Source: Devosia geojensis
Lineage (GTDB): Bacteria; Pseudomonadota; Alphaproteobacteria; Rhizobiales; Devosiaceae
Length of the DNA stretch: 64,000 nucleotides
Assembly (NCBI RefSeq): GCF_000969415.1
Contig: NZ_JZEX01000104.1
Location: 1 to 64,000, forward strand
Reading direction: 5' to 3'
Shown here: positions 1 through 64,000 of the stretch, piece after piece
How the letters are laid out: each line of letters opens with the position of its first letter
Position numbering within the stretch: the stretch's first letter is position 1
Notes under the pieces: model-generated
Database searches by the model: none
Seen by the model: the letters and a program-made list of their open reading frames with translations, nothing else
Told to the model about the DNA's origin: nothing
Position numbers and translations under genes: made by a program

Positions 1-24
1 CCTCCCCTCAAGGGGGAGGGGAGG
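1..24. repeat. Partial GC-rich inverted repeat at window edge
   Basis: Bases 1-7 (CCTCCCC) pair with 18-24 (GGGGAGG). It resembles the hairpin element at 23840-23930 and is probably the right half of a longer intergenic element cut by the window edge. From here to the first gene at 290 I see no other gene or convincing RNA. Confidence 0.45.
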
Positions 25-289
25 CAGTGCCAACCCTTTGATCCTGCTACCGAGCCAGAAACTTATCTCTGCACCTTCGCACCGCCCTCACCCGCCACGA
101 GACCGCCAGGTCGCGACGAACGGTCTGTGGCAGAGCAGGCGGGAGGGGCTGGAGTCGGAGCGGAAGCAACCCACGTGTCGTTATTTGCACCGCGTTAGGG
201 TTAAGCGACGTGGTTAAGGCTCGTTTAAGAACTTTGTCCGATATTGTGCGCGATTCAACTGCCATTTCGGCAATAACGAGGATCGTGAC

Positions 290-1066
290 ATGCGCAAGCT
301 CATCGCCGCGATCGGGGTGGCAGGAGCCGCTTCGATCGCCGCACAGGCCCTGGCGGCTGATATTCCGGTGTACCCGCCGGTCGTTCCGGAACTTCCTCCG
401 GTTGACTACGGTCTGGGTGGAAACTTCTACCTGCGCGGCAGTGGCGCGTGGAATGTGCTCTGGGCCAAGGACGTCGACAGCTGGGCCTGTCCTCCGGGCT
501 GCGGCACCGACTTTGTGCCCGTCACCTTCGATACCGATGATGTCGGCTACGGCTACAGCGTCGGCGCGGGCTTCGGCTACGAAACCGGCACGGGCCTGCG
601 GTTCGACGCCACGGTCGATTACCTCTCCAACGAGGGCGCCTCGATCGTGCGCAGCGGCGAGAGCGCGGCGGTGGATGGCGAATATTCGCTCAAGCTCCGC
701 TCGACGGTGCTGCTCGCCAACGTCTACTACGATTTCAGCTTCTCGGACGCCTATGGCTACGGCCCCTCGGGCTACTCGGCCGCCGGCGGTCCCTTCGCCT
801 ATGTGGGCGCGGGCGCGGGTGTCGCCTTCAACGAGGTGCATGTCGACTCGCCGGCCACCAACCCGGTCAACAGCGGCGACAACACCAGCTTTGCGGCGGC
901 CGGCATGGTCGGCGTCGGCTACGATTTCGGCGCCTTCACCGCCGATCTCGGCTACCGCGCCCTCTACATCGCCGAAGTCGCCAACGAGCAGCCGGTGCCG
1001 CACGACTTCTCGGTGTCCGACGCCTGGATCCACGAAGTGCGCGGCACGCTGCGCTATCGCTTCTGA
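290..1066 (+). CDS. Outer membrane beta-barrel protein (Omp25/31-like)
   Basis: The 258-residue product begins with a signal peptide (MRKLIAAIGVAG, hydrophobic core, cleavage near AQALA/AD) and ends in RYRF. A terminal aromatic residue is the usual mark recognised by the BAM outer-membrane assembly machinery. Between lie alternating glycine/aromatic segments typical of eight-stranded barrels of the OmpA-like/Omp25-Omp31 type common in Hyphomicrobiales. A CPPGC motif near residues 68-72 could form a loop disulfide. The ATG at 290 follows a GAGG-type ribosome site, and a strong terminator follows, so it is probably a single-gene unit. Its role is presumably structural or adhesive; no specific ligand can be read from the sequence. 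Confidence 0.85.
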   Translation: MRKLIAAIGVAGAASIAAQALAADIPVYPPVVPELPPVDYGLGGNFYLRGSGAWNVLWAKDVDSWACPPGCGTDFVPVTFDTDDVGYGYSVGAGFGYETGTGLRFDATVDYLSNEGASIVRSGESAAVDGEYSLKLRSTVLLANVYYDFSFSDAYGYGPSGYSAAGGPFAYVGAGAGVAFNEVHVDSPATNPVNSGDNTSFAAAGMVGVGYDFGAFTADLGYRALYIAEVANEQPVPHDFSVSDAWIHEVRGTLRYRF

Positions 1067-1093
1067 CGTCCCCGAACGTCGCGATCGAATTGC

Positions 1094-1122
1094 AACGGCG
1101 CCTGCGGGCGCCGTTCTCTTTT
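1094..1122 (+). terminator. Rho-independent terminator after the outer membrane protein gene
   Basis: A perfect 9-bp stem, AACGGCGCC (1094-1102) with GGCGCCGTT (1107-1115) around a TGCG loop, is followed by CTCTTTT. It lies 28 bp after the stop codon at 1066. Confidence 0.85.
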
Positions 1123-1187
1123 GGAGAAAGCCAGGTAAACTTGAGACAAAGCAGACGCGACGGCAGGCAGGCAGGGAGAGAAGGTTC

Positions 1188-2159
1188 ATGAAGATTTTGG
1201 TGATCGGCGCGGCCGGCATGATCGGCAGGAAGCTCGTCAAGCGCATCCTGGCCGATGAGGCGGTCGGCGGCCGGCAGGTCACGGCTATGACGCTCGCCGA
1301 TGTGGTCACGCCCTCGGCGCCGGCGAGCGCGATTCCCATCGATACGGTCGCCGCTGATCTCTCGCATGCGGGCGTCGCCGAAAGCCTCGTCGCCGGCCGG
1401 CCGGACCTGATCTTCCATCTCGCCGCCATCGTCTCGGGCGAGGCGGAAGCGGATTTCGACAAGGGCTACGCCATCAATCTCGACGGCACGCGCTATCTCT
1501 TCGAGGCGGTCCGCCAGGCGCACCTCGTCGACGGTTATACGCCGCGCCTCGTCTTCACCTCGTCCATCGCCGTGTTCGGCGCGCCGTTCCCCGCCGAGAT
1601 CGGCGACGAGTTCCACCTGACACCCTTGACCAGCTACGGCACGCAGAAGGCCATCGGCGAGCTGCTGCTGGCCGACTATTCGCGGCGCGGTTTCCTCGAT
1701 GGCGTCGGCATCCGCCTGCCGACCATCGCCATCCGGCCGGGCAAGCCCAACAAGGCGGCGTCCGGATTCTTCTCGGGGATCGTGCGCGAGCCGCTCGTCG
1801 GCGTCGAGGCGATGCTGCCCGTCGCCGATACGGTCCGGCACTGGTTCGCCAGTCCCCGCGCCGCCGTCGGGTTCCTGCTGCATGCGGCAACGATCGATAC
1901 CGCGCCGCTGGGCGCGCGCCGCAGCCTTACTATGCCGGGGGTCGCCGCGACCGTTGCCGAGGAGATCGAGGCGCTGCGCCGCGCCGCCGGCGACCGGGCC
2001 GTCGCGCTCATCCGGCGCGAGCCCGACGAGACCATCGCACGCATCGTCGCCGGCTGGCCGCAGGCCTTCGCCGCCGACCGGGCCGTGGCTTTGGGCTTCA
2101 CGGCGGACAAGGATTTCGACGAGATCGTCTCGATCCACATCGCCGACGAGCTGGGATAG
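1188..2159 (+). CDS. denD: D-erythronate dehydrogenase-like NAD-dependent epimerase/dehydratase
   Basis: The 323-residue protein has the extended-SDR nucleotide-binding motif GAAGMIGRK (residues 7-15) and a catalytic YGTQK near residue 149. The surrounding blocks KAIGELLLADYSRRG and IRPGKPNKAASGFF are, from memory, the signature of the DenD group, which oxidises D-erythronate at C2 in four-carbon acid sugar catabolism. The other DenD-pathway genes (denO/otnI, otnC, denK) are not beside it, so the substrate is inferred from motifs only. The ATG at 1188 follows GGGAGAGAAGG; the frame stays open upstream to 210, but that part reads through the preceding gene in another frame and lacks family similarity. 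It is a monocistronic gene between a terminator and a palindromic repeat. Confidence 0.75.
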   Translation: MKILVIGAAGMIGRKLVKRILADEAVGGRQVTAMTLADVVTPSAPASAIPIDTVAADLSHAGVAESLVAGRPDLIFHLAAIVSGEAEADFDKGYAINLDGTRYLFEAVRQAHLVDGYTPRLVFTSSIAVFGAPFPAEIGDEFHLTPLTSYGTQKAIGELLLADYSRRGFLDGVGIRLPTIAIRPGKPNKAASGFFSGIVREPLVGVEAMLPVADTVRHWFASPRAAVGFLLHAATIDTAPLGARRSLTMPGVAATVAEEIEALRRAAGDRAVALIRREPDETIARIVAGWPQAFAADRAVALGFTADKDFDEIVSIHIADELG

Positions 2160-2207
2160 CTGGGTTCACTCCGCCGGGACGGGATTGCACCATTTCCCCC
2201 ACCCACG

Positions 2208-2287
2208 GGGTCATCCCCGCGAAAGCGGGGACCTCTGTTCAGGACCGGCAAGGCAAACGGAGGTTCCCGCTTTCGCGGGAATGACCC
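2208..2287. repeat. Paired palindromic repeat (GAAAGCGGG family)
   Basis: GGGTCATCCCCGCGAAAGCGGGGACCTC is followed, about 25 bp on, by its inverted copy ending TTTCGCGGGAATGACCC. Each half is itself a hairpin around GAAA/TTTC. The same family recurs at 8365, 12530, 31203 and 60861. It lies between convergent genes and could act as a bidirectional terminator. Confidence 0.8.
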
Positions 2288-2343
2288 GGTCGAGGAGACG
2301 GCACTGTGCCAACCGGCTCATGGAGCTTTCCACCTTTCCCGCG

Positions 2344-3297
2344 TTATTCGGGCTTGTGCTCGAACTGGCGGCCCGAGATGTGGGAGAGCACCGTGTAGCT
2401 CAGGACCCCCAGGCCATAGTAGGACGAGGCCGAGGCCTCCTCGCGCGGCATGACGATCATCTGGTTGCTCGTGCAGGCAAAGAGGAACTCGCAGAAGTTC
2501 GGCATCACCGCCTCGAGATGGGCGAAGGCGTCGGCCGGGGTCTCGCCGGTGTCGGTGCGGTAGGTGACGAAGAGGAAGTCGGCATCGAGCTCGGGCAGGG
2601 TTTCCGGGCTCATGCGTTCGAACTGGCCTTCGGGAATGGCCTCGACGCGTTCGGGGAAGGTGAAGCCGGCGTCGCGCAGGAGCTTGCCGAGCGCGCCATA
2701 GGTGTGCCAGCTCAACACCTGCCCGTCGACGCCCTGGATGACGTTGACGGAGATGTCGACGGTATCGATGAGGCGCCTGATCTGCTCGACCTGGCCGGCA
2801 TACCGGTCCTTCAGGACCGCCAGCCGGTCCTGCGTCCCGGTAATCTCGGCCAGCACGTCGTAGATCTCGAAATCGCCGCGCGCCTCGTCGTCGAGGACGA
2901 TGACCGGGGCGATGGCCTCGAGCTGCTCGACGGGAGCCGTCTGCCAGGGCGTGGTGATGATGAGGTCGGGCTCGGCGGCGGCGACCGCCTCGATATCGAC
3001 CGGCAGATTGCCGAGGAACTCGATGTCGGAATTGTCGAAGTCGACGCCGGTCAGCACCTTGCTGCCCCGGATGAAACCCTCGCCCTCGGGCGTGGTGCGC
3101 CCGTGGCTGGCGATGGGCATCACGCCGAGCTCGATGAGGGGCACCGTGATGGCAAGGTCCTGCAGCGAGGCGATCCGCTGCGCCTCGAGCGGGATCTCGA
3201 CCGTGCGGCCGAGGTCGTCGGTGAAGGAGCGCGTCTCCTGCGCGGCGGCGGGCAGGGCGAAGAGGGCGGCGATGGCGAGCGCGTATGCGGTCTTCAT
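2344..3297 (-). CDS. Ferric-siderophore ABC importer, periplasmic binding protein A
   Basis: The 317-residue protein has a signal peptide (MKTAYALAIAALFALPAAAQ) and a FepB/FecB-type binding fold. It opens with RSFTDDLGRTVEIP, the usual first strand of this family, and contains AEPDLII and an extended helix between the lobes. It would capture a ferric siderophore for the FecCD permeases encoded upstream. It is the last gene of the leftward operon 8222-2344. It is a close tandem paralogue of the next gene (shared ETRSFTDD, RIASL.DL, LAEITGTQDRLA and SVNVI blocks), pointing to a local duplication followed by divergence of the ligand site. The start at 3297 was chosen for the signal peptide; a longer open frame upstream would run into the neighbouring gene. 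Confidence 0.85.
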   Translation of the reverse strand: MKTAYALAIAALFALPAAAQETRSFTDDLGRTVEIPLEAQRIASLQDLAITVPLIELGVMPIASHGRTTPEGEGFIRGSKVLTGVDFDNSDIEFLGNLPVDIEAVAAAEPDLIITTPWQTAPVEQLEAIAPVIVLDDEARGDFEIYDVLAEITGTQDRLAVLKDRYAGQVEQIRRLIDTVDISVNVIQGVDGQVLSWHTYGALGKLLRDAGFTFPERVEAIPEGQFERMSPETLPELDADFLFVTYRTDTGETPADAFAHLEAVMPNFCEFLFACTSNQMIVMPREEASASSYYGLGVLSYTVLSHISGRQFEHKPE

Positions 3298-3323
3298 GGG
3301 TGAAGTCCTTTCCGGAATATGGC

Positions 3324-4268
3324 CTATTGACCGGCCGGTGGTGTCGTCAGGGCGAGGAGCGTGTAGGTGAGCATTCCGAGCGCGCCATAGGAGGAGACGA
3401 ACGTTTCGTCGCGCGGGATGGCGATGAGGCGCCCGTTCTGGCAGGCGGTGAGGAAGGCGCAATAGCCGGGAACGGTCGCCTCGAGCAGGTCGTAGGCGTC
3501 CTGCGGGGTTTCGCCCATCTCGGCGCGGTAGGTGACGAAGACGAGGTCGGCATCCATCGTCGGCAGCATTTCGGGGCTGTGGTCGGACATCTGCCCGTAA
3601 GCGACCTGTTCGACCGCCTCGGGCATGGCAAAGCCGGCATCGTCGAGCACGCGACCGAGGGCGGCGAAGTGCCGGTAGGAGCGGATCTGGCCTTCGACGG
3701 CGGCGATGACGTTGACGGAGGTCGAGCCGGTATCGACCAGGGTGCGCAGCTGACCGATCTGCTGCTCGTAGCGCGCCTCGAGCAGGGCCAGCCGGTCCTG
3801 CGTGCCGGTGATCTCGGCCAGGCGCTCGTAGAGCTCGAACTTGTCGCTCCTGTCGAAGTCGAGAAGGATCGTCGGGGCGATATGGGCGAAGAGCTCCGGA
3901 TCCTGGTTGGTCGAGAGGATGATGAGGTCCGGCTCGATGGCGGCGACGGTTTCGGGATCGATCTCGGTGCCGGTGCCGAGGAAGGCGATGTCGGCGGTGT
4001 CGAAATCGACGCCGGTCATCATCTTGGACGAGCGCATGAAGGACGAGCCGTCCTCTGCCGCCCGCCCGTGGCTGCCGGCCGGCAGCACGCCGAGCTCGAT
4101 CAGCGGCACGGAAAAGAAGAGGTCGTGCAGCGAGGCGATGCGCTGGGGTTCAGCAGGAATCTCGACGGTGCGGCCGTCGTCGTCGGTGAAGCTGCGCGTC
4201 TCCTGGGCGGCAACGGGCATCGTGGCGAGCGCCAGGGCGAAAAGAGCGGCGGTGGCGAACTTCATCAT
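3324..4268 (-). CDS. Ferric-siderophore ABC importer, periplasmic binding protein B
   Basis: The 314-residue protein has a signal peptide (MMKFATAALFALALATMPVAAQ) and the same binding-protein fold as the gene just downstream, 26 bp away. It shares the RSFTDDDGRTVEIP opening, IEPDLII and the LAEITGTQDRLA helix. The mature proteins align along their whole length, but the central lobes differ, so the two may serve different siderophores through one permease. The start uses the first of two adjacent ATG codons (4268 or 4265) behind GGAGGA. No transmembrane anchor or lipobox cysteine is seen, which fits a free periplasmic protein of a Gram-negative. Confidence 0.85.
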   Translation of the reverse strand: MMKFATAALFALALATMPVAAQETRSFTDDDGRTVEIPAEPQRIASLHDLFFSVPLIELGVLPAGSHGRAAEDGSSFMRSSKMMTGVDFDTADIAFLGTGTEIDPETVAAIEPDLIILSTNQDPELFAHIAPTILLDFDRSDKFELYERLAEITGTQDRLALLEARYEQQIGQLRTLVDTGSTSVNVIAAVEGQIRSYRHFAALGRVLDDAGFAMPEAVEQVAYGQMSDHSPEMLPTMDADLVFVTYRAEMGETPQDAYDLLEATVPGYCAFLTACQNGRLIAIPRDETFVSSYGALGMLTYTLLALTTPPAGQ

Positions 4269-4374
4269 GGCGTCCTCCGAGGGGGTCACTCGTTCCGGGT
4301 CTCGATCTCCTGCGCGCTCATCAGCGCGAGAGGGTGGCGGTCACGGCCGAAAGGCTGAAGGCTTTCGTATCGGT

Positions 4375-5274
4375 TCAGGAATGGGCGTGGATCGAGGCCA
4401 GGCGCCAGCGCGGCGTCATTTCCGGGGCCTTCTCGGCAAGGCCTTCGCATTTGCCGTGGACGGGGATGGTTTCGGCAACGAGGTGCAATTCGAGTGGCGT
4501 GTCGCCGGCGGTCGCCGAGACCGTCAGCACGTCGCCGCCCGCCTCGCTCTGCGGCCACGCCGTCTCGCCAAGGCGCACGGCGGTCTGATCGAGACCGTGA
4601 TCCTGCGCCCATTGCATGGCGGCGTGCTCGGCCACTTGCGCGGGCTGGGGCAGTCCGGTGCGGCCGCGATAGGCGGCGAGGTAAATGTCGCCGCGCGCGA
4701 TGGTGGCGAGGAACTCTGCCGCTTGCTCGGGCGCGACCCGCCCATAACGCTGGCGCTGCGGCAGCACCACCAGCGAGGCGGCGAAGCGGCAGCCGCCGAC
4801 GTGGGTCGCCTGCAGCACGTTGAACTTTTCCGGGTCCGCGGCGGCCATTAGCGCCTTGAAGGTCGCAAAGCCGTAGCGCGCGCAGCAGGCATCGCGGCGG
4901 CTGTCGGTGCAGCAGAGGATGACGGTGCGCTCGTCGCGCCGGCCCTCGAACATTTCGCCGGCGGTGAAACGCACGACGGCATCAGCCAGCGCGTCCTGGT
5001 CGGCAAAGTCGGCGGCAACGCCGTCGGCGAGGAGGCTCGGCAGCGTCTGCGTCTCGCCCACCCGGTCGACGAGGGCGACGTGGATGCCGGCCTTCATCGC
5101 CAGCCGCACGGCTTCGGCGAGGGCGGGTTCCATGCCGACGGACTCGAAGCGCGGCACGCGCCACTTGCCGCGCGGCCAGGCGAGGATCAGCACCCGCTCG
5201 GCGATGTTGCCGGTGCCCGGCAGCGGTTCGCCGCGCTCGAGGCAGAGATCGCGGCAGAAGACGTGGTGGGTCAT
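4375..5274 (-). CDS. Sucrase/ferredoxin-like [2Fe-2S] protein (thioredoxin fold) in siderophore operon
   Basis: The 299-residue protein matches the Suc_Fer-like family (relatives of yeast Apd1/Aim32). It has an N-terminal FCRDLCLERGEPLPGT block, then TVILCCTDSRRDACCARYG with the paired cysteines, then THVGGCRFAASLVVLP. In Apd1/Aim32 the cluster is held by two cysteines and two histidines in an HxGGH motif. Here the second position reads cysteine (HVGGC, codon at 4789-4791), so the cluster may be bound by three cysteines and one histidine. There is no signal peptide, so it is cytoplasmic. It sits between the permease and binding-protein genes, which suggests a role in reducing or releasing iron from the imported siderophore. 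That role is inference. The start at 5274 follows an AAGG site. Confidence 0.75.
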   Translation of the reverse strand: MTHHVFCRDLCLERGEPLPGTGNIAERVLILAWPRGKWRVPRFESVGMEPALAEAVRLAMKAGIHVALVDRVGETQTLPSLLADGVAADFADQDALADAVVRFTAGEMFEGRRDERTVILCCTDSRRDACCARYGFATFKALMAAADPEKFNVLQATHVGGCRFAASLVVLPQRQRYGRVAPEQAAEFLATIARGDIYLAAYRGRTGLPQPAQVAEHAAMQWAQDHGLDQTAVRLGETAWPQSEAGGDVLTVSATAGDTPLELHLVAETIPVHGKCEGLAEKAPEMTPRWRLASIHAHS

Positions 5275-5293
5275 GGGCGAACCTTGCGTGATG

Positions 5294-6358
5294 TCATTGC
5301 GGCCGCACCTGCGCCCGCGCCAGCAGCACGATGAAGATCGGCACGCCGATGAGCGCGGTGAGGAGTCCCGCAGGGATCTGGATGAGGGCGAAGGCCGCAC
5401 GCCCGATGAGGTCGGCCGCGCCGACCAGCAGCGCGCCGATGAGGGCGGTGAGGACGAGGTGGAAGCCCATGCCGGCGTGGGCGAGGCGCCTTGCGGCATG
5501 CGGGGCGATGAGGCCGACAAAGCCTAAGGGTCCGACGACGCTCGTGGCGATGGCGGCAAGGCCGACCGCGACCGTGACGAGCGCCGGGCGCACGAGCTGC
5601 ACCGGCGCGCCGAGCCCGATGGCGGCCGCTTCGCCCATGCGCATCGCCGCCATGGCGCGGCTCATGACGAGCAAGGCCGGCAGCAGCACCGCCGACCAGC
5701 CGGCGAGGGTCAGGACGTCGCCCCAGGTCGCCGCGTTGATCGAGCCGGCGAGCCAGGCGAGCGCCGAGAGCGCCCGGTCGATCTCGCCATAGGTCATCAG
5801 CGCCGAGGTGATCGAGGAGATGAACGCGGAAACGCCGAGCCCCATGAGGATGAAGCGGATGGCGTTGCTGCCCTCACGGGTGTGCGAGAGCCACTGGATG
5901 AGGACGGCAACGAGGATCGATCCGCCAAAGGCGAGCCACGGCCGGTAGATGGGGCCGAGCTGCGGAAAGAGCACCATCACCGCCACCACGGCGAGCGCTG
6001 CGCCCTGGCTGACGCCGACGAGCGAGGGGTCGGCCAGACCGTTGCGCGTCACCGTCTGCAGCGCCGCGCCCGAGAGCGCCATCATCGCGCCGACGAGCGC
6101 GGCGGCGAGGGTGCGCGGGAAGCGGAACTCCCAGACGACGTTGTCGATCGCCCGGCTGATGGTGATGCCGCGCAGGGTCTCGACGAGCTCGTTGAGCGAG
6201 ACGCCGTAGCTGCCGGTCGCAAGGCTCACCGCCGAGAGGGCGAGGAGCGCGAGGACGAGGAGGCCGATGACGACGAGCGCCCGCACCGGCAGGCGCAGCG
6301 CAATGCGCTCGCGCGGCGAGCGCAGGATAACGTGGCGGGCGGGCGCAAGGCTCGTCAT
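5294..6358 (-). CDS. Siderophore ABC importer permease (FecCD type), second
   Basis: The 354-residue membrane protein belongs to the FecCD/BtuC family with about ten hydrophobic segments. Diagnostic blocks are WEFRFPRTLAAALVGAMMALSGAALQ, here interrupted only by normal variation, then NGLADPSLVGVSQGA, and near the C-terminus GPLGFVGLIAPHAAR, the coupling region that contacts the ATPase. A charged 30-residue cytoplasmic leader precedes the first membrane helix. The start codon overlaps the upstream permease stop by 4 bp (ATGA), so the two are probably translationally coupled and form a heterodimeric channel. Confidence 0.9.
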   Translation of the reverse strand: MTSLAPARHVILRSPRERIALRLPVRALVVIGLLVLALLALSAVSLATGSYGVSLNELVETLRGITISRAIDNVVWEFRFPRTLAAALVGAMMALSGAALQTVTRNGLADPSLVGVSQGAALAVVAVMVLFPQLGPIYRPWLAFGGSILVAVLIQWLSHTREGSNAIRFILMGLGVSAFISSITSALMTYGEIDRALSALAWLAGSINAATWGDVLTLAGWSAVLLPALLVMSRAMAAMRMGEAAAIGLGAPVQLVRPALVTVAVGLAAIATSVVGPLGFVGLIAPHAARRLAHAGMGFHLVLTALIGALLVGAADLIGRAAFALIQIPAGLLTALIGVPIFIVLLARAQVRPQ

Positions 6359-7380
6359 CGCGACCTGCGCCGTACCAGGTGGACGAAGAGCGGGGCGCCG
6401 ACCATGGCGGTGATGATGCCGGTCGAGATCTCCTGTGGCGGGATGGCGATGCGCGCCACGATATCGACGGCGAGGAGGTACGCGGCGCCGGCAAGCGCGG
6501 AATAGGGCACGATCCAGCGATAATCGGCCCCGACGTAGAGCCGCACCACGTGCGGGATGACGAGGCCGATGAAGCCCAACGGTCCGGCGAGCGCCACCGA
6601 CCCGGCGGTGAGGACGACGACGGCGACGAGGATCTGGAGCTTGAGCGAGGTGGTCCTGACGCCCAGGCCCTGCGCCACCTCGTCGCCCATGGCGAGGACC
6701 GTCACCTGCCGGGCGAGTGCCAGCGAGAGCAGCATGGCGATGGCGAGCCACGGGCCGGTATAGACGAGCACGGTGATGTCGCGGCCGGCGAGCGAGCCGG
6801 TGAGCCACACGCGCAGGTTCATGAACGTGTCTTCGCTGAGGAGATGCGCGATCGAGATGCAGGCGGCTAGGAACGCGCTGATGGCGGCGCCGGCGAGCGT
6901 CAGGCTCAGGGGCGTCGCGCCGCCCGGCACCCAGCGGGCGATGAAGTAGACGACGAGCGCGGCGGCGAGCGCCCCGGCCGCCGCGATCCACGGGATCAGC
7001 GCCATACTGGTCAATCCGAAGAGGGCGGTGGCCATGACGACGGCGAAGGATGCACCGGCGGTGAGGCCAAGCAGGCCCGGATCGGCGAGCGGGTTGCGCG
7101 TCACGCCCTGCATCAGCGCACCGGCGACCGAGAGGCACGCGCCGACGACGACGGCGATCACCGCGCGCGGCAGGCGCAGGTTCATGACGATGACGTGGTC
7201 GAACTCTGCTGGATCGAAAGCGGTCAGCGCATCGACGACGGTGCCGATCGGCAGGCTCTTGGCGCCGACGGCGATGTGGAGGAGGAAGAGGGCGCCGAGG
7301 ACGGCGATGAGCAGCGGCACGCCGCTCCAGGCGCGCAGCGGCGGCGCACTCGGGGCCGGGCTCGCGGCGATGTCGTTCAT
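6355..7380 (-). CDS. Siderophore ABC importer permease (FecCD type), first
   Basis: This 341-residue FecCD-family permease carries LRLPRAVIAVVVGACLSVAGALMQ-type sequence near residues 50-75, NPLADPGLLGLTAGA after it, and GPLGFIGLVIPHVVR near residue 280, the conserved ATPase-coupling loop. Its start overlaps the stop of the ATPase gene by 4 bp (TCAT on the plus strand), and its stop overlaps the next permease in the same way. It is the partner subunit of the permease at 5294-6358. Confidence 0.9.
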   Translation of the reverse strand: MNDIAASPAPSAPPLRAWSGVPLLIAVLGALFLLHIAVGAKSLPIGTVVDALTAFDPAEFDHVIVMNLRLPRAVIAVVVGACLSVAGALMQGVTRNPLADPGLLGLTAGASFAVVMATALFGLTSMALIPWIAAAGALAAALVVYFIARWVPGGATPLSLTLAGAAISAFLAACISIAHLLSEDTFMNLRVWLTGSLAGRDITVLVYTGPWLAIAMLLSLALARQVTVLAMGDEVAQGLGVRTTSLKLQILVAVVVLTAGSVALAGPLGFIGLVIPHVVRLYVGADYRWIVPYSALAGAAYLLAVDIVARIAIPPQEISTGIITAMVGAPLFVHLVRRRSR

Positions 7381-8222
7381 GCCGGCAGCGCCGCGCGGGC
7401 GCGGGCGCCGAACGGCACGCAGACGAGCCGGCCCGTCACCGGATCGTCGAGCACATGCGCCTCGAGGTCGAACACCTCGCGCAGCCTTTCGGCGGTGAAC
7501 ACGGTTTTCGGCGCGCCGGCGCAGACGATCTGCCCATCGCGCATCATCACCAGATGGTCGGCGTAAGCGGCGGCAAGGCTCAGCTCATGCAGAACGACGA
7601 CGAGGGTGCGGCCGGTCTTGTGGGCAAGGCTTGCCAATAGCTCCATCAGGTCGACCTGCACCTTGAGGTCGAGGAAGGTCGTCGGCTCGTCGAGCAGCAG
7701 CAGGTCCGTCTCCTGGGCCAAGACCATCGCGATCCAGCAGCGCTGGCGCTGTCCGCCCGAGAGCGTGTCGACCGGCCGCTCGGCGAGGTCGGCAACGCCT
7801 GCGACCTTCATGGCGTGGTTGACTGCCGCCTCGTCGGCGCGCGACCACTGGCGCAGCAGCGACTGGTGCGGATAGCGGCCCTGCGCGACGAGCTCGCGCA
7901 CCGTTAGCCCCTCGGGCGCGACGGGCCCCTGCGGCAGCAGGCCGAGTTTCTCGGCAACGGCCCGCGTGTTGGTCTGATGGATATCCTTGCCGTCGAGCAG
8001 CACCGCGCCGGCCGTCGGCGCAAGGATGCGGGCGAGCGTCTTGAGGAAAGTGGACTTGCCGCTGCCGTTGGGGCCGACGAGGATGGTGACCTTGCCGGTC
8101 GGCACGGCAAGATCGACGCCCTTGAGGATGCCGACGCCCGCATAGCCGGCATCGACAGAAAGGGCCTCCAGCCGCGATGGCGCCGCTGCGACACTGTCTT
8201 TTCTGCCAACGCCCGCGTGCAC
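7377..8222 (-). CDS. Siderophore ABC importer ATPase (FecE/FepC type)
   Basis: The 281-residue ATPase energises the FecCD permeases downstream. Visible motifs are Walker A GPNGSGKST (about residue 52), signature LSGGQRQR, Walker B LLLLDEPTTFLDL and the H-loop in VVLHELSLA. The GRYPHQ block is typical of iron-siderophore and haem ATPases. The start is GTG at 8222, supported by GAGGT seven bases upstream. It is the first gene of the six-gene operon running left to 2344, and the TGA-N9-TCA box at 8239-8253 lies just ahead of it, so iron-dependent repression is likely. Confidence 0.9.
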   Translation of the reverse strand: MHAGVGRKDSVAAAPSRLEALSVDAGYAGVGILKGVDLAVPTGKVTILVGPNGSGKSTFLKTLARILAPTAGAVLLDGKDIHQTNTRAVAEKLGLLPQGPVAPEGLTVRELVAQGRYPHQSLLRQWSRADEAAVNHAMKVAGVADLAERPVDTLSGGQRQRCWIAMVLAQETDLLLLDEPTTFLDLKVQVDLMELLASLAHKTGRTLVVVLHELSLAAAYADHLVMMRDGQIVCAGAPKTVFTAERLREVFDLEAHVLDDPVTGRLVCVPFGARARAALPA

Positions 8223-8238
8223 GGTACGACCTCATATC

Positions 8239-8253
8239 TGACTGAGTTCGTCA
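8239..8253. promoter_or_regulatory. Candidate RirA iron-responsive operator (TGA-N9-TCA)
   Basis: TGA-CTGAGTTCG-TCA lies 17 bp upstream of the GTG start of the siderophore ATPase gene. It matches the published TGA-N9-TCA consensus of the rhizobial iron regulator RirA. A second match sits at the other siderophore locus (9573-9587). RirA itself is not in the window. Confidence 0.55.
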
Positions 8254-8364
8254 GGTTTGGCGGTGGACTAGCAAAGCTGATAGGTCAGATCAAGATAAAT
8301 GAAGGCGGGCCCTCGGTTCGGCAACGGGGCGCCGATGTGCTTTGCACGGTGCTTCCCATCCCCA

Positions 8365-8512
8365 GGATGTCACCCCGGCGAAGGCCGGGGCCCATCTTGA
8401 GCTGCTCCAACAGCCGCCAAGTGTGTGAGAGAGCGAAAAGGGGTGGTTGCTGATCTCTCCGCGCCCGTCGGCGCGATCAGGGCTGGATCCCGGCCTTCGC
8501 CGGGATGACACC
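8365..8512. repeat. Inverted palindromic repeats in a 363-bp intergenic region
   Basis: The stretch 8223-8585 has no gene. It holds the iron box at 8239 and then two halves of a repeat: CACCCCGGCGAAGGCCGGGG (from about 8371) and its inverted relative GGATCCCGGCCTTCGCCGGG (ending near 8503). Each is a hairpin of the CCGGCGAAGGCCGG kind, a variant of the element at 2208. It separates the two siderophore transport units. Confidence 0.7.
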
Positions 8513-8585
8513 CGGTGGGTGTTGGTGCATCGTGCCCACCGCCCACCGGGACGGTCCGCGCCGGTGGAACGATCGTCCCAACGGC

Positions 8586-9506
8586 TCAGCGCGTCGACGG
8601 CACCCCATAGATGCGCTCGACGTCGTCGAGTAGCAGGTTGGCCGCGATATAGCCGCCGGCGGTGTTCCAGATGGCGTCGTCGACCGCGTGGGCCTTGCCG
8701 GCCTTGACCACCTCGAGATTCTGCCAGAGCGGGTCGGCGGTCCACTCGGCGGCCTGCGCCTCGGCGGCGCCGTCGCCGGTCTCGTAGGTGAAGTAGAACA
8801 GGCGGTCGCCCTCGAAGTCAGGGATGCGCTCCTTGCCGACATCGTCGGCGAACTCCTGCTTGTCCTGCGCGGCCGGACGGGCAAAGCCCACCTGGTCGAG
8901 GATGAGGCCGGCGAAGGTGTCGAGATAGTAGATGCGGGTGAGGGCGGAGGCGAAGCGCACGAGCGAGATTTCTTCGTTCAACGCATCGCCCAGTTCCTGC
9001 CCAAGCTTTTCGGCGCGCGCGTCGAAAGCGTCGAGAGCGGCCTTACCCTCCTCGCCTTTGCCGGCGGCGTCGGTATAGAGCGCCATGTTGATCTTCCAGT
9101 CGCCGCGCAGGCGCTCGGCCATCACGGTCGGTGCGATGGCGGAAAGCTGTTCGTAGATCTTCTCCTGGCGGGTCTTGTTGCCGATGATGAGGTCCGGCTG
9201 CAGCGCCGCGATCGCTTCGAGGTTGACGGCGGATTCCTCGCCGACGACCGTCACGTCAGCCATGTCCTCGGCGATGTGGGCGTACCATGGGTCGCCGGTC
9301 CAGGAGCGCACGGCGCCGACCGGGGTGATGCCGACGGCGAGCAGCGCCTCGGTGCCCTCGTTGGTGAGGACGACGATCCGCTGGGGAGCGTCGGGCACGT
9401 CGGTCACGCCCATGGCGTGGGTGATCTCGCGGGCGAGGGTGGCGGAGGCCGACAGGAGCGCGGCGGTGACGGCCAGCGCTGCCAAACCGTGGCGGAAGGT
9501 AATCAT
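8586..9506 (-). CDS. Siderophore ABC importer binding protein (system 2)
   Basis: The 306-residue protein has a signal peptide (MITFRHGLAALAVTAALLSASATLA). Its fold is the FatB/CeuE-like class of iron-siderophore binding proteins: DAPQRIVVLTNEGTEALLAVG near the mature N-terminus and LQPDLIIGNK in the first lobe. It is encoded divergently from the permease-permease-ATPase genes at 9622-12495, with the shared promoter region between. The start at 9506 was preferred over 9533 because it begins the signal peptide directly. It is only distantly similar to the two binding proteins at 2344-4268, so the two systems probably take different siderophores. Confidence 0.85.
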   Translation of the reverse strand: MITFRHGLAALAVTAALLSASATLAREITHAMGVTDVPDAPQRIVVLTNEGTEALLAVGITPVGAVRSWTGDPWYAHIAEDMADVTVVGEESAVNLEAIAALQPDLIIGNKTRQEKIYEQLSAIAPTVMAERLRGDWKINMALYTDAAGKGEEGKAALDAFDARAEKLGQELGDALNEEISLVRFASALTRIYYLDTFAGLILDQVGFARPAAQDKQEFADDVGKERIPDFEGDRLFYFTYETGDGAAEAQAAEWTADPLWQNLEVVKAGKAHAVDDAIWNTAGGYIAANLLLDDVERIYGVPSTR

Positions 9507-9555
9507 TTCTTGCGTCCCAAACTTGACAACCATCTTCAGAAAATGGTTGTGGCAA

Positions 9556-9579
9556 ACAGTCAGAATTTAAACTGACTGT
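9556..9579. promoter_or_regulatory. 24-bp dyad between divergent siderophore genes
   Basis: ACAGTCAG (9556-9563) and CTGACTGT (9572-9579) are perfect 8-bp inverted arms around AATTTAAA. It lies between start codons at 9506 and 9622 and overlaps the iron box that follows. It may be an operator for the divergent promoters. Confidence 0.55.
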
Positions 9580-9587
9580 CAATATCA
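9573..9587. promoter_or_regulatory. Candidate RirA iron-responsive operator (TGA-N9-TCA)
   Basis: TGA-CTGTCAATA-TCA fits the RirA operator consensus and lies between the divergent siderophore binding-protein gene and the permease genes. One site could control both directions. Confidence 0.55.
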
Positions 9588-9621
9588 AGTTGAGGGGCGC
9601 GCCCTGTCCGATCTGGCGGCC

Positions 9622-10626
9622 ATGAAACCACGCACGGCGGCGCTTGCCTGGCCGGTCTCGGCGACCTATGCGGGGCTCGCCGTGGTGCTCGTCGTCGTGA
9701 TGGCCATGAGCCTCACCCTCGGTTATCGCATCTATTCGCTGGATCAGGTCTACCGCGCGCTCTTCGCGTTCGACGGCACCGATACCTCGGTCATCATCGC
9801 CAACCTGCGCCTGCCGCGCGCGGTGGTCGCGCCGATGGTCGGGGCTGCGCTCGGCATCGCGGGCGTGCTCGTCCAGACCCTCTCGCGCAACCGCATCGCC
9901 TCGCCAGACACGCTCGGGCTCAATGCCGGCGCCTCGCTCTTCGTCGTCATGGCAAGCTCGGTCTTGGGCGTTTCCTCGCTGATGGGCCTCTCGTTTGCTG
10001 CGGCGCTGGGGGCACTCGGCGCCGCGCTCCTCGTCTTCGGCATCGCGGCGACCGCCGGCGGGCTCTCGCCGCTGCGCATCGTCCTCATCGGCGTCACCTT
10101 CGCCGGCCTCGGCCACTCCGTCGTCGAGGTGGTGCTGACCACCAACGAAGCGCAGATGCAGCAGCTCCTCTTCTGGCTCTCGGGCGCGTTCGTCGACCGG
10201 CCGCTGGCGCTCGCGGCCAACGGCGCGCCGTTCATGATCGTCGGCGGGCTGGTCGCGCTCGTCCTGTCGCGCGCGCTCGATGCCCTGCAGGCCGACGATT
10301 CCACCGCCGCGAGCCTCGGCGTGCCGCTCTTCATCGTGCGCGGCGCGGCGTTCCTTTCCGTCTCGCTGCTGACGGGCGCCTCCGTCGCCATGGCCGGGCC
10401 CGTCGGCTTCGTCGGCCTCGTCGTGCCGCATGCGGCGCGCTGGCTGGTGGGCCTACGGCACTCCCGCCAGATCGTCGCGGCGGCGCTGATCGGGGCGATC
10501 TACGCCACCGCCGCGGATGTCGCCGCCCGCTTCGTCATCTATCCCATCGAAGCGCCGGTCGGCGCGGTCACCGCCGTCGTCGGCGGCGCGATGCTGCTCA
10601 TTCTCCTCAAGCGGAGAGCGGCATGA
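9622..10626 (+). CDS. Siderophore ABC importer permease (system 2, first)
   Basis: The 334-residue FecCD-family permease has NLRLPRAVVAPMVGAALGIAGVLVQ around residue 60, NRIASPDTLGLNAGAS after it and GPVGFVGLVVPHAARW near residue 260. The last is the conserved loop that meets the ATPase. A string of hydrophobic helices fills the rest. It is the first gene of a three-gene unit; its stop overlaps the next start by 4 bp. The ribosome site is weak (CTGGCGG). Confidence 0.9.
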   Translation: MKPRTAALAWPVSATYAGLAVVLVVVMAMSLTLGYRIYSLDQVYRALFAFDGTDTSVIIANLRLPRAVVAPMVGAALGIAGVLVQTLSRNRIASPDTLGLNAGASLFVVMASSVLGVSSLMGLSFAAALGALGAALLVFGIAATAGGLSPLRIVLIGVTFAGLGHSVVEVVLTTNEAQMQQLLFWLSGAFVDRPLALAANGAPFMIVGGLVALVLSRALDALQADDSTAASLGVPLFIVRGAAFLSVSLLTGASVAMAGPVGFVGLVVPHAARWLVGLRHSRQIVAAALIGAIYATAADVAARFVIYPIEAPVGAVTAVVGGAMLLILLKRRAA

Positions 10627-11666
10627 CCAGCATAGGCGCCAGCGCACCCGTTTCGTCCTTTCCCCGCGCGCCGGTCGTGCTCGTCGCCATGCTCGGCCTC
10701 TTCGTGCTGCTTTCCCTCTGCGGCGTCGCCTTCGGGTCGACCTGGATCCCGCTCGAGGAGGTGGCCAAGGTCATCGCCGGGTTCGGCGAGAAGACGCAGA
10801 ACCTCATCGTCCTGCAGCTGCGCCTGCCGCGCGTCGTCGCGGCGATCCTCTCGGGCGGGGCCATCGCCGTCGCCGGCTATCTGCTGCAGAAGGTCACCCG
10901 CAACGAGCTCGCCTCGCCCGGCGTCCTTGGCGTCGTCGACGGGGCGGCGCTCGGCGTCGTCATTTTCCTCGCCGCGCTCTCCAACGAGTCCAACGCCCTC
11001 GTCACCAGCATCGCCTTCCAGCCGCTGGCGGCCGCCGTCGGCGGGCTCTGCGCCATCGCTTTGGTCTTCGCGCTCGCCGGCAACCAGGCGACCTCGGCCG
11101 TGCGGCTGCTGCTCTTCGGCATCGCGGTGGCCGCCGTCGCCAAGGCGCTGACGATGGTGATGATGCTGATCGGCCCGATCTACCGGACGACGCAAGCGGC
11201 GCGCTGGATCGCCGGGGCGGTGAATGAAGTGAACTGGAGCGAGATCCAGGTGACCTTCGTCGCGCTCGTGCCGCTCCTCGCCATCACGCTGCTGATCGCC
11301 CGCCGCCTGCCGCCCGCCGACCTCGACGAGGTGTCGGCGCAAAGCGTCGGGCTCAACGTGCCGGTCGCCCGGCTGCTGATCTTCGCGCTCGCCGCCGCGC
11401 TGACGGCAGTCGGCGTCGCCTTCGTCGGCGGCGTCGGCTTCATCGGGCTGATGGCGCCGCATCTGGCGCGCATGCTGCTCGGGCGCGGCGTCCATGTGGG
11501 GCTCATCGGCAGCTTCCTCATCGGCGCGATGATGCTGGTGGCGGCCGATCTTCTGGTGCGCGTATTGTTCTCGCCGATCGAGGTGCCGGCCGGCACCGTC
11601 ACCGCCATCCTCGGCGCGCCCTATTTCCTCTATCTCCTCATGCGGAAGCAAAGCTATGACGGATGA
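10623..11666 (+). CDS. Siderophore ABC importer permease (system 2, second)
   Basis: This 347-residue FecCD-family permease has QLRLPRVVAAILSGGAIAVAG near residue 62, NELASPGVLGVVDGAA after it and GGVGFIGLMAPHLARM near residue 278. It starts inside the stop codon of the preceding permease (ATGA) and overlaps the ATPase gene by 11 bp at its end, so the three genes are probably made in fixed ratio. With the preceding protein it would form the heterodimeric inner-membrane channel. Confidence 0.9.
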   Translation: MTSIGASAPVSSFPRAPVVLVAMLGLFVLLSLCGVAFGSTWIPLEEVAKVIAGFGEKTQNLIVLQLRLPRVVAAILSGGAIAVAGYLLQKVTRNELASPGVLGVVDGAALGVVIFLAALSNESNALVTSIAFQPLAAAVGGLCAIALVFALAGNQATSAVRLLLFGIAVAAVAKALTMVMMLIGPIYRTTQAARWIAGAVNEVNWSEIQVTFVALVPLLAITLLIARRLPPADLDEVSAQSVGLNVPVARLLIFALAAALTAVGVAFVGGVGFIGLMAPHLARMLLGRGVHVGLIGSFLIGAMMLVAADLLVRVLFSPIEVPAGTVTAILGAPYFLYLLMRKQSYDG

Positions 11667-12495
11667 CCGCACCCACCGCATCGCCGTCCGGGACCTGACG
11701 CTCGCCTACGGGCAGACGCGCGTGCTCGACGCGCTGACGCTGCCCATCGCGCCGGGCAAGATCACGGTGCTTGCCGGCCCCAATGGCTGCGGGAAGTCGA
11801 CGCTCTTGCGCGCCATTCGCCGCCTGTTGAAGGGTACCGCCGGCCAGGTGCTGCTCGACGATGTCGACATCGCCAAGATGAGCGGCAAGGACCTGGCCCT
11901 GAAGATCGGGCTCCTGGCGCAGAACCCGTCGGCTCCCGGCGACATGAGCGTCGAGGAGCTGGTGCGCCTCGGGCGTTACCCGCACCAGACGATGATGCAG
12001 CCCTGGAGCCCCCGCGACGCCGAGGCCGTCGAGCGCGCCATGGCCGGCACCGGCGTCGCCGAACTGCGCACCCGTCCGATCAGCTCGCTTTCCGGCGGGC
12101 AGTTGCAGCGCGTCTGGATCGCGCTCGTCCTTGCGCAGGAGACCGATGTCATCTGCCTCGACGAGCCGGTCAACCACCTCGACATCGCCCACCAGCTCGA
12201 GTGCCTCGATCTCGTGGCGCGGCTGAACCGCGAGCACGGGCGCACCATCGTCCTCGTGCTGCACGACCTCAATCTCGCGGCGCGCTACGCCGACGAGCTC
12301 GTCTTCGTACGCGAAGGCCGCATCGCCGCGCGCGGCACGCCCACCGAGCTGATGTCGGCATCCCTCATCGGGGAGGTGTTCGGCGTCCACGCCACGATCA
12401 TCACCGATCCCGTCCACGGCAGCCCGGTGTGCATCCCGGCGAGCCGGTCGTCGGCGCCGAAGGCGGCGGCGGAGAAGGTCGCTGAGGCAGTCTGA
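11656..12495 (+). CDS. Siderophore ABC importer ATPase (system 2)
   Basis: The 279-residue ATPase has Walker A GPNGCGKST (about residue 41), the GRYPHQTMMQPW block, signature LSGGQLQRVW, Walker B VICLDEPVNHLDI and an H-loop in VLHDLNLAARYAD. It belongs to the FepC/FecE group and serves the two preceding permeases. It is about as long as the ATPase of system 1 and shares its domain plan, but the two are clearly diverged. A paired palindromic repeat follows the stop codon and may terminate the operon. Confidence 0.9.
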   Translation: MTDDRTHRIAVRDLTLAYGQTRVLDALTLPIAPGKITVLAGPNGCGKSTLLRAIRRLLKGTAGQVLLDDVDIAKMSGKDLALKIGLLAQNPSAPGDMSVEELVRLGRYPHQTMMQPWSPRDAEAVERAMAGTGVAELRTRPISSLSGGQLQRVWIALVLAQETDVICLDEPVNHLDIAHQLECLDLVARLNREHGRTIVLVLHDLNLAARYADELVFVREGRIAARGTPTELMSASLIGEVFGVHATIITDPVHGSPVCIPASRSSAPKAAAEKVAEAV

Positions 12496-12529
12496 AGATC
12501 GTTGCGCCTGCAATACTCCGGCAACCACA

Positions 12530-12612
12530 GGGTCATTCCCGCGAAAGCGGGAACCTCCGTTTCCCAGTACCGAATATGCAAACAGAGGTCCCCGCTTTCG
12601 CGGGGATGACCC
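12530..12612. repeat. Paired palindromic repeat (GAAAGCGGG family)
   Basis: GGGTCATTCCCGCGAAAGCGGG with its inverted partner CCCCGCTTTCGCGGGGATGACCC about 30 bp on. It is the same element as at 2208 and again lies between two convergent genes (stops at 12495 and 12648). Confidence 0.8.
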
Positions 12613-12647
12613 GGTGAGGATTGCACGTCGGGTGCGCTACGACGCCC

Positions 12648-13445
12648 TCACCCCAACCGCTCGATCAGCGCCATGGCGGCAGCCGGATTGCGCTCCTTGA
12701 AGCCCGAGATGACGTAGAGGAAAACTTCCGTCGGTCCGGCATTGGCGGGCTTCTCCTCGACGGCCGAAAGGTCCTTGGGCACCGCGCCCGTCGCCAGGGT
12801 CTTGGCCCGCTCTGCCCAGGCGTCGAGGTCGGCGGGGGAATATCCGAGCTCCTCATCCTCGCTGGTGCCCATGATGCGCAGGTAGGCAAAGGGCGCGGTG
12901 ATGTCGGCGATCTGCACGTATTTGGCATCGGCCGCCGTGATGACGGCGGCGCCGTTTTGCCTGGCGAGCGCGATGAAGGCGGGATCGCGGAAGCTCTCGT
13001 GGCGCACCTCGAGCGCATGACGTATCTCGCGGCCCTCGATGCTCTTGGGCAGAAGCTTGAGGAACCCCTCGAAATCCTCGGGGTCGAACTTCTTGGTCGG
13101 GGCGAACTGCCAGTTGATCGGTCCGAGCTTGTCCTTCAATTCAAGAATGCCGCCCATCAGGAACCGCTCGACCGACTCGCGCCCCTCCGCCAGCACCCGC
13201 CGGTTGGTGGCAAAGCGCGGGCCTTTGAGCGCAAAGACGAAATCGTCGGGCGTCTCGTCATGCCATTTGGCAAAGCTCTCGGGCTTTTGCGCGCCATAGA
13301 AGGTGCCGTTGATCTCGATGGAGGTGAGCTTGCTCGCCGCGTATTCCAGCTCGCGCTTTTGCGTCAGCGTATCGGGATAGAAGGTGCCGCGCCAGGGCTC
13401 GTAGGTCCAGCCGCCGATGCCGATGCGGATTTGCGGCTTGCTCAT
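12648..13445 (-). CDS. DUF72 (YecE-like) family protein
   Basis: The 265-residue protein opens with the family hallmark IRIGIGGWTYEPWRGTFYP and continues with SIEINGTFY and FALKGPRFATNRR. These are typical of DUF72/YecE proteins, which have a TIM-barrel-like fold and no settled function. There is no signal peptide. The start at 13445 gives the usual length; a much longer open frame upstream is an antisense shadow of the rhamnosidase gene. It shares its upstream region with the divergent GH106 gene and the GntR site at 13527, but any common regulation is speculation. Confidence 0.85.
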   Translation of the reverse strand: MSKPQIRIGIGGWTYEPWRGTFYPDTLTQKRELEYAASKLTSIEINGTFYGAQKPESFAKWHDETPDDFVFALKGPRFATNRRVLAEGRESVERFLMGGILELKDKLGPINWQFAPTKKFDPEDFEGFLKLLPKSIEGREIRHALEVRHESFRDPAFIALARQNGAAVITAADAKYVQIADITAPFAYLRIMGTSEDEELGYSPADLDAWAERAKTLATGAVPKDLSAVEEKPANAGPTEVFLYVISGFKERNPAAAMALIERLG

Positions 13446-13526
13446 GGTGTCCTCCCTCGCAACGATTGGTCGCGCCAAACTAGCCGCAAAGAGCCCGCTT
13501 GGCACCCCGGATTTCGCACTCGCTAA

Positions 13527-13539
13527 CTTGTTTGACAAA
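13527..13539. promoter_or_regulatory. GntR (FadR-type) operator candidate, site 1
   Basis: CTTGTTTGACAAA fits the FadR-subfamily pattern TNGTNNNACNA. It contains a TTGACA -35-like hexamer (13532-13537) about 110 bp upstream of the GH106 start. Near-identical sites lie upstream of the GntR gene (17704) and the GH78 gene (19850). The flanking GCTAAC is shared with the 17704 site. Confidence 0.65.
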
Positions 13540-13643
13540 TTGCGAGGTGAATGCAATCGTTCGGCTCGGGAGGAGATATGCGCGGCGCTGGTGCGCGGGC
13601 ATGCCTTCGCCTGTCCTGCCAGTTCTCCAGCACGGTGACGAGA

Positions 13644-16600
13644 ATGCCCGAAAGCCAGGTCAGCGCCACGCTTCACCGGGGCTTCATGACGCCCGATCCC
13701 GAATATTCCCCGGTGCCGATCTGGTGGTGGAGCGGCGACAGGCTCGAGCTCGAGCGCATGATCTGGCAGGTGGACCAGCTGGTGGCGCAGGGCGTCCACA
13801 ACGCCGTGGTGCTCAACCTCGCGCCGACCGGCCCGATGCACGGGGCGCTGAGCGACGAGCCACATTTCCTCACCGAAGAGTGGTGGGAGCTCTGGGACGC
13901 GCTCTGCCAGCACGCGCAGAACGTCGGCATGCGCTTCTGGTTCTACGACCAGATCGGCTTTTCCGGCGCCAACCTGCAGGGGCGGCTGGCCGTCGCCAAC
14001 CCCTCCTATGTCGGCATGGACCTCAACCGCGTCGTCCTCGACGTCGAGGCGAGCGGCGGGATCGCGCTGCCGGAAGCAGGGGTGTTCGTCTCGGGCCAGG
14101 CATTGCCGCTGTCGGCGGACGGATGCGTCGCCGGTCCGCCGCAGGACCTTGCCCTCGAAGGCGGCCGCATCAACTGGCGGGGCGAGGGCCAAGCGCGGCT
14201 CATCCTCGCCTATGCCATCCGCAAGGGGTTCGACTATCACTCGCCCGAGGCCTGCCGGGCGCTGATGGATGTCGTCCATCACGCGTTCGAAGCGCGGTTG
14301 GGCAAGTATTTCGGCAGCGCCATCGTCGGCTCCTTCCAGGACGAGCTGCCCTCGGTGCCGACCTGGAGCGAGCGGTTCGCCGCCGAGTTCGAGAGGCGCT
14401 GCGGCTATGCGCTCAAGCCCAGGATCGCGGCGCTCTGGGAGGACTGGGGGCTCGAAAGCGCCCGCATCCGCATCGACTATCAGCGCGTGCGCGCCGAGCT
14501 TGCCGAGGAGGCGATCTTCAAGCCGGTCTTCGACTGGCACGAGCGCCATGGCCTGATCATCGGCTTCGACCAGCAGAGCCCGTCGCGCGCCGCCCAGCCG
14601 ATCTCGACCGTCGACCAGTATGCCGACTATGCGCGCACCCACCGCTGGTATTCGGCTCCGGGCAGCGACCATTGGGGCGAGGCCAAGTTCCACTCCTCGC
14701 TCGCCCACAGCTATGGGCGCCCGCGCACCTGGATCGAGGCGTTCCACTCGTCCGGCTGGGGCGGGACGCTGGAAGAAACCTTCGACTGGCTGCAGCCCTG
14801 GCTGCTCGCCGGCGCCAATCTCTACGATCCGCACGCGGTCTACTATTCGACCAAGGGCGGGCAATGGGAGTGGGCCGCGCCCTCGACCTGCTGGCGCCAG
14901 CCCTATTGGCGGCACTACAGGCACTTCGCCGATGCGGTCTCGCGGCTCTGCTGGCTGGCGACCCGGGGCGAGCACCAGTGCGACATCGGCCTTCTCTTTC
15001 CGAGCGCCACCGTGCAGGCCGACCTCTTCCTCGACCGCTGCGGGTCGGCGGCGCGGGTGGCGCACGACGCCTACCAGGCGCTCGTCGGGCAGATGACGTG
15101 GTTCAATGCCCGCGCCGGCGCGTTGAAGCGCCTGCGGCGCGATTTCGACGTGCTCGACGACGACACGGTCGCCGGCGCCAGCATCGAAGAGGGCGCCATC
15201 CGTACGCGCGGCGAGCGCTACAAGGTGCTGCTCGTTCCCGCCATGTGGATGCTGGAAACGGCGACGGCCGAAAAGCTCGCTGCCTTTGCCGAGGCTGGCG
15301 GACTGCTTGTCTTCGTCGACCGGCTGCCGGACGCGGCGGACAGCGAAAGGGGGGAGGCGGCGATCGCGAGGCTCGCCGCGCTCGTTGAGAGCGGCAAGGC
15401 CAAGCTCGTCAAAGGCCAAGAGGGTCTCGAAGCCGTGCTCGGCGAGGTGCCGGTCGAGATCGAGACGACTTCGCCGACGCTGCTACGCCGCGACGGGGAG
15501 GTCAGCATGCTCTTCCTGACCGCTGCCGCCTCCGGCTCGGCCAGCGCCGAGGAGCGGCTCCCCTGGGCCGAGTGGGACTATGAGCACGGCAATTTCTCCT
15601 TCTCGCGCTACAGCGAGGAGCTGCGCGAAAAAGGCATCGGCTTCGACCTCGCCGCCCAGCGAGAACGCGCGACGGTGCGCATCGCCGGTCCGGTCGGCGC
15701 CATCGAGCAGTGGGACCCGGCGACGGGCGCGGTTCGGCCGGTGTCGGTGTGCCGGCACGAGGGGTTCGTCGAGGCCGATGTCGATTTCAGCCAGTCTCCG
15801 ATGACGGTGCTGGTCTGGTCGCCGGCCGGGCAGGCGGCGGTGCCGGAGCCATCGAAAGAGAGCGGCCGGGAGCTGGTCCTCGGCGATACCTGGACCGCGC
15901 GCCTCGTGCCGACCATCGACAACCGCCATGGCGACTTCACTCTGCCGGCCAGTCCCGGCCCGTTGCCGGTGCAGCTCTGGCAGGCGGACTGGCGCGCCGA
16001 CACGGCCGAGACGCCTTCCGACTGGTCCGACTGGCAGCGTGTCGCGCTGACCGATGGCGTGCGGGCCTGGTCCTACGGGCCGGCAAAGGCGGACGACCTG
16101 CCCGTGCCGCTCGCCGCCGGACACGAGGGGCCGCTCTCGGGTGCCGGCTGGCAACCGGTCAGCTATTCGCTCTCGCGCGGCATCGCCCACGATCCGCAGC
16201 ACGACAAGACCCTCGGCCCCAAGGGGCGCGTGCTGGAGCCGCTGATCCGGCTGCCCAAGGTGGCGGCCGGCGAGACCGTGCAGGTGCGCACGTGCCTGCC
16301 GGTCGAGACGGCGGGGGCGCTCACCCTCGCCGTCGGCGGCAATGGCCGCAAGCAGGTGTGGTGGAACGGCAAGCCGCTGCCTTCGGACGAAGGCGGCTAC
16401 CTCTACATGCGCCCGGTCGAGGCGAGGGCGGGGCTCAATCGTCTCGAACTGCGCGTTACCGCCGTCGAGGAGGGGGACATCGAGGCCTATTGGACGCTGA
16501 CCACGGACGCCGAGGCTTTCGCCCGCCCCGAATGGCTGGCCCCGACCGACGGCTGGAAGGCCGGCACGACGCTCTCGATCGGCAAGAGTGTTTCCATCGT

Positions 16601-17645
16601 AGCGGGCGAAACCCTTGCCGTGCATTTCGGCTCGATCGGCGTCGCGCATCTGGTGGTCAACGGGCATGAGGTCGCGATGCAGGGGGCGTTCGATCCTTAC
16701 GCGGAATGGCGCGGCGCGCGCGTCATGCGTTACGACCTGACCTCCCATCTCAAGCCCGGCGACAACCGCATAGAGGTGCGCTTCACCGACGATGGCCGGG
16801 AACTCGCCTTCTTTCTCGACGGCGTCATCCGCGCTGCCGATGGGGGCGAGCGCTACCTCGTTACCGACAGGAGCTGGTCGGCCGAGCGCGAAGGCCGGCC
16901 GGTAGAACTCGCCATGCGGATCAACGCCCGCCAGGACGCGCGCTTCTACTGGCTGCGCCCGCGCCCGCATCCGCTGCCGCGCACCGGCTGGATCGATCCG
17001 GAAGCGCCGCTTCGGGGCGTGCTTGATATCGTGCCGGAGCCCTATCCCGATCTGCCCAAGTCCGCGCAATGGTTCCGTCTGCCGCTGCCGCCGGGTGCGC
17101 GCAAGGTCACGTTGCCCGCGGAAGACGCTGAGCTTCGCGCCTTCCTCGACGGCGCCGAGCTCGCCGTCACGAAGGGGCTGGTCGAGCTTCCATCGGCCGT
17201 GCCGCCGGGCGCCGCGCTCCTCGTTCGCGTTTCCGTCAGCGACGGGCGCACGGGCGGCGCCGTCTGGGATGGGGCGGTCGAGTTCGACGTCGGGCAAGGC
17301 ACCATTCCCCTCGGCGACTGGCGCGAGAACGGGCTCGAATTCTATTCGGGAGGCCTCGCCTACGAGCAGGTGGTGAGGATCGAGGATCCCGCCGCCTGGT
17401 CGGTGCTCGATCTCGGGCAGGTGCGCGGCACGGCGGAGGTCGAAGTCAACGGAGAGGCGGCGGGGGTGCGCGTCTGGTCGCCCTACCGCTTCGATATCGC
17501 GGGCAGGCTTCACTCAGGCGATAATCGCATCGTCATCCGCGTCTTCAACACGCTCGCCCCCTATCTCAAGGGCGCCTCGCCCACGCGAACCCTCTTTGCC
17601 GGGCAGGACATATCCGGGCTTTTCGGCCCGGTGAGGTTCAAATGA
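13644..17645 (+). CDS. Large GH106-type alpha-L-rhamnosidase
   Basis: The 1333-residue protein has a GH106-like catalytic half: PIWWWSGD near residue 25, FWFYDQIGFSGANLQG, SFQDELPSVPTW near 229 (the likely catalytic acid region) and EAFHSSGWGGTLEETFDW near 364. Several beta-sandwich modules follow. The last (AEVEVNGEAAGVRVWSPYRFD) looks like a GH2-type sugar-binding domain. No signal peptide is seen, so it should act in the cytoplasm on imported rhamnosides. The start at 13644 was chosen because the family similarity begins just after it and the -35-like element at 13532 would put transcription start after the upstream ATG codons at 13551 and 13578. Family assignment is from motifs; a GH2-related enzyme with another specificity remains possible. 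Confidence 0.75.
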   Translation: MPESQVSATLHRGFMTPDPEYSPVPIWWWSGDRLELERMIWQVDQLVAQGVHNAVVLNLAPTGPMHGALSDEPHFLTEEWWELWDALCQHAQNVGMRFWFYDQIGFSGANLQGRLAVANPSYVGMDLNRVVLDVEASGGIALPEAGVFVSGQALPLSADGCVAGPPQDLALEGGRINWRGEGQARLILAYAIRKGFDYHSPEACRALMDVVHHAFEARLGKYFGSAIVGSFQDELPSVPTWSERFAAEFERRCGYALKPRIAALWEDWGLESARIRIDYQRVRAELAEEAIFKPVFDWHERHGLIIGFDQQSPSRAAQPISTVDQYADYARTHRWYSAPGSDHWGEAKFHSSLAHSYGRPRTWIEAFHSSGWGGTLEETFDWLQPWLLAGANLYDPHAVYYSTKGGQWEWAAPSTCWRQPYWRHYRHFADAVSRLCWLATRGEHQCDIGLLFPSATVQADLFLDRCGSAARVAHDAYQALVGQMTWFNARAGALKRLRRDFDVLDDDTVAGASIEEGAIRTRGERYKVLLVPAMWMLETATAEKLAAFAEAGGLLVFVDRLPDAADSERGEAAIARLAALVESGKAKLVKGQEGLEAVLGEVPVEIETTSPTLLRRDGEVSMLFLTAAASGSASAEERLPWAEWDYEHGNFSFSRYSEELREKGIGFDLAAQRERATVRIAGPVGAIEQWDPATGAVRPVSVCRHEGFVEADVDFSQSPMTVLVWSPAGQAAVPEPSKESGRELVLGDTWTARLVPTIDNRHGDFTLPASPGPLPVQLWQADWRADTAETPSDWSDWQRVALTDGVRAWSYGPAKADDLPVPLAAGHEGPLSGAGWQPVSYSLSRGIAHDPQHDKTLGPKGRVLEPLIRLPKVAAGETVQVRTCLPVETAGALTLAVGGNGRKQVWWNGKPLPSDEGGYLYMRPVEARAGLNRLELRVTAVEEGDIEAYWTLTTDAEAFARPEWLAPTDGWKAGTTLSIGKSVSIVAGETLAVHFGSIGVAHLVVNGHEVAMQGAFDPYAEWRGARVMRYDLTSHLKPGDNRIEVRFTDDGRELAFFLDGVIRAADGGERYLVTDRSWSAEREGRPVELAMRINARQDARFYWLRPRPHPLPRTGWIDPEAPLRGVLDIVPEPYPDLPKSAQWFRLPLPPGARKVTLPAEDAELRAFLDGAELAVTKGLVELPSAVPPGAALLVRVSVSDGRTGGAVWDGAVEFDVGQGTIPLGDWRENGLEFYSGGLAYEQVVRIEDPAAWSVLDLGQVRGTAEVEVNGEAAGVRVWSPYRFDIAGRLHSGDNRIVIRVFNTLAPYLKGASPTRTLFAGQDISGLFGPVRFK

Positions 17646-17703
17646 CCGCCAAACCTGTGGGATCGCGGCAAAGGCGGGTGAAGCGCGCGCGGCATCTTGC
17701 TAA

Positions 17704-17716
17704 CCTGTATGACAAG
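17704..17716. promoter_or_regulatory. GntR (FadR-type) operator candidate, site 2
   Basis: CCTGTATGACAAG lies 23 bp upstream of the GntR gene start. It differs at one base from the reverse complement of the site at 19850-19862, suggesting autoregulation. Confidence 0.65.
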
Positions 17717-17739
17717 AAGCCGGCAGGCGGGGGAGCAAA

Positions 17740-18456
17740 ATGACCACGCTCGAAAAACTGACGCCCATCGACCAGAAGCCTTCCGCCTCCGAGCGCGTGG
17801 CCGAGCGGCTCATTGGCCTCATCTCCTCGGGCAACATCGCACCGGGCGACAAGCTGCCGAGCGAGAACGAGCTTTCCAAGGCCCTGCAGGTGTCGCGCCC
17901 CGTGGTGCGCGAGGCGCTGCGGGGGCTCGCCATGATGGGCATCGTCGCCAGCCGCCAGGGCGGCGGCTGCTACGTTACCGACCTCACCCCGCAGCGCCTG
18001 ATGGCGCCGCTCTCCTTTGCGCTCTCGCTCAAGGACTACACCATCGAGAGCCTCTTTCGCGCGCGGCAGGTGATCGATACCGGCATCGCGGCCGAAGCGG
18101 CGCGCTATGCCAGCGACGAGCAGATCGGCACGCCGCGCGAGCTGGCTGAGGCCGGCCACCGGTTGGTTGACGATCCCGTCGGCTTCCGCGTCATGGACGC
18201 GCAGTTCCATGAGCTGATCGCGGCGGCCGCCAACAACGACTTTCTCGAGAAAGTGTCGAACGCCCTCTATAGCCTCGCCATCGAGCAGCGGCGCAAGGCC
18301 TCGGCGCAGCCCGGCGTCCTCAAGGTCTCGGCCGCCGACCATGCCGCCATCGCCGAGGCCATCGCCGGCCATGATCCGCAGGCGGCGAGCGCGGCCATGG
18401 GCGTCCACGTCGAGAACATCCGCCGGACGACAATGGCCGTGATGGGTGAATCCTAG
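17740..18456 (+). CDS. FadR-subfamily GntR transcriptional regulator
   Basis: The 238-residue protein has an N-terminal winged helix (SERVAERLIGLISSGNIAPGDKLPSENELSKAL, recognition helix SRPVVREALRGLAMMG) and a C-terminal FCD helical domain. The FCD metal/effector residues are visible as R..D in RARQVIDTG, H in QFHELIAAAANN and H in HVENIR. It lies between the two rhamnosidase genes, and candidate operators sit upstream of both and of itself. A repressor of the rhamnoside locus that responds to a sugar acid or breakdown product is the simplest reading. It ends convergently with the LacI gene, with strong hairpins between. Confidence 0.9.
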   Translation: MTTLEKLTPIDQKPSASERVAERLIGLISSGNIAPGDKLPSENELSKALQVSRPVVREALRGLAMMGIVASRQGGGCYVTDLTPQRLMAPLSFALSLKDYTIESLFRARQVIDTGIAAEAARYASDEQIGTPRELAEAGHRLVDDPVGFRVMDAQFHELIAAAANNDFLEKVSNALYSLAIEQRRKASAQPGVLKVSAADHAAIAEAIAGHDPQAASAAMGVHVENIRRTTMAVMGES

Positions 18457-18503
18457 AGCGTTTCCAGGAAAAGTGGACACCACTTTTCCGGTTCGGAAAC
18501 GTG
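18456..18503. repeat. AAAAGTGG-family hairpin repeat
   Basis: GGAAAAGTGG (18467-18476) and CCACTTTTCC (18480-18489) form a perfect stem around ACA, inside outer arms CGTTTCC/GGAAACG. A near copy lies at 57809-57855. Elements of this kind are common between genes in Hyphomicrobiales. Confidence 0.75.
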
Positions 18504-18517
18504 ACAAACAAAGAGTT

Positions 18518-18557
18518 AGAGGTCGTTCAGCGTTCAAAGAAACGCTGAACGACCTCT
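18518..18557. terminator. Long hairpin between convergent genes
   Basis: Perfect 17-bp arms, AGAGGTCGTTCAGCGTT and its complement (18541-18557), flank the loop CAAAGA. The right arm runs into the stop codon of the leftward LacI gene. Read leftward, the stem is followed by T-rich sequence, as in a terminator. Confidence 0.6.
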
Positions 18558-19602
18558 AGAGCGTTTCCCGTTCGGGGCTTCTCGGCCGCGAGCTGCCCCG
18601 CGCCACGAGCCGCGGCGTGGCGAGGAAGTGCTCGGCGGTCGTGCGTCCCTTGATGCGCTCGATCAGCAGCCGGGCGGCCTGCAGGCCCAGGACCTGGCCG
18701 GACTGGTCGACGCTCGTCAGGTCGTTCTGCAGCAGGTCGCAATAGCTGGTGTTGTCGTAGCCGACGACGGCGAGGTCCCGCGGGACGCAGAGGCCGAGCT
18801 CGCGCGCGACGCTCAGCACCTCGAGGGCGATGAAATCGGTCCAGCAGAAGATGGCCTGCGGGCGCTGGCGGCCCTGCAGCAGGCGGCGCGCCGCCGCCTG
18901 GCTGGCGCGGGGGCTGCCGCTGGCCCTGACGATGTCGATATGGGCGGAGAGCCCGTGCTCGACCATGGCGGCGCGATAGCCGATCTCGCGCCGGCTGGTG
19001 ACCACCAGGTTCATCGGGTCCTCCATCGCCAGGCTGAGGAAGGCGATATCGGTGTAGCCGGCGGCGACGAGGTGGCCGACCACCAGCCGCGCGCCGAGCT
19101 CGTCGTCGTCGTTGACGGTATCGAAGAGCGTCGCGTCCGGCTCATGGTGGCCGATGAGCACGGTCGGGGTGCGCAGCGCCGTGACGGTCACATCGGCCGC
19201 GCTCATGCGCGGCGCCACCAGGATCAGGCCGTCCATGGGCCGGTCGGTCATGGCGTCGACCAGCGCTAGCTCAATGCTCCATGCCGACTGGCTGATGCCG
19301 ACGAGGCTCTGGTACCGCGTGCGCTCCAGGGCCGCGTGCACGCCGTCCATGATGTCGGAGAAGAACGGATTGCGGATGTCGGGCAGCAGCACGCCGATGG
19401 TGTCTGCCTGGCCGCGCATGGCGCGGGCGGCCGCGCGCGGGCGGTAGCCGAGCCTGGCGATGGAGGCCTCGACGCGCGAGCGCAGGTCCTCGCTCACCCC
19501 ATAGGCGTTGCGCAGCACCTTGGAGACGGCGGCGACCGAAACCCCGGCGTCGGCGGCGACCGTGCGGATGGTGATGCGCGCGTTCTTTTGAGAAATGGTC
19601 AT
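18556..19602 (-). CDS. LacI-family transcriptional regulator
   Basis: The 348-residue protein has a LacI helix-turn-helix (ITIRTVAADAGVSVAAVSKVL, hinge helix GYRPRAAARAM) followed by a periplasmic-binding-protein-like effector domain (IGVLLPDIRNPFFSDIMDG, VVGYDNTSYCDLL). It is divergent from the GH78 operon with a 316-bp gap and is the likely second regulator of that operon, sensing a sugar. The start at 19602 places the HTH at the usual distance from the N-terminus; the in-frame GTG at 19635 has no family support. Confidence 0.88.
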   Translation of the reverse strand: MTISQKNARITIRTVAADAGVSVAAVSKVLRNAYGVSEDLRSRVEASIARLGYRPRAAARAMRGQADTIGVLLPDIRNPFFSDIMDGVHAALERTRYQSLVGISQSAWSIELALVDAMTDRPMDGLILVAPRMSAADVTVTALRTPTVLIGHHEPDATLFDTVNDDDELGARLVVGHLVAAGYTDIAFLSLAMEDPMNLVVTSRREIGYRAAMVEHGLSAHIDIVRASGSPRASQAAARRLLQGRQRPQAIFCWTDFIALEVLSVARELGLCVPRDLAVVGYDNTSYCDLLQNDLTSVDQSGQVLGLQAARLLIERIKGRTTAEHFLATPRLVARGSSRPRSPERETL

Positions 19603-19776
19603 GGCGGTTCCGGCTGCTGCCCGGCGAGCATCCACGCCCGCCGCAATGGCGGCAAGCCCTTTGCGTGGCCAAATCTTCGCTGCGCCCGCAATTCCCGCCG
19701 AGTCCGATCATCGTCTGATGGATTGTACCCGTTGCTGCGCAAGCATGATTGTTTTTCAGCCGCGACCGTGATTGAT

Positions 19777-19790
19777 GTAGAACGGTTTAC
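19777..19790. promoter_or_regulatory. LacI-type operator candidate
   Basis: GTAGAAC|GGTTTAC is a 14-bp imperfect dyad (five of seven pairs) with the CG centre common in LacI-family operators. It lies between the divergent LacI and GH78 genes. Only one copy was found, so support is modest. Confidence 0.35.
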
Positions 19791-19849
19791 GAACCCCTCT
19801 CTGCCTCGGATCCGCGTCCGGCCCTCATAAACCCCTTGCAAGTTCGCTG

Positions 19850-19862
19850 CTTGTCAGACAGG
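19850..19862. promoter_or_regulatory. GntR (FadR-type) operator candidate, site 3
   Basis: CTTGTCAGACAGG, read on the other strand, is CCTGTCTGACAAG, one base different from site 2 at 17704. It lies 57 bp upstream of the GH78 start. Confidence 0.6.
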
Positions 19863-19918
19863 ATGAAGGGAGAGACTGGACAGCAGTCCGCGCAGAGAAT
19901 GCCAAGTGGAGGAAGTGC

Positions 19919-22267
19919 ATGTCTGACGCTCACGTCGCGTCGGCGCCGGTCGCCGCGCACAGCCGCAATCCAGTCGCCTGGACCGCCGAGATGGTCCGCC
20001 CGTCCGCCGACGCCGGGGAGGGGACCCAGGCCTCGTTCCTGCGCAAGGAGTTCGATCTTGCCGAAATTGCCGGCAACGAGCGGCTGCTGATCAGCGCCCA
20101 GGGACTCTACCGCGCCTTCGTAAACGGGGAGCGGGTCGGGGACGATGTGCTGACCCCCGGATGGACCTGCTACGACGTCCGCCTCTCCTACCAGACCTAC
20201 GACGTCGCGCACCTGCTGCGCCCCGGTCGCAACGTCATCGACATCTGGCTGGGCGACGGCTGGTACCGCTCGCGCATGATGTGGCCGTCGAGCAGCATTC
20301 CCAATTGCTGGGGCGACCGGATCGCAGCCATCGCCGAGATCCGCGGCGCCGGCCCGCAGCCGATCGTTGCGACCGACGCCTCGTGGAAGAGCGGGCTTCT
20401 GCCCGTCCTCAAGTCCGGCATCTATTTCGGCGAGATCTACGATGCCCGCCAGGAAGGCCTGCCGGCGGACGCCGGCAGCGAAGTGCTGCCGTTCGATAAG
20501 AGCACGCTCGTCGCTCACGAAACGAGCGCGGTCCGCGAACTCGAGGCCCTGCCGGTTGTCGCCTCCTTCGAGGAAGACGGCGCGACCGTTTATGATTTCG
20601 GGCAGAACAGCGCCGGCTACGTCGCCTTCACCGTCGAGGGCGCCCCCGGCGCGCGCGTAGTCGTCGACCATGCCGAGATCCTCGACAAGAACGGCCGGTT
20701 CGACCGCGCGAGCCTGCGCGCCGCCGAGGCGCGGATCGAATATGTGCTGAAGGGCGGCGGGCCGGAAAGCTACCGGCCGTACTTCACCTTCCAGGGCTTC
20801 CGCTATGCCAAGGTCGCCATCGAGGGGCAGGCGCGGATCACCTCGATCGTTTCGGTTCCGGTCTCGTCGGCGGCGCGGCCGACCGCGGCCTTCACCAGCG
20901 GCCACCCGCTGGTCAACCGGCTGGTCGAGAACACGCTCTGGTCGCTGCGCGCCAACTTCATCGAGGTGCCGACCGATTGCCCGCAGCGCGACGAGCGGCT
21001 CGGCTGGACCGGCGACGCGCAGGTCTTCGCGCCCACCGCCTGCTACCTCAACGACAGCGGCACGTTCCTGCGCAAATGGCTGCGCGACGTGATGGTCGAC
21101 CAGCGCGAGGACGGCGCCATCGCCCACGTGACGCCCGATCCGACGCGCCTCCACCCCGATATTCTGCCGGGCTTTTACGGCTCGACCGGCTGGGGCGACG
21201 TCATCTGCGTCATTCCGCACGTGCTCTACGAGCACTATGGCGACGCTTCGGTGCTGGCCGAGACGCTGCCGGCGATGGTCAAGTGGGTCGATTTCGTCTG
21301 GAGCATCTCGGACGGGCCGGTCGTCAAGCCGCCCCGGCCCTGGGGCGCGCGCGGCTTCACCTTCGGCGACTGGCTGCAGCCGAGCGGTCCGACGGTCAAG
21401 CCCCTGCCCACCATCGGCGACGACGCGGCGGCGACGATCTATCTCTACATCTCCTCGGTCCTGACCGCGAAAGCCGCAGCGATCGTCGGCGAGACGGCGA
21501 CGGCCGAGCGCATGCGCGAGCGTGCCGAGGCGGTCAAGGCCGCGTTCGCGCGCGAATTCGTCACGGCCTCGGGCCGGCTCGCCTATGACGACCAGACGTC
21601 CTACGCGCTCGCCATCGTCCACGACCTCATTCCGCCCGAGCACGCCGAGGCGGCCAAGGGCTACTTCAAGGCGGCGATCGCCCGGTCGGACGGACGCATC
21701 GGTACCGGCTTCATCGGCACGCCGGCGCTGCTGCCCGCCCTCGTCAAGATCGGCGAACGCGAGCTTGCCGGCCGGGTGTTCCTGCAGGAGGAGGTGCCCG
21801 GCTGGCTCTACCAGGTCAAGAAAGGCGCCACCACCATCTGGGAGCGCTGGGACGCGATCATGCCCGACGGGTCGACGCACCCGGAGGGGATGAACTCCTA
21901 CAACCACTATGCCTATGGCGCCGTCTGCCAGTGGCTGTTCGAAGCGGTCGCCGGCTTCCGGCCCGATCCCGAGCAGCCGGGCTTCAAGCGCATCGTCTTC
22001 GAGCCGACCATCATCGCGCCGCTTTCGCCGGTCCTGGCCCATCACGACAGCCCCGCCGGACGGATCGAGGCCGGCTGGACCCTCGAAGGGGACAAGGTCG
22101 ACTATCGCGTCAGCGTGCCGGACGGCGCCGAAGGGCTGCTGGTGCTGGCGCCGGATTATCGCGAGGTCGTCGTCGACGGGACGCCCTTGGCAGCCGCCGC
22201 GACCGGCAAGACCACGAGCCGCCTTGGGCCGGGACCGCACGAGATCAGTTTCCGCATCGGCTCTTAG
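19919..22267 (+). CDS. GH78 alpha-L-rhamnosidase
   Basis: The 782-residue protein begins with jelly-roll modules (FLRKEFDLAEI, GLYRAFVNGERVGDDVLTPGWTCYD, the latter a sugar-binding-type block). It then has the GH78 (alpha/alpha)6 catalytic signature DCPQRDERLGWTGDAQ near residues 352-367, which holds the general acid, and FGDWLQPSG near 482. A C-terminal beta domain follows. There is no signal peptide, so it would cleave rhamnose from oligosaccharides in the cytoplasm. It is the first gene of an operon with the sugar importer 22357-26902. The ATG follows GGAGGAAG. The length is typical of bacterial GH78 enzymes. Confidence 0.9.
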   Translation: MSDAHVASAPVAAHSRNPVAWTAEMVRPSADAGEGTQASFLRKEFDLAEIAGNERLLISAQGLYRAFVNGERVGDDVLTPGWTCYDVRLSYQTYDVAHLLRPGRNVIDIWLGDGWYRSRMMWPSSSIPNCWGDRIAAIAEIRGAGPQPIVATDASWKSGLLPVLKSGIYFGEIYDARQEGLPADAGSEVLPFDKSTLVAHETSAVRELEALPVVASFEEDGATVYDFGQNSAGYVAFTVEGAPGARVVVDHAEILDKNGRFDRASLRAAEARIEYVLKGGGPESYRPYFTFQGFRYAKVAIEGQARITSIVSVPVSSAARPTAAFTSGHPLVNRLVENTLWSLRANFIEVPTDCPQRDERLGWTGDAQVFAPTACYLNDSGTFLRKWLRDVMVDQREDGAIAHVTPDPTRLHPDILPGFYGSTGWGDVICVIPHVLYEHYGDASVLAETLPAMVKWVDFVWSISDGPVVKPPRPWGARGFTFGDWLQPSGPTVKPLPTIGDDAAATIYLYISSVLTAKAAAIVGETATAERMRERAEAVKAAFAREFVTASGRLAYDDQTSYALAIVHDLIPPEHAEAAKGYFKAAIARSDGRIGTGFIGTPALLPALVKIGERELAGRVFLQEEVPGWLYQVKKGATTIWERWDAIMPDGSTHPEGMNSYNHYAYGAVCQWLFEAVAGFRPDPEQPGFKRIVFEPTIIAPLSPVLAHHDSPAGRIEAGWTLEGDKVDYRVSVPDGAEGLLVLAPDYREVVVDGTPLAAAATGKTTSRLGPGPHEISFRIGS

Positions 22268-22275
22268 AACATTGC

Positions 22276-22313
22276 CCCGACCGACGCAGCAATGGAGGGC
22301 TGCGCCGGTCGGG
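22276..22313 (+). terminator. Strong hairpin between GH78 and binding-protein genes
   Basis: A 15-bp stem with one mismatch, CCCGACCGACGCAGC against GCTGCGCCGGTCGGG, has an 8-base loop but no T-run. It may attenuate or protect the mRNA rather than end it. Confidence 0.5.
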
Positions 22314-22356
22314 AGGCCGGACACCGAAATCCCAGCGTTTTGAGGAGGAGAACGCA

Positions 22357-23805
22357 ATGAGCCTATCCGCAAGACTGACGGCTGCCACGGCCGGTGCCGT
22401 GCTGCTCGCGGCAATGCCGGCGAGCGCGCAGACGACGATCAGCGCCTATGTCAACCAGTACTATGCGCCCGAGACCAATCCGGAGCTCTCGGCGGTGACC
22501 GAGGAGCTGGTGGTCGAGTACGAGGCCGAGCATCCCGACGTCGATATCCAGCTCATCGCGCACATCGCCGACGTCAACGCCTACCAGGCGTGGCTGACGA
22601 CGCGCTTCACCGCCGGGGACGAGCCGGACATCGCCTGGCAGCAGTTCTACCAGCGCAATTCCGAGCGGGGCGACAACTGGCTGGCGCTCAACGACTACCT
22701 CGAGGCGCCCAACCCGTATGCGGTGGCGGGCGAGCCCGGCAGTGAGCGCTGGATCGACAGCTTCTTCGAGAATGTCCTCGCCCAGATCCGCGCCGGCGAC
22801 GGCAGCTGGTACCAGGTCAACACCAACTGGGTGGAGACGGGCTTCTACGTCAACGAGGACATGCTCTCGGCCAACGGCGTCGACATCTCCAGCTGGCAGG
22901 ACTGGGGCGACATGATCGACACCTGCAGGCAGCTGCGCGAGCAGGGCATCCAGCCGATCGGCGTCTTCATGACGCCCGAATGGAGCACCTATCAGTGGCT
23001 CGACGACATCATCGTCACCGGCGCCTTCGCCGACGTGATGCAGAGCTGGTACCTGGAAAAGTACGACAACGAATTCCTGCCCTGGCGCCAGCTCAACCCG
23101 GAGGAATTCGCCAAGGCGGTCAAGGAGGGCAAGTTCTCGGTCGAGGATCCGCGCTTCGACACCTACCTGCAGCTGACCAAGGACATGGCCGACAACTGCC
23201 TCGTCGAAGGGTTCGCCGGCATTCCCGAATACGACACGCTCTTCAACATGTTCTACAACCAGCAGGTGGCGATGGTCTGGCTCGGCTCCTGGTCGGCGCC
23301 GAGCCTTGAGGACGTGCCGTTCTCGGTGGGCTCGGGCTACATGCCGCCCTTCAGCAAGCAGGACAGCCCCTACGCCATCCACGACACGTCCTATCGTGTG
23401 GGCGGCCCCTCCAGTTCGGGCCAGTTCGGGCTGACGGCGCGCACCGCCGAGCGCGGCACGGCCGAAATCGCCATCGACTTCCTGCGGTTCTTCACCGCCC
23501 CGCAGAACTACGCCCGCGTCGCCGCGGCCGACAGCGGCTATATTCCGGTCATCGAGGGCGTCGAGCCGCCGGCGGTCGCCACCGCCTTCCAGGAGATCGC
23601 CCAGCTGCCCGAGCGCGGCCTCACCGACCCCATCGGGCGCCTCAACCAGCAGTTCGGCACCGAGCACAACCGGCTGATGCAGAGCTTCATGCTGGGCGAG
23701 ATCGACGCCGCCCAGCTCAAGAACCAGTACCAGCGCGCCCTCGACCGGGCCGTCGAGGACATGTGCTTCGAGAACGAAGCCGAATGGACCTGGTGCGCCG
23801 AGTAG
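22357..23805 (+). CDS. Sugar ABC importer (CUT1) extracellular binding protein
   Basis: The 482-residue protein has a signal peptide (MSLSARLTAATAGAVLLAAMPASAQ) and the family 1 solute-binding fold: an early strand with VEYEAEHPDVDIQL, then TRFTAGDEPDIAWQQF, then FYVNEDMLSANGVD. Near the middle VAMVWLGSWSAPS is typical of oligosaccharide-binding members. It has a strong GAGGAGGAG ribosome site. Position behind GH78 and before two permeases and an ATPase suggests that it binds rhamnose-containing oligosaccharides. The true ligand cannot be read from the sequence. Confidence 0.88.
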   Translation: MSLSARLTAATAGAVLLAAMPASAQTTISAYVNQYYAPETNPELSAVTEELVVEYEAEHPDVDIQLIAHIADVNAYQAWLTTRFTAGDEPDIAWQQFYQRNSERGDNWLALNDYLEAPNPYAVAGEPGSERWIDSFFENVLAQIRAGDGSWYQVNTNWVETGFYVNEDMLSANGVDISSWQDWGDMIDTCRQLREQGIQPIGVFMTPEWSTYQWLDDIIVTGAFADVMQSWYLEKYDNEFLPWRQLNPEEFAKAVKEGKFSVEDPRFDTYLQLTKDMADNCLVEGFAGIPEYDTLFNMFYNQQVAMVWLGSWSAPSLEDVPFSVGSGYMPPFSKQDSPYAIHDTSYRVGGPSSSGQFGLTARTAERGTAEIAIDFLRFFTAPQNYARVAAADSGYIPVIEGVEPPAVATAFQEIAQLPERGLTDPIGRLNQQFGTEHNRLMQSFMLGEIDAAQLKNQYQRALDRAVEDMCFENEAEWTWCAE

Positions 23806-23839
23806 CGGTTCAGCCGCGGAGCTGGCGGCTCCATCGCCT

Positions 23840-23930
23840 CCCTCCCCCTTGAGGGGAGGGATCGAGGGTGGGGGTGGCTGAGTGAGCCACCGATGCTTCC
23901 CCCACCCCAACTCCTCGAGGGGAGGGGGCC
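23840..23930. repeat. Compound hairpin repeat after binding-protein gene
   Basis: CCCTCCCC/GGGGAGGG (23840-23860) is followed by GGTGGCT/AGCCACC and by GGGTGGGGG/CCCCCACCC arms, and ends in CGAGGGGAGG. It fills the gap between the binding-protein and permease genes. It resembles the element at 1-24. Confidence 0.7.
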
Positions 23931-23969
23931 GCACCGGTACATGTTGAGAGAGGGTGGAAAGGAGAGCGC

Positions 23970-24920
23970 ATGAGCTCGATGAGCGGCAGCGTCGAAACCA
24001 GCCGGAGGAGGACCCGCGAGCGCCGGTCGGCGGGGTATTACGTCAACAAGTACCTGCCGTGGATCCTGCTGGCTCCGGTCCTCGTCCACCTCGTCATCTT
24101 CCGCTACATCCCCACCTTCTCGGCGTTCTTCTATTCGCTGACCGACTGGGACGGCATCCGCATCCGCCGGTTCCTGGGGCTGCGCAATTTCGAGGACCTG
24201 TTTGCCGACTACGTGTTCCTCGACGGGCTGAGGAACATGGCGATCTACACGTCCCTGCGGGTCGTGCTGCTCATCGCCTTCGCGTTCCTGGCCGCCGAGT
24301 TCGTCATCAGCTTCAGGAGCGCGGCGGTCCGCACCTTCTGGAAGATCGTCTTCGTCGTGCCGATGGTGGTGCCGATCTCGGTCACGTACCTGCTCTGGGG
24401 CTTCATCTTCGCGCCGCAGAACGGCATGCTCAATTCCCTCCTGCAGGCCATCGGGCTCGCCGAGATGGCGCGGCCTTGGCTCGGGAGCTCTGCGACCGCG
24501 CTTTATTCCATTGCCTTCGTCCAGTTCCCGTTCATCTCGGGGCTGGCGTTCCTCGTTTTCGTCTCGGCGCTCGAGGGCATCCCGCGCGACGTGATGGATG
24601 CCTGCGAGATCGAAGGATGCGGGCGCATCCGGCGGGTGTTTGCCGTCGACATCCCGATGCTGCGCGGTTCGCTGATCTTCATCGCGGTGCTGCTGGTGCT
24701 CTCGGGCATCCAGGCGGTCGAGCCGCAGCTGATCCTGACCAAGGGCGGGCCGGGTACCGCGACCGAGACCCCGGGCTGGTACGTCTACCGCGCCGCCTTC
24801 CAGTACGGCGATTTCGGGCTGGCGGCGGCGGCCGGCGTCGTCATGGTCTTCGTCGGCCTCGTCTTCTCCTACTACACCGTCCGCGCCCGCTACAAAGGAG
24901 CCTACGATGTCGGTCAGTGA
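23970..24920 (+). CDS. Sugar ABC importer (CUT1) permease, MalF-like
   Basis: The 316-residue protein has six predicted membrane helices after a basic leader. The first is PWILLAPVLVHLVIF. The ATPase-coupling EAA loop reads SALEGIPRDVMDACEIEGCGRIRR near residue 206, followed by IPMLRGSL. The start at 23970 follows AAAGGAG. It pairs with the MalG-like permease that overlaps its end by 14 bp. Confidence 0.9.
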   Translation: MSSMSGSVETSRRRTRERRSAGYYVNKYLPWILLAPVLVHLVIFRYIPTFSAFFYSLTDWDGIRIRRFLGLRNFEDLFADYVFLDGLRNMAIYTSLRVVLLIAFAFLAAEFVISFRSAAVRTFWKIVFVVPMVVPISVTYLLWGFIFAPQNGMLNSLLQAIGLAEMARPWLGSSATALYSIAFVQFPFISGLAFLVFVSALEGIPRDVMDACEIEGCGRIRRVFAVDIPMLRGSLIFIAVLLVLSGIQAVEPQLILTKGGPGTATETPGWYVYRAAFQYGDFGLAAAAGVVMVFVGLVFSYYTVRARYKGAYDVGQ

Positions 24921-25746
24921 GGCAGGCGCGGCGCGGCGGGGGCGGTTCCCCTGGGGGCTGGTGGTGCCGACGGCGGGGCTTTCGTTCTTCGCCCTCGTCA
25001 CCTGGTACCCGTTCGTCTTCATGCTGGCGACCTCGCTCAAGACCCGCCAGCAGTTCTTCGAGAGCTATTGGTGGTTCACCTTTCCCTTCGACTGGATGAA
25101 CTATGTGGAGGTGTGGCCGCGCGTCTCGCGCGCCATCCTCAACTCGCTGGTCTATTCGGGGCTCGCGCTGGCGCTCACGCTCTTCTTCTCGCTTCTGGGC
25201 GGCTACGCATTCGGGCGGTTCAATTTCCGCGGCAAGGATATCCTCTTCCTCGCCATCCTGATGCTCTTGATGGTGCCGGGTATCCTGACCATCGTGCCGC
25301 TCTTCGTGCAGATGCGCCAGTTCGGCTTCATGAACACCTGGGCGGCGCTGGTCCTGCCCTGGACCGGGTTCGAGATGGTCTTCGGCATCTATCTCATGCG
25401 CCTCTTCTTCGAGCGGCTGCCGCGCGAGCTCTTCCATGCGGCGCGCGTCGAAGGGGCGAGCGAGTGGAAGGTCCTGCTGTTCGTCGCCATTCCGCTGGCG
25501 CTGCCGGGCCTCGGGTCGGTCGCCATCCTCGACCTGCTCTTCACCTGGAACGACCTGATCTGGCCGATCGTGACGATGTCGGACCAGAACAACCTGCCGG
25601 TCGGGCCGACGGCCCTGCTGTTCCGCGGCAACGAGAATGTCGACTACGGGGCGATCTTTGCCGCGTACGTCACCATCTCGGCGCCGCTCATCATCGTGTT
25701 CAGCCTCTTCACCCGGCAGTTCCTGCGCGGCATCGAAGGCATCTGA
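24907..25746 (+). CDS. Sugar ABC importer (CUT1) permease, MalG-like
   Basis: The 279-residue protein has six membrane helices. The EAA loop is LPRELFHAARVEGASEWK near residue 172, followed by IPLALPGLGSVAILDLLFTWNDLIWP, where the FTWND block is typical of MalG-type subunits. Its start lies inside the preceding gene behind AAAGGAG. The ATPase gene follows after 10 bp. Confidence 0.9.
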   Translation: MSVSEAGAARRGRFPWGLVVPTAGLSFFALVTWYPFVFMLATSLKTRQQFFESYWWFTFPFDWMNYVEVWPRVSRAILNSLVYSGLALALTLFFSLLGGYAFGRFNFRGKDILFLAILMLLMVPGILTIVPLFVQMRQFGFMNTWAALVLPWTGFEMVFGIYLMRLFFERLPRELFHAARVEGASEWKVLLFVAIPLALPGLGSVAILDLLFTWNDLIWPIVTMSDQNNLPVGPTALLFRGNENVDYGAIFAAYVTISAPLIIVFSLFTRQFLRGIEGI

Positions 25747-25756
25747 GGGAGAGATC

Positions 25757-26902
25757 ATGGCCGAAGTCGTTCTCACGAACGTGCGCAAGAGCTTCGGACC
25801 CATCGAGGTCCTGAAGGGCATTGACCTGACCATCGAGGACGGGGACTTCGCCGTCATCCTCGGGCCTTCGGGTTGCGGCAAGACCACGCTCCTGCGTTCC
25901 ATCGCCGGGCTCGAAGGCATCACCGCCGGCTCCATCCGCATCGGCGAGCGCGTCGTCGACGACGTGCCGGCGGCCGAGCGCGAGATCGGTATGGTGTTCC
26001 AGACCTACGCGCTCTTTCCGCATCTCAACGTCTACAAGAACATCGCCTTCGGCATGCGCATGCGCGGCGAGCCGAAGACGAGGATCGAGAGCAAGGTGCA
26101 GGAGGCGGCGGCGAAGCTGCGCCTCTCCGACTATCTCGGACGCTTGCCGCGCGAGCTTTCCGGCGGGCAGCGCCAGCGCGTCGCGATCGGGCGCGCCCTG
26201 GTGCGCGAGCCGCAGGTCTTCCTCTTCGACGAGCCGCTTTCCAATCTCGATGCGGAGCTGCGCGTCGACATGCGCCTCGAGCTCGCCAACCTCCACCAGA
26301 GCCTGAAGGCGACCATGGTCTACGTCACCCACGACCAGGTCGAGGCGATGACGCTGGGCAGCCGGATCGTGGTGCTCGACCGCGGCGTGCTGCAGCAGGC
26401 CGGCTCGCCGCTCGAGGTCTACTATCATCCGGCCAACAAGTTCGTTGCCGGCTTCGTCGGCTCGCCGCGCATGCGCTTCATTCCGGCGACCGTCATCGTC
26501 GCCGACAGCGCGCAGGTGAAGCTCCATGCGCAGGGGATCAGCCCCGAGGCGGTCGTCATTCCCGCCGACGGCTCCGGCCTCTCGGCGGGCGAGGCCATCG
26601 AGATCGGCATCCGCGCCGAGGACCTGACGACCGCCGCCGGCGACAGTCAGGCGCTACGCCTGGCCGGCACGGCCCGGCAGGTGGAGAACATGGGCCATTC
26701 GTCCTTCTGGTACGGAACGCTGGAGGGGACCGAGACGGAGATCATCGCCCGGCTCGACAAGCACCTCTTCCTGCGTCCGGGCGAGCGCACGCAGTTCGCC
26801 GTCGACCCAGCCAACGTCTATCTCTTCGACACCTCCGGGCGGGCGCTCCAGCGGCACGGCTTCAAGAACGAGAACCTCGACTCCCAGGCGCGCCGCGCCT
26901 GA
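25757..26902 (+). CDS. Sugar ABC importer ATPase (UgpC/MalK type)
   Basis: The 381-residue ATPase has Walker A GPSGCGKTT (about residue 36), Q-loop MVFQTYALFPH, signature LSGGQRQRVAIGRALV, Walker B VFLFDEPLSNLDAELR and H-loop YVTHDQVEAMTL. The C-terminal third is a TOBE-type regulatory domain (FVGSPRMRFIPA, IGIRAEDL). It completes the transporter starting at 22357. The next 120 bp carry the promoter region of the mannosidase gene rather than a T-rich terminator. Confidence 0.92.
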   Translation: MAEVVLTNVRKSFGPIEVLKGIDLTIEDGDFAVILGPSGCGKTTLLRSIAGLEGITAGSIRIGERVVDDVPAAEREIGMVFQTYALFPHLNVYKNIAFGMRMRGEPKTRIESKVQEAAAKLRLSDYLGRLPRELSGGQRQRVAIGRALVREPQVFLFDEPLSNLDAELRVDMRLELANLHQSLKATMVYVTHDQVEAMTLGSRIVVLDRGVLQQAGSPLEVYYHPANKFVAGFVGSPRMRFIPATVIVADSAQVKLHAQGISPEAVVIPADGSGLSAGEAIEIGIRAEDLTTAAGDSQALRLAGTARQVENMGHSSFWYGTLEGTETEIIARLDKHLFLRPGERTQFAVDPANVYLFDTSGRALQRHGFKNENLDSQARRA

Positions 26903-26915
26903 GGCGATGACGGGA

Positions 26916-26939
26916 TGAAATAGTTTTCACGAGTATAAG
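26916..26939 (+). promoter_or_regulatory. Operator and -10 element for the mannosidase operon
   Basis: TGAAA-TAGT-TTTCA (26916-26929) is a dyad lying just ahead of a TATAAG -10-like hexamer (26934-26939). The same TGAAA-N4-TTTCA pattern with a -10 just after it occurs at 31630-31650. The LacI regulator at 30089 is the likely binder. Confidence 0.6.
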
Positions 26940-26957
26940 GCAGAAAGTGTCGAAGTT

Positions 26958-26975
26958 TCCGCTTTGCAAAGCGGA
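26958..26975. promoter_or_regulatory. Perfect 18-bp palindrome in mannosidase leader
   Basis: TCCGCTTTG|CAAAGCGGA is a perfect palindrome with no loop, centred on GC. It lies between the operator at 26916 and the GH38 start. It could be a second operator or a transcript hairpin. Confidence 0.5.
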
Positions 26976-26988
26976 TTTGCAGGTGTAG

Positions 26989-27008
26989 CGATGCAAGAAA
27001 TTTCATCG
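26989..27008. promoter_or_regulatory. Imperfect dyad before the mannosidase start
   Basis: CGATGCAAGAAATTTCATCG has matching arms (CGATG/CATCG and AA/TT, seven of ten pairs). It lies 17 bp ahead of the ATG and may compete with translation start or bind a regulator. Confidence 0.35.
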
Positions 27009-27024
27009 CAAAGACGCCTGCAGC

Positions 27025-30000
27025 ATGAACCTCGTCGCCAAGCGCCTCGATACCATCGACACGCTCCTTACCGCCCTCAAGGACCGCATCTTCACGCCGG
27101 CCGGCGTCTTCGTGCCGCTGCGCTATCGGCCGGCCCGCTACGAGGACCGGCAGGCGGTGCTGGCCGAGGACCGCGCCGGCTGGCGTGCGGTCGACCGCGA
27201 CCTCGTCTGGGGCGAGCCGGACGGATACTACTGGTTCGCCGGCGAGGTGACCATACCGCCCGAGCTCGGGGGTCTCAGCGTGCACCTGCGGATCGACGCG
27301 CAGTTCGGCAACGTCATGGGCCGCTCCGACCCGCAATGCCTGGTGCGCATCGACGGCAGGATCGTCCAGGGCGCCGACGCCAACCACCGCACCGTGCCGC
27401 TCGGCAGCGCCGCGAGGGCAGGGGCTCGCCACGAGATCGTCATCGAGGCCGGCACCATCGAGGATCGCCGTCAGCTCGGCTTCGCCTGCGAACTGGTCGT
27501 CCACGACCCGCTGGCCGAGAAACTCTACTATGACCTGAAGGTCCCGGCCGACGTCGCCCGCCTGCTGCCCGCCGACGACAACCGACGCCATGCGATCCTC
27601 AAGCACGTGGAGGCGGCGCTCGCCGTCCTCGACCTTCGGCCGGGCAATGCCGAGCGCTTCCGTAAGAGCCTTCTCGCCGCCGAAAGCCATGCCGACGCCA
27701 TCTACGCCCTCGCCGACACCGAGGCGATGCCCAGGATCGTCGCCACCGGCCACACCCATATCGACGTCGCCTGGCTCTGGCGGGTGCGCGAGACGCGCCA
27801 GAAGATGGCGCGTTCCATGGCGACGGCGCTGTCGCTGATGGAGGCCTATCCCGACTACCGCTTCATGTACAACCAGTGCGTGCTGCTCGATTATCTCGCC
27901 GAGGACTACCCCGAGCTCTTTGAGCGCATCGGAGAGAAGGTCGCCGAAGGCCAGTTCGAGATCGAGGGGGCGCTGTGGCTCGAGCCCGACGTCAACGTCT
28001 CCAACGGCGAGGCGCTGGTGCGTCATATCCTCTATGGCGTCGCCTATCACGAGGCGACGTTCGGGGTGCGTCCGCGCATCCTCTGGCTGCCGGATACGTT
28101 CGGCTATTCGGCGGCCCTGCCGCAATTGATGGAGCGCTCGGGTCTCGACACCTTCGTCACCCACAAGCTCAGCTGGAACGACACCAACCGCATGCCCTAT
28201 GAGACCTTCCACTGGCAGGGAATCGACGGGACCAAGGTCGCGGCCTATTTCCTCACCACCCAGCCCTATGGGTCCGAGAGCATCGGCACCACCTATTGCC
28301 CGGACTTGAAGCCGACGCACGTCATGGGCGCCTGGAAGCGCTACGGGCAGCAGCCGATCAACGACGAACTGTTCCTCGTCTACGGGCACGGCGACGGCGG
28401 CGGCGGGCCGACGCGCGAGATGCTGGAGAACGTGCGGCGCATGGCGCGCGGCATTCCCGGTTGCCCCAAGGTCAGCCACGAGCCCATGCGCCCGTTCTTC
28501 GAGCGGCTGCTGGCCAGGATGGCGGCCGAGCCCGGCCGGTTCCCCACCTGGGTCGGTGAGCTCTACCTCGAATACCATCGCGGCACACTGACGTCCGTCG
28601 CCAAGAACAAGGCCAACAACCGCCGCGCGGAAGCGGCGCTGCGCGAGATCGAGGTTCTGGCCTCCATCGCCTCCGCGCGCGTCGGCCTTGCCTATCCGCG
28701 CGAGGAGATCGACGCGCTCTGGAAGATCGTGCTGCTCAACCAGTTCCACGACATCCTGCCGGGCTCCTCGATCGGCCCCGTCTATGACGACAGCGACCGG
28801 GACTATGCCGAGTTCTTCGCCCGCGCCGGGACGCTGCGCGCGGCGCTCGGCCGGGCGCTGGCGCCCGCCGGCAGGAGGGTGGTGTTCAACGTCCTCGGTC
28901 GCGCCCGCGGCGGCCTCGTCGAGGTGGCGGATGGCGGCCAGCCGATCGAGCATGCGGATGGACGCGCCGCGCGCGTCGCGCGGGTCTGCGATGTGCCGGC
29001 TTTCGGCGGTACTCGGCTTGCCGATGTAGCGGGTGAGGATCAGCTCTCGGTTTCCGAGCGGCGTCTTTCCAACGGCCGGATCGAAGTCGCGTTCGATGCG
29101 CAGGGCCGGATGACGTCCATCCTCGACCGAGCGACCGGCCGGCAGGTGCTGAAGGACGGCGCCCTCGGCAATCGCCTGCAGGCCTATCGCGACCGGCCGG
29201 CGCGCTACGACGCCTGGGACATCGACCGCTCGTTCGAGGACCAGGTCTGGGAGGTCGACGATCTCGTCTCCGCCCGCGTCACCGAGACCGGGCCGCACCG
29301 CGCCGCCATCCGCTTCGAGTGGACCTATGAGGGCTCACGCATCGTGCAGGTCGTTTCGCTGGAAGCGGCCGCCCGGCAGGTCGAGGTCGAGACCTTCATC
29401 GACTGGCGCGAGCACAACACGCTGCTGAAGGCCGCCTTCCCGCTGGCGCTCAATGCCGCCAAGGTCCGGGCCGAGATCCAGTTCGGCCATGTCGAGCGCG
29501 CGACGCACGCCAATACCAGCTGGGATGAAGCGCGCTACGAGTGCTCCATGCAGCGCTGGGTCGAGATGGGCGAACCCGGCTTCGGCATCGCGCTCCTCAA
29601 CGACGCCAAATACGGGTACGACGCCCGTGGCACGACGTTGCGCCTGACGCTCCTGCGCTCGCCGACCTATCCCTGGCCGCAGGCCGACCAGGGCGAGCAC
29701 CGGTTCCGCTATGCGCTGATGGTTCATGACGGCGATACCGGCGCGGTGGTCGCCGCGGCCGAGGACTTCAACCAGCCGTTGCTGGCGATCGAGAACGGCG
29801 CGGCGGGCGACGCTGCGGATATGGCCCCGTTTCTTTCTGTCGCGGGCGATGGAATCGTTGCGGAAACCCTGAAGCAGGCCGAGGACGGCGAGGGGCTGAT
29901 CCTGCGCCTCTGGGAAGCGCGCGGCGCGCGCGCCATGGCCCGGCTCGGTCTGCCGGCCGGCTTTACCGGCGTCGCGGAGGTCGATCTTCTCGAGCGCGGG

Positions 30001-30087
30001 CCGCAGCCGCTCCCCGTCGATGGGGCGGCCGCGCACCTGTCGTTCGAGCCGTTCGAGGTCAAGACGATCAAGCTGCGGAGAGATTGA
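27025..30087 (+). CDS. GH38 alpha-mannosidase
   Basis: The 1020-residue protein shows the GH38 pattern: an N-terminal beta-sandwich, then the zinc-site block GHTHIDVAWLWR near residue 242 (H and D ligands), the nucleophile block WLPDTFGYSAALPQ near 355, and NQFHDILPGSS near 571 with further zinc and substrate contacts. A long all-beta C-terminal part follows. The length is normal for class II enzymes. No signal peptide is present, so it would trim alpha-mannosides in the cytoplasm after import by the transporter at 31730-37901. The gene is followed one base after its stop by a LacI regulator. The ribosome site is poor, which may leave room for control by the dyads upstream. Confidence 0.92.
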   Translation: MNLVAKRLDTIDTLLTALKDRIFTPAGVFVPLRYRPARYEDRQAVLAEDRAGWRAVDRDLVWGEPDGYYWFAGEVTIPPELGGLSVHLRIDAQFGNVMGRSDPQCLVRIDGRIVQGADANHRTVPLGSAARAGARHEIVIEAGTIEDRRQLGFACELVVHDPLAEKLYYDLKVPADVARLLPADDNRRHAILKHVEAALAVLDLRPGNAERFRKSLLAAESHADAIYALADTEAMPRIVATGHTHIDVAWLWRVRETRQKMARSMATALSLMEAYPDYRFMYNQCVLLDYLAEDYPELFERIGEKVAEGQFEIEGALWLEPDVNVSNGEALVRHILYGVAYHEATFGVRPRILWLPDTFGYSAALPQLMERSGLDTFVTHKLSWNDTNRMPYETFHWQGIDGTKVAAYFLTTQPYGSESIGTTYCPDLKPTHVMGAWKRYGQQPINDELFLVYGHGDGGGGPTREMLENVRRMARGIPGCPKVSHEPMRPFFERLLARMAAEPGRFPTWVGELYLEYHRGTLTSVAKNKANNRRAEAALREIEVLASIASARVGLAYPREEIDALWKIVLLNQFHDILPGSSIGPVYDDSDRDYAEFFARAGTLRAALGRALAPAGRRVVFNVLGRARGGLVEVADGGQPIEHADGRAARVARVCDVPAFGGTRLADVAGEDQLSVSERRLSNGRIEVAFDAQGRMTSILDRATGRQVLKDGALGNRLQAYRDRPARYDAWDIDRSFEDQVWEVDDLVSARVTETGPHRAAIRFEWTYEGSRIVQVVSLEAAARQVEVETFIDWREHNTLLKAAFPLALNAAKVRAEIQFGHVERATHANTSWDEARYECSMQRWVEMGEPGFGIALLNDAKYGYDARGTTLRLTLLRSPTYPWPQADQGEHRFRYALMVHDGDTGAVVAAAEDFNQPLLAIENGAAGDAADMAPFLSVAGDGIVAETLKQAEDGEGLILRLWEARGARAMARLGLPAGFTGVAEVDLLERGPQPLPVDGAAAHLSFEPFEVKTIKLRRD

Positions 30088-30088
30088 G

Positions 30089-31162
30089 ATGGCGAGGGCA
30101 CCGGCAGGTGAGAAGCGGGGAAGGAAGGTCGGCATCAAGGACATCTCGCGCGAGGCGCAGGTGTCGATCTCGACGGTTTCGCACGTGCTCAACGGCACCG
30201 CCTCGATCTCGCCGGCGGTCCGCGCGCGGGTGCTGGAGGTGGCGGGGCGGCTGGGATACCTCGCGCACCGGCAGGCCAAGGCGACGATCACCGCGCTCGA
30301 TACCATCCTTCTCGCCGTCCCGCCCGACACCCTGCCGCAGAACAACATCAACTTCGTCTCGTGGACGGTGCTAAGCGCGCTCGGGCGCGAATGCGAGCGG
30401 CGCGGCATCAGGCTCCTGCCGTTCCCGCTCGAAGGGTCCGCCGCTTCGGCCAAGGCGATCGTCGAGGCGGCGCGGTCGGGCGGGGCGCAGGGCATCATCC
30501 TCCTCAACGTCGACCGGCGCGAGACCATCGACGGCATCGCCGCCGCCGGCATTCCCGCCGCGATCATCAACGGCGAGGACAGCTCCATGCGGCTCGACAG
30601 CGTGACGCCGGGCAACCGGTTCGCCGCGCGCCTCGCCACAGACTGGCTGATCCGGCAGGGTCACCGTAGGATCCTCCACATGACCTGGCGCGGCCGCGCC
30701 ACCATCCGCCGCCGCGCCGACGGCTTTGCCGACGCCTTCGCCGAGAACGGCCTGCCGGTTGAGGATGCGGTCTTCTGCCATGCCGAAGGCTATGAGCCGC
30801 GCTTCGGCGAAAAGGCGATCGGCGAGTGGCTGAAGGCCAATTCGGGACTGGGAGACGTCACCGCCGTCTTCTGCGCCGCCGACAACCTGGCGCTCGGCGT
30901 CATGCGCGGCCTGCAGGTCGCCGGCTACCGCATCCCCGAGGATATCTCCGTGATGGGGTTCGACGGGGTGGCGCCCGGCGAGTTCACCTCGCCCGCCCTC
31001 ACCACGGTCCACGTGCCCCTCGAGCAGATGGGGCCGGCGGCGCTCCAGCTCATAGAACAACGTGTGACCAGCGGCATCCCCGACCGCGCCTCGCACCGGC
31101 TCGAACTCGGCTGCCGCCTCGTCATCCGCAACAGCGTCGCTCCGGGGCCGGCCGCGCGTTAG
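30089..31162 (+). CDS. LacI-family regulator of the mannoside locus
   Basis: The 357-residue protein has the LacI helix-turn-helix (GIKDISREAQVSISTVSHVLNGTASIS) with hinge helix GYLAHRQAKAT, then a sugar-binding effector domain ending in ISVMGFDGVAPGEF and LTTVHVPLEQMG. The ATG at 30089 comes one base after the mannosidase stop, so translation is probably coupled. The matching TGAAA-N4-TTTCA dyads upstream of the mannosidase and of the importer genes are its likely operators. Longer open frame upstream (to 30020) lies inside the mannosidase gene. Confidence 0.9.
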   Translation: MARAPAGEKRGRKVGIKDISREAQVSISTVSHVLNGTASISPAVRARVLEVAGRLGYLAHRQAKATITALDTILLAVPPDTLPQNNINFVSWTVLSALGRECERRGIRLLPFPLEGSAASAKAIVEAARSGGAQGIILLNVDRRETIDGIAAAGIPAAIINGEDSSMRLDSVTPGNRFAARLATDWLIRQGHRRILHMTWRGRATIRRRADGFADAFAENGLPVEDAVFCHAEGYEPRFGEKAIGEWLKANSGLGDVTAVFCAADNLALGVMRGLQVAGYRIPEDISVMGFDGVAPGEFTSPALTTVHVPLEQMGPAALQLIEQRVTSGIPDRASHRLELGCRLVIRNSVAPGPAAR

Positions 31163-31202
31163 GGCGCCATCCCGTCAGGTGGAAAGGCAAATCCCCCAGA
31201 TA

Positions 31203-31366
31203 TCGTCCCGGCGCAGGCCGGGACCCATCCCGAGATGTCCCACCAGCCGCAAGGTGCATGGCAGAGCCACCGGCTCATCATCTCATCCCGCGCGAGCAGG
31301 GATCAACGTTCGTCCGGGCCAGGCTGCATGAAACAAGGGTTTCCGCTTGCGTGGGAATGACCCGGT
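31203..31366. repeat. Degenerate palindromic repeats
   Basis: Two separated, partly decayed copies of the CCGGCGNAGGCCGG / GAAAGCGGG repeat family in opposite orientation; the intervening DNA is unremarkable. Confidence 0.55.
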
Positions 31367-31629
31367 GGCGGCATCGTCTCCCGTCAGCGTGCTTATCGAG
31401 CTCGCCCACAAACCGCTGAGTTCATTCCATTCTCTATCATTATGGCACATCTGTTCCATTTTGTCGATGTAACCAAACGGTGAAAAAACGAAATTGTGAA
31501 AGAATTTTCCGATTGAAATAGCCCATGTTTGGCGCAATGGTTCGCGCTACGATCGTCGCGTTCGGTTGGAAAAGTGGGAGTCAATCGCACATTCCGAGGG
31601 TCGTGACGCGTGAGATGTGGGAGGATTGA

Positions 31630-31650
31630 TGAAAATACTTTCATTAAAAT
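31630..31650 (+). promoter_or_regulatory. Operator and -10 element for the oligosaccharide importer
   Basis: TGAAA-ATAC-TTTCA (31630-31643) is followed by a TAAAAT -10-like hexamer (31645-31650). It matches the arrangement at 26916-26939 in front of the mannosidase gene. Confidence 0.6.
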
Positions 31651-31729
31651 CTCCGACGACGTGGTCGGCATTTCTTCGGCTGAGGGGCCGGACTGTGGCT
31701 GCGTCTTTCGTTGAACCAGGGAGGCTCAA

Positions 31730-33637
31730 GTGAAGTTCACCACCCGTATTTCGACTGCCCTAGCGGCGGGTCTTGCTCTATCGACCTGCCTTGCCACCGC
31801 AGCTCTCGCATTCCAGGAAGCGCCGATGCTCGCCGAGCAGGTGGCCGCCGGCGCGCTGCCGCCGGTCGAGGAGCGCCTGCCGGCCAATCCGACCGTGGTC
31901 AACGCCATGGAAGTCGGGTCCTATGGCGGCACCTGGAATCGCGCCTACAACGGTCCGGGTGACCGCTGGGGGCCGACCAAGCTCATGGAAGAGCGCGTGC
32001 TCAAGTGGTCGCCGGGCGAGGACGGCGCGGCGCAGCTGGTGCCGGGCTACATCGAATCCTACGAGGTCAACGCGGATTCGACCGAGTTCACCTTCACCCT
32101 GCTCGAGGGCCTCAAATGGTCGGACGGCGAGCCCGTGACCACCGAGGATGTGCGCTTCTGGTACGAGGACATCTTCCTCAATCCGGAAATCGTCGCCACC
32201 ATCGACCCGACCTTCGCGCCGGGCGGCGAGCCGCTGACGGTCGAGATCGCCGACGAGCGCACGTTCACGGTCAAGTTCGCGCAGCCCTACGTCTATTTCC
32301 TCCAGATCCTGGCCAAGGATTCGACCGGCGAGCCGAGCCTCGACCGGCCGAGCTTCATTTTCCCCAAGCACTATCTCAGCCAGTTCAACAACAAGTACGC
32401 CAGCGAGGACGAGCTGAAGGCGGCTGCGGCCAGGTTCAGCGTCGAGAGCTGGAAGAACCTCTGGGGCTCGCAGGGCGCCGCCACCTCCTGGTGGACCAAT
32501 CCCGAGCTGCCGGTGATCACCGCCTGGAAGATCGAGACCCCGCCGCCGGCCGAGGTCGTCACCATGGTGCGCAACCCCTACTATTATGCCGTCGATCAGG
32601 AGGGGAACCAGCTGCCCTATATCGACCGCATCGAGCACCGCCTGTTCCAGGATCCCGAAACGCTCAACCTGATGGTCGCCCAGGGCCAGATCGACATGCA
32701 GGACCGCCATGTCGGGCTCAACAACTTCACCTTCTACCGCGAGAACGAGGCGCGCGGGAACTACCACGTCGTCCAGCAGATCGGCGCCACCACCTGGTCG
32801 CTGGTTCCCAACCTCAACGTCGAGGACGAGGTGCTGCGCGGCCTCTTCGAGACGCGGGAGTTCCGGCAGGCGCTGAGCATCGGCATCGACCGCGAGCTCG
32901 TCAACGAGCTTGCCTATTCGGGTCTCGCCGAGGCGCGCCAGGCCTCGCCCATCACCGGCTCGCCCTATTTCGACGAGGAGCTGGAGCAGCACTGGACGGA
33001 ATACGATCCGGACCTGGCCAACGAGCTGCTCGACGGCGTCGGGCTCACCGAGACCGACAGCGCCGGCTATCGCCTGCGGCCGGACGGGCAGCGTCTCGCC
33101 ATCGTCGTCGAGGCCAATGACCCAGTCCACTCCGACACGCTCGAGCTCCTGGCCGACAACTTCGCCGACATGGGCATCGAGATGTTGGTGCGCATCATCG
33201 ACCGCACCCAGTGGGACAACAACCGCACCAACAACACCTTCCAGATGCAGTGGCTGCCGTTCGACCGGCTCTCGGTCGTGCCGGCGGACCCCCGCCGCAT
33301 GATGGGCTGGGACGGTTTCGCCAACCAATACTTCGTCTGGTACAACACCGACGGGGAAAGCGGCATGGAGCCGCCCGCCGACCACGGCATCCGCGCGATC
33401 TTCGACCTCTGGGACGAAGCCTCGCAGGCGGCCTCCGTTGCCGAGGCCGACGAGGCGGTCAACCAGATCATCCGCAATGTGGTCGAGGCCGGCTGGGTGA
33501 TCGGCGTCGTCGGCGAGGAGCCCACGCCCTTCATCGTCTCCAACAACTTCCACAATGTGCGTGCGGGCCTTGTCATGGACGACGTCCATCGCGGGGTGGG
33601 CCTTGCCGAGCCCCAGCAGATGTGGATCGCGCAGTAG
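31730..33637 (+). CDS. Opp/Dpp-type ABC importer binding protein (family 5), probably for oligosaccharides
   Basis: The 635-residue protein has a signal peptide (MKFTTRISTALAAGLALSTCLATAALA) and a family 5 binding fold: GSYGGTWNRAYNGPGDRWG, LVPGYIESYEVNADSTEFTF, LKWSDGEPVTTEDVRFWYED and REFRQALSIGIDRELVNELA. It is longer than most peptide-binding members. That, and the neighbouring alpha-mannosidase, favour an oligosaccharide ligand, as in the Opp-like sugar transporters of rhizobia and Thermotoga. It starts with GTG behind AGGGAGG. A hairpin follows the stop codon before the permease genes. Confidence 0.85.
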   Translation: MKFTTRISTALAAGLALSTCLATAALAFQEAPMLAEQVAAGALPPVEERLPANPTVVNAMEVGSYGGTWNRAYNGPGDRWGPTKLMEERVLKWSPGEDGAAQLVPGYIESYEVNADSTEFTFTLLEGLKWSDGEPVTTEDVRFWYEDIFLNPEIVATIDPTFAPGGEPLTVEIADERTFTVKFAQPYVYFLQILAKDSTGEPSLDRPSFIFPKHYLSQFNNKYASEDELKAAAARFSVESWKNLWGSQGAATSWWTNPELPVITAWKIETPPPAEVVTMVRNPYYYAVDQEGNQLPYIDRIEHRLFQDPETLNLMVAQGQIDMQDRHVGLNNFTFYRENEARGNYHVVQQIGATTWSLVPNLNVEDEVLRGLFETREFRQALSIGIDRELVNELAYSGLAEARQASPITGSPYFDEELEQHWTEYDPDLANELLDGVGLTETDSAGYRLRPDGQRLAIVVEANDPVHSDTLELLADNFADMGIEMLVRIIDRTQWDNNRTNNTFQMQWLPFDRLSVVPADPRRMMGWDGFANQYFVWYNTDGESGMEPPADHGIRAIFDLWDEASQAASVAEADEAVNQIIRNVVEAGWVIGVVGEEPTPFIVSNNFHNVRAGLVMDDVHRGVGLAEPQQMWIAQ

Positions 33638-33644
33638 GCTTGAG

Positions 33645-33666
33645 GGGCGGCCGTCACTGGCCGCCC
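33645..33666 (+). terminator. Intra-operon hairpin after the binding-protein gene
   Basis: A perfect 8-bp GC stem, GGGCGGCC/GGCCGCCC, has a 6-base loop and begins 8 bp after the stop codon. It is followed by TTCT only, so it probably stops part of the transcripts or protects the binding-protein mRNA. Confidence 0.6.
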
Positions 33667-33687
33667 TTCTGACCGGGGGAGGGTACC

Positions 33688-34674
33688 ATGACAGCTTTCA
33701 TCTTCCGGCGGGCGCTCCTTTCGATCCCCACCCTCATCTTCATCTCGTTCATTTCCTTCGTCATCATCCAGCTGCCGCCGGGCGATTTCGTCACCGCCTA
33801 TGCCGCGCAGCTGCGCCAGTCGGGCGAATATCTTTCGGCCGCGCAGGAAGCGATGCTGCGCGAGCAGTTCGGGCTCAACGACCCGATGCTGGTCCAGTAC
33901 TGGCGCTGGATCACCAACATTGTGTTCCGTGGCGATTTCGGCTTCTCGCTCGAGTGGAACGCGCCCGTCTCGACGCTGATCTGGGACCGGCTCGGCCTCA
34001 CCCTCGCCATCTCGTCGCTGAGCCTCGTCTTCACCTGGCTCATCGCCATTCCGGTCGGCGTCTATTCGGCCACGCGCCAGTACTCCTTCTTCGATCACCT
34101 GTTCACGATCTTCGGGTTCCTGGGCAAGGGTACGCCCGATTTCCTCCTCGCGCTCGTCCTCATGTGGATCGGCTTTGCCTATCTCCACATCGACGTCGGC
34201 GGGCTGTTCTCCCCGCAGTACCAGAACGCGCCGTGGAGCCTCGACAAGGTTATCAATCTGCTAACGCATCTGTGGATCCCGCTGGTGGTGCTGGCGACCG
34301 GCGGGGCGGCCGGGCTCATCCGCGTCATGCGCGCCAACATGCTCGACGAACTGGGCAAGCCCTATGTCGAAACCGCCTATGCGCAGGGGCTCAGCGAACG
34401 GCAGGTCGTCTGGAACTACCCCGTGCGCGTCGCGCTCAACCCGTTCATCTCGACGGTCGGCTGGTCGTTGCCGGCGCTGTTTTCCGGCGATGTCATCACC
34501 GCCGTCGTCCTCAATCTGCCGACCACGGGACCGCTGCTGCTCAAGGCCTTGCAGACGCAGGACATGTACCTGGCCGGCAGCTTCATCCTCATCCTCAGCG
34601 TCTTCACCGTCATCGGCACGCTGGTGTCCGACATCCTCCTGGCGTGGTTCGATCCGCGCATCCGCTACGCGTGA
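33688..34674 (+). CDS. Opp/Dpp-type ABC importer permease (DppB-like)
   Basis: The 328-residue protein has the DppB/OppB layout. Helix 1 is followed by the extracytoplasmic block QLPPGDFVTAYAAQLR and LREQFGLNDPMLVQYWRWI, then five more helices. The coupling loop reads YVETAYAQGLSERQVVW near residue 229. The ATG follows GGGGGAGGG. It would form the channel with the next permease, whose gene starts 13 bp later. Confidence 0.9.
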   Translation: MTAFIFRRALLSIPTLIFISFISFVIIQLPPGDFVTAYAAQLRQSGEYLSAAQEAMLREQFGLNDPMLVQYWRWITNIVFRGDFGFSLEWNAPVSTLIWDRLGLTLAISSLSLVFTWLIAIPVGVYSATRQYSFFDHLFTIFGFLGKGTPDFLLALVLMWIGFAYLHIDVGGLFSPQYQNAPWSLDKVINLLTHLWIPLVVLATGGAAGLIRVMRANMLDELGKPYVETAYAQGLSERQVVWNYPVRVALNPFISTVGWSLPALFSGDVITAVVLNLPTTGPLLLKALQTQDMYLAGSFILILSVFTVIGTLVSDILLAWFDPRIRYA

Positions 34675-34687
34675 GAAAGGCTGCGAC

Positions 34688-35818
34688 ATGACCGATCAGG
34701 CTCTTCCGGCGCCCGCCGCTGCCGACGCAGCCAAGGAAAACCTCTATACCGCGCGCCCATGGCAGCTCGTCTGGCGGCGCTTCCGCAAGCATGTGCTCGC
34801 GGTCGTCTCGCTCTGGTTTCTCATCATTCTCGCGCTGTCGGCGCTGTTTGCCGAGTTCGTCGCGCCCTATGACCCCTTCAAGTTCGAGCGGCTGCGCACC
34901 CTGGCGCCGCCGACCGCCATCCACATCTTCCATGAAGGCCGTTTCGTCGGCCCGTTCGTCTACGGCCTCGAGCGCGAGCGCGACGCTGATACGGCCCGGG
35001 TGACCTTCACCGAGGACCGCGAGACGGTGTTGCCCATCCAGTTCCTCTATCGCGGCCACAGCTACAGCTTCTTCGGGCTCTTCCAGAGCGACCTGCATCT
35101 CTTCGGCGTCGACGACCGGCGCGAGCAGGTCAATCTCCTCGGCACCGACAATCTCGGGCGCGACGTGTTCTCGCGGCTGATGCACGGGGCGCGGGTGACG
35201 CTCTCGGCCGGACTCGTCGGCGTCATCTTCGCCTTCGTCCTCGGCCTCGCATTGGGCTCGATCTCGGGCTATTTCGGCGGCTGGATCGACGGGGCGATCC
35301 AGCGCCTCATGGAGTTCATCCGCTCGATCCCGACGATCCCGTTGTGGATGGGGCTCGCGGCGGCGCTCCCCATCGCCTGGGACCCGATCATCGTCTACGT
35401 GATCATCACGCTGATCCTGGCGCTCATCGGCTGGACGCATCTGGCGCGGGTGGTGCGGGGCCAGTTCTTCGCCATACGCAACGAGGACTACGTGCTCGCC
35501 GCCCGGCTCGCTGGCGCCTCCGAATACCGCATCATCACCAGGCATATGCTGCCGGCGATGACCTCCTACATCATCGCGGCGCTCACCCTCGCCGTGCCCG
35601 AGATGATCCTCGGCGAAACGGCGCTCTCGTTCCTCGGGCTCGGCCTGCGCCCGCCCGTGGTCAGCTGGGGCGTGCTGCTGCAGGACGCGCAGAACCTCCG
35701 CTCCATCTCCCTCGCTCCGTGGCTGCTCTCGCCGGGCGTTGCGGTGGTGCTGACGGTGCTGGCCTTCAACTTCCTCGGCGATGGCCTGCGCGACGCGGCC
35801 GATCCCTATGGACAATAG
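34688..35818 (+). CDS. Opp/Dpp-type ABC importer permease (DppC-like) with periplasmic insert
   Basis: The 376-residue protein has a DppC core: LLGTDNLGRDVFSRLMHGAR near residue 155, coupling loop NEDYVLAARLAGASEYRIITRHMLPA, and LGLGLRPPVVSWGVLLQDA near the end. Between helix 1 and the core lies an insert of about 80 residues (near 65-150, containing GPFVYGLERERDADTARVTF) absent from peptide permeases such as E. coli DppC. It should face the periplasm and could contact the unusually large binding protein. The ATG at 34688 fits; longer open frame lies in the previous gene. Confidence 0.88.
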   Translation: MTDQALPAPAAADAAKENLYTARPWQLVWRRFRKHVLAVVSLWFLIILALSALFAEFVAPYDPFKFERLRTLAPPTAIHIFHEGRFVGPFVYGLERERDADTARVTFTEDRETVLPIQFLYRGHSYSFFGLFQSDLHLFGVDDRREQVNLLGTDNLGRDVFSRLMHGARVTLSAGLVGVIFAFVLGLALGSISGYFGGWIDGAIQRLMEFIRSIPTIPLWMGLAAALPIAWDPIIVYVIITLILALIGWTHLARVVRGQFFAIRNEDYVLAARLAGASEYRIITRHMLPAMTSYIIAALTLAVPEMILGETALSFLGLGLRPPVVSWGVLLQDAQNLRSISLAPWLLSPGVAVVLTVLAFNFLGDGLRDAADPYGQ

Positions 35819-35827
35819 GAGCGGGCG

Positions 35828-37897
<2,070 letters not shown>

Positions 37898-37901
<4 letters not shown>

Positions 37902-40411
37902 ACGAGAAGACGAACCTGTCGCCCGGCGCCGAAGCGCAGGCGCTCTTCGCCCTGCTGCCGGGCGGGAGCGTTACCGCCTGGGCGCTTTCGCCGATCGATG
38001 CGCGCTACTATCCGGGCGAGCCGTCGCTGGCCGAGGATCGGGTCGACTACCACTTCATCAACGGCTTCGTCGACGTCGGCACGCTCCCCTGCCGCATCGC
38101 ACTCTTTAAGGAGCTGGCGCAGCGCGTGCTCGTCCTCCAGACGGATTGGCCCGTGGAAAGCCTCAACCTGCCGGGCGCCAACCGGCGGGTCGAGTTCACC
38201 CGGTTCTGCCACCGCCCGACGCGCCTCTCGCGCTGGTGCCGCACGGTGCTGGTGCCGCCGGCCGATGGTGAATACCGCTTCGAGATCGCGACCTGCGGCG
38301 GCGTCCAGGTCTGGGTCGATGGCGTCCTTCAGGCGCGCTTCGAGCCCTATACCCGCAATGTCGAGCAGCGCCGCGAGATCGGCCTGCCGCTGAAGGCTAA
38401 CGGCAGCGAGGTCGTGGTGCTGACCGAGGAGATGGCCGAGCGCGACACCAACTGGTTCTTCGAGCTCTGCCTGATCTCACCCACCCCCATGCATGCACGC
38501 CTGCCCGGCGCCGTGCCGGTCGCGGCGAGCGCCGTGCTCGAGGCGCTGGCGCAAAGCGTGCGGCCGACCGGCGAGTTCGTCGCGCGCGACGAACCCCTGT
38601 GCCTCGTCTTCGATGCACCGGTGCCCGAGACGGTCGGCGTCCATGTCGAAATCCGGCGCGCGTCGCACGCGCGCGCCGTCATCTTCGCGCGTGACCTCAC
38701 CCTCGAAGCCGGCATGTCGAGACTCGACATCTGCAAGGGCGGCGAGCTCTTGCAGGGCGTCCACGACCTGCACCTCACCTTCACCGCCGGCGGGGTGAGC
38801 GCCCGGCGCAGCATCGGCTGCGCCATCCTCCACGATCCGCTGCCACGTTCGCTCGGCGCAACGCTCGAGGAACGCAAGCGCGTCGCGCTCGAGCATCTCG
38901 CCATCCACGGCGAGAGCCGCATGGGCACGGCCTTGGTGCTGCTGGCGACCGGCCGCGAGGACGATCCGCGCCTGCGCCTGATCCTGGAGGAGACGCTCCT
39001 CAGCATCGAGGAGCGCCGCGACTGCTCGGACTTCGTCATGGTGCCGCTGCTCTGGGCCTACGGCGCCTGGTGCGGGCGCTTGCCTGCCGATCTTGCTGCG
39101 CGCACATACCGCGCCGTGCTCGACTACCGCTACTGGGTCGACGAGCCGGGCAACGACGTGATGTGGTTCTGGAGCGAGAACCATGTGCTGTGCTTCCACG
39201 TTTCGCAGCTCCTCGCCGGCCGGCTCTTCCCCGAGGAGACCTTCACCGCCTCCGGGCGCACCGGCGCCGAGCAGGCGCGGATCGCCGAGGAAAGGCTCGG
39301 CCGCTGGTTCGACGCCGTCGAGCGCGACGGGCTCGCCGAGTGGAACTCGGCCGCCTACTACCCGGTCGATTTCATCGGCCTCCTCGCCCTTGCCGAGCTC
39401 GCCCCGGAGCCGATCCTGGGGCGGGCTCGGGCACTGACCGACCGGCTCTTCACCATGATCGCGCTGCACACCCTCGGCGGCGTCGCGGCGGGCAGCATGG
39501 GCCGCGCCTACGACAAGGAGCTTCGCGCCGGCCCGCTGACCGAGCTCGCGCCCTTTGTCGCCGTCGCCTTCGGCGAAGGCTGGCTCAACGCGGGCGTCGC
39601 CTCGCTGCCCGAACTGCTGCTTGGCCGCTACGCGCCGCCCGAGGGGCTCGCCGACTATGTCAGCCCGCCCGAGGGCGCCGCGATCGGTGCGCACTATGTG
39701 CAAGGGCATGGGGCGGCAGGGCGGCTCGCGCTCTACAAGACCCGCCACGTGCAGCTCTCGACGACCGTCGACGGCAGGCCGGGCGCCAAGGGGCACCAGC
39801 AGCACCTCATCGACGTGCGTTTTGCCGCGCATCCGTTCGCGCGCGCCTGGGTCAACCATCCGGGCGAGGACGATCCCTGGGGTCACCAGCGTCCGTCCTA
39901 CTGGGCCGGCAACGGGGTCATGCCGCGCGTCGGCCAGTTCGAGAACGCCGCGCTGATGCTGTTCGACGTCGGGGAGAGGGCGCGGATCGATTTCACTCAC
40001 GCCTATGTCTCAGCCGAAGGCTTCGCGCACCGGCAGCTCCACGGCAACTGGCTCATCGTGCAGTCTGGCGAAGGCCTTGCTGCCTTCGGGGCGACCGGGC
40101 CGATCGCGCCCGTCAGGAACGGCCCCGGCGCCGGCCGCGAATTCCGCGTCTGCGGCCGCCGCACCGGCTGGGTGGTTGTCGTCGCTGAGGGTAGTGGAGC
40201 GCAGGCGTTTGCCAAATTCCATGCTGTGCTTGACCGGACAACGCTGACGCTCGACGAGATGGCGATGACGCTGCGGCTCACCCGCCCCGATGCGCCGGAA
40301 CTTTGCCTCAGCTGGCATGACGGCCTCAGCGTCGAAGGCAAGCGCTGGGCCTTCCCCAATCCCACCGTCGCGCCGGCCGTGACGCGGCTGGCGGCAAGCC
40401 GGTTCGGCTAG
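37898..40411 (+). CDS. Unrecognised 837-residue protein, candidate (alpha/alpha)6-barrel carbohydrate-active enzyme
   Basis: I do not recognise this family with certainty. Three parts can be seen. Residues 1-190 look like a beta-sandwich with a ligand-binding-type block (GGVQVWVDGVLQARF). Residues about 320-620 are helix-rich and contain FWSENHVLCFHVSQLLAGRLFP near 424 and LAEWNSAAYYPVDFIGLLAL near 480, arranged as in (alpha/alpha)6 hydrolases and lyases. A C-terminal beta region has WVNHPGEDDPWG and PSYWAGNGVMPR near 650. There is no signal peptide. The start overlaps the DppF stop by 4 bp, which makes it part of the mannoside importer operon. A cytoplasmic glycosidase or lyase acting on the imported sugar is a fair guess, not a finding. 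Its stop codon overlaps the convergent GntR stop. Confidence 0.6.
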
Positions 40412-41124
40412 AGACCCAAGTCGATCACCGCGATCCGCAGGAGCCGCGCCATGGAGGCGGCGGCGCCTTCGCTGTCGCGCTGGCGGATGCGCTCGATCAC
40501 TTCGCCGTGGTTGGGCAGCGACGCGCCGGGCTCGCGGGCGCGCTCGACCGTCATGCGGAACGAATAGGCGAGCGCCGCGCCGATGGTGTTGGAGAGCTGC
40601 TGGAAGACGATGTTGCCGCTGGCGCGCAGCAGCGCAGTATGGAAATCGATGTCGGCGCGGTTGAACGCGTTGAAGTCCTGGCGCGCCTTGGCCTCGCTCA
40701 TCCGCTTATAGGCGTCTTCGAGCGGTACGAGCTCGGCGGCCGAGGCGCGCAGCGCCGCCAGCCGCGCCGCGGCCGGCTCGATCGCCTGGCGCGCCTCGAT
40801 GAGGCTCAGCACCAGTTCCGGGCTCGGGGCGATCTCCATCGACCAGGCGAGGAGGTCCTGGTCGAGCAAGTTCCAGTCTTCGCGGTTGCGCACCACCGTG
40901 CCGGTGCGCGGGCGGGTGCTGACGAGGCCCATGTTGCCGAGGACCTTGACCGCCTCGCGCAAGGCGCTGCGGCTGATCTTCAGCTCCTCGCAAAGGTCGG
41001 CCTCGGGCGGCAGCAGGGCGCCGGGCTTCAAGTCCTCGCGCAGGATCCGCTGGGCCAGCGTCTTGACCACGTGCTTGTGCACGCGTGGCTTGATCAGCGT
41101 CCTTGCGTCCGGATCGATGGTCAC
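40408..41124 (-). CDS. FadR-subfamily GntR regulator of the galactonate-like locus
   Basis: The 238-residue protein has a winged helix (HKHVVKTLAQRILREDLKPGALLPPEADLCEEL, recognition helix SRSALREAVKVLGNMG) and an FCD effector domain (EARQAIEPAAARLAA, DFHTALLRASGN, HGEVIERI). The domain is of the type found in regulators of sugar-acid catabolism such as DgoR or UxuR. The GTG at 41124 follows GGAAAGG. An in-frame TTG at 41184 would add 20 residues without motif support. It is last in the leftward unit 43129-40408, and the inverted ATCAGATGTTT pair at 43144-43226 is the likely target. Confidence 0.88.
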   Translation of the reverse strand: MTIDPDARTLIKPRVHKHVVKTLAQRILREDLKPGALLPPEADLCEELKISRSALREAVKVLGNMGLVSTRPRTGTVVRNREDWNLLDQDLLAWSMEIAPSPELVLSLIEARQAIEPAAARLAALRASAAELVPLEDAYKRMSEAKARQDFNAFNRADIDFHTALLRASGNIVFQQLSNTIGAALAYSFRMTVERAREPGASLPNHGEVIERIRQRDSEGAAASMARLLRIAVIDLGL

Positions 41125-41190
41125 ATGCGCGCCTTTCCGCGATGGCTCGTTCCATCTGGTAGCAACGGTCCGGACATCCGGCAATCGGGC

Positions 41191-41952
41191 CTATTCATGG
41201 TAGAGCACCGAGCGGCCCCCATCGATGACGATGTTGGCGGCGTTGATGAAGGGGGCCTCGTCGCTGGCGAGGAACACGGCGGTCATCGCCACCTCCAGCG
41301 GCCGGCCGATGCGCTTCGGGGGATGGAGGTCATAGGTGCGCTGACGCTCGGCCTCCGGGTCGGGGAACTCGTTCCAATAATCGAGAGCAAGCTGGGTTTC
41401 GATGTAGCCGGGCGAGATGGCGTTCACCCGCACATTGTCTGCCGCATACTCGATGCCGAGCGATCGGGTGAGCCCGAGCAGCCCGTGCTTGGCGACGGGG
41501 TAGGGGAAGGTGCCGGGGATGATGGTGAAGGCGTGCGAGGAGGCGATGTTGACGATGGCGCCATCCTGCTGCGCCCGCATCGTGGGCAGCACCGCCCGGC
41601 ACATGCGCCAGACGCCTTCCAGGTCGACCGACATGCAGCGCGCCCATTCGGCGTCGCTCGTTTCCAGCGGGTCGTGGAAGACGTTGATGCCGGCATTGTT
41701 GATGAGGATATCGATGCGCCCGTAGGCGGCGAGTATCGCGTCGCGCATAGCATCGACGGAGCCCTGATCGGTCACGTCGGTCGCAATGAATCGCGCCCGC
41801 TCGCCGATCTCGTTCGCCGCCGCCGTTCCCGTAGTCACATCGCGCTCGGCGATGACGACGCTCGCGCCCTCGCGTGCGAATGCCTCGGCGATGGCCTTGC
41901 CGATGCCGCGTCCGGCCCCGCTGACGATGGCGATCTTGTCCTTGAGGCGCAT
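41191..41952 (-). CDS. SDR-family oxidoreductase, candidate sugar 1-dehydrogenase
   Basis: The 253-residue classical SDR has the cofactor motif GAGRGIGKA (residues 12-20), NNAGI, and the catalytic Ser with YPVAK near residue 151. It ends in NIVIDGGRSVLYHE. The gene begins 4 bp after the galactonate-dehydratase-like gene. In De Ley-Doudoroff-type routes an aldose dehydrogenase of this family makes the lactone that becomes the aldonate, so galactose or a related aldose is a reasonable substrate guess. Dehydrogenation of a later intermediate is the alternative. Confidence 0.82.
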   Translation of the reverse strand: MRLKDKIAIVSGAGRGIGKAIAEAFAREGASVVIAERDVTTGTAAANEIGERARFIATDVTDQGSVDAMRDAILAAYGRIDILINNAGINVFHDPLETSDAEWARCMSVDLEGVWRMCRAVLPTMRAQQDGAIVNIASSHAFTIIPGTFPYPVAKHGLLGLTRSLGIEYAADNVRVNAISPGYIETQLALDYWNEFPDPEAERQRTYDLHPPKRIGRPLEVAMTAVFLASDEAPFINAANIVIDGGRSVLYHE

Positions 41953-41956
41953 GGGA

Positions 41957-43129
41957 TCACCAGTCGACGATGGTGCCGTCCTCCAGCACCGCGTTTTGGG
42001 TGTGGAGAACTTCCTGGGCATAGGGGTAGCGCGCGCATGCCGCCTCGTCGACGGTGATGCCGAGGCCCGGCGCCTCCGGCACCTGCCAGAAGCCGTCGAT
42101 CCGGCGGATCGGGCCATCCACCACCTCGTAGTACCAGGGCACGGCGCCCACCATCTCCTCCTGGATGACGTGGTTGGGCGTCGAGACGGCAAAATGCAGC
42201 GCCGCGACGCCGGCGATCGGTCCCAGCGGATTGTGCGGGGCAACGCCGATGCCCAGCACCTCGGCACGGGCGGCAATCTTCTTGGCTTCGAGCAGCCCGC
42301 CGCAATGGCAGATGTCGGGCTGGACGATGTCGATGGCGCCCGTTGCAAAGAGCGCGTCGAACTCGCCGCGGTCGATCAGCCGCTCGCCGGTCGCCAGCGG
42401 CACCGAGGTGCGGCGCGAAAGGCTCGTAAGGCTGGCGAAATCGCCCGGCTGCACCGGCTCCTCGACGAACATCGGCCGGCCGGGCGCCAGCGCCTCGATA
42501 TAGGCGAGCGCGGCGCCCGCCGATGCGGGGCGGCCGTGAAAGTCGACCATGATCTCGACCGCGTCGCCCACCGCCTCGCGCAGGCCCTCCATCATGCGCG
42601 CGACCTTGTCGACGGCCGGGAGCGGGGCATGGAAGTGGGTATAGGGCACGAACACGGCCTTGAACGCCTTGTAGCCCTCCCCCACCACCTCGCGCGCCCG
42701 CTCGATCAGCGGCTCGACGTCGTTGGTCTCGTAGACGGCGCGCATGTCGCCCATGCCGAGGTGGGTATAGACCGCCACCTTGTCGCGCACCTTGCCGCCG
42801 AGCAGCCGCCAGACGGGCACATTCAAGTGCTTGCCGAAAATGTCCCAGAGCGCGACCTCGATCCCGGAGACCGCGCTCATGCCGACGGCGCCCAGCCGCC
42901 AGAAGGACTGCTTGGTCATGGCGCGCACAGCCTGCTCGATGTCGCGCGGATCGCGCCCGATGAGGAGTGGAGCGAGGTCCTCGATGGCGCCGACGACGGC
43001 CCGGGTCTTCCATTCGAGCGTCGCCTCGCCCCAGCCGAAGAGCCCCGGCTCGTCGGTCTCGACCTTGACGAACACCCAGTTGCGCATTTCCGCGTTGACG
43101 ACCCGCGTCGAGACAGAGGTGATTTTCAC
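41957..43129 (-). CDS. Enolase-superfamily sugar-acid dehydratase, galactonate dehydratase-like
   Basis: The 390-residue enzyme of the mandelate racemase/muconate lactonizing group keeps the DgoD pattern as I remember it: metal-ligand blocks MVDFHGR (D with the acid/base H two residues on), FVEEPV and ATGERL, then QPDICHCGG and the base in APHNPLGPIAG. It ends with PGLGITVDE and TIVDW, also close to DgoD. It would dehydrate D-galactonate or a near epimer to a 2-keto-3-deoxy acid. The GTG at 43129 gives the usual VKITSV start; a TTG at 43141 is the alternative. It is first in the leftward unit with the SDR and GntR genes. Confidence 0.82.
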   Translation of the reverse strand: MKITSVSTRVVNAEMRNWVFVKVETDEPGLFGWGEATLEWKTRAVVGAIEDLAPLLIGRDPRDIEQAVRAMTKQSFWRLGAVGMSAVSGIEVALWDIFGKHLNVPVWRLLGGKVRDKVAVYTHLGMGDMRAVYETNDVEPLIERAREVVGEGYKAFKAVFVPYTHFHAPLPAVDKVARMMEGLREAVGDAVEIMVDFHGRPASAGAALAYIEALAPGRPMFVEEPVQPGDFASLTSLSRRTSVPLATGERLIDRGEFDALFATGAIDIVQPDICHCGGLLEAKKIAARAEVLGIGVAPHNPLGPIAGVAALHFAVSTPNHVIQEEMVGAVPWYYEVVDGPIRRIDGFWQVPEAPGLGITVDEAACARYPYAQEVLHTQNAVLEDGTIVDW

Positions 43130-43143
43130 GCCAGTACCCAAAG

Positions 43144-43226
43144 ATCAGATGTTTCAGGTGTAACGATGCATGGTCGAGCGGTCAAGTCGCCGAAAGCGAC
43201 CTTGACACTGCAATTAAACATCTGAT
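43144..43226. promoter_or_regulatory. Inverted 11-bp operator pair between divergent operons
   Basis: ATCAGATGTTT (43144-43154) and its exact reverse complement AAACATCTGAT (43216-43226) flank the divergent promoters, 72 bp centre to centre. Each copy lies next to one transcription unit. The GntR protein at 40408 is the likely binder. Confidence 0.65.
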
Positions 43227-43230
43227 TATT
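43202..43230 (+). promoter_or_regulatory. Candidate sigma-70-type promoter of the rightward importer operon
   Basis: TTGACA (43202-43207) is followed after 17 bp by ATTATT (43225-43230). The operator copy at 43216-43226 covers the spacer and the edge of the -10, where a repressor would block RNA polymerase. Confidence 0.5.
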
Positions 43231-43259
43231 TGATCGCAATGGAACGAGAGGTGGCGCGC

Positions 43260-44180
43260 ATGGCGCAGGGCCGCGGCGGTAGGAGCATGTTGAAGATCCG
43301 GCGGAACGGCGCGTTCTACGCGTCGATCGCGCCGTTCTTCCTCATTTTCCTGGTGTTCTCGGTCTTCCCGGTCGCCTTCTCGTTCTATCTCGGCTTCAAC
43401 CGGTGGGACGGGTTCTCCGATCCGCAGTTCGTCGGGTTCGCCAACTACGCGCAGGCCCTGCGCGATCCGATCTTCCAGAAGGCGATCGGCAACACGGTCT
43501 ATCTCTGGTTCTGGTCGACGCTCATTACCGTCGGGCTCGCGCTCGGGCTCGCGGTGCTGGTCAACGAGTACGTCGTTTCCGGCAAGACCTATTTCCGCAT
43601 GGTGTTCCTGTTGCCGCTGCTCGTCGCGCCGGCGATCGCGGCGATCATCCTGCGCGTCTTCTTCACCTCGAATGGCGGGCTGGTGAACCTCCTTTCCGGC
43701 GCCGTCACCGGCACGCCCAGCTATTTCGACTGGCTGGGCTCGGAAGCCTGGATCAAGCCGCTCGTGGTGCTGCTCGTCGTCTGGCGCTGGACGGGCTGGC
43801 ACATGATCATCTTCCTTGCGGGCCTCCAGGCCATACCGCGCGATATCTACGAGGCGGCGCGCATGGATGGCGTCGGGCGCTGGCCGATCTTCTCGCGCAT
43901 CACCGTGCCGCTGCTCCTGCCCTCGCTCGCCTTCTCGATCATCACCGCCACCCTCGGCGGCCTGCAGATGTTCGACGAGCCTTATGTCCTGACGCAAGGC
44001 ACAGGCGGCACCAACAACGCGGCGACGACGCTGGGCATGTACCTCTATGCAACGGCGTTCACCCAGTTCAATTTCGGGCTGGGCTCGGCCGTCTCCTGGT
44101 ACATCTTTGCCGCCGTCGTGGTCTTCACCGTCGTCTACCAGGTGATCGTGCGGCGCTCACAGGCGGGGGCGGCGGCATGA
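43260..44180 (+). CDS. Sugar ABC importer (CUT1) permease, MalF-like (galactoside-type locus)
   Basis: The 306-residue protein has six membrane helices, beginning with FYASIAPFFLIFLVFSVFPV. The EAA loop is LQAIPRDIYEAARMDGVGRWPIFSRITVPLLLPS near residue 195. The C-terminal block MFDEPYVLTQGTGGTNNAATT is typical of CUT1 permeases. The ATG at 43260 follows GAGAGG; an in-frame TTG at 43230 would fall on the -10 element and is rejected. The stop overlaps the next start by 4 bp. Confidence 0.9.
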   Translation: MAQGRGGRSMLKIRRNGAFYASIAPFFLIFLVFSVFPVAFSFYLGFNRWDGFSDPQFVGFANYAQALRDPIFQKAIGNTVYLWFWSTLITVGLALGLAVLVNEYVVSGKTYFRMVFLLPLLVAPAIAAIILRVFFTSNGGLVNLLSGAVTGTPSYFDWLGSEAWIKPLVVLLVVWRWTGWHMIIFLAGLQAIPRDIYEAARMDGVGRWPIFSRITVPLLLPSLAFSIITATLGGLQMFDEPYVLTQGTGGTNNAATTLGMYLYATAFTQFNFGLGSAVSWYIFAAVVVFTVVYQVIVRRSQAGAAA

Positions 44181-45019
44181 GGAAGCTCCTCGCCAACCGC
44201 GAACGGCGCTTCAACCTCCTCGTGACGGTCGTGCTGGCGCTCGTCTCGCTGCTCTTCATCGTGCCGCTCTACTGGACGACGGTCTTTGCCACCCGCACCT
44301 TGTCCGAGGTGTTCCAGTTCCCGCCGCCGCTCTGGTACGGGGGCAACATCGTCCAGAACTACTTCAATATCGCCAACGTTTTCCCGCCGTTCCGGCCGAT
44401 CTGGAACAGCCTCGTCGTCGCGGTGCCCAAGACCGCCGGGCTGGTGCTGGTCAGCGCGCTCGCCGGCTATGGCTTTGCCCGCTATACCCGCGCGCCCGGC
44501 CACCGGTTCCTGCTGGTGATGACCTTCGCGACGCTGTTCTTCCCGCCCTCGCTCGCGCTCATCCCGTTCTTCCTGCAGATGAGCTGGTTCGGCTGGCTCA
44601 ACACCTTCTGGCCGCTGATCGTGCCGGCGCTCGCTTCCGGGTTCGGGGTCGTCTGGATGTACACCTATATCGGCTCGACGATCCCGCGCGAGCTCTACGA
44701 AGCTGCCGAGATGGATGGGGCCAAGGGGCTCTCGACCTTCTTCTTCGTGGTGCTGCCGATCATCCGTCCGGGGCTCGCGGCGCTCGCCGTCTGGACCCTC
44801 ATCAGCACATGGAACGATTTCCAGCTGCCGCTGGTGGTGCTCGCCGAAGGCTCGCAGTTCACCGTGCCGTTGGCGCTCACCATGCTCTCGACCACGCACT
44901 ATTCGGACATGCCGGCGGTGATGCTCGCGACCCTTATGGGGCTGGTGCCGGTGTTCGTGCTCTTTGCGCTCCTCAGCCGGCAGTTCATCGCCGGGCTGAC
45001 CTCGGGCGCCGTCAAATGA
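44177..45019 (+). CDS. Sugar ABC importer (CUT1) permease, MalG-like
   Basis: The 280-residue protein starts inside the preceding stop (ATGA). It has six helices, the EAA loop IPRELYEAAEMDGAKGLSTFFFVVLP near residue 172, and WTLISTWNDFQLPLVVL, the MalG-type block. The C-terminus RQFIAGLTSGAVK is typical of this subunit and contacts the ATPase. Its ATPase partner is encoded 4 kb on, behind the glycosidase gene. Confidence 0.9.
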   Translation: MRKLLANRERRFNLLVTVVLALVSLLFIVPLYWTTVFATRTLSEVFQFPPPLWYGGNIVQNYFNIANVFPPFRPIWNSLVVAVPKTAGLVLVSALAGYGFARYTRAPGHRFLLVMTFATLFFPPSLALIPFFLQMSWFGWLNTFWPLIVPALASGFGVVWMYTYIGSTIPRELYEAAEMDGAKGLSTFFFVVLPIIRPGLAALAVWTLISTWNDFQLPLVVLAEGSQFTVPLALTMLSTTHYSDMPAVMLATLMGLVPVFVLFALLSRQFIAGLTSGAVK

Positions 45020-45096
45020 ACCGGCAAGGATGCCCCGCGCCGGCAACACGCGCCGCAAGGAAGCGGCGGCAATGATAGCCAAGTGGAGGAATGCTC

Positions 45097-46395
45097 ATGA
45101 AACTATGGACCAAGGGTCTCGCGGCCCTCGCATTGGGAGTTGCGCTCGCAACGCCCGCGCTCGCCCAGGAGGCGGCAACCGGGGCGGCGACGCCCAACAC
45201 CGAGATCTCGGGCACGATCAGCGTCTGGACGTGGCCCAACAACGACCGCACGTTCGCCGCGCTCATGCCGACGTTCAACGCGGCCTATCCCAACATCACC
45301 GTCAACGTGCAGGGCTTTCCCAACGCCAACGACGCCTATCTCAACAACCTGCAGCGCGCGCTTTTGAGCGGCAGCGGACCGGACGTGGCGATGATTGAGA
45401 TCGCGCAGCTGGCGCTCCTGCGCGAGCGCCCGCAATGGGTCGATCTCGCCCAGGCGCCCTACAACGCCGGCGAGTTCATCGAGGATTTTGCCCCCTTCAC
45501 CGTCTCCAACGTGACGCTGCCGGACGGCAAGATCGTCGCGCTCCCGAAGCACACCGGGCCGGGCGGCATGTTCTACCGCCGCGATATCTTCGAGGAAGCG
45601 GGCCTGCCCACCGACCCGGCGGAAGTCGCCGAGCTCCTCTCTGACTGGGATGCGTTCATCGAAGAGGGCAAGAAACTGGTCGTGCCCAACGAGCGCTGGC
45701 TCATCGGCAATGGCGAGGAGATCCTGCGCGCCATGATCGCCCAGACCGGCATCAGCTATTTCGATGCCGAGGGCAATTTGCAGTTCGACCAGCCGGTGTT
45801 CCGCGAGGCGCTGGAGCGCGTGCGTGAGGCCGGCGAAGCCGGGCTCATCTCGCCCTTCACCGCCTGGTCGCCCGAATGGCAGGGCGCCTTCCAGCGCGGG
45901 CAGCTCGCCACCGTCCTCTACGGCAACTGGTTCGGCGGGCTCCTGAAGCGCGCCTATGCCACCGACCAGTCGGGCCAGTGGGCGGTCGCTGCGGCGCCGG
46001 GCACCGAGGGCAACCGCTCGTTCAACAGCGGCGGCGACTATATCGGCATTCTCGAGACCTCGCAGAACAAGGAAGCCGCCTGGGCGTTCGTCCACTGGCT
46101 CGTCACCAATGACGAGAGCCTGAAGCAGCAGTACCAGAACGACGACCTCTACCCGGCCTATATGCCAGCCCTCGAGCAGGACTGGATGAACTTCGCCGAC
46201 CCTTACTACGGCGAGCAGAACGTCAACGAGATCTTCGCGCCGGTCCAGGCCGAGCTGATCCCGGTCGAGCTCGACGCGCGCGACACCGTCGCCATCGCCG
46301 CCATGCGCACCGCCATCAACAACGTCGCGCGCGGCGTCGCGACGGTCGACGAGGCGCTCGCCGCCGCCAAGGCCGAAGTCGAAGCCAGGATGTAG
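45097..46395 (+). CDS. Sugar ABC importer (CUT1) extracellular binding protein
   Basis: The 432-residue protein has a signal peptide (MKLWTKGLAALALGVALATPALAQ) and a family 1 binding fold: TISVWTWPNNDRTFAALMPTFNAA, LSGSGPDVAMIE, LPKHTGPGGMFYRRDIFEEAGLP and NKEAAWAFVHWL. The ATG at 45097 is preferred to the one at 45091 because GGAGG lies at a proper distance only from the former. It follows the two permease genes, an unusual place for the binding protein, and a strong hairpin comes after it. Confidence 0.88.
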   Translation: MKLWTKGLAALALGVALATPALAQEAATGAATPNTEISGTISVWTWPNNDRTFAALMPTFNAAYPNITVNVQGFPNANDAYLNNLQRALLSGSGPDVAMIEIAQLALLRERPQWVDLAQAPYNAGEFIEDFAPFTVSNVTLPDGKIVALPKHTGPGGMFYRRDIFEEAGLPTDPAEVAELLSDWDAFIEEGKKLVVPNERWLIGNGEEILRAMIAQTGISYFDAEGNLQFDQPVFREALERVREAGEAGLISPFTAWSPEWQGAFQRGQLATVLYGNWFGGLLKRAYATDQSGQWAVAAAPGTEGNRSFNSGGDYIGILETSQNKEAAWAFVHWLVTNDESLKQQYQNDDLYPAYMPALEQDWMNFADPYYGEQNVNEIFAPVQAELIPVELDARDTVAIAAMRTAINNVARGVATVDEALAAAKAEVEARM

Positions 46396-46414
46396 GCCAG
46401 GCACCATTCCTTCC

Positions 46415-46437
46415 GGCGGGCGCGTGGCGCGCCCGCC
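46415..46437 (+). terminator. Intra-operon hairpin after the binding-protein gene
   Basis: A perfect 10-bp stem, GGCGGGCGCG/CGCGCCCGCC, has a TGG loop and lies 20 bp after the stop codon, with no T-run. It is probably an attenuator or mRNA-stability element before the glycosidase gene. Confidence 0.6.
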
Positions 46438-46467
46438 GTCCCACGTTCATCGGCAAGGTTCTGCGAA

Positions 46468-49167
46468 ATGCTCTTTTCCACCCCGCTCGACGGCGAATGG
46501 TCCTTTGCGCTCGATCCGCAAGGTCGCGGTGAGGCCGAAGCCTGGTTCAAGGGCGAGCTCTCCGACACCATCCGTCTGCCCGGCAGCGTCGACGAGGCCA
46601 AGAAAACGCCGCTGACCACCGGCCGCACCATGGCGCATCTAAGCCGGCGCCACCCATATGTCGGCAAGGCCTGGTACGCGCGTGAGTTCGAGGTTGCGGC
46701 GGAGGCCGACGGGCTTTTCCACCACCTCGCGCTCGAGCGTCCGCATGGTGAGGTCAACGTCTGGGTCGATGGCCTGAAGATCGGCCGCGACGAGAGCCTT
46801 TCGACGCAGAACCGCTTCCTCATCGGTCCGCTCGCCGCCGGAAAGCACCGCGTGGTCCTGATGATCGACAACTCCCGCTTCGAGGCGGTCGGTGACGCCA
46901 TCGCGCGCAACGGCATGCCCGATGTCGCGCATTCCAAGACCGAGCACACGCAGACCAACTGGAACGGCGTCGTCGGATACCTGCGCATCGAGGCGGCGCG
47001 CGCCTCCATTGCCCGGGTCGACGTCTTCGCGCCGGACCACAAGGCGCGGGTGCGGATCGAGCTCGACGCCTTCGATCCCGATAACCGCTGGCCGCTCTAC
47101 TGGACCGAGCCGCATGAAGACCGGCTCAAGCTCCGCTTCGCGTTCGGCGACGGCACAGCGCCGCTGGAGCTCACGCACCCCGTCACCATCGACAGCGGCT
47201 ATACGCCCGTCGAGATCGAGGTCGACCTGCCGGGCGAAGCTCGCCATTGGGACGAGTTCGCCCCCGTCGTCCATCGCCTCACCGTCGAGTGGCTGCGCGA
47301 CGGCGTCCCGCAGGACCGGCGCGCCGTCGCCTTCGGCATCCGCAGTTTCCGCCGCGAGGGCAGGCGGCTGACGCTCAACGGGCGGCCGGTGTTCCTGCGC
47401 GGCACGCTTGATTGCTGCATCTTCCCGCTGACCGGCTACCCGCCCACCGACCACGCCGGCTGGCGCAAAGTCTTCGGCACGGCCAAGGCTTACGGCCTCA
47501 ACCACATCCGCTACCATTCCTATTGCCCGCCGCGCGCCGCTTTCGAGGTCGCCGACGAGATGGGCATGCTCCTCCACGTCGAGACGCCGGTCTGGCCGGT
47601 GCTCGGTTCCGACCCCAATCTCGATCGCTATATCCGCGCCGAGGCCGAGCGGATCGTTGCCGACTACGGCAACCATCCGAGCTTCGTGATGCTGTGCGTC
47701 GGCAACGAACTCAACGGCTCGGGCCTCCACCCCTTCATCGAGCGCTTCGTCGACGAGTGGAAGGCGCGCGATGACCGGCGCGTCTATACGGGCGGCTCCG
47801 GCTGGCCGACGATGAAGCGCGCCGACTACATCTCCAAGCCGGAGCCGCGCAACCAGCGCTGGGGCGAGGGCCTCGACGGGCGCCTCAATGCGCGTCCGCT
47901 CGAAACCCTGACCGACTGGAGCGAGTGGCGCGACAGCGTGCCCATGCCCCTCGTCAGCCACGAGACCGGCCAGTGGTGCGTCTATCCCAACCTCGAGGAG
48001 ATCGAGAAGTACACCGGCGTCCTCGAGGCGCGCAATTTCATCATGGTGCGCGACGACCTCGAGAAGAAGGGCCTGCTGCCGCTGGCGCGCGACTATATGC
48101 TCGCGAGCGGCGCGTTGCAGACCGCCCTCTACAAGGAGGAGATGGAAGCGGCGCTCCGCACCCGCGACTTCCCCGGCACGCAGCTCCTCGGCCTCCAAGA
48201 TTTTCCGGGGCAGGGCACCGCCCTCGTCGGCGTCGTCGATTCCTTCTGGGACGAGAAGCCTTACGTCATGCCCGAGCAGTTCCGCGAGTTCTGCGCGCCG
48301 ATCGTGCCGTTGGTGCGCGCGGAGAGGTTCGTCTGCGAGGCCGGCGAAACCTTCGCCGCCGACGTGCAGGTGGCCCAGTTCGGCCCGGCCGATCTCGATG
48401 GGCCGCGCATCGCCTGGTCGCTCAACGACGGCGGGACTGCCGTTGCCTCGGGCGTGCTCGAACCCGGCAAGCTCACGACCGGCCATCTCCACGACGTCGG
48501 CCGCATCGAGGTCGCGACGGACGGCCTCGTGGCTCCAGGTCGCTATGAGCTCGTGGTTGCCGTCGAGGGCACGGAGTACCGCAACCGCTGGGGCGTCTGG
48601 GTTATGCCCGCCGACAAGGCGGCCGCGCCCGTCACCATTGTCGATGCCCTCGACGATGCCATCCTCGCCCGCGTCGCCGCCGGCGAGACCATCGTCTTCA
48701 GCCCGGCGCCGGATGCGATGCAGCCCAACGCCGCGCTCGGCCACACCTCATCCTTCTGGAACACGCTCTGGACCGACGGACAGGAGCCGCACACGCTTGG
48801 CCTCCTCAACGAGACGGACCATCCGGTCTTTACGCAGTTCCCCATCGCCCGCCACAGCGACTGGCATCTTTGGGAGCTGACGTTCAAGCGTCGCGCCCTC
48901 GACATCGCCGGCATCGGCTTTGCCCCGATCATCCGGGTCATCGACGACTGGAACGAAAACCGCGACCTCGTGATGCTGGCCGAGGCACGGGTCGGCAAGG
49001 GCCGGCTCATTGTTTGCGCCATCGACCTCGAGAGCGATCTTTCGGGCCGTCCCGTCGCGCGCGCATTGCGCAAGGCGCTTGCCAACTATGCGGCGAATGG
49101 CCAAACCCGGGGACCGGTGGTCGAGGCCGAAGCGGTCTCGGCCTGGTGGGAAAGGATCAAGGCATGA
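46468..49167 (+). CDS. GH2-type glycoside hydrolase
   Basis: The 899-residue protein has the GH2 layout: an N-terminal sugar-binding sandwich (HPYVGKAWYAREFEV, EVNVWVDGLKIGRDE), an immunoglobulin-like middle, and a TIM barrel with the acid/base in CVGNELNGSG near residue 411 and the nucleophile in LVSHETGQWCVYPN near 497. The blocks CCIFPLTGYPPTD and DFPGQGTALVG mark a subgroup that I recall from plant-glycan degraders but whose substrate I cannot name. There is no signal peptide. Its place in a unit with a galactonate-dehydratase-like enzyme favours a beta-galactoside; beta-glucuronide or others remain open. The ATPase gene overlaps its stop by 4 bp. Confidence 0.82.
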   Translation: MLFSTPLDGEWSFALDPQGRGEAEAWFKGELSDTIRLPGSVDEAKKTPLTTGRTMAHLSRRHPYVGKAWYAREFEVAAEADGLFHHLALERPHGEVNVWVDGLKIGRDESLSTQNRFLIGPLAAGKHRVVLMIDNSRFEAVGDAIARNGMPDVAHSKTEHTQTNWNGVVGYLRIEAARASIARVDVFAPDHKARVRIELDAFDPDNRWPLYWTEPHEDRLKLRFAFGDGTAPLELTHPVTIDSGYTPVEIEVDLPGEARHWDEFAPVVHRLTVEWLRDGVPQDRRAVAFGIRSFRREGRRLTLNGRPVFLRGTLDCCIFPLTGYPPTDHAGWRKVFGTAKAYGLNHIRYHSYCPPRAAFEVADEMGMLLHVETPVWPVLGSDPNLDRYIRAEAERIVADYGNHPSFVMLCVGNELNGSGLHPFIERFVDEWKARDDRRVYTGGSGWPTMKRADYISKPEPRNQRWGEGLDGRLNARPLETLTDWSEWRDSVPMPLVSHETGQWCVYPNLEEIEKYTGVLEARNFIMVRDDLEKKGLLPLARDYMLASGALQTALYKEEMEAALRTRDFPGTQLLGLQDFPGQGTALVGVVDSFWDEKPYVMPEQFREFCAPIVPLVRAERFVCEAGETFAADVQVAQFGPADLDGPRIAWSLNDGGTAVASGVLEPGKLTTGHLHDVGRIEVATDGLVAPGRYELVVAVEGTEYRNRWGVWVMPADKAAAPVTIVDALDDAILARVAAGETIVFSPAPDAMQPNAALGHTSSFWNTLWTDGQEPHTLGLLNETDHPVFTQFPIARHSDWHLWELTFKRRALDIAGIGFAPIIRVIDDWNENRDLVMLAEARVGKGRLIVCAIDLESDLSGRPVARALRKALANYAANGQTRGPVVEAEAVSAWWERIKA

Positions 49168-50225
49168 CGGCAATCGAGCTGCGCGGTGTGGAGAAATCGT
49201 TCGGCGCCAACAAGGTCATCCACGGCGTCGACCTTGCCATCGAGGACGACGAGTTCTGCGTCTTCGTCGGCCCTTCCGGGTGCGGCAAGTCCACGCTCTT
49301 GCGCATGATCGCCGGCCTTGAGGATGTCACCGCCGGCGAGATCGCTATCGACGGGCAGGTGGTCAACGACGTCGAGCCGTCCGCCCGGCGCCTCGCCATG
49401 GTCTTCCAGTCCTACGCGCTCTATCCGCATATGAGCGTACGCCAGAACATGAGCTTCGGGCTGCGCATGACCGGCACCAGCAAGGAGGAGGCGGACCGGC
49501 GCGTGCTCGACGCCGCCCGCATCCTGCAGCTCGACGAGCTCATGAACCGCAAGCCCGCCCAGCTTTCCGGCGGCCAGCGCCAGCGCGTCGCCATCGGGCG
49601 CGCCATCGTGCGCCAGCCGCGCGCCTTCCTCTTCGATGAACCGCTCTCGAACCTCGATGCGGAGCTGCGGGTGCAGATGCGCGTCGAGATCGCCAAACTC
49701 CACCGCGACCTCGGCGCGACGATGATCTACGTCACCCACGACCAGGTCGAAGCGATGACGCTCGCCGACAAGATCGTGGTGCTGCGCGCCGGCCGCATCG
49801 AGCAGGCCGGCAGCCCGACCGCGCTCTATGCCGATCCCGACAACACGTTCGTTGCCGGCTTCATCGGCAGCCCCAAGATGAACATGCTCTCCGGCACCGC
49901 CAATGCCGACGGCACCGTCGCGTTCGGCGGCATTTCCATAGCTACGGCTGTCGCCGGCAAGCTCGCCGGCCAGCCCGTCACCGTCGGCATCCGCCCGGAG
50001 CAGTTCGACGAGGCCGGCATCGGCGGCGCCGATCTATCCGTCTCGGTCGATGTCGTCGAGAACCTCGGCGGCACCTCTGTCGCCTACGCACGCATGAGCG
50101 ATGGGCAATCCATCGTCATCGAGCAGCGCGGCGGCGACCGCGCCAAGCCCGGCGAGCGCATCACCGTCGGCTTCAAGCCGGCCGACGCGCTGATCTTCGA
50201 TGAGGCGGGCAAGCGGGTGCGGTAG
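49164..50225 (+). CDS. Sugar ABC importer ATPase (UgpC/MalK type)
   Basis: The 353-residue ATPase has Walker A GPSGCGKST (about residue 36), Q-loop MVFQSYALYPH, signature LSGGQRQRVAIGRAIV, Walker B AFLFDEPLSNLDAELR and H-loop YVTHDQVEAMTLADK. The C-terminal regulatory domain has FIGSPKMNM and VGIRPEQF. It starts inside the glycosidase stop codon (ATGA) and completes the importer 43260-46395. Its stop codon abuts the stop of the convergent RraA gene with no gap. Confidence 0.92.
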   Translation: MTAIELRGVEKSFGANKVIHGVDLAIEDDEFCVFVGPSGCGKSTLLRMIAGLEDVTAGEIAIDGQVVNDVEPSARRLAMVFQSYALYPHMSVRQNMSFGLRMTGTSKEEADRRVLDAARILQLDELMNRKPAQLSGGQRQRVAIGRAIVRQPRAFLFDEPLSNLDAELRVQMRVEIAKLHRDLGATMIYVTHDQVEAMTLADKIVVLRAGRIEQAGSPTALYADPDNTFVAGFIGSPKMNMLSGTANADGTVAFGGISIATAVAGKLAGQPVTVGIRPEQFDEAGIGGADLSVSVDVVENLGGTSVAYARMSDGQSIVIEQRGGDRAKPGERITVGFKPADALIFDEAGKRVR

Positions 50226-50972
50226 CTACAACGGCTTCACCGGGTTGAGCTTCCTCCACTCCTCATATTCGCCGCGCGCGTCGGCATGGAGCGGATAGTA
50301 CCGCTGTAAAGGCGCGCCTTCCTTCAGTTTCATGCGGGAGAAATCCTCCCACTCATGGTGCTCGGCCGCCTTGGCGATGACTTCGGGCGCCAGCGCCACC
50401 GGCAGCACCACGGCGCCGTCGTCGTCGGCAACGATGATGTCGCCGGGCATCACCGTCACTCCGCCGCAGGCGATCGGCACGTTGACGGCGAACGGCATCA
50501 GGCCGGTCTGTGTATGGAAGTTCGGTGTCCAGCCGCGCACCCAGAGCGGCAGGTCGAGCTTTTTGAGGTTCGGGTAATCGCGCAGGCATCCGTCGATGAT
50601 CATGCCGGCCCCGCCCCGGCCCTTGAAGTAGGTCGACATCATGTCGCCGAAGACGCCGGCGGTCATGTCGCCGCGCCCGTCGACCACCACGATATCGCCG
50701 GCCTGCACATGGTAGAGCACGTGCCGGTGGAGCTGCTTTTCCGGATCGGAATACTCGCCCTCGCCGTAAAGGTCCTCGCGCTTGGGCATGAACTGCAGCG
50801 TCAGCGCAGGACCGACGACGGACTTGCCCGGATTCCAGCTTACGGGCCCCATGATATGCGGGTTGCGGATGCCCATGTGGCCGAGCGTGCCGGCGACGGT
50901 TGCCGCGCCGATGCCTTTCAGCGCCTCGATGATTTCCCTCGGCGGCCGTACGATGTCGGGCGTATGCGTCAT
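50226..50972 (-). CDS. RraA-family protein, candidate class II aldolase for keto-deoxy acids
   Basis: The 248-residue protein matches the RraA / HMG-CHA aldolase fold: VVDGRGDMTAGVFGDMMSTYFKGRG, then AGMIIDGCLRDYPNL with the Arg-Asp pair that in the aldolases binds substrate and metal, and VMPGDIIVADDDGAVVLP. Keeping that pair argues for catalysis rather than only RNase E binding. It is last in the leftward operon that also has an enolase-superfamily dehydratase, so cleavage of a 2-keto-3-deoxy acid to pyruvate plus an aldehyde is plausible. AGGAG lies before the ATG. Confidence 0.8.
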   Translation of the reverse strand: MTHTPDIVRPPREIIEALKGIGAATVAGTLGHMGIRNPHIMGPVSWNPGKSVVGPALTLQFMPKREDLYGEGEYSDPEKQLHRHVLYHVQAGDIVVVDGRGDMTAGVFGDMMSTYFKGRGGAGMIIDGCLRDYPNLKKLDLPLWVRGWTPNFHTQTGLMPFAVNVPIACGGVTVMPGDIIVADDDGAVVLPVALAPEVIAKAAEHHEWEDFSRMKLKEGAPLQRYYPLHADARGEYEEWRKLNPVKPL

Positions 50973-51004
50973 GGCTCAAATCTCCTTGAGAAAAACGTGC
51001 GCGG

Positions 51005-52159
51005 CTACCAATTGGTGATAGACCCGTCGATACGCCGCAGATGCGGGGCTTCCCAGAACTTGAAGCTCTGCTTCTTGACCAGCTCCTCGTCGACCTCGAC
51101 GCCGAGGCCGGGGGTCTCCGGCACCTTGTAGACGGCGCCCTCGAGCCGGGGCTGGACGGGGAAGATCTCGGCATTGTCGAACCCGTGGTAGAGCTCGCCG
51201 GGCGAGGCGCGCGTCTCGAGCCAGGAGAAGTTGGCGACGGCCGCCGCGAAATGGATGGTCGCCGCCGTGCAGATCGGCCCCAGCGGGTTGTGCGGCATCA
51301 TGTCGACGTAATGGGCCTCGCTCCAGCCGGCGACCTTCATGGCTTCGGTGAGGCCCCCGACATTGCACACGTCAATGCGGTTGAACTGGTGGATGTTGCG
51401 CTCGATGTAGGGCAGGAACTGCCATTTGCTGGCGAACTCCTCGCCGATGGCGAAGGGGACGTCCGTCATCTTGCGCAGCGCCTCGTAGGCCTCCGGCGTC
51501 TCGTCGCGGATCGGCTCCTCGAGGAAATCGAGCGTGCCCGAGGGCATTTTCTGGCAATAGCTCGCGGCCTCGGCGACCGACAGGCGATGGTGGTAGTCGA
51601 CGCCGAGCACCACCTCGTCACCCAGCTCCTCGCGCGCCTTGACGCACCATTTGGCGGTCTCGGCGATGCTCTGGCGCGGCTCGTAGATGCCGCGGCTGCC
51701 ATGGTCGGCGGGAAAGAGGCGGATGGCGGTCCAGCCGCCGGCCATCAGTTCCCTCGCCTGCTCGATCATCTCCGGCCCGCAGGGCCCGCGGGTGGTGGCG
51801 AAGGTCGGGATATGGTTGCGCTGCTTGCCGCCGAGAAGCTCATAGACCGGCACGCCGAGCGCCTTGCCCTTGATGTCGTGGAGCGCGATGTCGATGGCCG
51901 AGATCGCGGCGGTCAGCACGCGTCCGCCCTCGAAATACTGGCTGCGGTACATTTCCTGCCACAGCGCGCCGATCGCCATCGGGTCGCGTCCGATGAGGAA
52001 TTCGCGGTAGTGCTTGATGGCGCCGACGACGGCCTTCTCGCGGCCGGACAGGCCGCTCTCGCCCCAGCCATGGATGCCCTCATCGGTCTCGATCTTGACG
52101 ATGAGCTGGTTACGGGTGCCGACCCAGACGGGGTAAGGCAGGATAGCGGTGATTTTCAT
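51005..52159 (-). CDS. Enolase-superfamily sugar-acid dehydratase (leftward operon)
   Basis: The 384-residue mandelate racemase/muconate lactonizing-type enzyme has an N-terminal capping domain (MKITAILPYPVWVG, DEGIHGWGESGLSGRE) and a barrel with metal blocks LGVDYHHR, FLEEPIRDE and AIGEEFAS, VCNVGGLTEAM, then the likely base in MMPHNPLGPICTA. It ends PGLGVEVDE and GSITNW. The motif set is near the galactonate/mannonate dehydratase group and near the enzyme at 41957, but the ligand-specific residues differ, so another aldonate is expected. It lies 32 bp upstream of the RraA-family gene and downstream of an inverted repeat. Confidence 0.82.
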   Translation of the reverse strand: MKITAILPYPVWVGTRNQLIVKIETDEGIHGWGESGLSGREKAVVGAIKHYREFLIGRDPMAIGALWQEMYRSQYFEGGRVLTAAISAIDIALHDIKGKALGVPVYELLGGKQRNHIPTFATTRGPCGPEMIEQARELMAGGWTAIRLFPADHGSRGIYEPRQSIAETAKWCVKAREELGDEVVLGVDYHHRLSVAEAASYCQKMPSGTLDFLEEPIRDETPEAYEALRKMTDVPFAIGEEFASKWQFLPYIERNIHQFNRIDVCNVGGLTEAMKVAGWSEAHYVDMMPHNPLGPICTAATIHFAAAVANFSWLETRASPGELYHGFDNAEIFPVQPRLEGAVYKVPETPGLGVEVDEELVKKQSFKFWEAPHLRRIDGSITNW

Positions 52160-52184
52160 TTATTGGCCTGATGGACGAAGAAGG

Positions 52185-52315
52185 AAGGCCCCCTCACCCG
52201 GCCCTTCGGGCCGACCTCTCCCCCGAGGGAGAGGTGAAGGGGCATCGGGGCTGAGCCACCAACACCTCTCCCTTTGGGGGAGAGGTCGCCGCGCAGCGGC
52301 GGGTGAGGGGGCCTT
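52185..52315. repeat. Large inverted repeat element inside the leftward operon
   Basis: Perfect 16-bp outer arms, AAGGCCCCCTCACCCG (52185-52200) and its complement (52300-52315), enclose inner hairpins (GGCCCTTCGGGCC, ACCTCTCCCCC/AGAGGT). It lies between the ATPase gene and the dehydratase gene and is of a kind scattered between rhizobial genes. Confidence 0.8.
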
Positions 52316-52339
52316 TCTCGAGATAAAGGACCTGTCCAA

Positions 52340-53440
52340 TCATGCCGCCTTCAGCGCGTTGGTGGTCTGGCCGTCGAAGAGGTGCAGGCGCTGCTGGTCG
52401 AACTCGACGAAGACCTCCTCGTCCGGCGCGATCGGGGCGGTCGGCTCGAGGCTGACATTGACCACGGCGCCGCTGACGAAGACCTGGGCGAAAGTGACGT
52501 CGCCGGTCGGCTCGACCGTATAAACCTTGCCGGGCACGCTTCCCGCCACCGGCGACTTGTGCAGCTTCAAGGTCGAGTGCCGCGCGCCCAGCACCACGGT
52601 GCCCTGGGAGGATGCCGTCGCTTTCCTGGCGTTCTGGGCCGAAAGCGGCAGCTCCCAGCCTTCCTCGGGGCTCTTCAGCGCCACGTCCGTGCCCTTGCCC
52701 ACCACGTCGAGCGGGATGAGGCTCATGGCCGGGCTGCCGACGAAGCTGGCAACGAACGTGTTGACCGGGTTGGCGAAAACATTGGCGGGCGAGTCGTACT
52801 GCTGGAGGACGCCCCCATGCATCACCGCCATCTTGTCGGCCATGGTCACGGCCTCGAGCTGGTCGTGGGTGACGTAGATGACGGTAGCGTTGAGGTTGTG
52901 GTGGAAGCGCTTGATCTCGGAGCGCATGGCGACACGCAGCTTGGCGTCGAGGTTGGAGAGCGGCTCGTCCATCAGGAACACCGCCGGATCGCGCACCAGC
53001 GCGCGTCCCAGCGCCACGCGCTGCTGCTGCCCGCCCGAGAGTTCGCGCGGGCGGCGCTCCAGCAGGTGCGTGATGTCGAGGATCTTGGCCGCCTGCATCA
53101 CCTTTGCTTCGATCTCGGCCTTCGGGAGCTTCCTCATCTGCAGGGGGAAGGCGAGATTCTTGAACACCGACTTGTTGGGGTAGAGCGCGTAGTTCTGGAA
53201 CACCATGGCGATGTCCCGGTCCTTGGGGTCGAGGTCGTTGACGATGCGGTTGCCGATCGAGATGTCGCCGCCCGACATTGGGATGAGCCCGGCGACGAGG
53301 TTGAGCGTCGTCGTCTTGCCGCACCCGGACGGGCCGACGAGGGCGACGAATTCGCCGTGCTCGACGGTGAAGGAGACGTTGTTGACGGCATAGAGGCTGC
53401 CGTAGTTCTTCATGACGTCCTTGAGGACCACCTCGGCCAT
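52340..53440 (-). CDS. Sugar ABC importer ATPase (UgpC/MalK type)
   Basis: The 366-residue ATPase has Walker A GPSGCGKTT (about residue 38), Q-loop MVFQNYALYPNKSV, signature LSGGQQQRVALGRALV, Walker B VFLMDEPLSNLDAKLR and H-loop YVTHDQLEAVTMADK. The C-terminal domain is a TOBE-type module (FVGSPAMSLIP, VFVEFDQQRLHLFD). GGAG precedes the ATG at 53440. The open frame continues upstream to 54862 but that part is antisense-like shadow of the permease genes, not a fusion. Confidence 0.9.
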   Translation of the reverse strand: MAEVVLKDVMKNYGSLYAVNNVSFTVEHGEFVALVGPSGCGKTTTLNLVAGLIPMSGGDISIGNRIVNDLDPKDRDIAMVFQNYALYPNKSVFKNLAFPLQMRKLPKAEIEAKVMQAAKILDITHLLERRPRELSGGQQQRVALGRALVRDPAVFLMDEPLSNLDAKLRVAMRSEIKRFHHNLNATVIYVTHDQLEAVTMADKMAVMHGGVLQQYDSPANVFANPVNTFVASFVGSPAMSLIPLDVVGKGTDVALKSPEEGWELPLSAQNARKATASSQGTVVLGARHSTLKLHKSPVAGSVPGKVYTVEPTGDVTFAQVFVSGAVVNVSLEPTAPIAPDEEVFVEFDQQRLHLFDGQTTNALKAA

Positions 53441-53451
53441 GGGACGAACTC

Positions 53452-54336
53452 CTAATGCTTGACCGCACCCTCGGTGAGGGCGCGCACGAAATATTTCTGC
53501 AGGACGAGGAACAGCACCACGACCGGCACGCTCATCATGAACGTCGCCGCCATCAGGCCCGGCCAGTCGGTGGCGAACTCGGTGAAGAACCGCTGGATGC
53601 CGACCGGCAGCGTCATCTGGTGGTCGCGCGACAGGAACGTGTAGGCGTAGACGTATTCGTTCCAGGCGCCGATGAACGAGAAGATCGAGGTGGCGATGAT
53701 GCCCGGCGTCGAGAGCGGCATGACGATGAAGAGGAACGCCTGGAAGCGCGTCGCCCCGTCGATGCGCGCCGCCTGCTCCAGCTGGATGGGGATGTTGTCG
53801 TAAAAGCCCTTCAGGAGCCAGATCGAGAGCGGCAGGCCGAAGGTGAGGTAGGTCAGGATCAGCGAGCCGTGGGTGTTGACCAGCCCCATCCAGCGCATCA
53901 GCAGGAAGAGGGGCATGAGGAACACCACCGCCGGGAACATGTTGCGCACCAGGACCGCAAAGAACAGGAAGTTGCGGCCGGGAAAGCGGAAGCGCGAGAA
54001 GGCGTAGGCCGCCGGCACCGCCACCACGACCCCGAGGATGGTGGTCAAGAGCGAGACGTAGAAGCTGTTCCAGAAATAGCGCAGGAACTCCTGGCCGATG
54101 CGGTTGCGCGGATCGAGAAGCTTGAAATAGTTGTTGAGCGTCGGCTCGGTTGGCCACCATTGCGGCGGGTACTGCATGGCCGCGAACTGGGACTTGACCG
54201 AGGTCAGCACCATCCAGGCCATGGGCAGGACGGTAAAGAGCAGGAGGAACGTCAGGAAGAACCGGCCGGCCCAGCGCCACCAGTCGATGGGTTTCCGGAC
54301 GACGGGGCGGATCGCGGTTTCGGAGATCGTCGCCAT
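53452..54336 (-). CDS. Sugar ABC importer (CUT1) permease, MalG-like
   Basis: The 294-residue protein has six helices after a cytoplasmic leader. The EAA loop is IPIQLEQAARIDGATRFQAFLFIVMPLS near residue 187, and FSFIGAWNEYVYAYTFL is the MalG-type block. The C-terminus RALTEGAVKH is typical. It starts 3 bp after the MalF-like gene and ends 11 bp before the ATPase gene. Confidence 0.9.
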   Translation of the reverse strand: MATISETAIRPVVRKPIDWWRWAGRFFLTFLLLFTVLPMAWMVLTSVKSQFAAMQYPPQWWPTEPTLNNYFKLLDPRNRIGQEFLRYFWNSFYVSLLTTILGVVVAVPAAYAFSRFRFPGRNFLFFAVLVRNMFPAVVFLMPLFLLMRWMGLVNTHGSLILTYLTFGLPLSIWLLKGFYDNIPIQLEQAARIDGATRFQAFLFIVMPLSTPGIIATSIFSFIGAWNEYVYAYTFLSRDHQMTLPVGIQRFFTEFATDWPGLMAATFMMSVPVVVLFLVLQKYFVRALTEGAVKH

Positions 54337-54339
54337 TGG

Positions 54340-55305
54340 TCAGCCTCCCGCCCGGTTCTCGTCGCCGCGCGTCAGCGCCTTCACGTAGAAGTAGCCGAGC
54401 GTCATCATCACGATGAAGAGGATCACCGCGTAGGCGGAGGCCACGCCCCATTGCTGGCGTCCGAACGCCAGCTGGTAGATGTGGGTGATCCAGATGTGGG
54501 AAGCGTCGGCCGGGCCGCCGCCGGTCATCACGAACGGGATGATGAAGGAGTTGAAGTTGGCCACCATCAGCAGCAGCACGGTCACCATCGAAACGCCTCG
54601 CAGGTGCGGGAATGTCACGTGCCAGAAGCGGTTCCAGGCGCTCGCGCCATCCACCTGGGCGGCGCGCAGCAGTTGCTCGGGCACGGTCTGCAGGCCCGCC
54701 ATTAGCATCACCATGGCGAACGAGAATTCCTTCCAGATGTTGACGACGATCAGCGAGGCCAGCACCGTCTGGCGGTTGTCGAGGAAATTGATCGGCTCGC
54801 TGGTGAGGCCGAGCTGCACGGCGATCGCGCCGATGACGCCGAAATCGGAGTGGTAGAGCCATTTCCAGACGTAGGAGGCGGCGACGGCGCTGACGACGTA
54901 GGGAATGAGCAGCAGGGCGCGCATCACCCCGCGCCCGACGAACTCGCGGTGCAGCGAGAGCGCCGCGCCGAGGCCGAGGAGAAAGGCGACGAGCGTCGAG
55001 GCCACGGTCCAGATGATCGTGTTGATCGTCACCTCGTGGAAGACCGGCGAGCGCAGGACCGTCACGTAGTTGTCGAGCCCGGTCCAGATCTTGTCGCGCA
55101 TCTGCAGGTTGGGCGGGGTCCTGAAGAAGCTCAGCTCGATGGTGTAGTAGATCGGGAAGGCGATCACCACGAGCATCACGATCAGCGCCGGCAGCACGTA
55201 GAGATAATCGGTACGGTGCGCGATGACGCGGCCGAGGATGCCGGATGCGCGGCTCGCCGCCTGGCTGGTCGATGGGCCTGCGGCCCGTCCCGTCGCGATG
55301 CTCAC
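54340..55305 (-). CDS. Sugar ABC importer (CUT1) permease, MalF-like
   Basis: The 321-residue protein has six helices, beginning with YLYVLPALIVMLVVIAFPIYY. The EAA loop is LQTVPEQLLRAAQVDGASAWNRFWHVTFPHL near residue 217, and FVMTGGGPADASH follows. The GTG at 55305 is chosen because AAAGGA lies 8 bp ahead and the leader then has usual length; open frame further upstream overlaps the binding-protein gene. It follows a strong hairpin. Confidence 0.87.
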   Translation of the reverse strand: MSIATGRAAGPSTSQAASRASGILGRVIAHRTDYLYVLPALIVMLVVIAFPIYYTIELSFFRTPPNLQMRDKIWTGLDNYVTVLRSPVFHEVTINTIIWTVASTLVAFLLGLGAALSLHREFVGRGVMRALLLIPYVVSAVAASYVWKWLYHSDFGVIGAIAVQLGLTSEPINFLDNRQTVLASLIVVNIWKEFSFAMVMLMAGLQTVPEQLLRAAQVDGASAWNRFWHVTFPHLRGVSMVTVLLLMVANFNSFIIPFVMTGGGPADASHIWITHIYQLAFGRQQWGVASAYAVILFIVMMTLGYFYVKALTRGDENRAGG

Positions 55306-55334
55306 GGGGCCCGTCCTTTCTGCGAGAGTAAGGT

Positions 55335-55359
55335 GCCGGCGGCGGCTGGCGCCGCCGGC
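55335..55359 (-). terminator. Intra-operon hairpin after the binding-protein gene
   Basis: A perfect 10-bp stem, GCCGGCGGCG/CGCCGCCGGC, with a 5-base loop lies 15 bp downstream of the binding-protein stop and ahead of the permease start. It is GC-only with no T-run, so partial termination or protection from decay is likely. Confidence 0.6.
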
Positions 55360-55373
55360 TTGAGCAGTGGCGG

Positions 55374-56873
55374 TCAGAGGCCGCCGCCGAGCAGGGATTC
55401 GACCTTGGCCGCGGCGTCGGCCGCCGCCTCCTCGACGCTCATGCGTTCCGTCAGCGCGTTCTGGAGCATGTCGGGAACGATGATGTTCATGATCTCGGTG
55501 GCCTCGGGGATGACCGGGAACGGGATGCCGCTGGGCAGCATGGAGGTGGTGACGTCGAGGAACTTGATGGTGTCGAGGCGTTCCTTCATCCACTGCGTCT
55601 TGAAGCCGGCGAGATTGCCGGGATTCGAGCCCGTCCAGGCGAGCTTGGTCGACCATTCCGGGCTGTTCCAGAAGCAGGCGAACGCCTTGGCGGCCTGCTC
55701 GTCGAACCCGCCCTCGACATAGTCGGGCTGGACGAAGTGCATGTTGGAGCCGCCGAACACCACGGCGCGGCGCTCCGGACCCTCGGGAATGAGGCCGTAG
55801 CGCATGTTCTCGACCACCGTGTCGGCGATCTCCTTGTCGGCGCCGGTGGCCAGGCCCGCCAGGTCCACCATCTTGGCGTATTCGGACGGGTGGGCGATCA
55901 TCATGGCCAACTGGCCGGCGATGAACGGGGCCTGGTTCTCGTTCTGCGTGTTGGTGAGGGCGGAGGTCGGCACGGACTTGTCGCGCACGTACATATCATA
56001 TGCGGCCTGCAGCGCCGCGACGGCTCCCTCGCTGTTGAGCTGGACGGTCTCGTAGGTCGGGTTCTCCTCGGCCTCGTCGAGCGCGCCGCCGCCATAGGCC
56101 CAGAGCTGGGGCATGAAGCGGAACGGGGTGTTGCCCGCATTCTGGCGCGCCACGAGCCCGTAGCCGGAGATGCCCAATTCATCGTGGATCTGCTTGGAGT
56201 AGGCGACGAGATCGTCCCAGGTCGCCGGAGGGCTTTCCGGGTCGAGCCCGGCCCGCTCGAAGATGTCGGCGTTCCAGATCAGGGCCATGGTCTCGTTGTT
56301 GGTGGGCACGCCATAGGTCGTGCCCTGCCAGGTCACGGACTTCATGGCGCCGGGCCAGAAGTCGGCGGTGGGGTAGCCGATGTCCTCGGGCGCCAGTTCC
56401 TGGAAATAGCCCTTGGAGGCGAACTCCACCCCGCCCAGGATCTGCAGGCGCACCACCATCGGCCCGGCATTGCCGAGGAGCGTGGTGCGCAGCCGGTCGA
56501 GCAGCTGGTTGTAGTCGATGTTCTGCGCGTCGGTTTCGATATTGGGATAGGTTTCGGCCCAGGCCGCCCAGAACTCCTCGTTGATCTGGTGCTCGATCTG
56601 GGGCGAGGCTTCCGTCGGGCCGGTCCACCAGTAGGTGAGGCGCCCCTCGTAATCGAGCGGCACGACGCTGGCGCAGTGGCCGGCGGTGTCGAACTCCTCG
56701 GTGCCGGCGATGGACCGGATGTATTCCGGCGACCACTGGCTGAGGTCGACGCTCTGGGCGTAGGCGGTGCTCGACAGCAGCGACGCGATGACCAGCGCCG
56801 CCACGGCGCGGCCTGCGGCCTGGCGACGAGTCGACCGTGCGGGCCGCGGAGCGCGGCCTTGCGAATTCGTCAT
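55374..56873 (-). CDS. Sugar ABC importer (CUT1) extracellular binding protein
   Basis: The 499-residue protein has a long basic signal peptide (hydrophobic core AVAALVIASLLSSTAYA, cleavage near AYAQ) and a family 1 binding fold with LTYWWTGPTEASPQIEHQ, VRLQILGGVEFASKGYF, VPTNNETMALIWNADIFERAGLDP and KAFACFWNSPEW. It is longer than average for the family. The ATG at 56873 follows GGAGGAGGG. It is first in a six-gene leftward operon and divergent from the GntR gene. A sugar-acid-containing oligosaccharide is a guess based on the dehydratases in the operon. Confidence 0.87.
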   Translation of the reverse strand: MTNSQGRAPRPARSTRRQAAGRAVAALVIASLLSSTAYAQSVDLSQWSPEYIRSIAGTEEFDTAGHCASVVPLDYEGRLTYWWTGPTEASPQIEHQINEEFWAAWAETYPNIETDAQNIDYNQLLDRLRTTLLGNAGPMVVRLQILGGVEFASKGYFQELAPEDIGYPTADFWPGAMKSVTWQGTTYGVPTNNETMALIWNADIFERAGLDPESPPATWDDLVAYSKQIHDELGISGYGLVARQNAGNTPFRFMPQLWAYGGGALDEAEENPTYETVQLNSEGAVAALQAAYDMYVRDKSVPTSALTNTQNENQAPFIAGQLAMMIAHPSEYAKMVDLAGLATGADKEIADTVVENMRYGLIPEGPERRAVVFGGSNMHFVQPDYVEGGFDEQAAKAFACFWNSPEWSTKLAWTGSNPGNLAGFKTQWMKERLDTIKFLDVTTSMLPSGIPFPVIPEATEIMNIIVPDMLQNALTERMSVEEAAADAAAKVESLLGGGL

Positions 56874-57024
56874 CGATATTCCCTCCTCCAACGCCGGATG
56901 ACCGCGCGACCCCCTCGATCGCACCTGGCCTGCCGCAGTCCGGGCTGCGCCTTTTCGGGTCGGGCTTGTTTCCCCGTTTCTCCGCAAAGGAGAGTTTCAG
57001 ACTCAAACTTATCTGTCAATATTG

Positions 57025-57049
57025 CTTGGATCGTACATTATTTTCCAAG
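57025..57049. promoter_or_regulatory. Dyad between the importer operon and the GntR gene
   Basis: CTTGGA (57025-57030) and TCCAAG (57044-57049) are inverted arms with 13 bp between, in an AT-rich patch of the 229-bp divergent promoter region. It is a possible site for the GntR regulator encoded at 57103. Confidence 0.4.
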
Positions 57050-57102
57050 TTTAGCGTGCGAACCGGCTTGGCTTGCCCAAAAAAGGCGCATAAACAGGCG
57101 CT

Positions 57103-57795
57103 ATGAGCGATGTCACCACCCTTGCCGGCCTTGCCGAGAGCAGCCTCGATGCGCCCGCTTCGATCTACGAGATGATCCGGGAGGACATCATCTCGGGCCG
57201 GCTCGAGCCCAGCGCGCGGTTGAAGGTCGCGGACCTCGCCGAACGCTACGGCACCTCGACCAATCCGGTGCGCGAGGCGCTCCAGCAGCTGCGCGGGGAG
57301 GGGTTCGTGTCGATGGAGCCCAACCGCGGCGCGCGGGTTGTCGCCATCGACGAGGATTTCGTGCGCGACATCATCGAGATCGAGATGCTGATCGAGCCAG
57401 CCCTGACCAAGTGGTTCGTCTCGATCGCGACCGATGCCGACATCGTCACGCTCGAGGAGGCGCAGGCCGACATCGAGGCGCTGAATTTTGCCGATGCCGC
57501 CCAGCACGGCCGGCTCGACACGCGCTTCCACCAGATCATCTACGACCGGCACTACAACCGGCACGCGGCCGAGCTCTGGTGGAAGCACCGCGAGATCCTG
57601 CGTGCCATCGCCCGCCGATACCCGACGTCGCTCACCCGCCGCGCCTCGGTCATCGCCGAGCACCGCGCACTCATCGAGCGGATCAGGGCGCAGGACGCGG
57701 ACGGCGCCGCGGCGGTCGTTGCCCGGCACGTCGAAGGTTCGGGCCGCCACATCATCGAGCAGATGCGGGCGGCGAAATACTTACGGCCGGCCTAG
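57103..57795 (+). CDS. GntR-family (FCD domain) regulator of the sugar-acid locus
   Basis: The 230-residue protein has a winged helix (IYEMIREDIISGRLEPSARLKVADLAERY, recognition helix STNPVREALQQLRGEG) and an FCD domain (EMLIEPALTKWFVS, RFHQIIYDRHYN, EHRALIERIRA, HVEGSGRHI) with the usual Asp/His ligand positions. It is divergent from the importer operon and leads the rightward unit of enolase-superfamily genes, so it probably controls both. The ribosome site is weak. Confidence 0.88.
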   Translation: MSDVTTLAGLAESSLDAPASIYEMIREDIISGRLEPSARLKVADLAERYGTSTNPVREALQQLRGEGFVSMEPNRGARVVAIDEDFVRDIIEIEMLIEPALTKWFVSIATDADIVTLEEAQADIEALNFADAAQHGRLDTRFHQIIYDRHYNRHAAELWWKHREILRAIARRYPTSLTRRASVIAEHRALIERIRAQDADGAAAVVARHVEGSGRHIIEQMRAAKYLRPA

Positions 57796-57808
57796 CGGCC
57801 GAATTTCG

Positions 57809-57855
57809 GAGCGTTCCCAGCAAAAGTGGGTACCACTTTTGCGGTTCGGGAGCGC
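57809..57855. repeat. AAAAGTGG-family hairpin repeat
   Basis: GCAAAAGTGG (57820-57829) and CCACTTTTGC (57833-57842) form a perfect stem around GTA inside outer arms near GCGTTCCC/GGGAGCGC. It is a near copy of the element at 18456-18503 and sits between the GntR gene and the following enzyme gene. Confidence 0.75.
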
Positions 57856-57879
57856 GACAATGGTCAAGAGGAGGGGACA

Positions 57880-59250
57880 TTGACGTTGGAGCTTAACGAA
57901 CGCGAGGCCGGCGAGGTCATCGAGAATAACATCCGCACGGCCTCGCGGCCGAGCGAATTGCGCATCACCGACATGCGGGTCGCCGAGATCGTGGGCGCGC
58001 CGTTCACCTCGGCGCTCGTCAAGATCTACACCAACCAGGGCATCGTCGGGCTCGGCGAAGTGCGCGACGGGGCGAGCGCGACCTATGCGCTGATGCTCAA
58101 GAGCCGGCTTTTGGGCGAAAACCCCTGCGACGTCGATCGGCTCTTCCGCCGCATCAAGCAGTTCGGCGGCCATGGCCGGCAGGGCGGGGGCGTGTCGGCC
58201 GTGGAGATCGCCCTCTGGGACCTCGCCGGCAAGGCCTATGGCGTTCCCATCTACCAGATGCTGGGCGGACGCTTCCGCGAGAAGGTGCGCATGTACTGCG
58301 ACACGGACGCGACGGTTCCGAGCGGCGCCGAGACGGGCAAGCGCCTCAAGGAGCGCATGGACCTCGGCTACACCTTCCTCAAGATGGACCTCGGCCTCAT
58401 GCAGATCGCCGACGTGCCCGGCGCCGTCGTCGCCCCGGCCGGCTCGCTCGAAAGTTATCGCCTGCGCCCCGGTCGCGGTCCGGTCCGGTCCATGGAGGAC
58501 CGCCGGGCCCGCAATGCGGTCTACGACATCCACAACGTGCGCCATCCATTCACGGGCCTCCATTTCAGCGACAAGGGCATCGACCTGCTCGAGCAGTACA
58601 TCCACGAAGTCCGCGAGGTCATCGGCTACGAGATCCCGCTCGCCATCGACCATGTCGGCCACATCTCGCTGCAGAACGGCATAAGGCTGGCGCGCCGCAT
58701 CGAGAAATACGTGCCCGCCTGGCTCGAGGACGTGATCCCCTGGCAATACGCCGACCAGTACCGCCAGCTGCAGGAGGCGACCACCGTGCCGATCTGCACC
58801 GGTGAGGACATCTACTTGCGCGAAGGTTTCGAGCCGTTGCTGAAATCGGGCATCTCGGTCATCCACCCCGATCTGCTCACCTCGGGCGGCATTCTCGAGA
58901 CCAAGAAGATCGGCGACGCCGCCCAGGAACACGGCATCGCCATGGCCATCCACATGGCCGAGAGCCCGATCGCCGCGATGGCGGCCGCCCACGTCGCGGT
59001 CGCGACGGAGAACTTCATGGCGCTCGAATATCATACCGTCGACGTGCCCTGGTGGGACGACATCGTCACGGGCCTGCCCAAGCCTTTGGTCAAGAACGGG
59101 TTCATCACCGTGCTCGATAAGCCGGGCCTTGGCATCGACGATGTCGTCGACGAGGTCATCAGCCAGCACCTGCAGCCCGGTGTCACCGGCATCTGGCAGC
59201 CGACCGATCACTGGGACCACGAATATTCCTGGGACCGGACCTGGAGCTGA
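57880..59250 (+). CDS. Enolase-superfamily enzyme A of the rightward sugar-acid unit
   Basis: The 456-residue protein has a capping domain ([32 protein letters not shown]) and a barrel with metal blocks [17 protein letters not shown] and [12 protein letters not shown], and a likely base in [12 protein letters not shown]. It is 50-70 residues longer than its relatives because of an N-terminal leader and an insert near residues 180-230 ([19 protein letters not shown]). The start is taken as TTG at 57880 behind GAGGAGGGG, because upstream open frame lies in the repeat at 57809. The paralogue at 59589 shares the GE-IYLR and PWW-E/D-IV-GLPK blocks. The substrate is unknown; a sugar acid is expected. 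Confidence 0.78.
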
Positions 59251-59252
59251 GA

Positions 59253-59579
59253 ATGATCTACGAGCTGAGAATCTACGACGCCATGCCCGGCAAGATGCCG
59301 GCGCTGCTCGCGCGCTTCGAGAACCACACGCTGGGGCTCTTCGACAAGCACGGTATCCGGCAGGCGGGTTTCTTCACGACCATGATAGGCGAGAGCTATT
59401 TGCGCCTCACTTACCTTCTCGCCTGGGAGTCTTTGGCCGAGCGCGAGAAGAAATGGCAGGCGTTCGTCACCGATCCCGAATGGATAAGGGTCAAGGAGGA
59501 GTCGGAAAGGGAGGGCCCCCTCCTCGCCAACGTCTCCAACCAATTGCTGGCGCCGACATCGTTCTCGTCGGTCAAATAG
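59253..59579 (+). CDS. NIPSNAP-family protein
   Basis: The 108-residue protein has the family pattern: MIYELRIYDAMPGKMPALLARFENHTLGLFDKHGI, here a ferredoxin-like dimeric alpha/beta-barrel fold, then GFFTTMIG, LTYLLAWESLAEREKKWQAFVTDPEW. Some NIPSNAP-fold proteins help in small-molecule catabolism, but no reaction can be assigned. It starts 2 bp after one enolase-superfamily gene and ends 9 bp before the other, so it is firmly part of this unit. Confidence 0.85.
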   Translation: MIYELRIYDAMPGKMPALLARFENHTLGLFDKHGIRQAGFFTTMIGESYLRLTYLLAWESLAEREKKWQAFVTDPEWIRVKEESEREGPLLANVSNQLLAPTSFSSVK

Positions 59580-59588
59580 GGGGCAAAA

Positions 59589-60788
59589 ATGAAAATCACC
59601 GACCTGCGTTGCGCCGTCATCGGGCGGCACCCCATCGTGCGCATCGTCACCGACGAGGGGCTCTATGGTCTGGGTGAAGTGGAGTTCACCAAGACCTACC
59701 TCAAGCCGTGGGTGCTGCATTTCCGCGAGGCGCTGATCGGGGAGGACCCGACGGATGTCGAGCGCTGCATGCTCAAGATCCGCCAGCGCGGCTCCTTCAA
59801 GCCCTATGGCGCGGCGGTCAGCGCCATCGAGCACGCGCTCTGGGACATCGCCGGCAAGGCGGCGGGCGTGCCGGTCTACAAGCTCCTCGGCGGCAAGGTC
59901 CGCGACAAGGTGCGCGTCTACAACGGCTCGATCCGCCGCAAGCGCACCGGCGACAGGCCGGAGGATTATGCCGCCGACGTCAAGTGGATGATGGAGCGGC
60001 CCGAGAACTTCTTCATGGTCAAGCAGGGCATCAGCTTCCACTCGAACATGAAGGACACCGTGGAGGACTTCCACTATGGCGTGCGGCAGATAAAGTCCGG
60101 CTACCATGGCGCCATGGACCAGGGCCAGATCAGCGAGCGCGGCTTCAACCATATGCTCGAGTGCGTGATCGCCATGAAAGAGGTCCTCGGCGACAAGGTC
60201 TCGCTCGCCCTCGACTGCGGCCCCGGCTGGTTCCTGCCCGACGCCATCCGCTTCGCCCAGGCCGTCGAGACGTACAACCTCATGTGGCTCGAGGACATGC
60301 TGACCGGCGACTACGTGCCCTGGGTCAACCCGCAGGCCTACCGGGAACTCACCGTCTCGACCTCGACGCCGATCCACACCGGCGAGCAGATTTACCTGCG
60401 GCACAACTTCAAGGAGTTGATCGAGACGCAGGCGGTGCGGGTCATCGGCCCGGACCCGGCCGATATCGGCGGCATCGCCGAGCTCAAATGGGTGGCCGAG
60501 CACGCCTACATGCACTCGATCATGATGGCCCCGCACGGCACCGCCAACGGTCTCCTCGGCCTCGGCGCGCTCATTAACGTCTGCGCCACGCTCCCGGCCA
60601 ACTACATCGCCTTCGAATACCCCAGCGCCTCCGACCCGTGGTGGGAGGAGATCGTCATCGGGTTGCCGAAGCAGATCGTCAGGGACAGCCACATCGATCT
60701 GCTGGAAGCGCCGGGCCTCGGGCTCGACATCGATCCCGAGGGGGCGCGGAAATATTTGCTCGAGGAGGACACGAACTTCTTCGACTGA
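59589..60788 (+). CDS. Enolase-superfamily enzyme B of the rightward sugar-acid unit
   Basis: The 399-residue protein has a capping domain (MKITDLRCAVIGRHPIVRIVTDEGLYGLGEVEF) and a barrel with metal blocks LALDCGPGW, MWLEDMLTGDYVPW and HTGEQIYLRHNF and a likely base in MMAPHGTANGLLG. It is related to the enzyme at 57880 but has a shorter N-terminus. The middle region with FHSNMKDTVEDFHYG may define the substrate pocket. Good ATG behind AGGGGGC. The two may be dehydratase and epimerase of one pathway, or may act on two epimers; neither can be decided from sequence. Confidence 0.8.
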   Translation: MKITDLRCAVIGRHPIVRIVTDEGLYGLGEVEFTKTYLKPWVLHFREALIGEDPTDVERCMLKIRQRGSFKPYGAAVSAIEHALWDIAGKAAGVPVYKLLGGKVRDKVRVYNGSIRRKRTGDRPEDYAADVKWMMERPENFFMVKQGISFHSNMKDTVEDFHYGVRQIKSGYHGAMDQGQISERGFNHMLECVIAMKEVLGDKVSLALDCGPGWFLPDAIRFAQAVETYNLMWLEDMLTGDYVPWVNPQAYRELTVSTSTPIHTGEQIYLRHNFKELIETQAVRVIGPDPADIGGIAELKWVAEHAYMHSIMMAPHGTANGLLGLGALINVCATLPANYIAFEYPSASDPWWEEIVIGLPKQIVRDSHIDLLEAPGLGLDIDPEGARKYLLEEDTNFFD

Positions 60789-60860
60789 TGGTGTGGTGGG
60801 TAACACGCGGGGCCCGCCACGTTCTTTCTGCGGCACCGCGCCATCCACATCCACCGGCTG

Positions 60861-61078
60861 TCATCCCGGCGAAAGCCGGGATCCAGTACATACCGGCCTG
60901 AAAGTCTGCACCAGGCTCTCAACACCACCGGGTCATTCCCGCGAAAGCGGGAACCTCTGTTTCCTCCGCACCGCAAACGGAGGTCCCCGCTTTCGCGGGG
61001 ATGACCGGTGAGGATGATATCGCCCAAGAGTCGCATCTGCGCCGTTTACTGGATCCCGGCGTTCGCCGGGATGACAGC
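60861..61078. repeat. Cluster of palindromic repeats in a 301-bp intergenic region
   Basis: The gap 60789-61089 has no gene. It is filled by GTCATCCCGGCGAAAGCCGGGAT (60861), the pair GGTCATTCCCGCGAAAGCGGG / CCCCGCTTTCGCGGGGATGACC (60931-61006) and GGATCCCGGCGTTCGCCGGGATGACA (61052-61077). These are four members of the family seen at 2208, between convergent genes. Confidence 0.8.
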
Positions 61079-61089
61079 CGGGGGCTCGA

Positions 61090-61872
61090 TCACCTCAGCA
61101 ACGACTGCCCCCCATCCACATAGACCGGCACCCCCGTCACATGCCGCGCCGCGTCTGACGCCAAGAACGCGATCACGTCCGCCACGTCCTCGCTCTCGCC
61201 GGGCTTGCCGCCGGTGATCGGGATATCGCCCTCCGGCCACTCGACGGGTATGCGCACCGACTCCGTGTTGCGCTTCACCGTATTCTCTCCGATCGAGGTC
61301 ACGATCGAGCCCGGCAGCACCGCGTTGACGCGGATGCGGTGGCGGGCGAGCTCGAGCGCCAGCTGCTGGGCCATCGCCACCTGCGCGGCTTTCGTTGCCG
61401 AATAGGCGGTGGCGCCGGCGGTGGTGAAGGTGCGCGAGCCGTTGATCGAGGAGACGATGGCGATCGAGCCGCCGCCGGCGCGCTTGAGGTGCGGCACGGT
61501 GAGGTGCAGCGTCAGGTAGGTGCCGCGCAGGTTGATCGACATGGTGGCGTCCCACTCCTCGCTCGTCATCTCGTCGATGGGCGCCCAGACGCCGTTGATG
61601 CCGGCGTTGGCGACGACGATGTCGAGCCGGCCGAGCTTGTCCATCGCCCGGCCGAGCCCGTCGCGCATGGCCGCCTCGTCGGAGATGTCGGCGGTGATCG
61701 GTATCGCCTTGCCGCCGGCGGCGGCGATCTCGTCGGCCGTCGCTTCGATCTCGCGGGCGGTGCGGCTGAGGACGACGACATGGGCGCCGTCCCGCGCCAG
61801 CCGCAGCGCCGTCGCTTTGCCGATACCCGAACCCGAACCCGTCACCAGCGCCGCCTTGCCTTCGAACTCCAT
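61090..61872 (-). CDS. SDR-family oxidoreductase
   Basis: The 260-residue classical SDR has GSGSGIGKA in the cofactor motif near residue 13, VANAGING, and SSINGSRTFTTAGATAYSATKAA with the catalytic Ser and YxxxK. It ends in PVYVDGGQSLLR. The ATG at 61872 follows GGGAGG at the right distance; the in-frame GTG at 61878 overlaps that site and is rejected. It stands between the repeat cluster and the secretion genes, with no clear operon partner. The substrate is unknown; a sugar or sugar acid is only suggested by context. Confidence 0.83.
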   Translation of the reverse strand: MEFEGKAALVTGSGSGIGKATALRLARDGAHVVVLSRTAREIEATADEIAAAGGKAIPITADISDEAAMRDGLGRAMDKLGRLDIVVANAGINGVWAPIDEMTSEEWDATMSINLRGTYLTLHLTVPHLKRAGGGSIAIVSSINGSRTFTTAGATAYSATKAAQVAMAQQLALELARHRIRVNAVLPGSIVTSIGENTVKRNTESVRIPVEWPEGDIPITGGKPGESEDVADVIAFLASDAARHVTGVPVYVDGGQSLLR

Positions 61873-61936
61873 CCGCACCTCCCTCGTGTCAGAACGGGAG
61901 GCATTATGGCGGCAGGGCCGGCAAACGCCAGCCCGT

Positions 61937-63271
61937 TCAGTTCTCGCGGAAGGCGCGGCTCATGCTGTCGACGACGGGCTTGATCAGGTACTCGAAAAAC
62001 GTGCGCTCACGCGTTTGGATCATGATCTCGGCGGGCATGCCCGGCGTCGGACTGAAGCCGGGGATGCGGGCGATCTCCTCGGTCGGAATGCTGACGCGGG
62101 CGAGATAGACCTCGCGGTCGTCCTTGCTGCCGGCATCGGGAATGGCGTCGGCCGAGACGTAGTAGACCTCGCCGGTCAGCACCGGAGTGGTGCGCTGGTT
62201 GAGCGCAACCAGCCGCACGGTCGCCTCCTGGCCCTGCTTCACGTCGTCGATCTGGTTGCGCAGGATCGGCGCCTCGATGATGAGCGGCACGCCGCTCGGC
62301 AGGATTTCGAGGATGGGCTTGCCGCTTTCCACCACGCCCCCGGTGGTGTGGTAATAGAGGCGCACCACGGTTCCGTTGACCGGCGAGACGATTTCGGTGC
62401 GCGCCAGGACGCTGCGCGCGCTGCGGATCTGCTCGCGCACGGCGTCGAGCTCGATCTCGACCGACTGCATCTCCTGGAGCGAAGCCTGCCGCGCCGCGTC
62501 GCGCGCGGCGATCAGCTCGCCCTGGTATTTGAGGATCTGCGTATCGATCTCCTGGATCTCGGCCTCGAGCCGGGCGATGTCGCCGTCGGCGTCGGCGACG
62601 GCGCGCTGGATATCGAAGAGCTCGGAGCGCGTCACCAGCCCCTTGTCGAGCAGGGTCGCCTTGGAGGTCATCTCGGAGACCAGCAGTTCGCGCTGGGCGT
62701 TCATCGAGTCGAGCCGGGCGACCTCGCCGCCGCGGCGGAACTCGAGGGCGGCGATGTTGCGCTCGAAGAGTTGCAGCTCGTTGATGAGCTTGTCGCGCCA
62801 GGCCTCGAAATGCGCGCGCTGGCTCTCGCGGATTTCGGCGATGCTGATGGCAAAGCCTGCATCGAGGACTGTCGCCGGGGCGGTATAGCGCTCGGCGCCG
62901 GACGCCTGCGCCACCAGCCGCGCCTTGATCGCTTCGAGGCGCGCCAGCCGCAGCTTCAGCTGCTGCTCGTTGGAAAGCGCCGCCGTCTCGTCGAGCGTCA
63001 CCAGCACCTGGCCCGCCCGGACCTGCTCGCCCTCGCGCACGTCGAGATCCTTGATGATGCCGCCTTCGAGGTGCTGGACGATCTTGTTCTCGCCGGTGGC
63101 GACGAACGAACCGGAGGAGATGACCGCGGCGGCGAGCGGCGCGGTCGAGGCCCACACCCCGAAGCCGCCGAAGGCGAGGCCGATGATGGCGAGCCCGAAG
63201 ACGACCTGCCGGCCGATGCCGCGCGGCACGTCCTTGTACCAGCTCAATGAACCCGCATCGATGTCAGTCAT
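61937..63271 (-). CDS. Type I secretion membrane-fusion protein (HlyD family)
   Basis: The 444-residue adaptor has a short cytoplasmic start, one membrane helix (VVFGLAIIGLAFGGFGVWAS), a lipoyl-like half (HLEGGIIKDLDVREGEQVRAGQVLVTLD), a long coiled-coil hairpin with many Glu/Arg/Leu repeats (about residues 95-290), the second lipoyl half (VSPVNGTVVRLYYHTTGGVVESGKPILEI, quoted in part) and a beta-barrel end. It would bridge the ABC exporter and an outer-membrane channel. The start at 63271 overlaps the end of the exporter gene by 8 bp; 63286 is an in-frame alternative. Confidence 0.88.
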   Translation of the reverse strand: MTDIDAGSLSWYKDVPRGIGRQVVFGLAIIGLAFGGFGVWASTAPLAAAVISSGSFVATGENKIVQHLEGGIIKDLDVREGEQVRAGQVLVTLDETAALSNEQQLKLRLARLEAIKARLVAQASGAERYTAPATVLDAGFAISIAEIRESQRAHFEAWRDKLINELQLFERNIAALEFRRGGEVARLDSMNAQRELLVSEMTSKATLLDKGLVTRSELFDIQRAVADADGDIARLEAEIQEIDTQILKYQGELIAARDAARQASLQEMQSVEIELDAVREQIRSARSVLARTEIVSPVNGTVVRLYYHTTGGVVESGKPILEILPSGVPLIIEAPILRNQIDDVKQGQEATVRLVALNQRTTPVLTGEVYYVSADAIPDAGSKDDREVYLARVSIPTEEIARIPGFSPTPGMPAEIMIQTRERTFFEYLIKPVVDSMSRAFREN

Positions 63272-64000
63272 TGCCGTCCCCGTCATAGGGCGCCGGTGGC
63301 GCCGGGCGGTTGAGGTCGTTGCCGGCCTTGCGCTGGGCGAGGTTGCGCATCACCTCGTTGCGGCTGCCGAAGAGCGAGACGCTGCCGTTGTTGAGGACCA
63401 TGATCTTGTCGACGCAGTTGAGAAGCGCGGGCCGCTGCGTGATGGTCACCACCGTGATGCCGTTCTCCTTGGCTTGCTTGAGGGCGCGCGCCAGCGCCGC
63501 CTCCCCTTGGCTGTCGAGGTTGGAGTTCGGCTCGTCGAGCAGCACGAGCTTGGGATCGCCGAAGAAGGCGCGGGCCAGCGCCACGCGCTGCTTCTGCCCG
63601 CCCGAGAGCGGCGCGCCGTCGGCGGCAACGAACGTCTCGTAACCCTGCGGCAAGGTCGAGATCAATTCGTGGACGTCCGCCAGCACCGCCGCCCGGAAGA
63701 TCGCCTCGTCGGTCGCATCCTCGCGCATGCGCCCGATATTGGCCTTGATCGAGCCGGGAAAGAGCTGCACGTCCTGCGGCAGGTAGCCGATGCTTTCGCC
63801 GAACTGGCGCTGGTCCCAGTTGCGCAGGTCCATGAGGTCAAGCCGCACGTTGCCCGATGTCGGCAGGATCGAACCGACCAGCATCTTGCCCAGCGTCGTC
63901 TTGCCGGCCCCCGAATTGCCGATGATGGCCATAGACTCGCCCGGCTGCAGCGAGAACGAGATGCCGTTGAGGATGACGCGCTTGCTCGGCGGCGGCACGA
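63264..64000 (-). CDS. Type I secretion ABC exporter, C-terminal part (PrtD-like), cut by window edge
   Basis: Only the nucleotide-binding domain, about 245 residues, is in the window; the membrane part lies beyond 64000. Walker A GNSGAGKTT, LPQDVQLFPGSIKANI, signature LSGGQKQRVALARA and Walker B LVLLDEPNSNLD are present. The H-loop position reads TITQRPALL, with Gln where ABC ATPases usually have His. It overlaps the adaptor gene. The exported substrate, perhaps an RTX-type protein, is not visible. Confidence 0.88.
   Translation of the reverse strand, partial: VPPPSKRVILNGISFSLQPGESMAIIGNSGAGKTTLGKMLVGSILPTSGNVRLDLMDLRNWDQRQFGESIGYLPQDVQLFPGSIKANIGRMREDATDEAIFRAAVLADVHELISTLPQGYETFVAADGAPLSGGQKQRVALARAFFGDPKLVLLDEPNSNLDSQGEAALARALKQAKENGITVVTITQRPALLNCVDKIMVLNNGSVSLFGSRNEVMRNLAQRKAGNDLNRPAPPAPYDGDGND

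Follow-up and report, generated by a model that had tools for sequence, protein, structure and literature searches.

The Suc_Fer gene and its operon

The stretch of DNA analysed here (the window) comprises 64,000 nucleotides of Devosia geojensis contig NZ_JZEX01000104.1. On its minus strand lies an operon with the order ATPase, FecCD, FecCD, Suc_Fer gene and two tandem Peripla_BP_2 genes:

7377-8222, minus strand: ABC ATPase, FecE/FepC-like, first gene of the operon (PF00005; best NCBIfam match FecE, under its cut-off)
6355-7380, minus strand: FecCD permease (PF01032, E 3.6e-91)
5294-6358, minus strand: FecCD permease (PF01032, E 9.7e-82 on 5294-6277; the full frame starts from 6358)
4375-5274, minus strand: Suc_Fer-like protein (299 aa plus stop, ATG start; PF06999, E 1.3e-16)
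3324-4289, minus strand: periplasmic binding protein, Peripla_BP_2 (PF01497, E 1.1e-15)
2344-3297, minus strand: periplasmic binding protein, tandem copy of the 3324-4289 gene (PF01497, E 4.8e-13)

The first three genes of the operon overlap by 4 nt each. The FecCD gene at 5294-6358 ends 19 nt ahead of the Suc_Fer start codon and the Peripla_BP_2 gene at 3324-4289 starts 85 nt past the Suc_Fer stop, so that the Suc_Fer gene does lie between siderophore permease and binding-protein genes, as the first-pass annotation had placed it. Segments of the two tandem binding-protein genes are 71-74% identical at the DNA level. A second FecCD system, which is divergent, occupies 8586-12495. We also observed a GC-rich palindromic repeat with arms of about 35-38 nt, whose copies lie at 2204-2290, 8357-8521 and 12526-12616, one of them inside the gap upstream of the Suc_Fer operon.

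Regarding the Suc_Fer protein itself, PF06999 was the sole Pfam family found at E 0.001, with a score of 61.7 bits against a curated cut-off of 34.9. Neither a SIP (PF04954) nor a FhuF (PF06276, PF11575) domain was found in the same scan, and the NCBIfam scan gave no family matching the protein. The gene is the single PF06999 match in the host genome and the closest named relative of its product, with 76% identity, belongs to Devosia nitrariae.

The leader of the operon contains two candidate iron-control boxes, both a short way ahead of the ATPase start (8222) and both located by a motif scan:

8239-8253: TGA-N9-TCA box, a possible iron operator
8278-8292: second TGA-N9-TCA box

We take TGA-N9-TCA to be the rhizobial IRO motif. 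RirA is described as binding an IRO motif (PMC5863699). The whole window contains 16 such boxes, against a mean of 8.1 and a maximum of 13 in shuffled sequences, and an Irr-type box gave no matches in our scan allowing up to 3 mismatches. Furthermore, we examined the 17 related loci that have an ATPase ahead of the Suc_Fer gene; one or two boxes lay near the ATPase start in 8 of them and were absent in the other 9. The 13 boxes found in total in these leaders exceed the 2.6 expected from the summed per-locus rates, a comparison that is soft because the rates come from whole loci and the leaders are AT-rich. The Suc_Fer operon is probably under iron control. Two further boxes (9524-9538 and 9573-9587) were observed in the divergent region of the second importer, between its binding protein (8586-9533, minus strand) and its FecCD gene (9622-10626, plus strand).

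Fold and the proposed ligand positions

The AlphaFold model, built from 60 sequences, had a mean pLDDT of 92.4, with the lowest values at residues 71-80. The following features of the Suc_Fer gene are those on which a cluster would depend:

4660-4935, minus strand: thioredoxin-like [2Fe-2S] ferredoxin domain, residues 114-205 (AlphaFold model; match to 1m2a)
4909-4911, minus strand: C122, proposed cluster ligand (in 100 of 100 aligned rows; aligns with a cysteine of the thioredoxin-like ferredoxins)
4882-4884, minus strand: C131, proposed cluster ligand, forming C-x8-C with C122 (100 of 100 rows; aligns with a thioredoxin-like ferredoxin cysteine)
4801-4803, minus strand: H158, proposed cluster ligand (100 of 100 rows; cysteine at the equivalent ferredoxin position)
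4789-4791, minus strand: C162 of HVGGC, proposed fourth ligand (cysteine in 83 of 83 proteobacterial rows; aligns with a thioredoxin-like ferredoxin cysteine)

Residues 114-205 superposed on the Aquifex thioredoxin-like ferredoxin (TLF) 1m2a with Z 12.9 and an rmsd of 2.1 over 92 aligned residues, and on that of A. vinelandii, 5abr, with Z 12.1; Foldseek also matched the structure 1f37 (E 7.5e-6). By sequence, the best match among solved structures was an Aquifex ferredoxin at only E 0.18. A profile comparison with seven thioredoxin-like ferredoxins reached E 8.3e-6 (probability 83.5) and paired C122, C131, H158 and C162, in this order, with the first to fourth ferredoxin cysteines. A second alignment showed cysteine in all seven ferredoxins at each of the four columns. 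Model and profile matches therefore back the earlier proposal of a [2Fe-2S] protein of the Apd1/Aim32 type, as far as the ferredoxin domain is concerned.

The protein thus has the fold and four equivalent ligand positions of the Aquifex and A. vinelandii ferredoxins, but it cannot be counted in their four-cysteine class, since the third position is H158. It also differs from them in its extra N- and C-terminal parts and in the spacing of the first cysteine pair, which is C-x8-C here and C-x12-C in most of the ferredoxin rows used. The C-x8-C spacing (C122-x8-C131) within a thioredoxin-like ferredoxin domain is that of Suc_Fer-like proteins, and Apd1 has it too. For Apd1/Aim32, a 2Cys2His cluster in a thioredoxin-like ferredoxin fold has been described (PMC11126956, PMC8482512), and a comparison has been made between the four-cysteine site of 5ABR and the pocket that holds the 2Cys2His cluster in Apd1 (PMC11126956). 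Our protein resembles these bis-histidinyl yeast proteins, which we compared by description, in PF06999, in fold, in the C-x8-C pair and in the first histidine of the block; it is, however, bacterial and encoded in a siderophore operon, and the H-x3-H of the HxGGH block is absent from it, the block being H158-V-G-G-C162. The plus strand reads gca at 4789-4791, so the coding codon is TGC, and the cysteine that had been reported in place of the second histidine is indeed what the bases give.

From the equivalence of positions in the model and in the alignments, the best inference is that the Suc_Fer protein carries a 3Cys:1His [2Fe-2S] cluster. Such a ligand set has been described for mitoNEET and Miner proteins, IscR and glutaredoxin-BolA complexes (PMC12499515), and for mitoNEET and IscR also in PMC9737848; where these two sources treat the set, they give it solely for folds other than the thioredoxin-like ferredoxin. 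The likeness to mitoNEET, IscR and glutaredoxin-BolA would therefore be confined to the ligand set, because our protein matches PF06999 alone and its cluster domain has the thioredoxin-like ferredoxin fold. In EPR, a g-average near 1.945 is given for mitoNEET, as against 1.96 for 4Cys and 1.91 for Rieske clusters (PMC9737848), and for Apd1/Aim32 the reduced ferrous site is placed at 0.75 mm/s (PMC12499515).

Distribution and history of cysteine 162

We aligned 100 proteins, leaving aside the incomplete L060 and L079. C122, C131 and H158 were present in all of them. Position 162 was cysteine in all 83 proteobacterial rows, which include near-duplicates, whereas the 17 other rows had histidine (16) or aspartate (1). 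These 17 proteins come from plasmid records alone and belong to cyanobacteria, Deinococcus and Actinobacteria, with three actinobacterial members, one of which bears the aspartate. A read error, chance or random drift at position 162 was ruled out by the presence of cysteine in 83 of 83 proteobacterial homologues.

Nevertheless, C162 might not be a ligand at all: the fourth ligand beside C122, C131 and H158 might be a different residue, for instance C130 or C276, or GGC might reflect drift at a tolerant position. C130 and C276 are each fixed in the GGC clade (83 of 83) and not outside it (6 of 17), so that other thiols may matter; besides, position 121 is cysteine in 76 of the 83 proteobacterial rows, and the aspartate at 162 in one relative fits a tolerant position. 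However, C130 adjoins the ligand C131, which speaks against it as a ligand, and cysteine throughout one group with histidine in 16 of 17 proteins outside it is the pattern of a ligand-restricted site. Since C162 also aligns with a cluster cysteine of the thioredoxin-like ferredoxins, we consider this alternative unlikely and retain C162 as the fourth ligand.

In an unrooted tree of 92 rows, from which column 162 had been left out, the cysteine state required one change (98/89). GGC is therefore, on these sequences, one clade and not random across the family. The actinobacterial rows were nearest to the C clade in this tree, although the tree's own check flagged long branches that meet. In a second tree, which covered the ferredoxin domain and had seven thioredoxin-like ferredoxins as its root, the C clade (90/92) was nested within the HxGGH proteins and was sister to a cyanobacterial/Deinococcus group (96/87). 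The GGH-bearing L138 is present in this rooted tree and lies outside both the 100-row alignment and the 92-row tree. The order 4Cys to 2Cys:2His to 3Cys:1His is suggested tentatively, since the direction of change depends on 94 columns and on a long outgroup branch.

Regarding the frequency of GGC, the patterns used to search for relatives, of which the best 80 of 210 were kept, had been derived from GGC proteins, so that the 80 of 80 GGC among those relatives is partly built in. Pfam searches, which are independent of GGC, are the fairer test. They gave seven loci over the cut-off in 6 of 297 genomes of the order, the window's own locus alone among 385 genomes of the class, three more loci among 398 genomes of the phylum and one more among 369 genomes of the gammaproteobacterial class. 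Of the 11 distinct proteobacterial loci over the cut-off, ten were GGC and one GGH. Thus, the family is rare in the sampled Proteobacteria, and GGC holds as a rule for a single branch but not for the phylum as a whole. The exception is an HLGGH protein (L170, 2559-3419) in a gammaproteobacterial genome of about 430 contigs (G1087). It lies on a 4.25-kb contig on which we recognised no siderophore genes, and contamination or a separate acquisition may account for it.

Siderophore context and proposed role

We examined the gene neighbourhoods, with flanks of up to 8 kb, around the best 80 of 210 relatives; these loci are related to each other and the counts are therefore not independent. A FecCD gene was present at 58 of the 80, and 68 had a FecCD, binding protein, NIS synthetase or TonB receptor gene. 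An importer gene was the direct same-strand neighbour at 60, ATPases being identified in this count through their resemblance to that of the window. A Pfam check of three Halomonas/Chromohalobacter loci that do not have FecCD showed IucA/IucC synthetases in all of them and, in L083, also a TonB receptor. The remaining 12 loci did not have any of the siderophore genes searched for, and two of these (L060 and L108) have an incomplete flank. In the host genome, only 3.2% of the bases are at a distance of 8 kb or less from a FecCD gene. The association therefore greatly exceeds the background, although the loci are related.

Outside Proteobacteria, siderophore or iron-import genes were found at 10 of 14 annotated loci, three further records having no usable annotation. 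The HxGGH genes of Deinococcus stand in the order binding protein, Suc_Fer, permease, ATPase, and those of cyanobacteria near binding protein, TonB receptor, permease or NRPS genes. The four loci where such genes were not found are those of Tsukamurella, Nostoc C057 and both Gloeocapsopsis copies, one of which lies near MbtH genes. The bacterial HxGGH proteins therefore share with ours the family, the equivalents of C122, C131 and H158 and often a place beside siderophore importer genes; they differ in the histidine at 162 and in their separate branch of the tree.

The GGC motif had also been put forward as the marker of a siderophore-linked clade. The single clade and the strong tie to siderophore genes are borne out, but not the marker role, because HxGGH members share the same context and one Rhizobiaceae/Gemmobacter GGC subgroup (Agrobacterium, Shinella, Allorhizobium and Gemmobacter) is mostly found outside it: no siderophore marker was seen at its loci L066, L068, L069, L071 and L073, while L072, a relative of the subgroup, has one. 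On the three annotated plasmids of this subgroup, from Agrobacterium and Shinella (L118, 8089-18669; L134, 7048-16864; L137, 7266-16669), the GGC Suc_Fer gene comes after a GntR regulator gene. It faces an operon that encodes a hydrolase, an N-formylglutamate amidohydrolase, an RraA/aldolase-type protein, a creatininase, a serine hydrolase and ABC-transporter components. This operon perhaps serves the uptake and breakdown of some iron chelate.

SIP and FhuF-type reductases elsewhere release iron from ferric siderophores. The host genome has three SIP genes and one FhuF-type gene, all on contigs other than the window's. One SIP gene closes an operon of binding protein, FecCD, FecCD and ATPase (contig C169), where it begins 4 nt inside the ATPase gene, whereas the operon of the window has the Suc_Fer gene and no SIP. 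It is most likely, by this analogy, that Suc_Fer fills the slot held by SIP in the other operon. Furthermore, among the 80 loci examined (best 80 of 210 relatives), only one had a SIP gene nearby and none had a homologue of the host FhuF-type protein. Given the parallel in operon slot and this rarity, a putative siderophore-iron reductase is the best reading of the protein. It would share with SIP and FhuF the place beside FecCD importers (as seen for the one SIP of the host genome) and the presumed reaction, although it has no SIP or FhuF Pfam match. For FhuF, a redox potential of -0.36 V at pH 7.4 has been reported (PMC8068687). Among the matches listed in our search we found no literature on bacterial Suc_Fer proteins and siderophores; a Streptomyces protein annotated as 'putative thioredoxin-like ferredoxin', SCO5830, is among the predicted iron-regulated genes of PMC12161575.

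With modest confidence we favour the following explanation as a whole, namely a 3Cys:1His Suc_Fer protein that is likely a cytosolic siderophore-iron reductase. The second domain of this cytosolic protein, of thioredoxin-like ferredoxin fold, would hold a [2Fe-2S] cluster in which C122 and C131 ligate one iron and H158 and C162 the other, the second histidine of HxGGH having been replaced by cysteine through one change in the proteobacterial branch. Its gene shares an operon with those of an importer of the FecCD/FecE type and of two binding proteins. Most likely it would pass one electron to the imported ferric siderophore, and Fe2+ would be released. The fold match, the equivalence of the four positions, the fixation in the clade and the operon are the observed part of this explanation, whereas we infer cluster binding, the identity of the ligands and the iron that each would hold, as well as the redox potential, the substrate, the reductase activity and the iron control.

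The three SIP genes and the FhuF-type gene on other contigs mean that another reductase could serve the importer of the Suc_Fer operon. Suc_Fer might then be a ferredoxin that feeds a separate SIP or FhuF reductase and not a reductase itself, as its ferredoxin fold would also allow. We find this improbable, since residues 1-113 and 206-299, confidently modelled except for 71-80, exceed what a simple carrier would have, and since a SIP holds the matching slot on contig C169 and is so rarely near the relatives. Least probable is a protective role during iron uptake, directed at redox-active compounds or at oxidative stress, with no action on siderophores, as proposed for Apd1/Aim32: yeast apd1 mutants are gallobenzophenone-sensitive (PMC11126956), Aim32 has been proposed to act in allelochemical breakdown and reported in redox quality control (PMC8482512), and not every GGC member has siderophore genes nearby, but the siderophore transport and synthesis genes at most loci, inside and outside Proteobacteria, argue against it.

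A wider possibility, which we put forward only tentatively, is that the siderophore-iron reductase proposed here represents a third cytosolic class beside SIP and FhuF, a thioredoxin-like ferredoxin whose 3Cys:1His cluster arose by the proteobacterial change from histidine to cysteine, other members of the Suc_Fer family keeping two histidines. If this is true, nature would have used three [2Fe-2S] ligand sets (4Cys, 2Cys:2His and 3Cys:1His) at one site of one fold, and natural proteins could therefore show how a change between histidine and cysteine affects potential and proton coupling. Siderophore operons in which neither a SIP nor a FhuF gene is seen would also gain a reductase, and bacterial Suc_Fer proteins, which the annotated records examined call 'sucrase ferredoxin' or hypothetical, would gain a testable function. 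The Suc_Fer protein of Devosia geojensis, with nearly all its close relatives bearing the same swap, thus suggests a little-known kind of iron-releasing protein.
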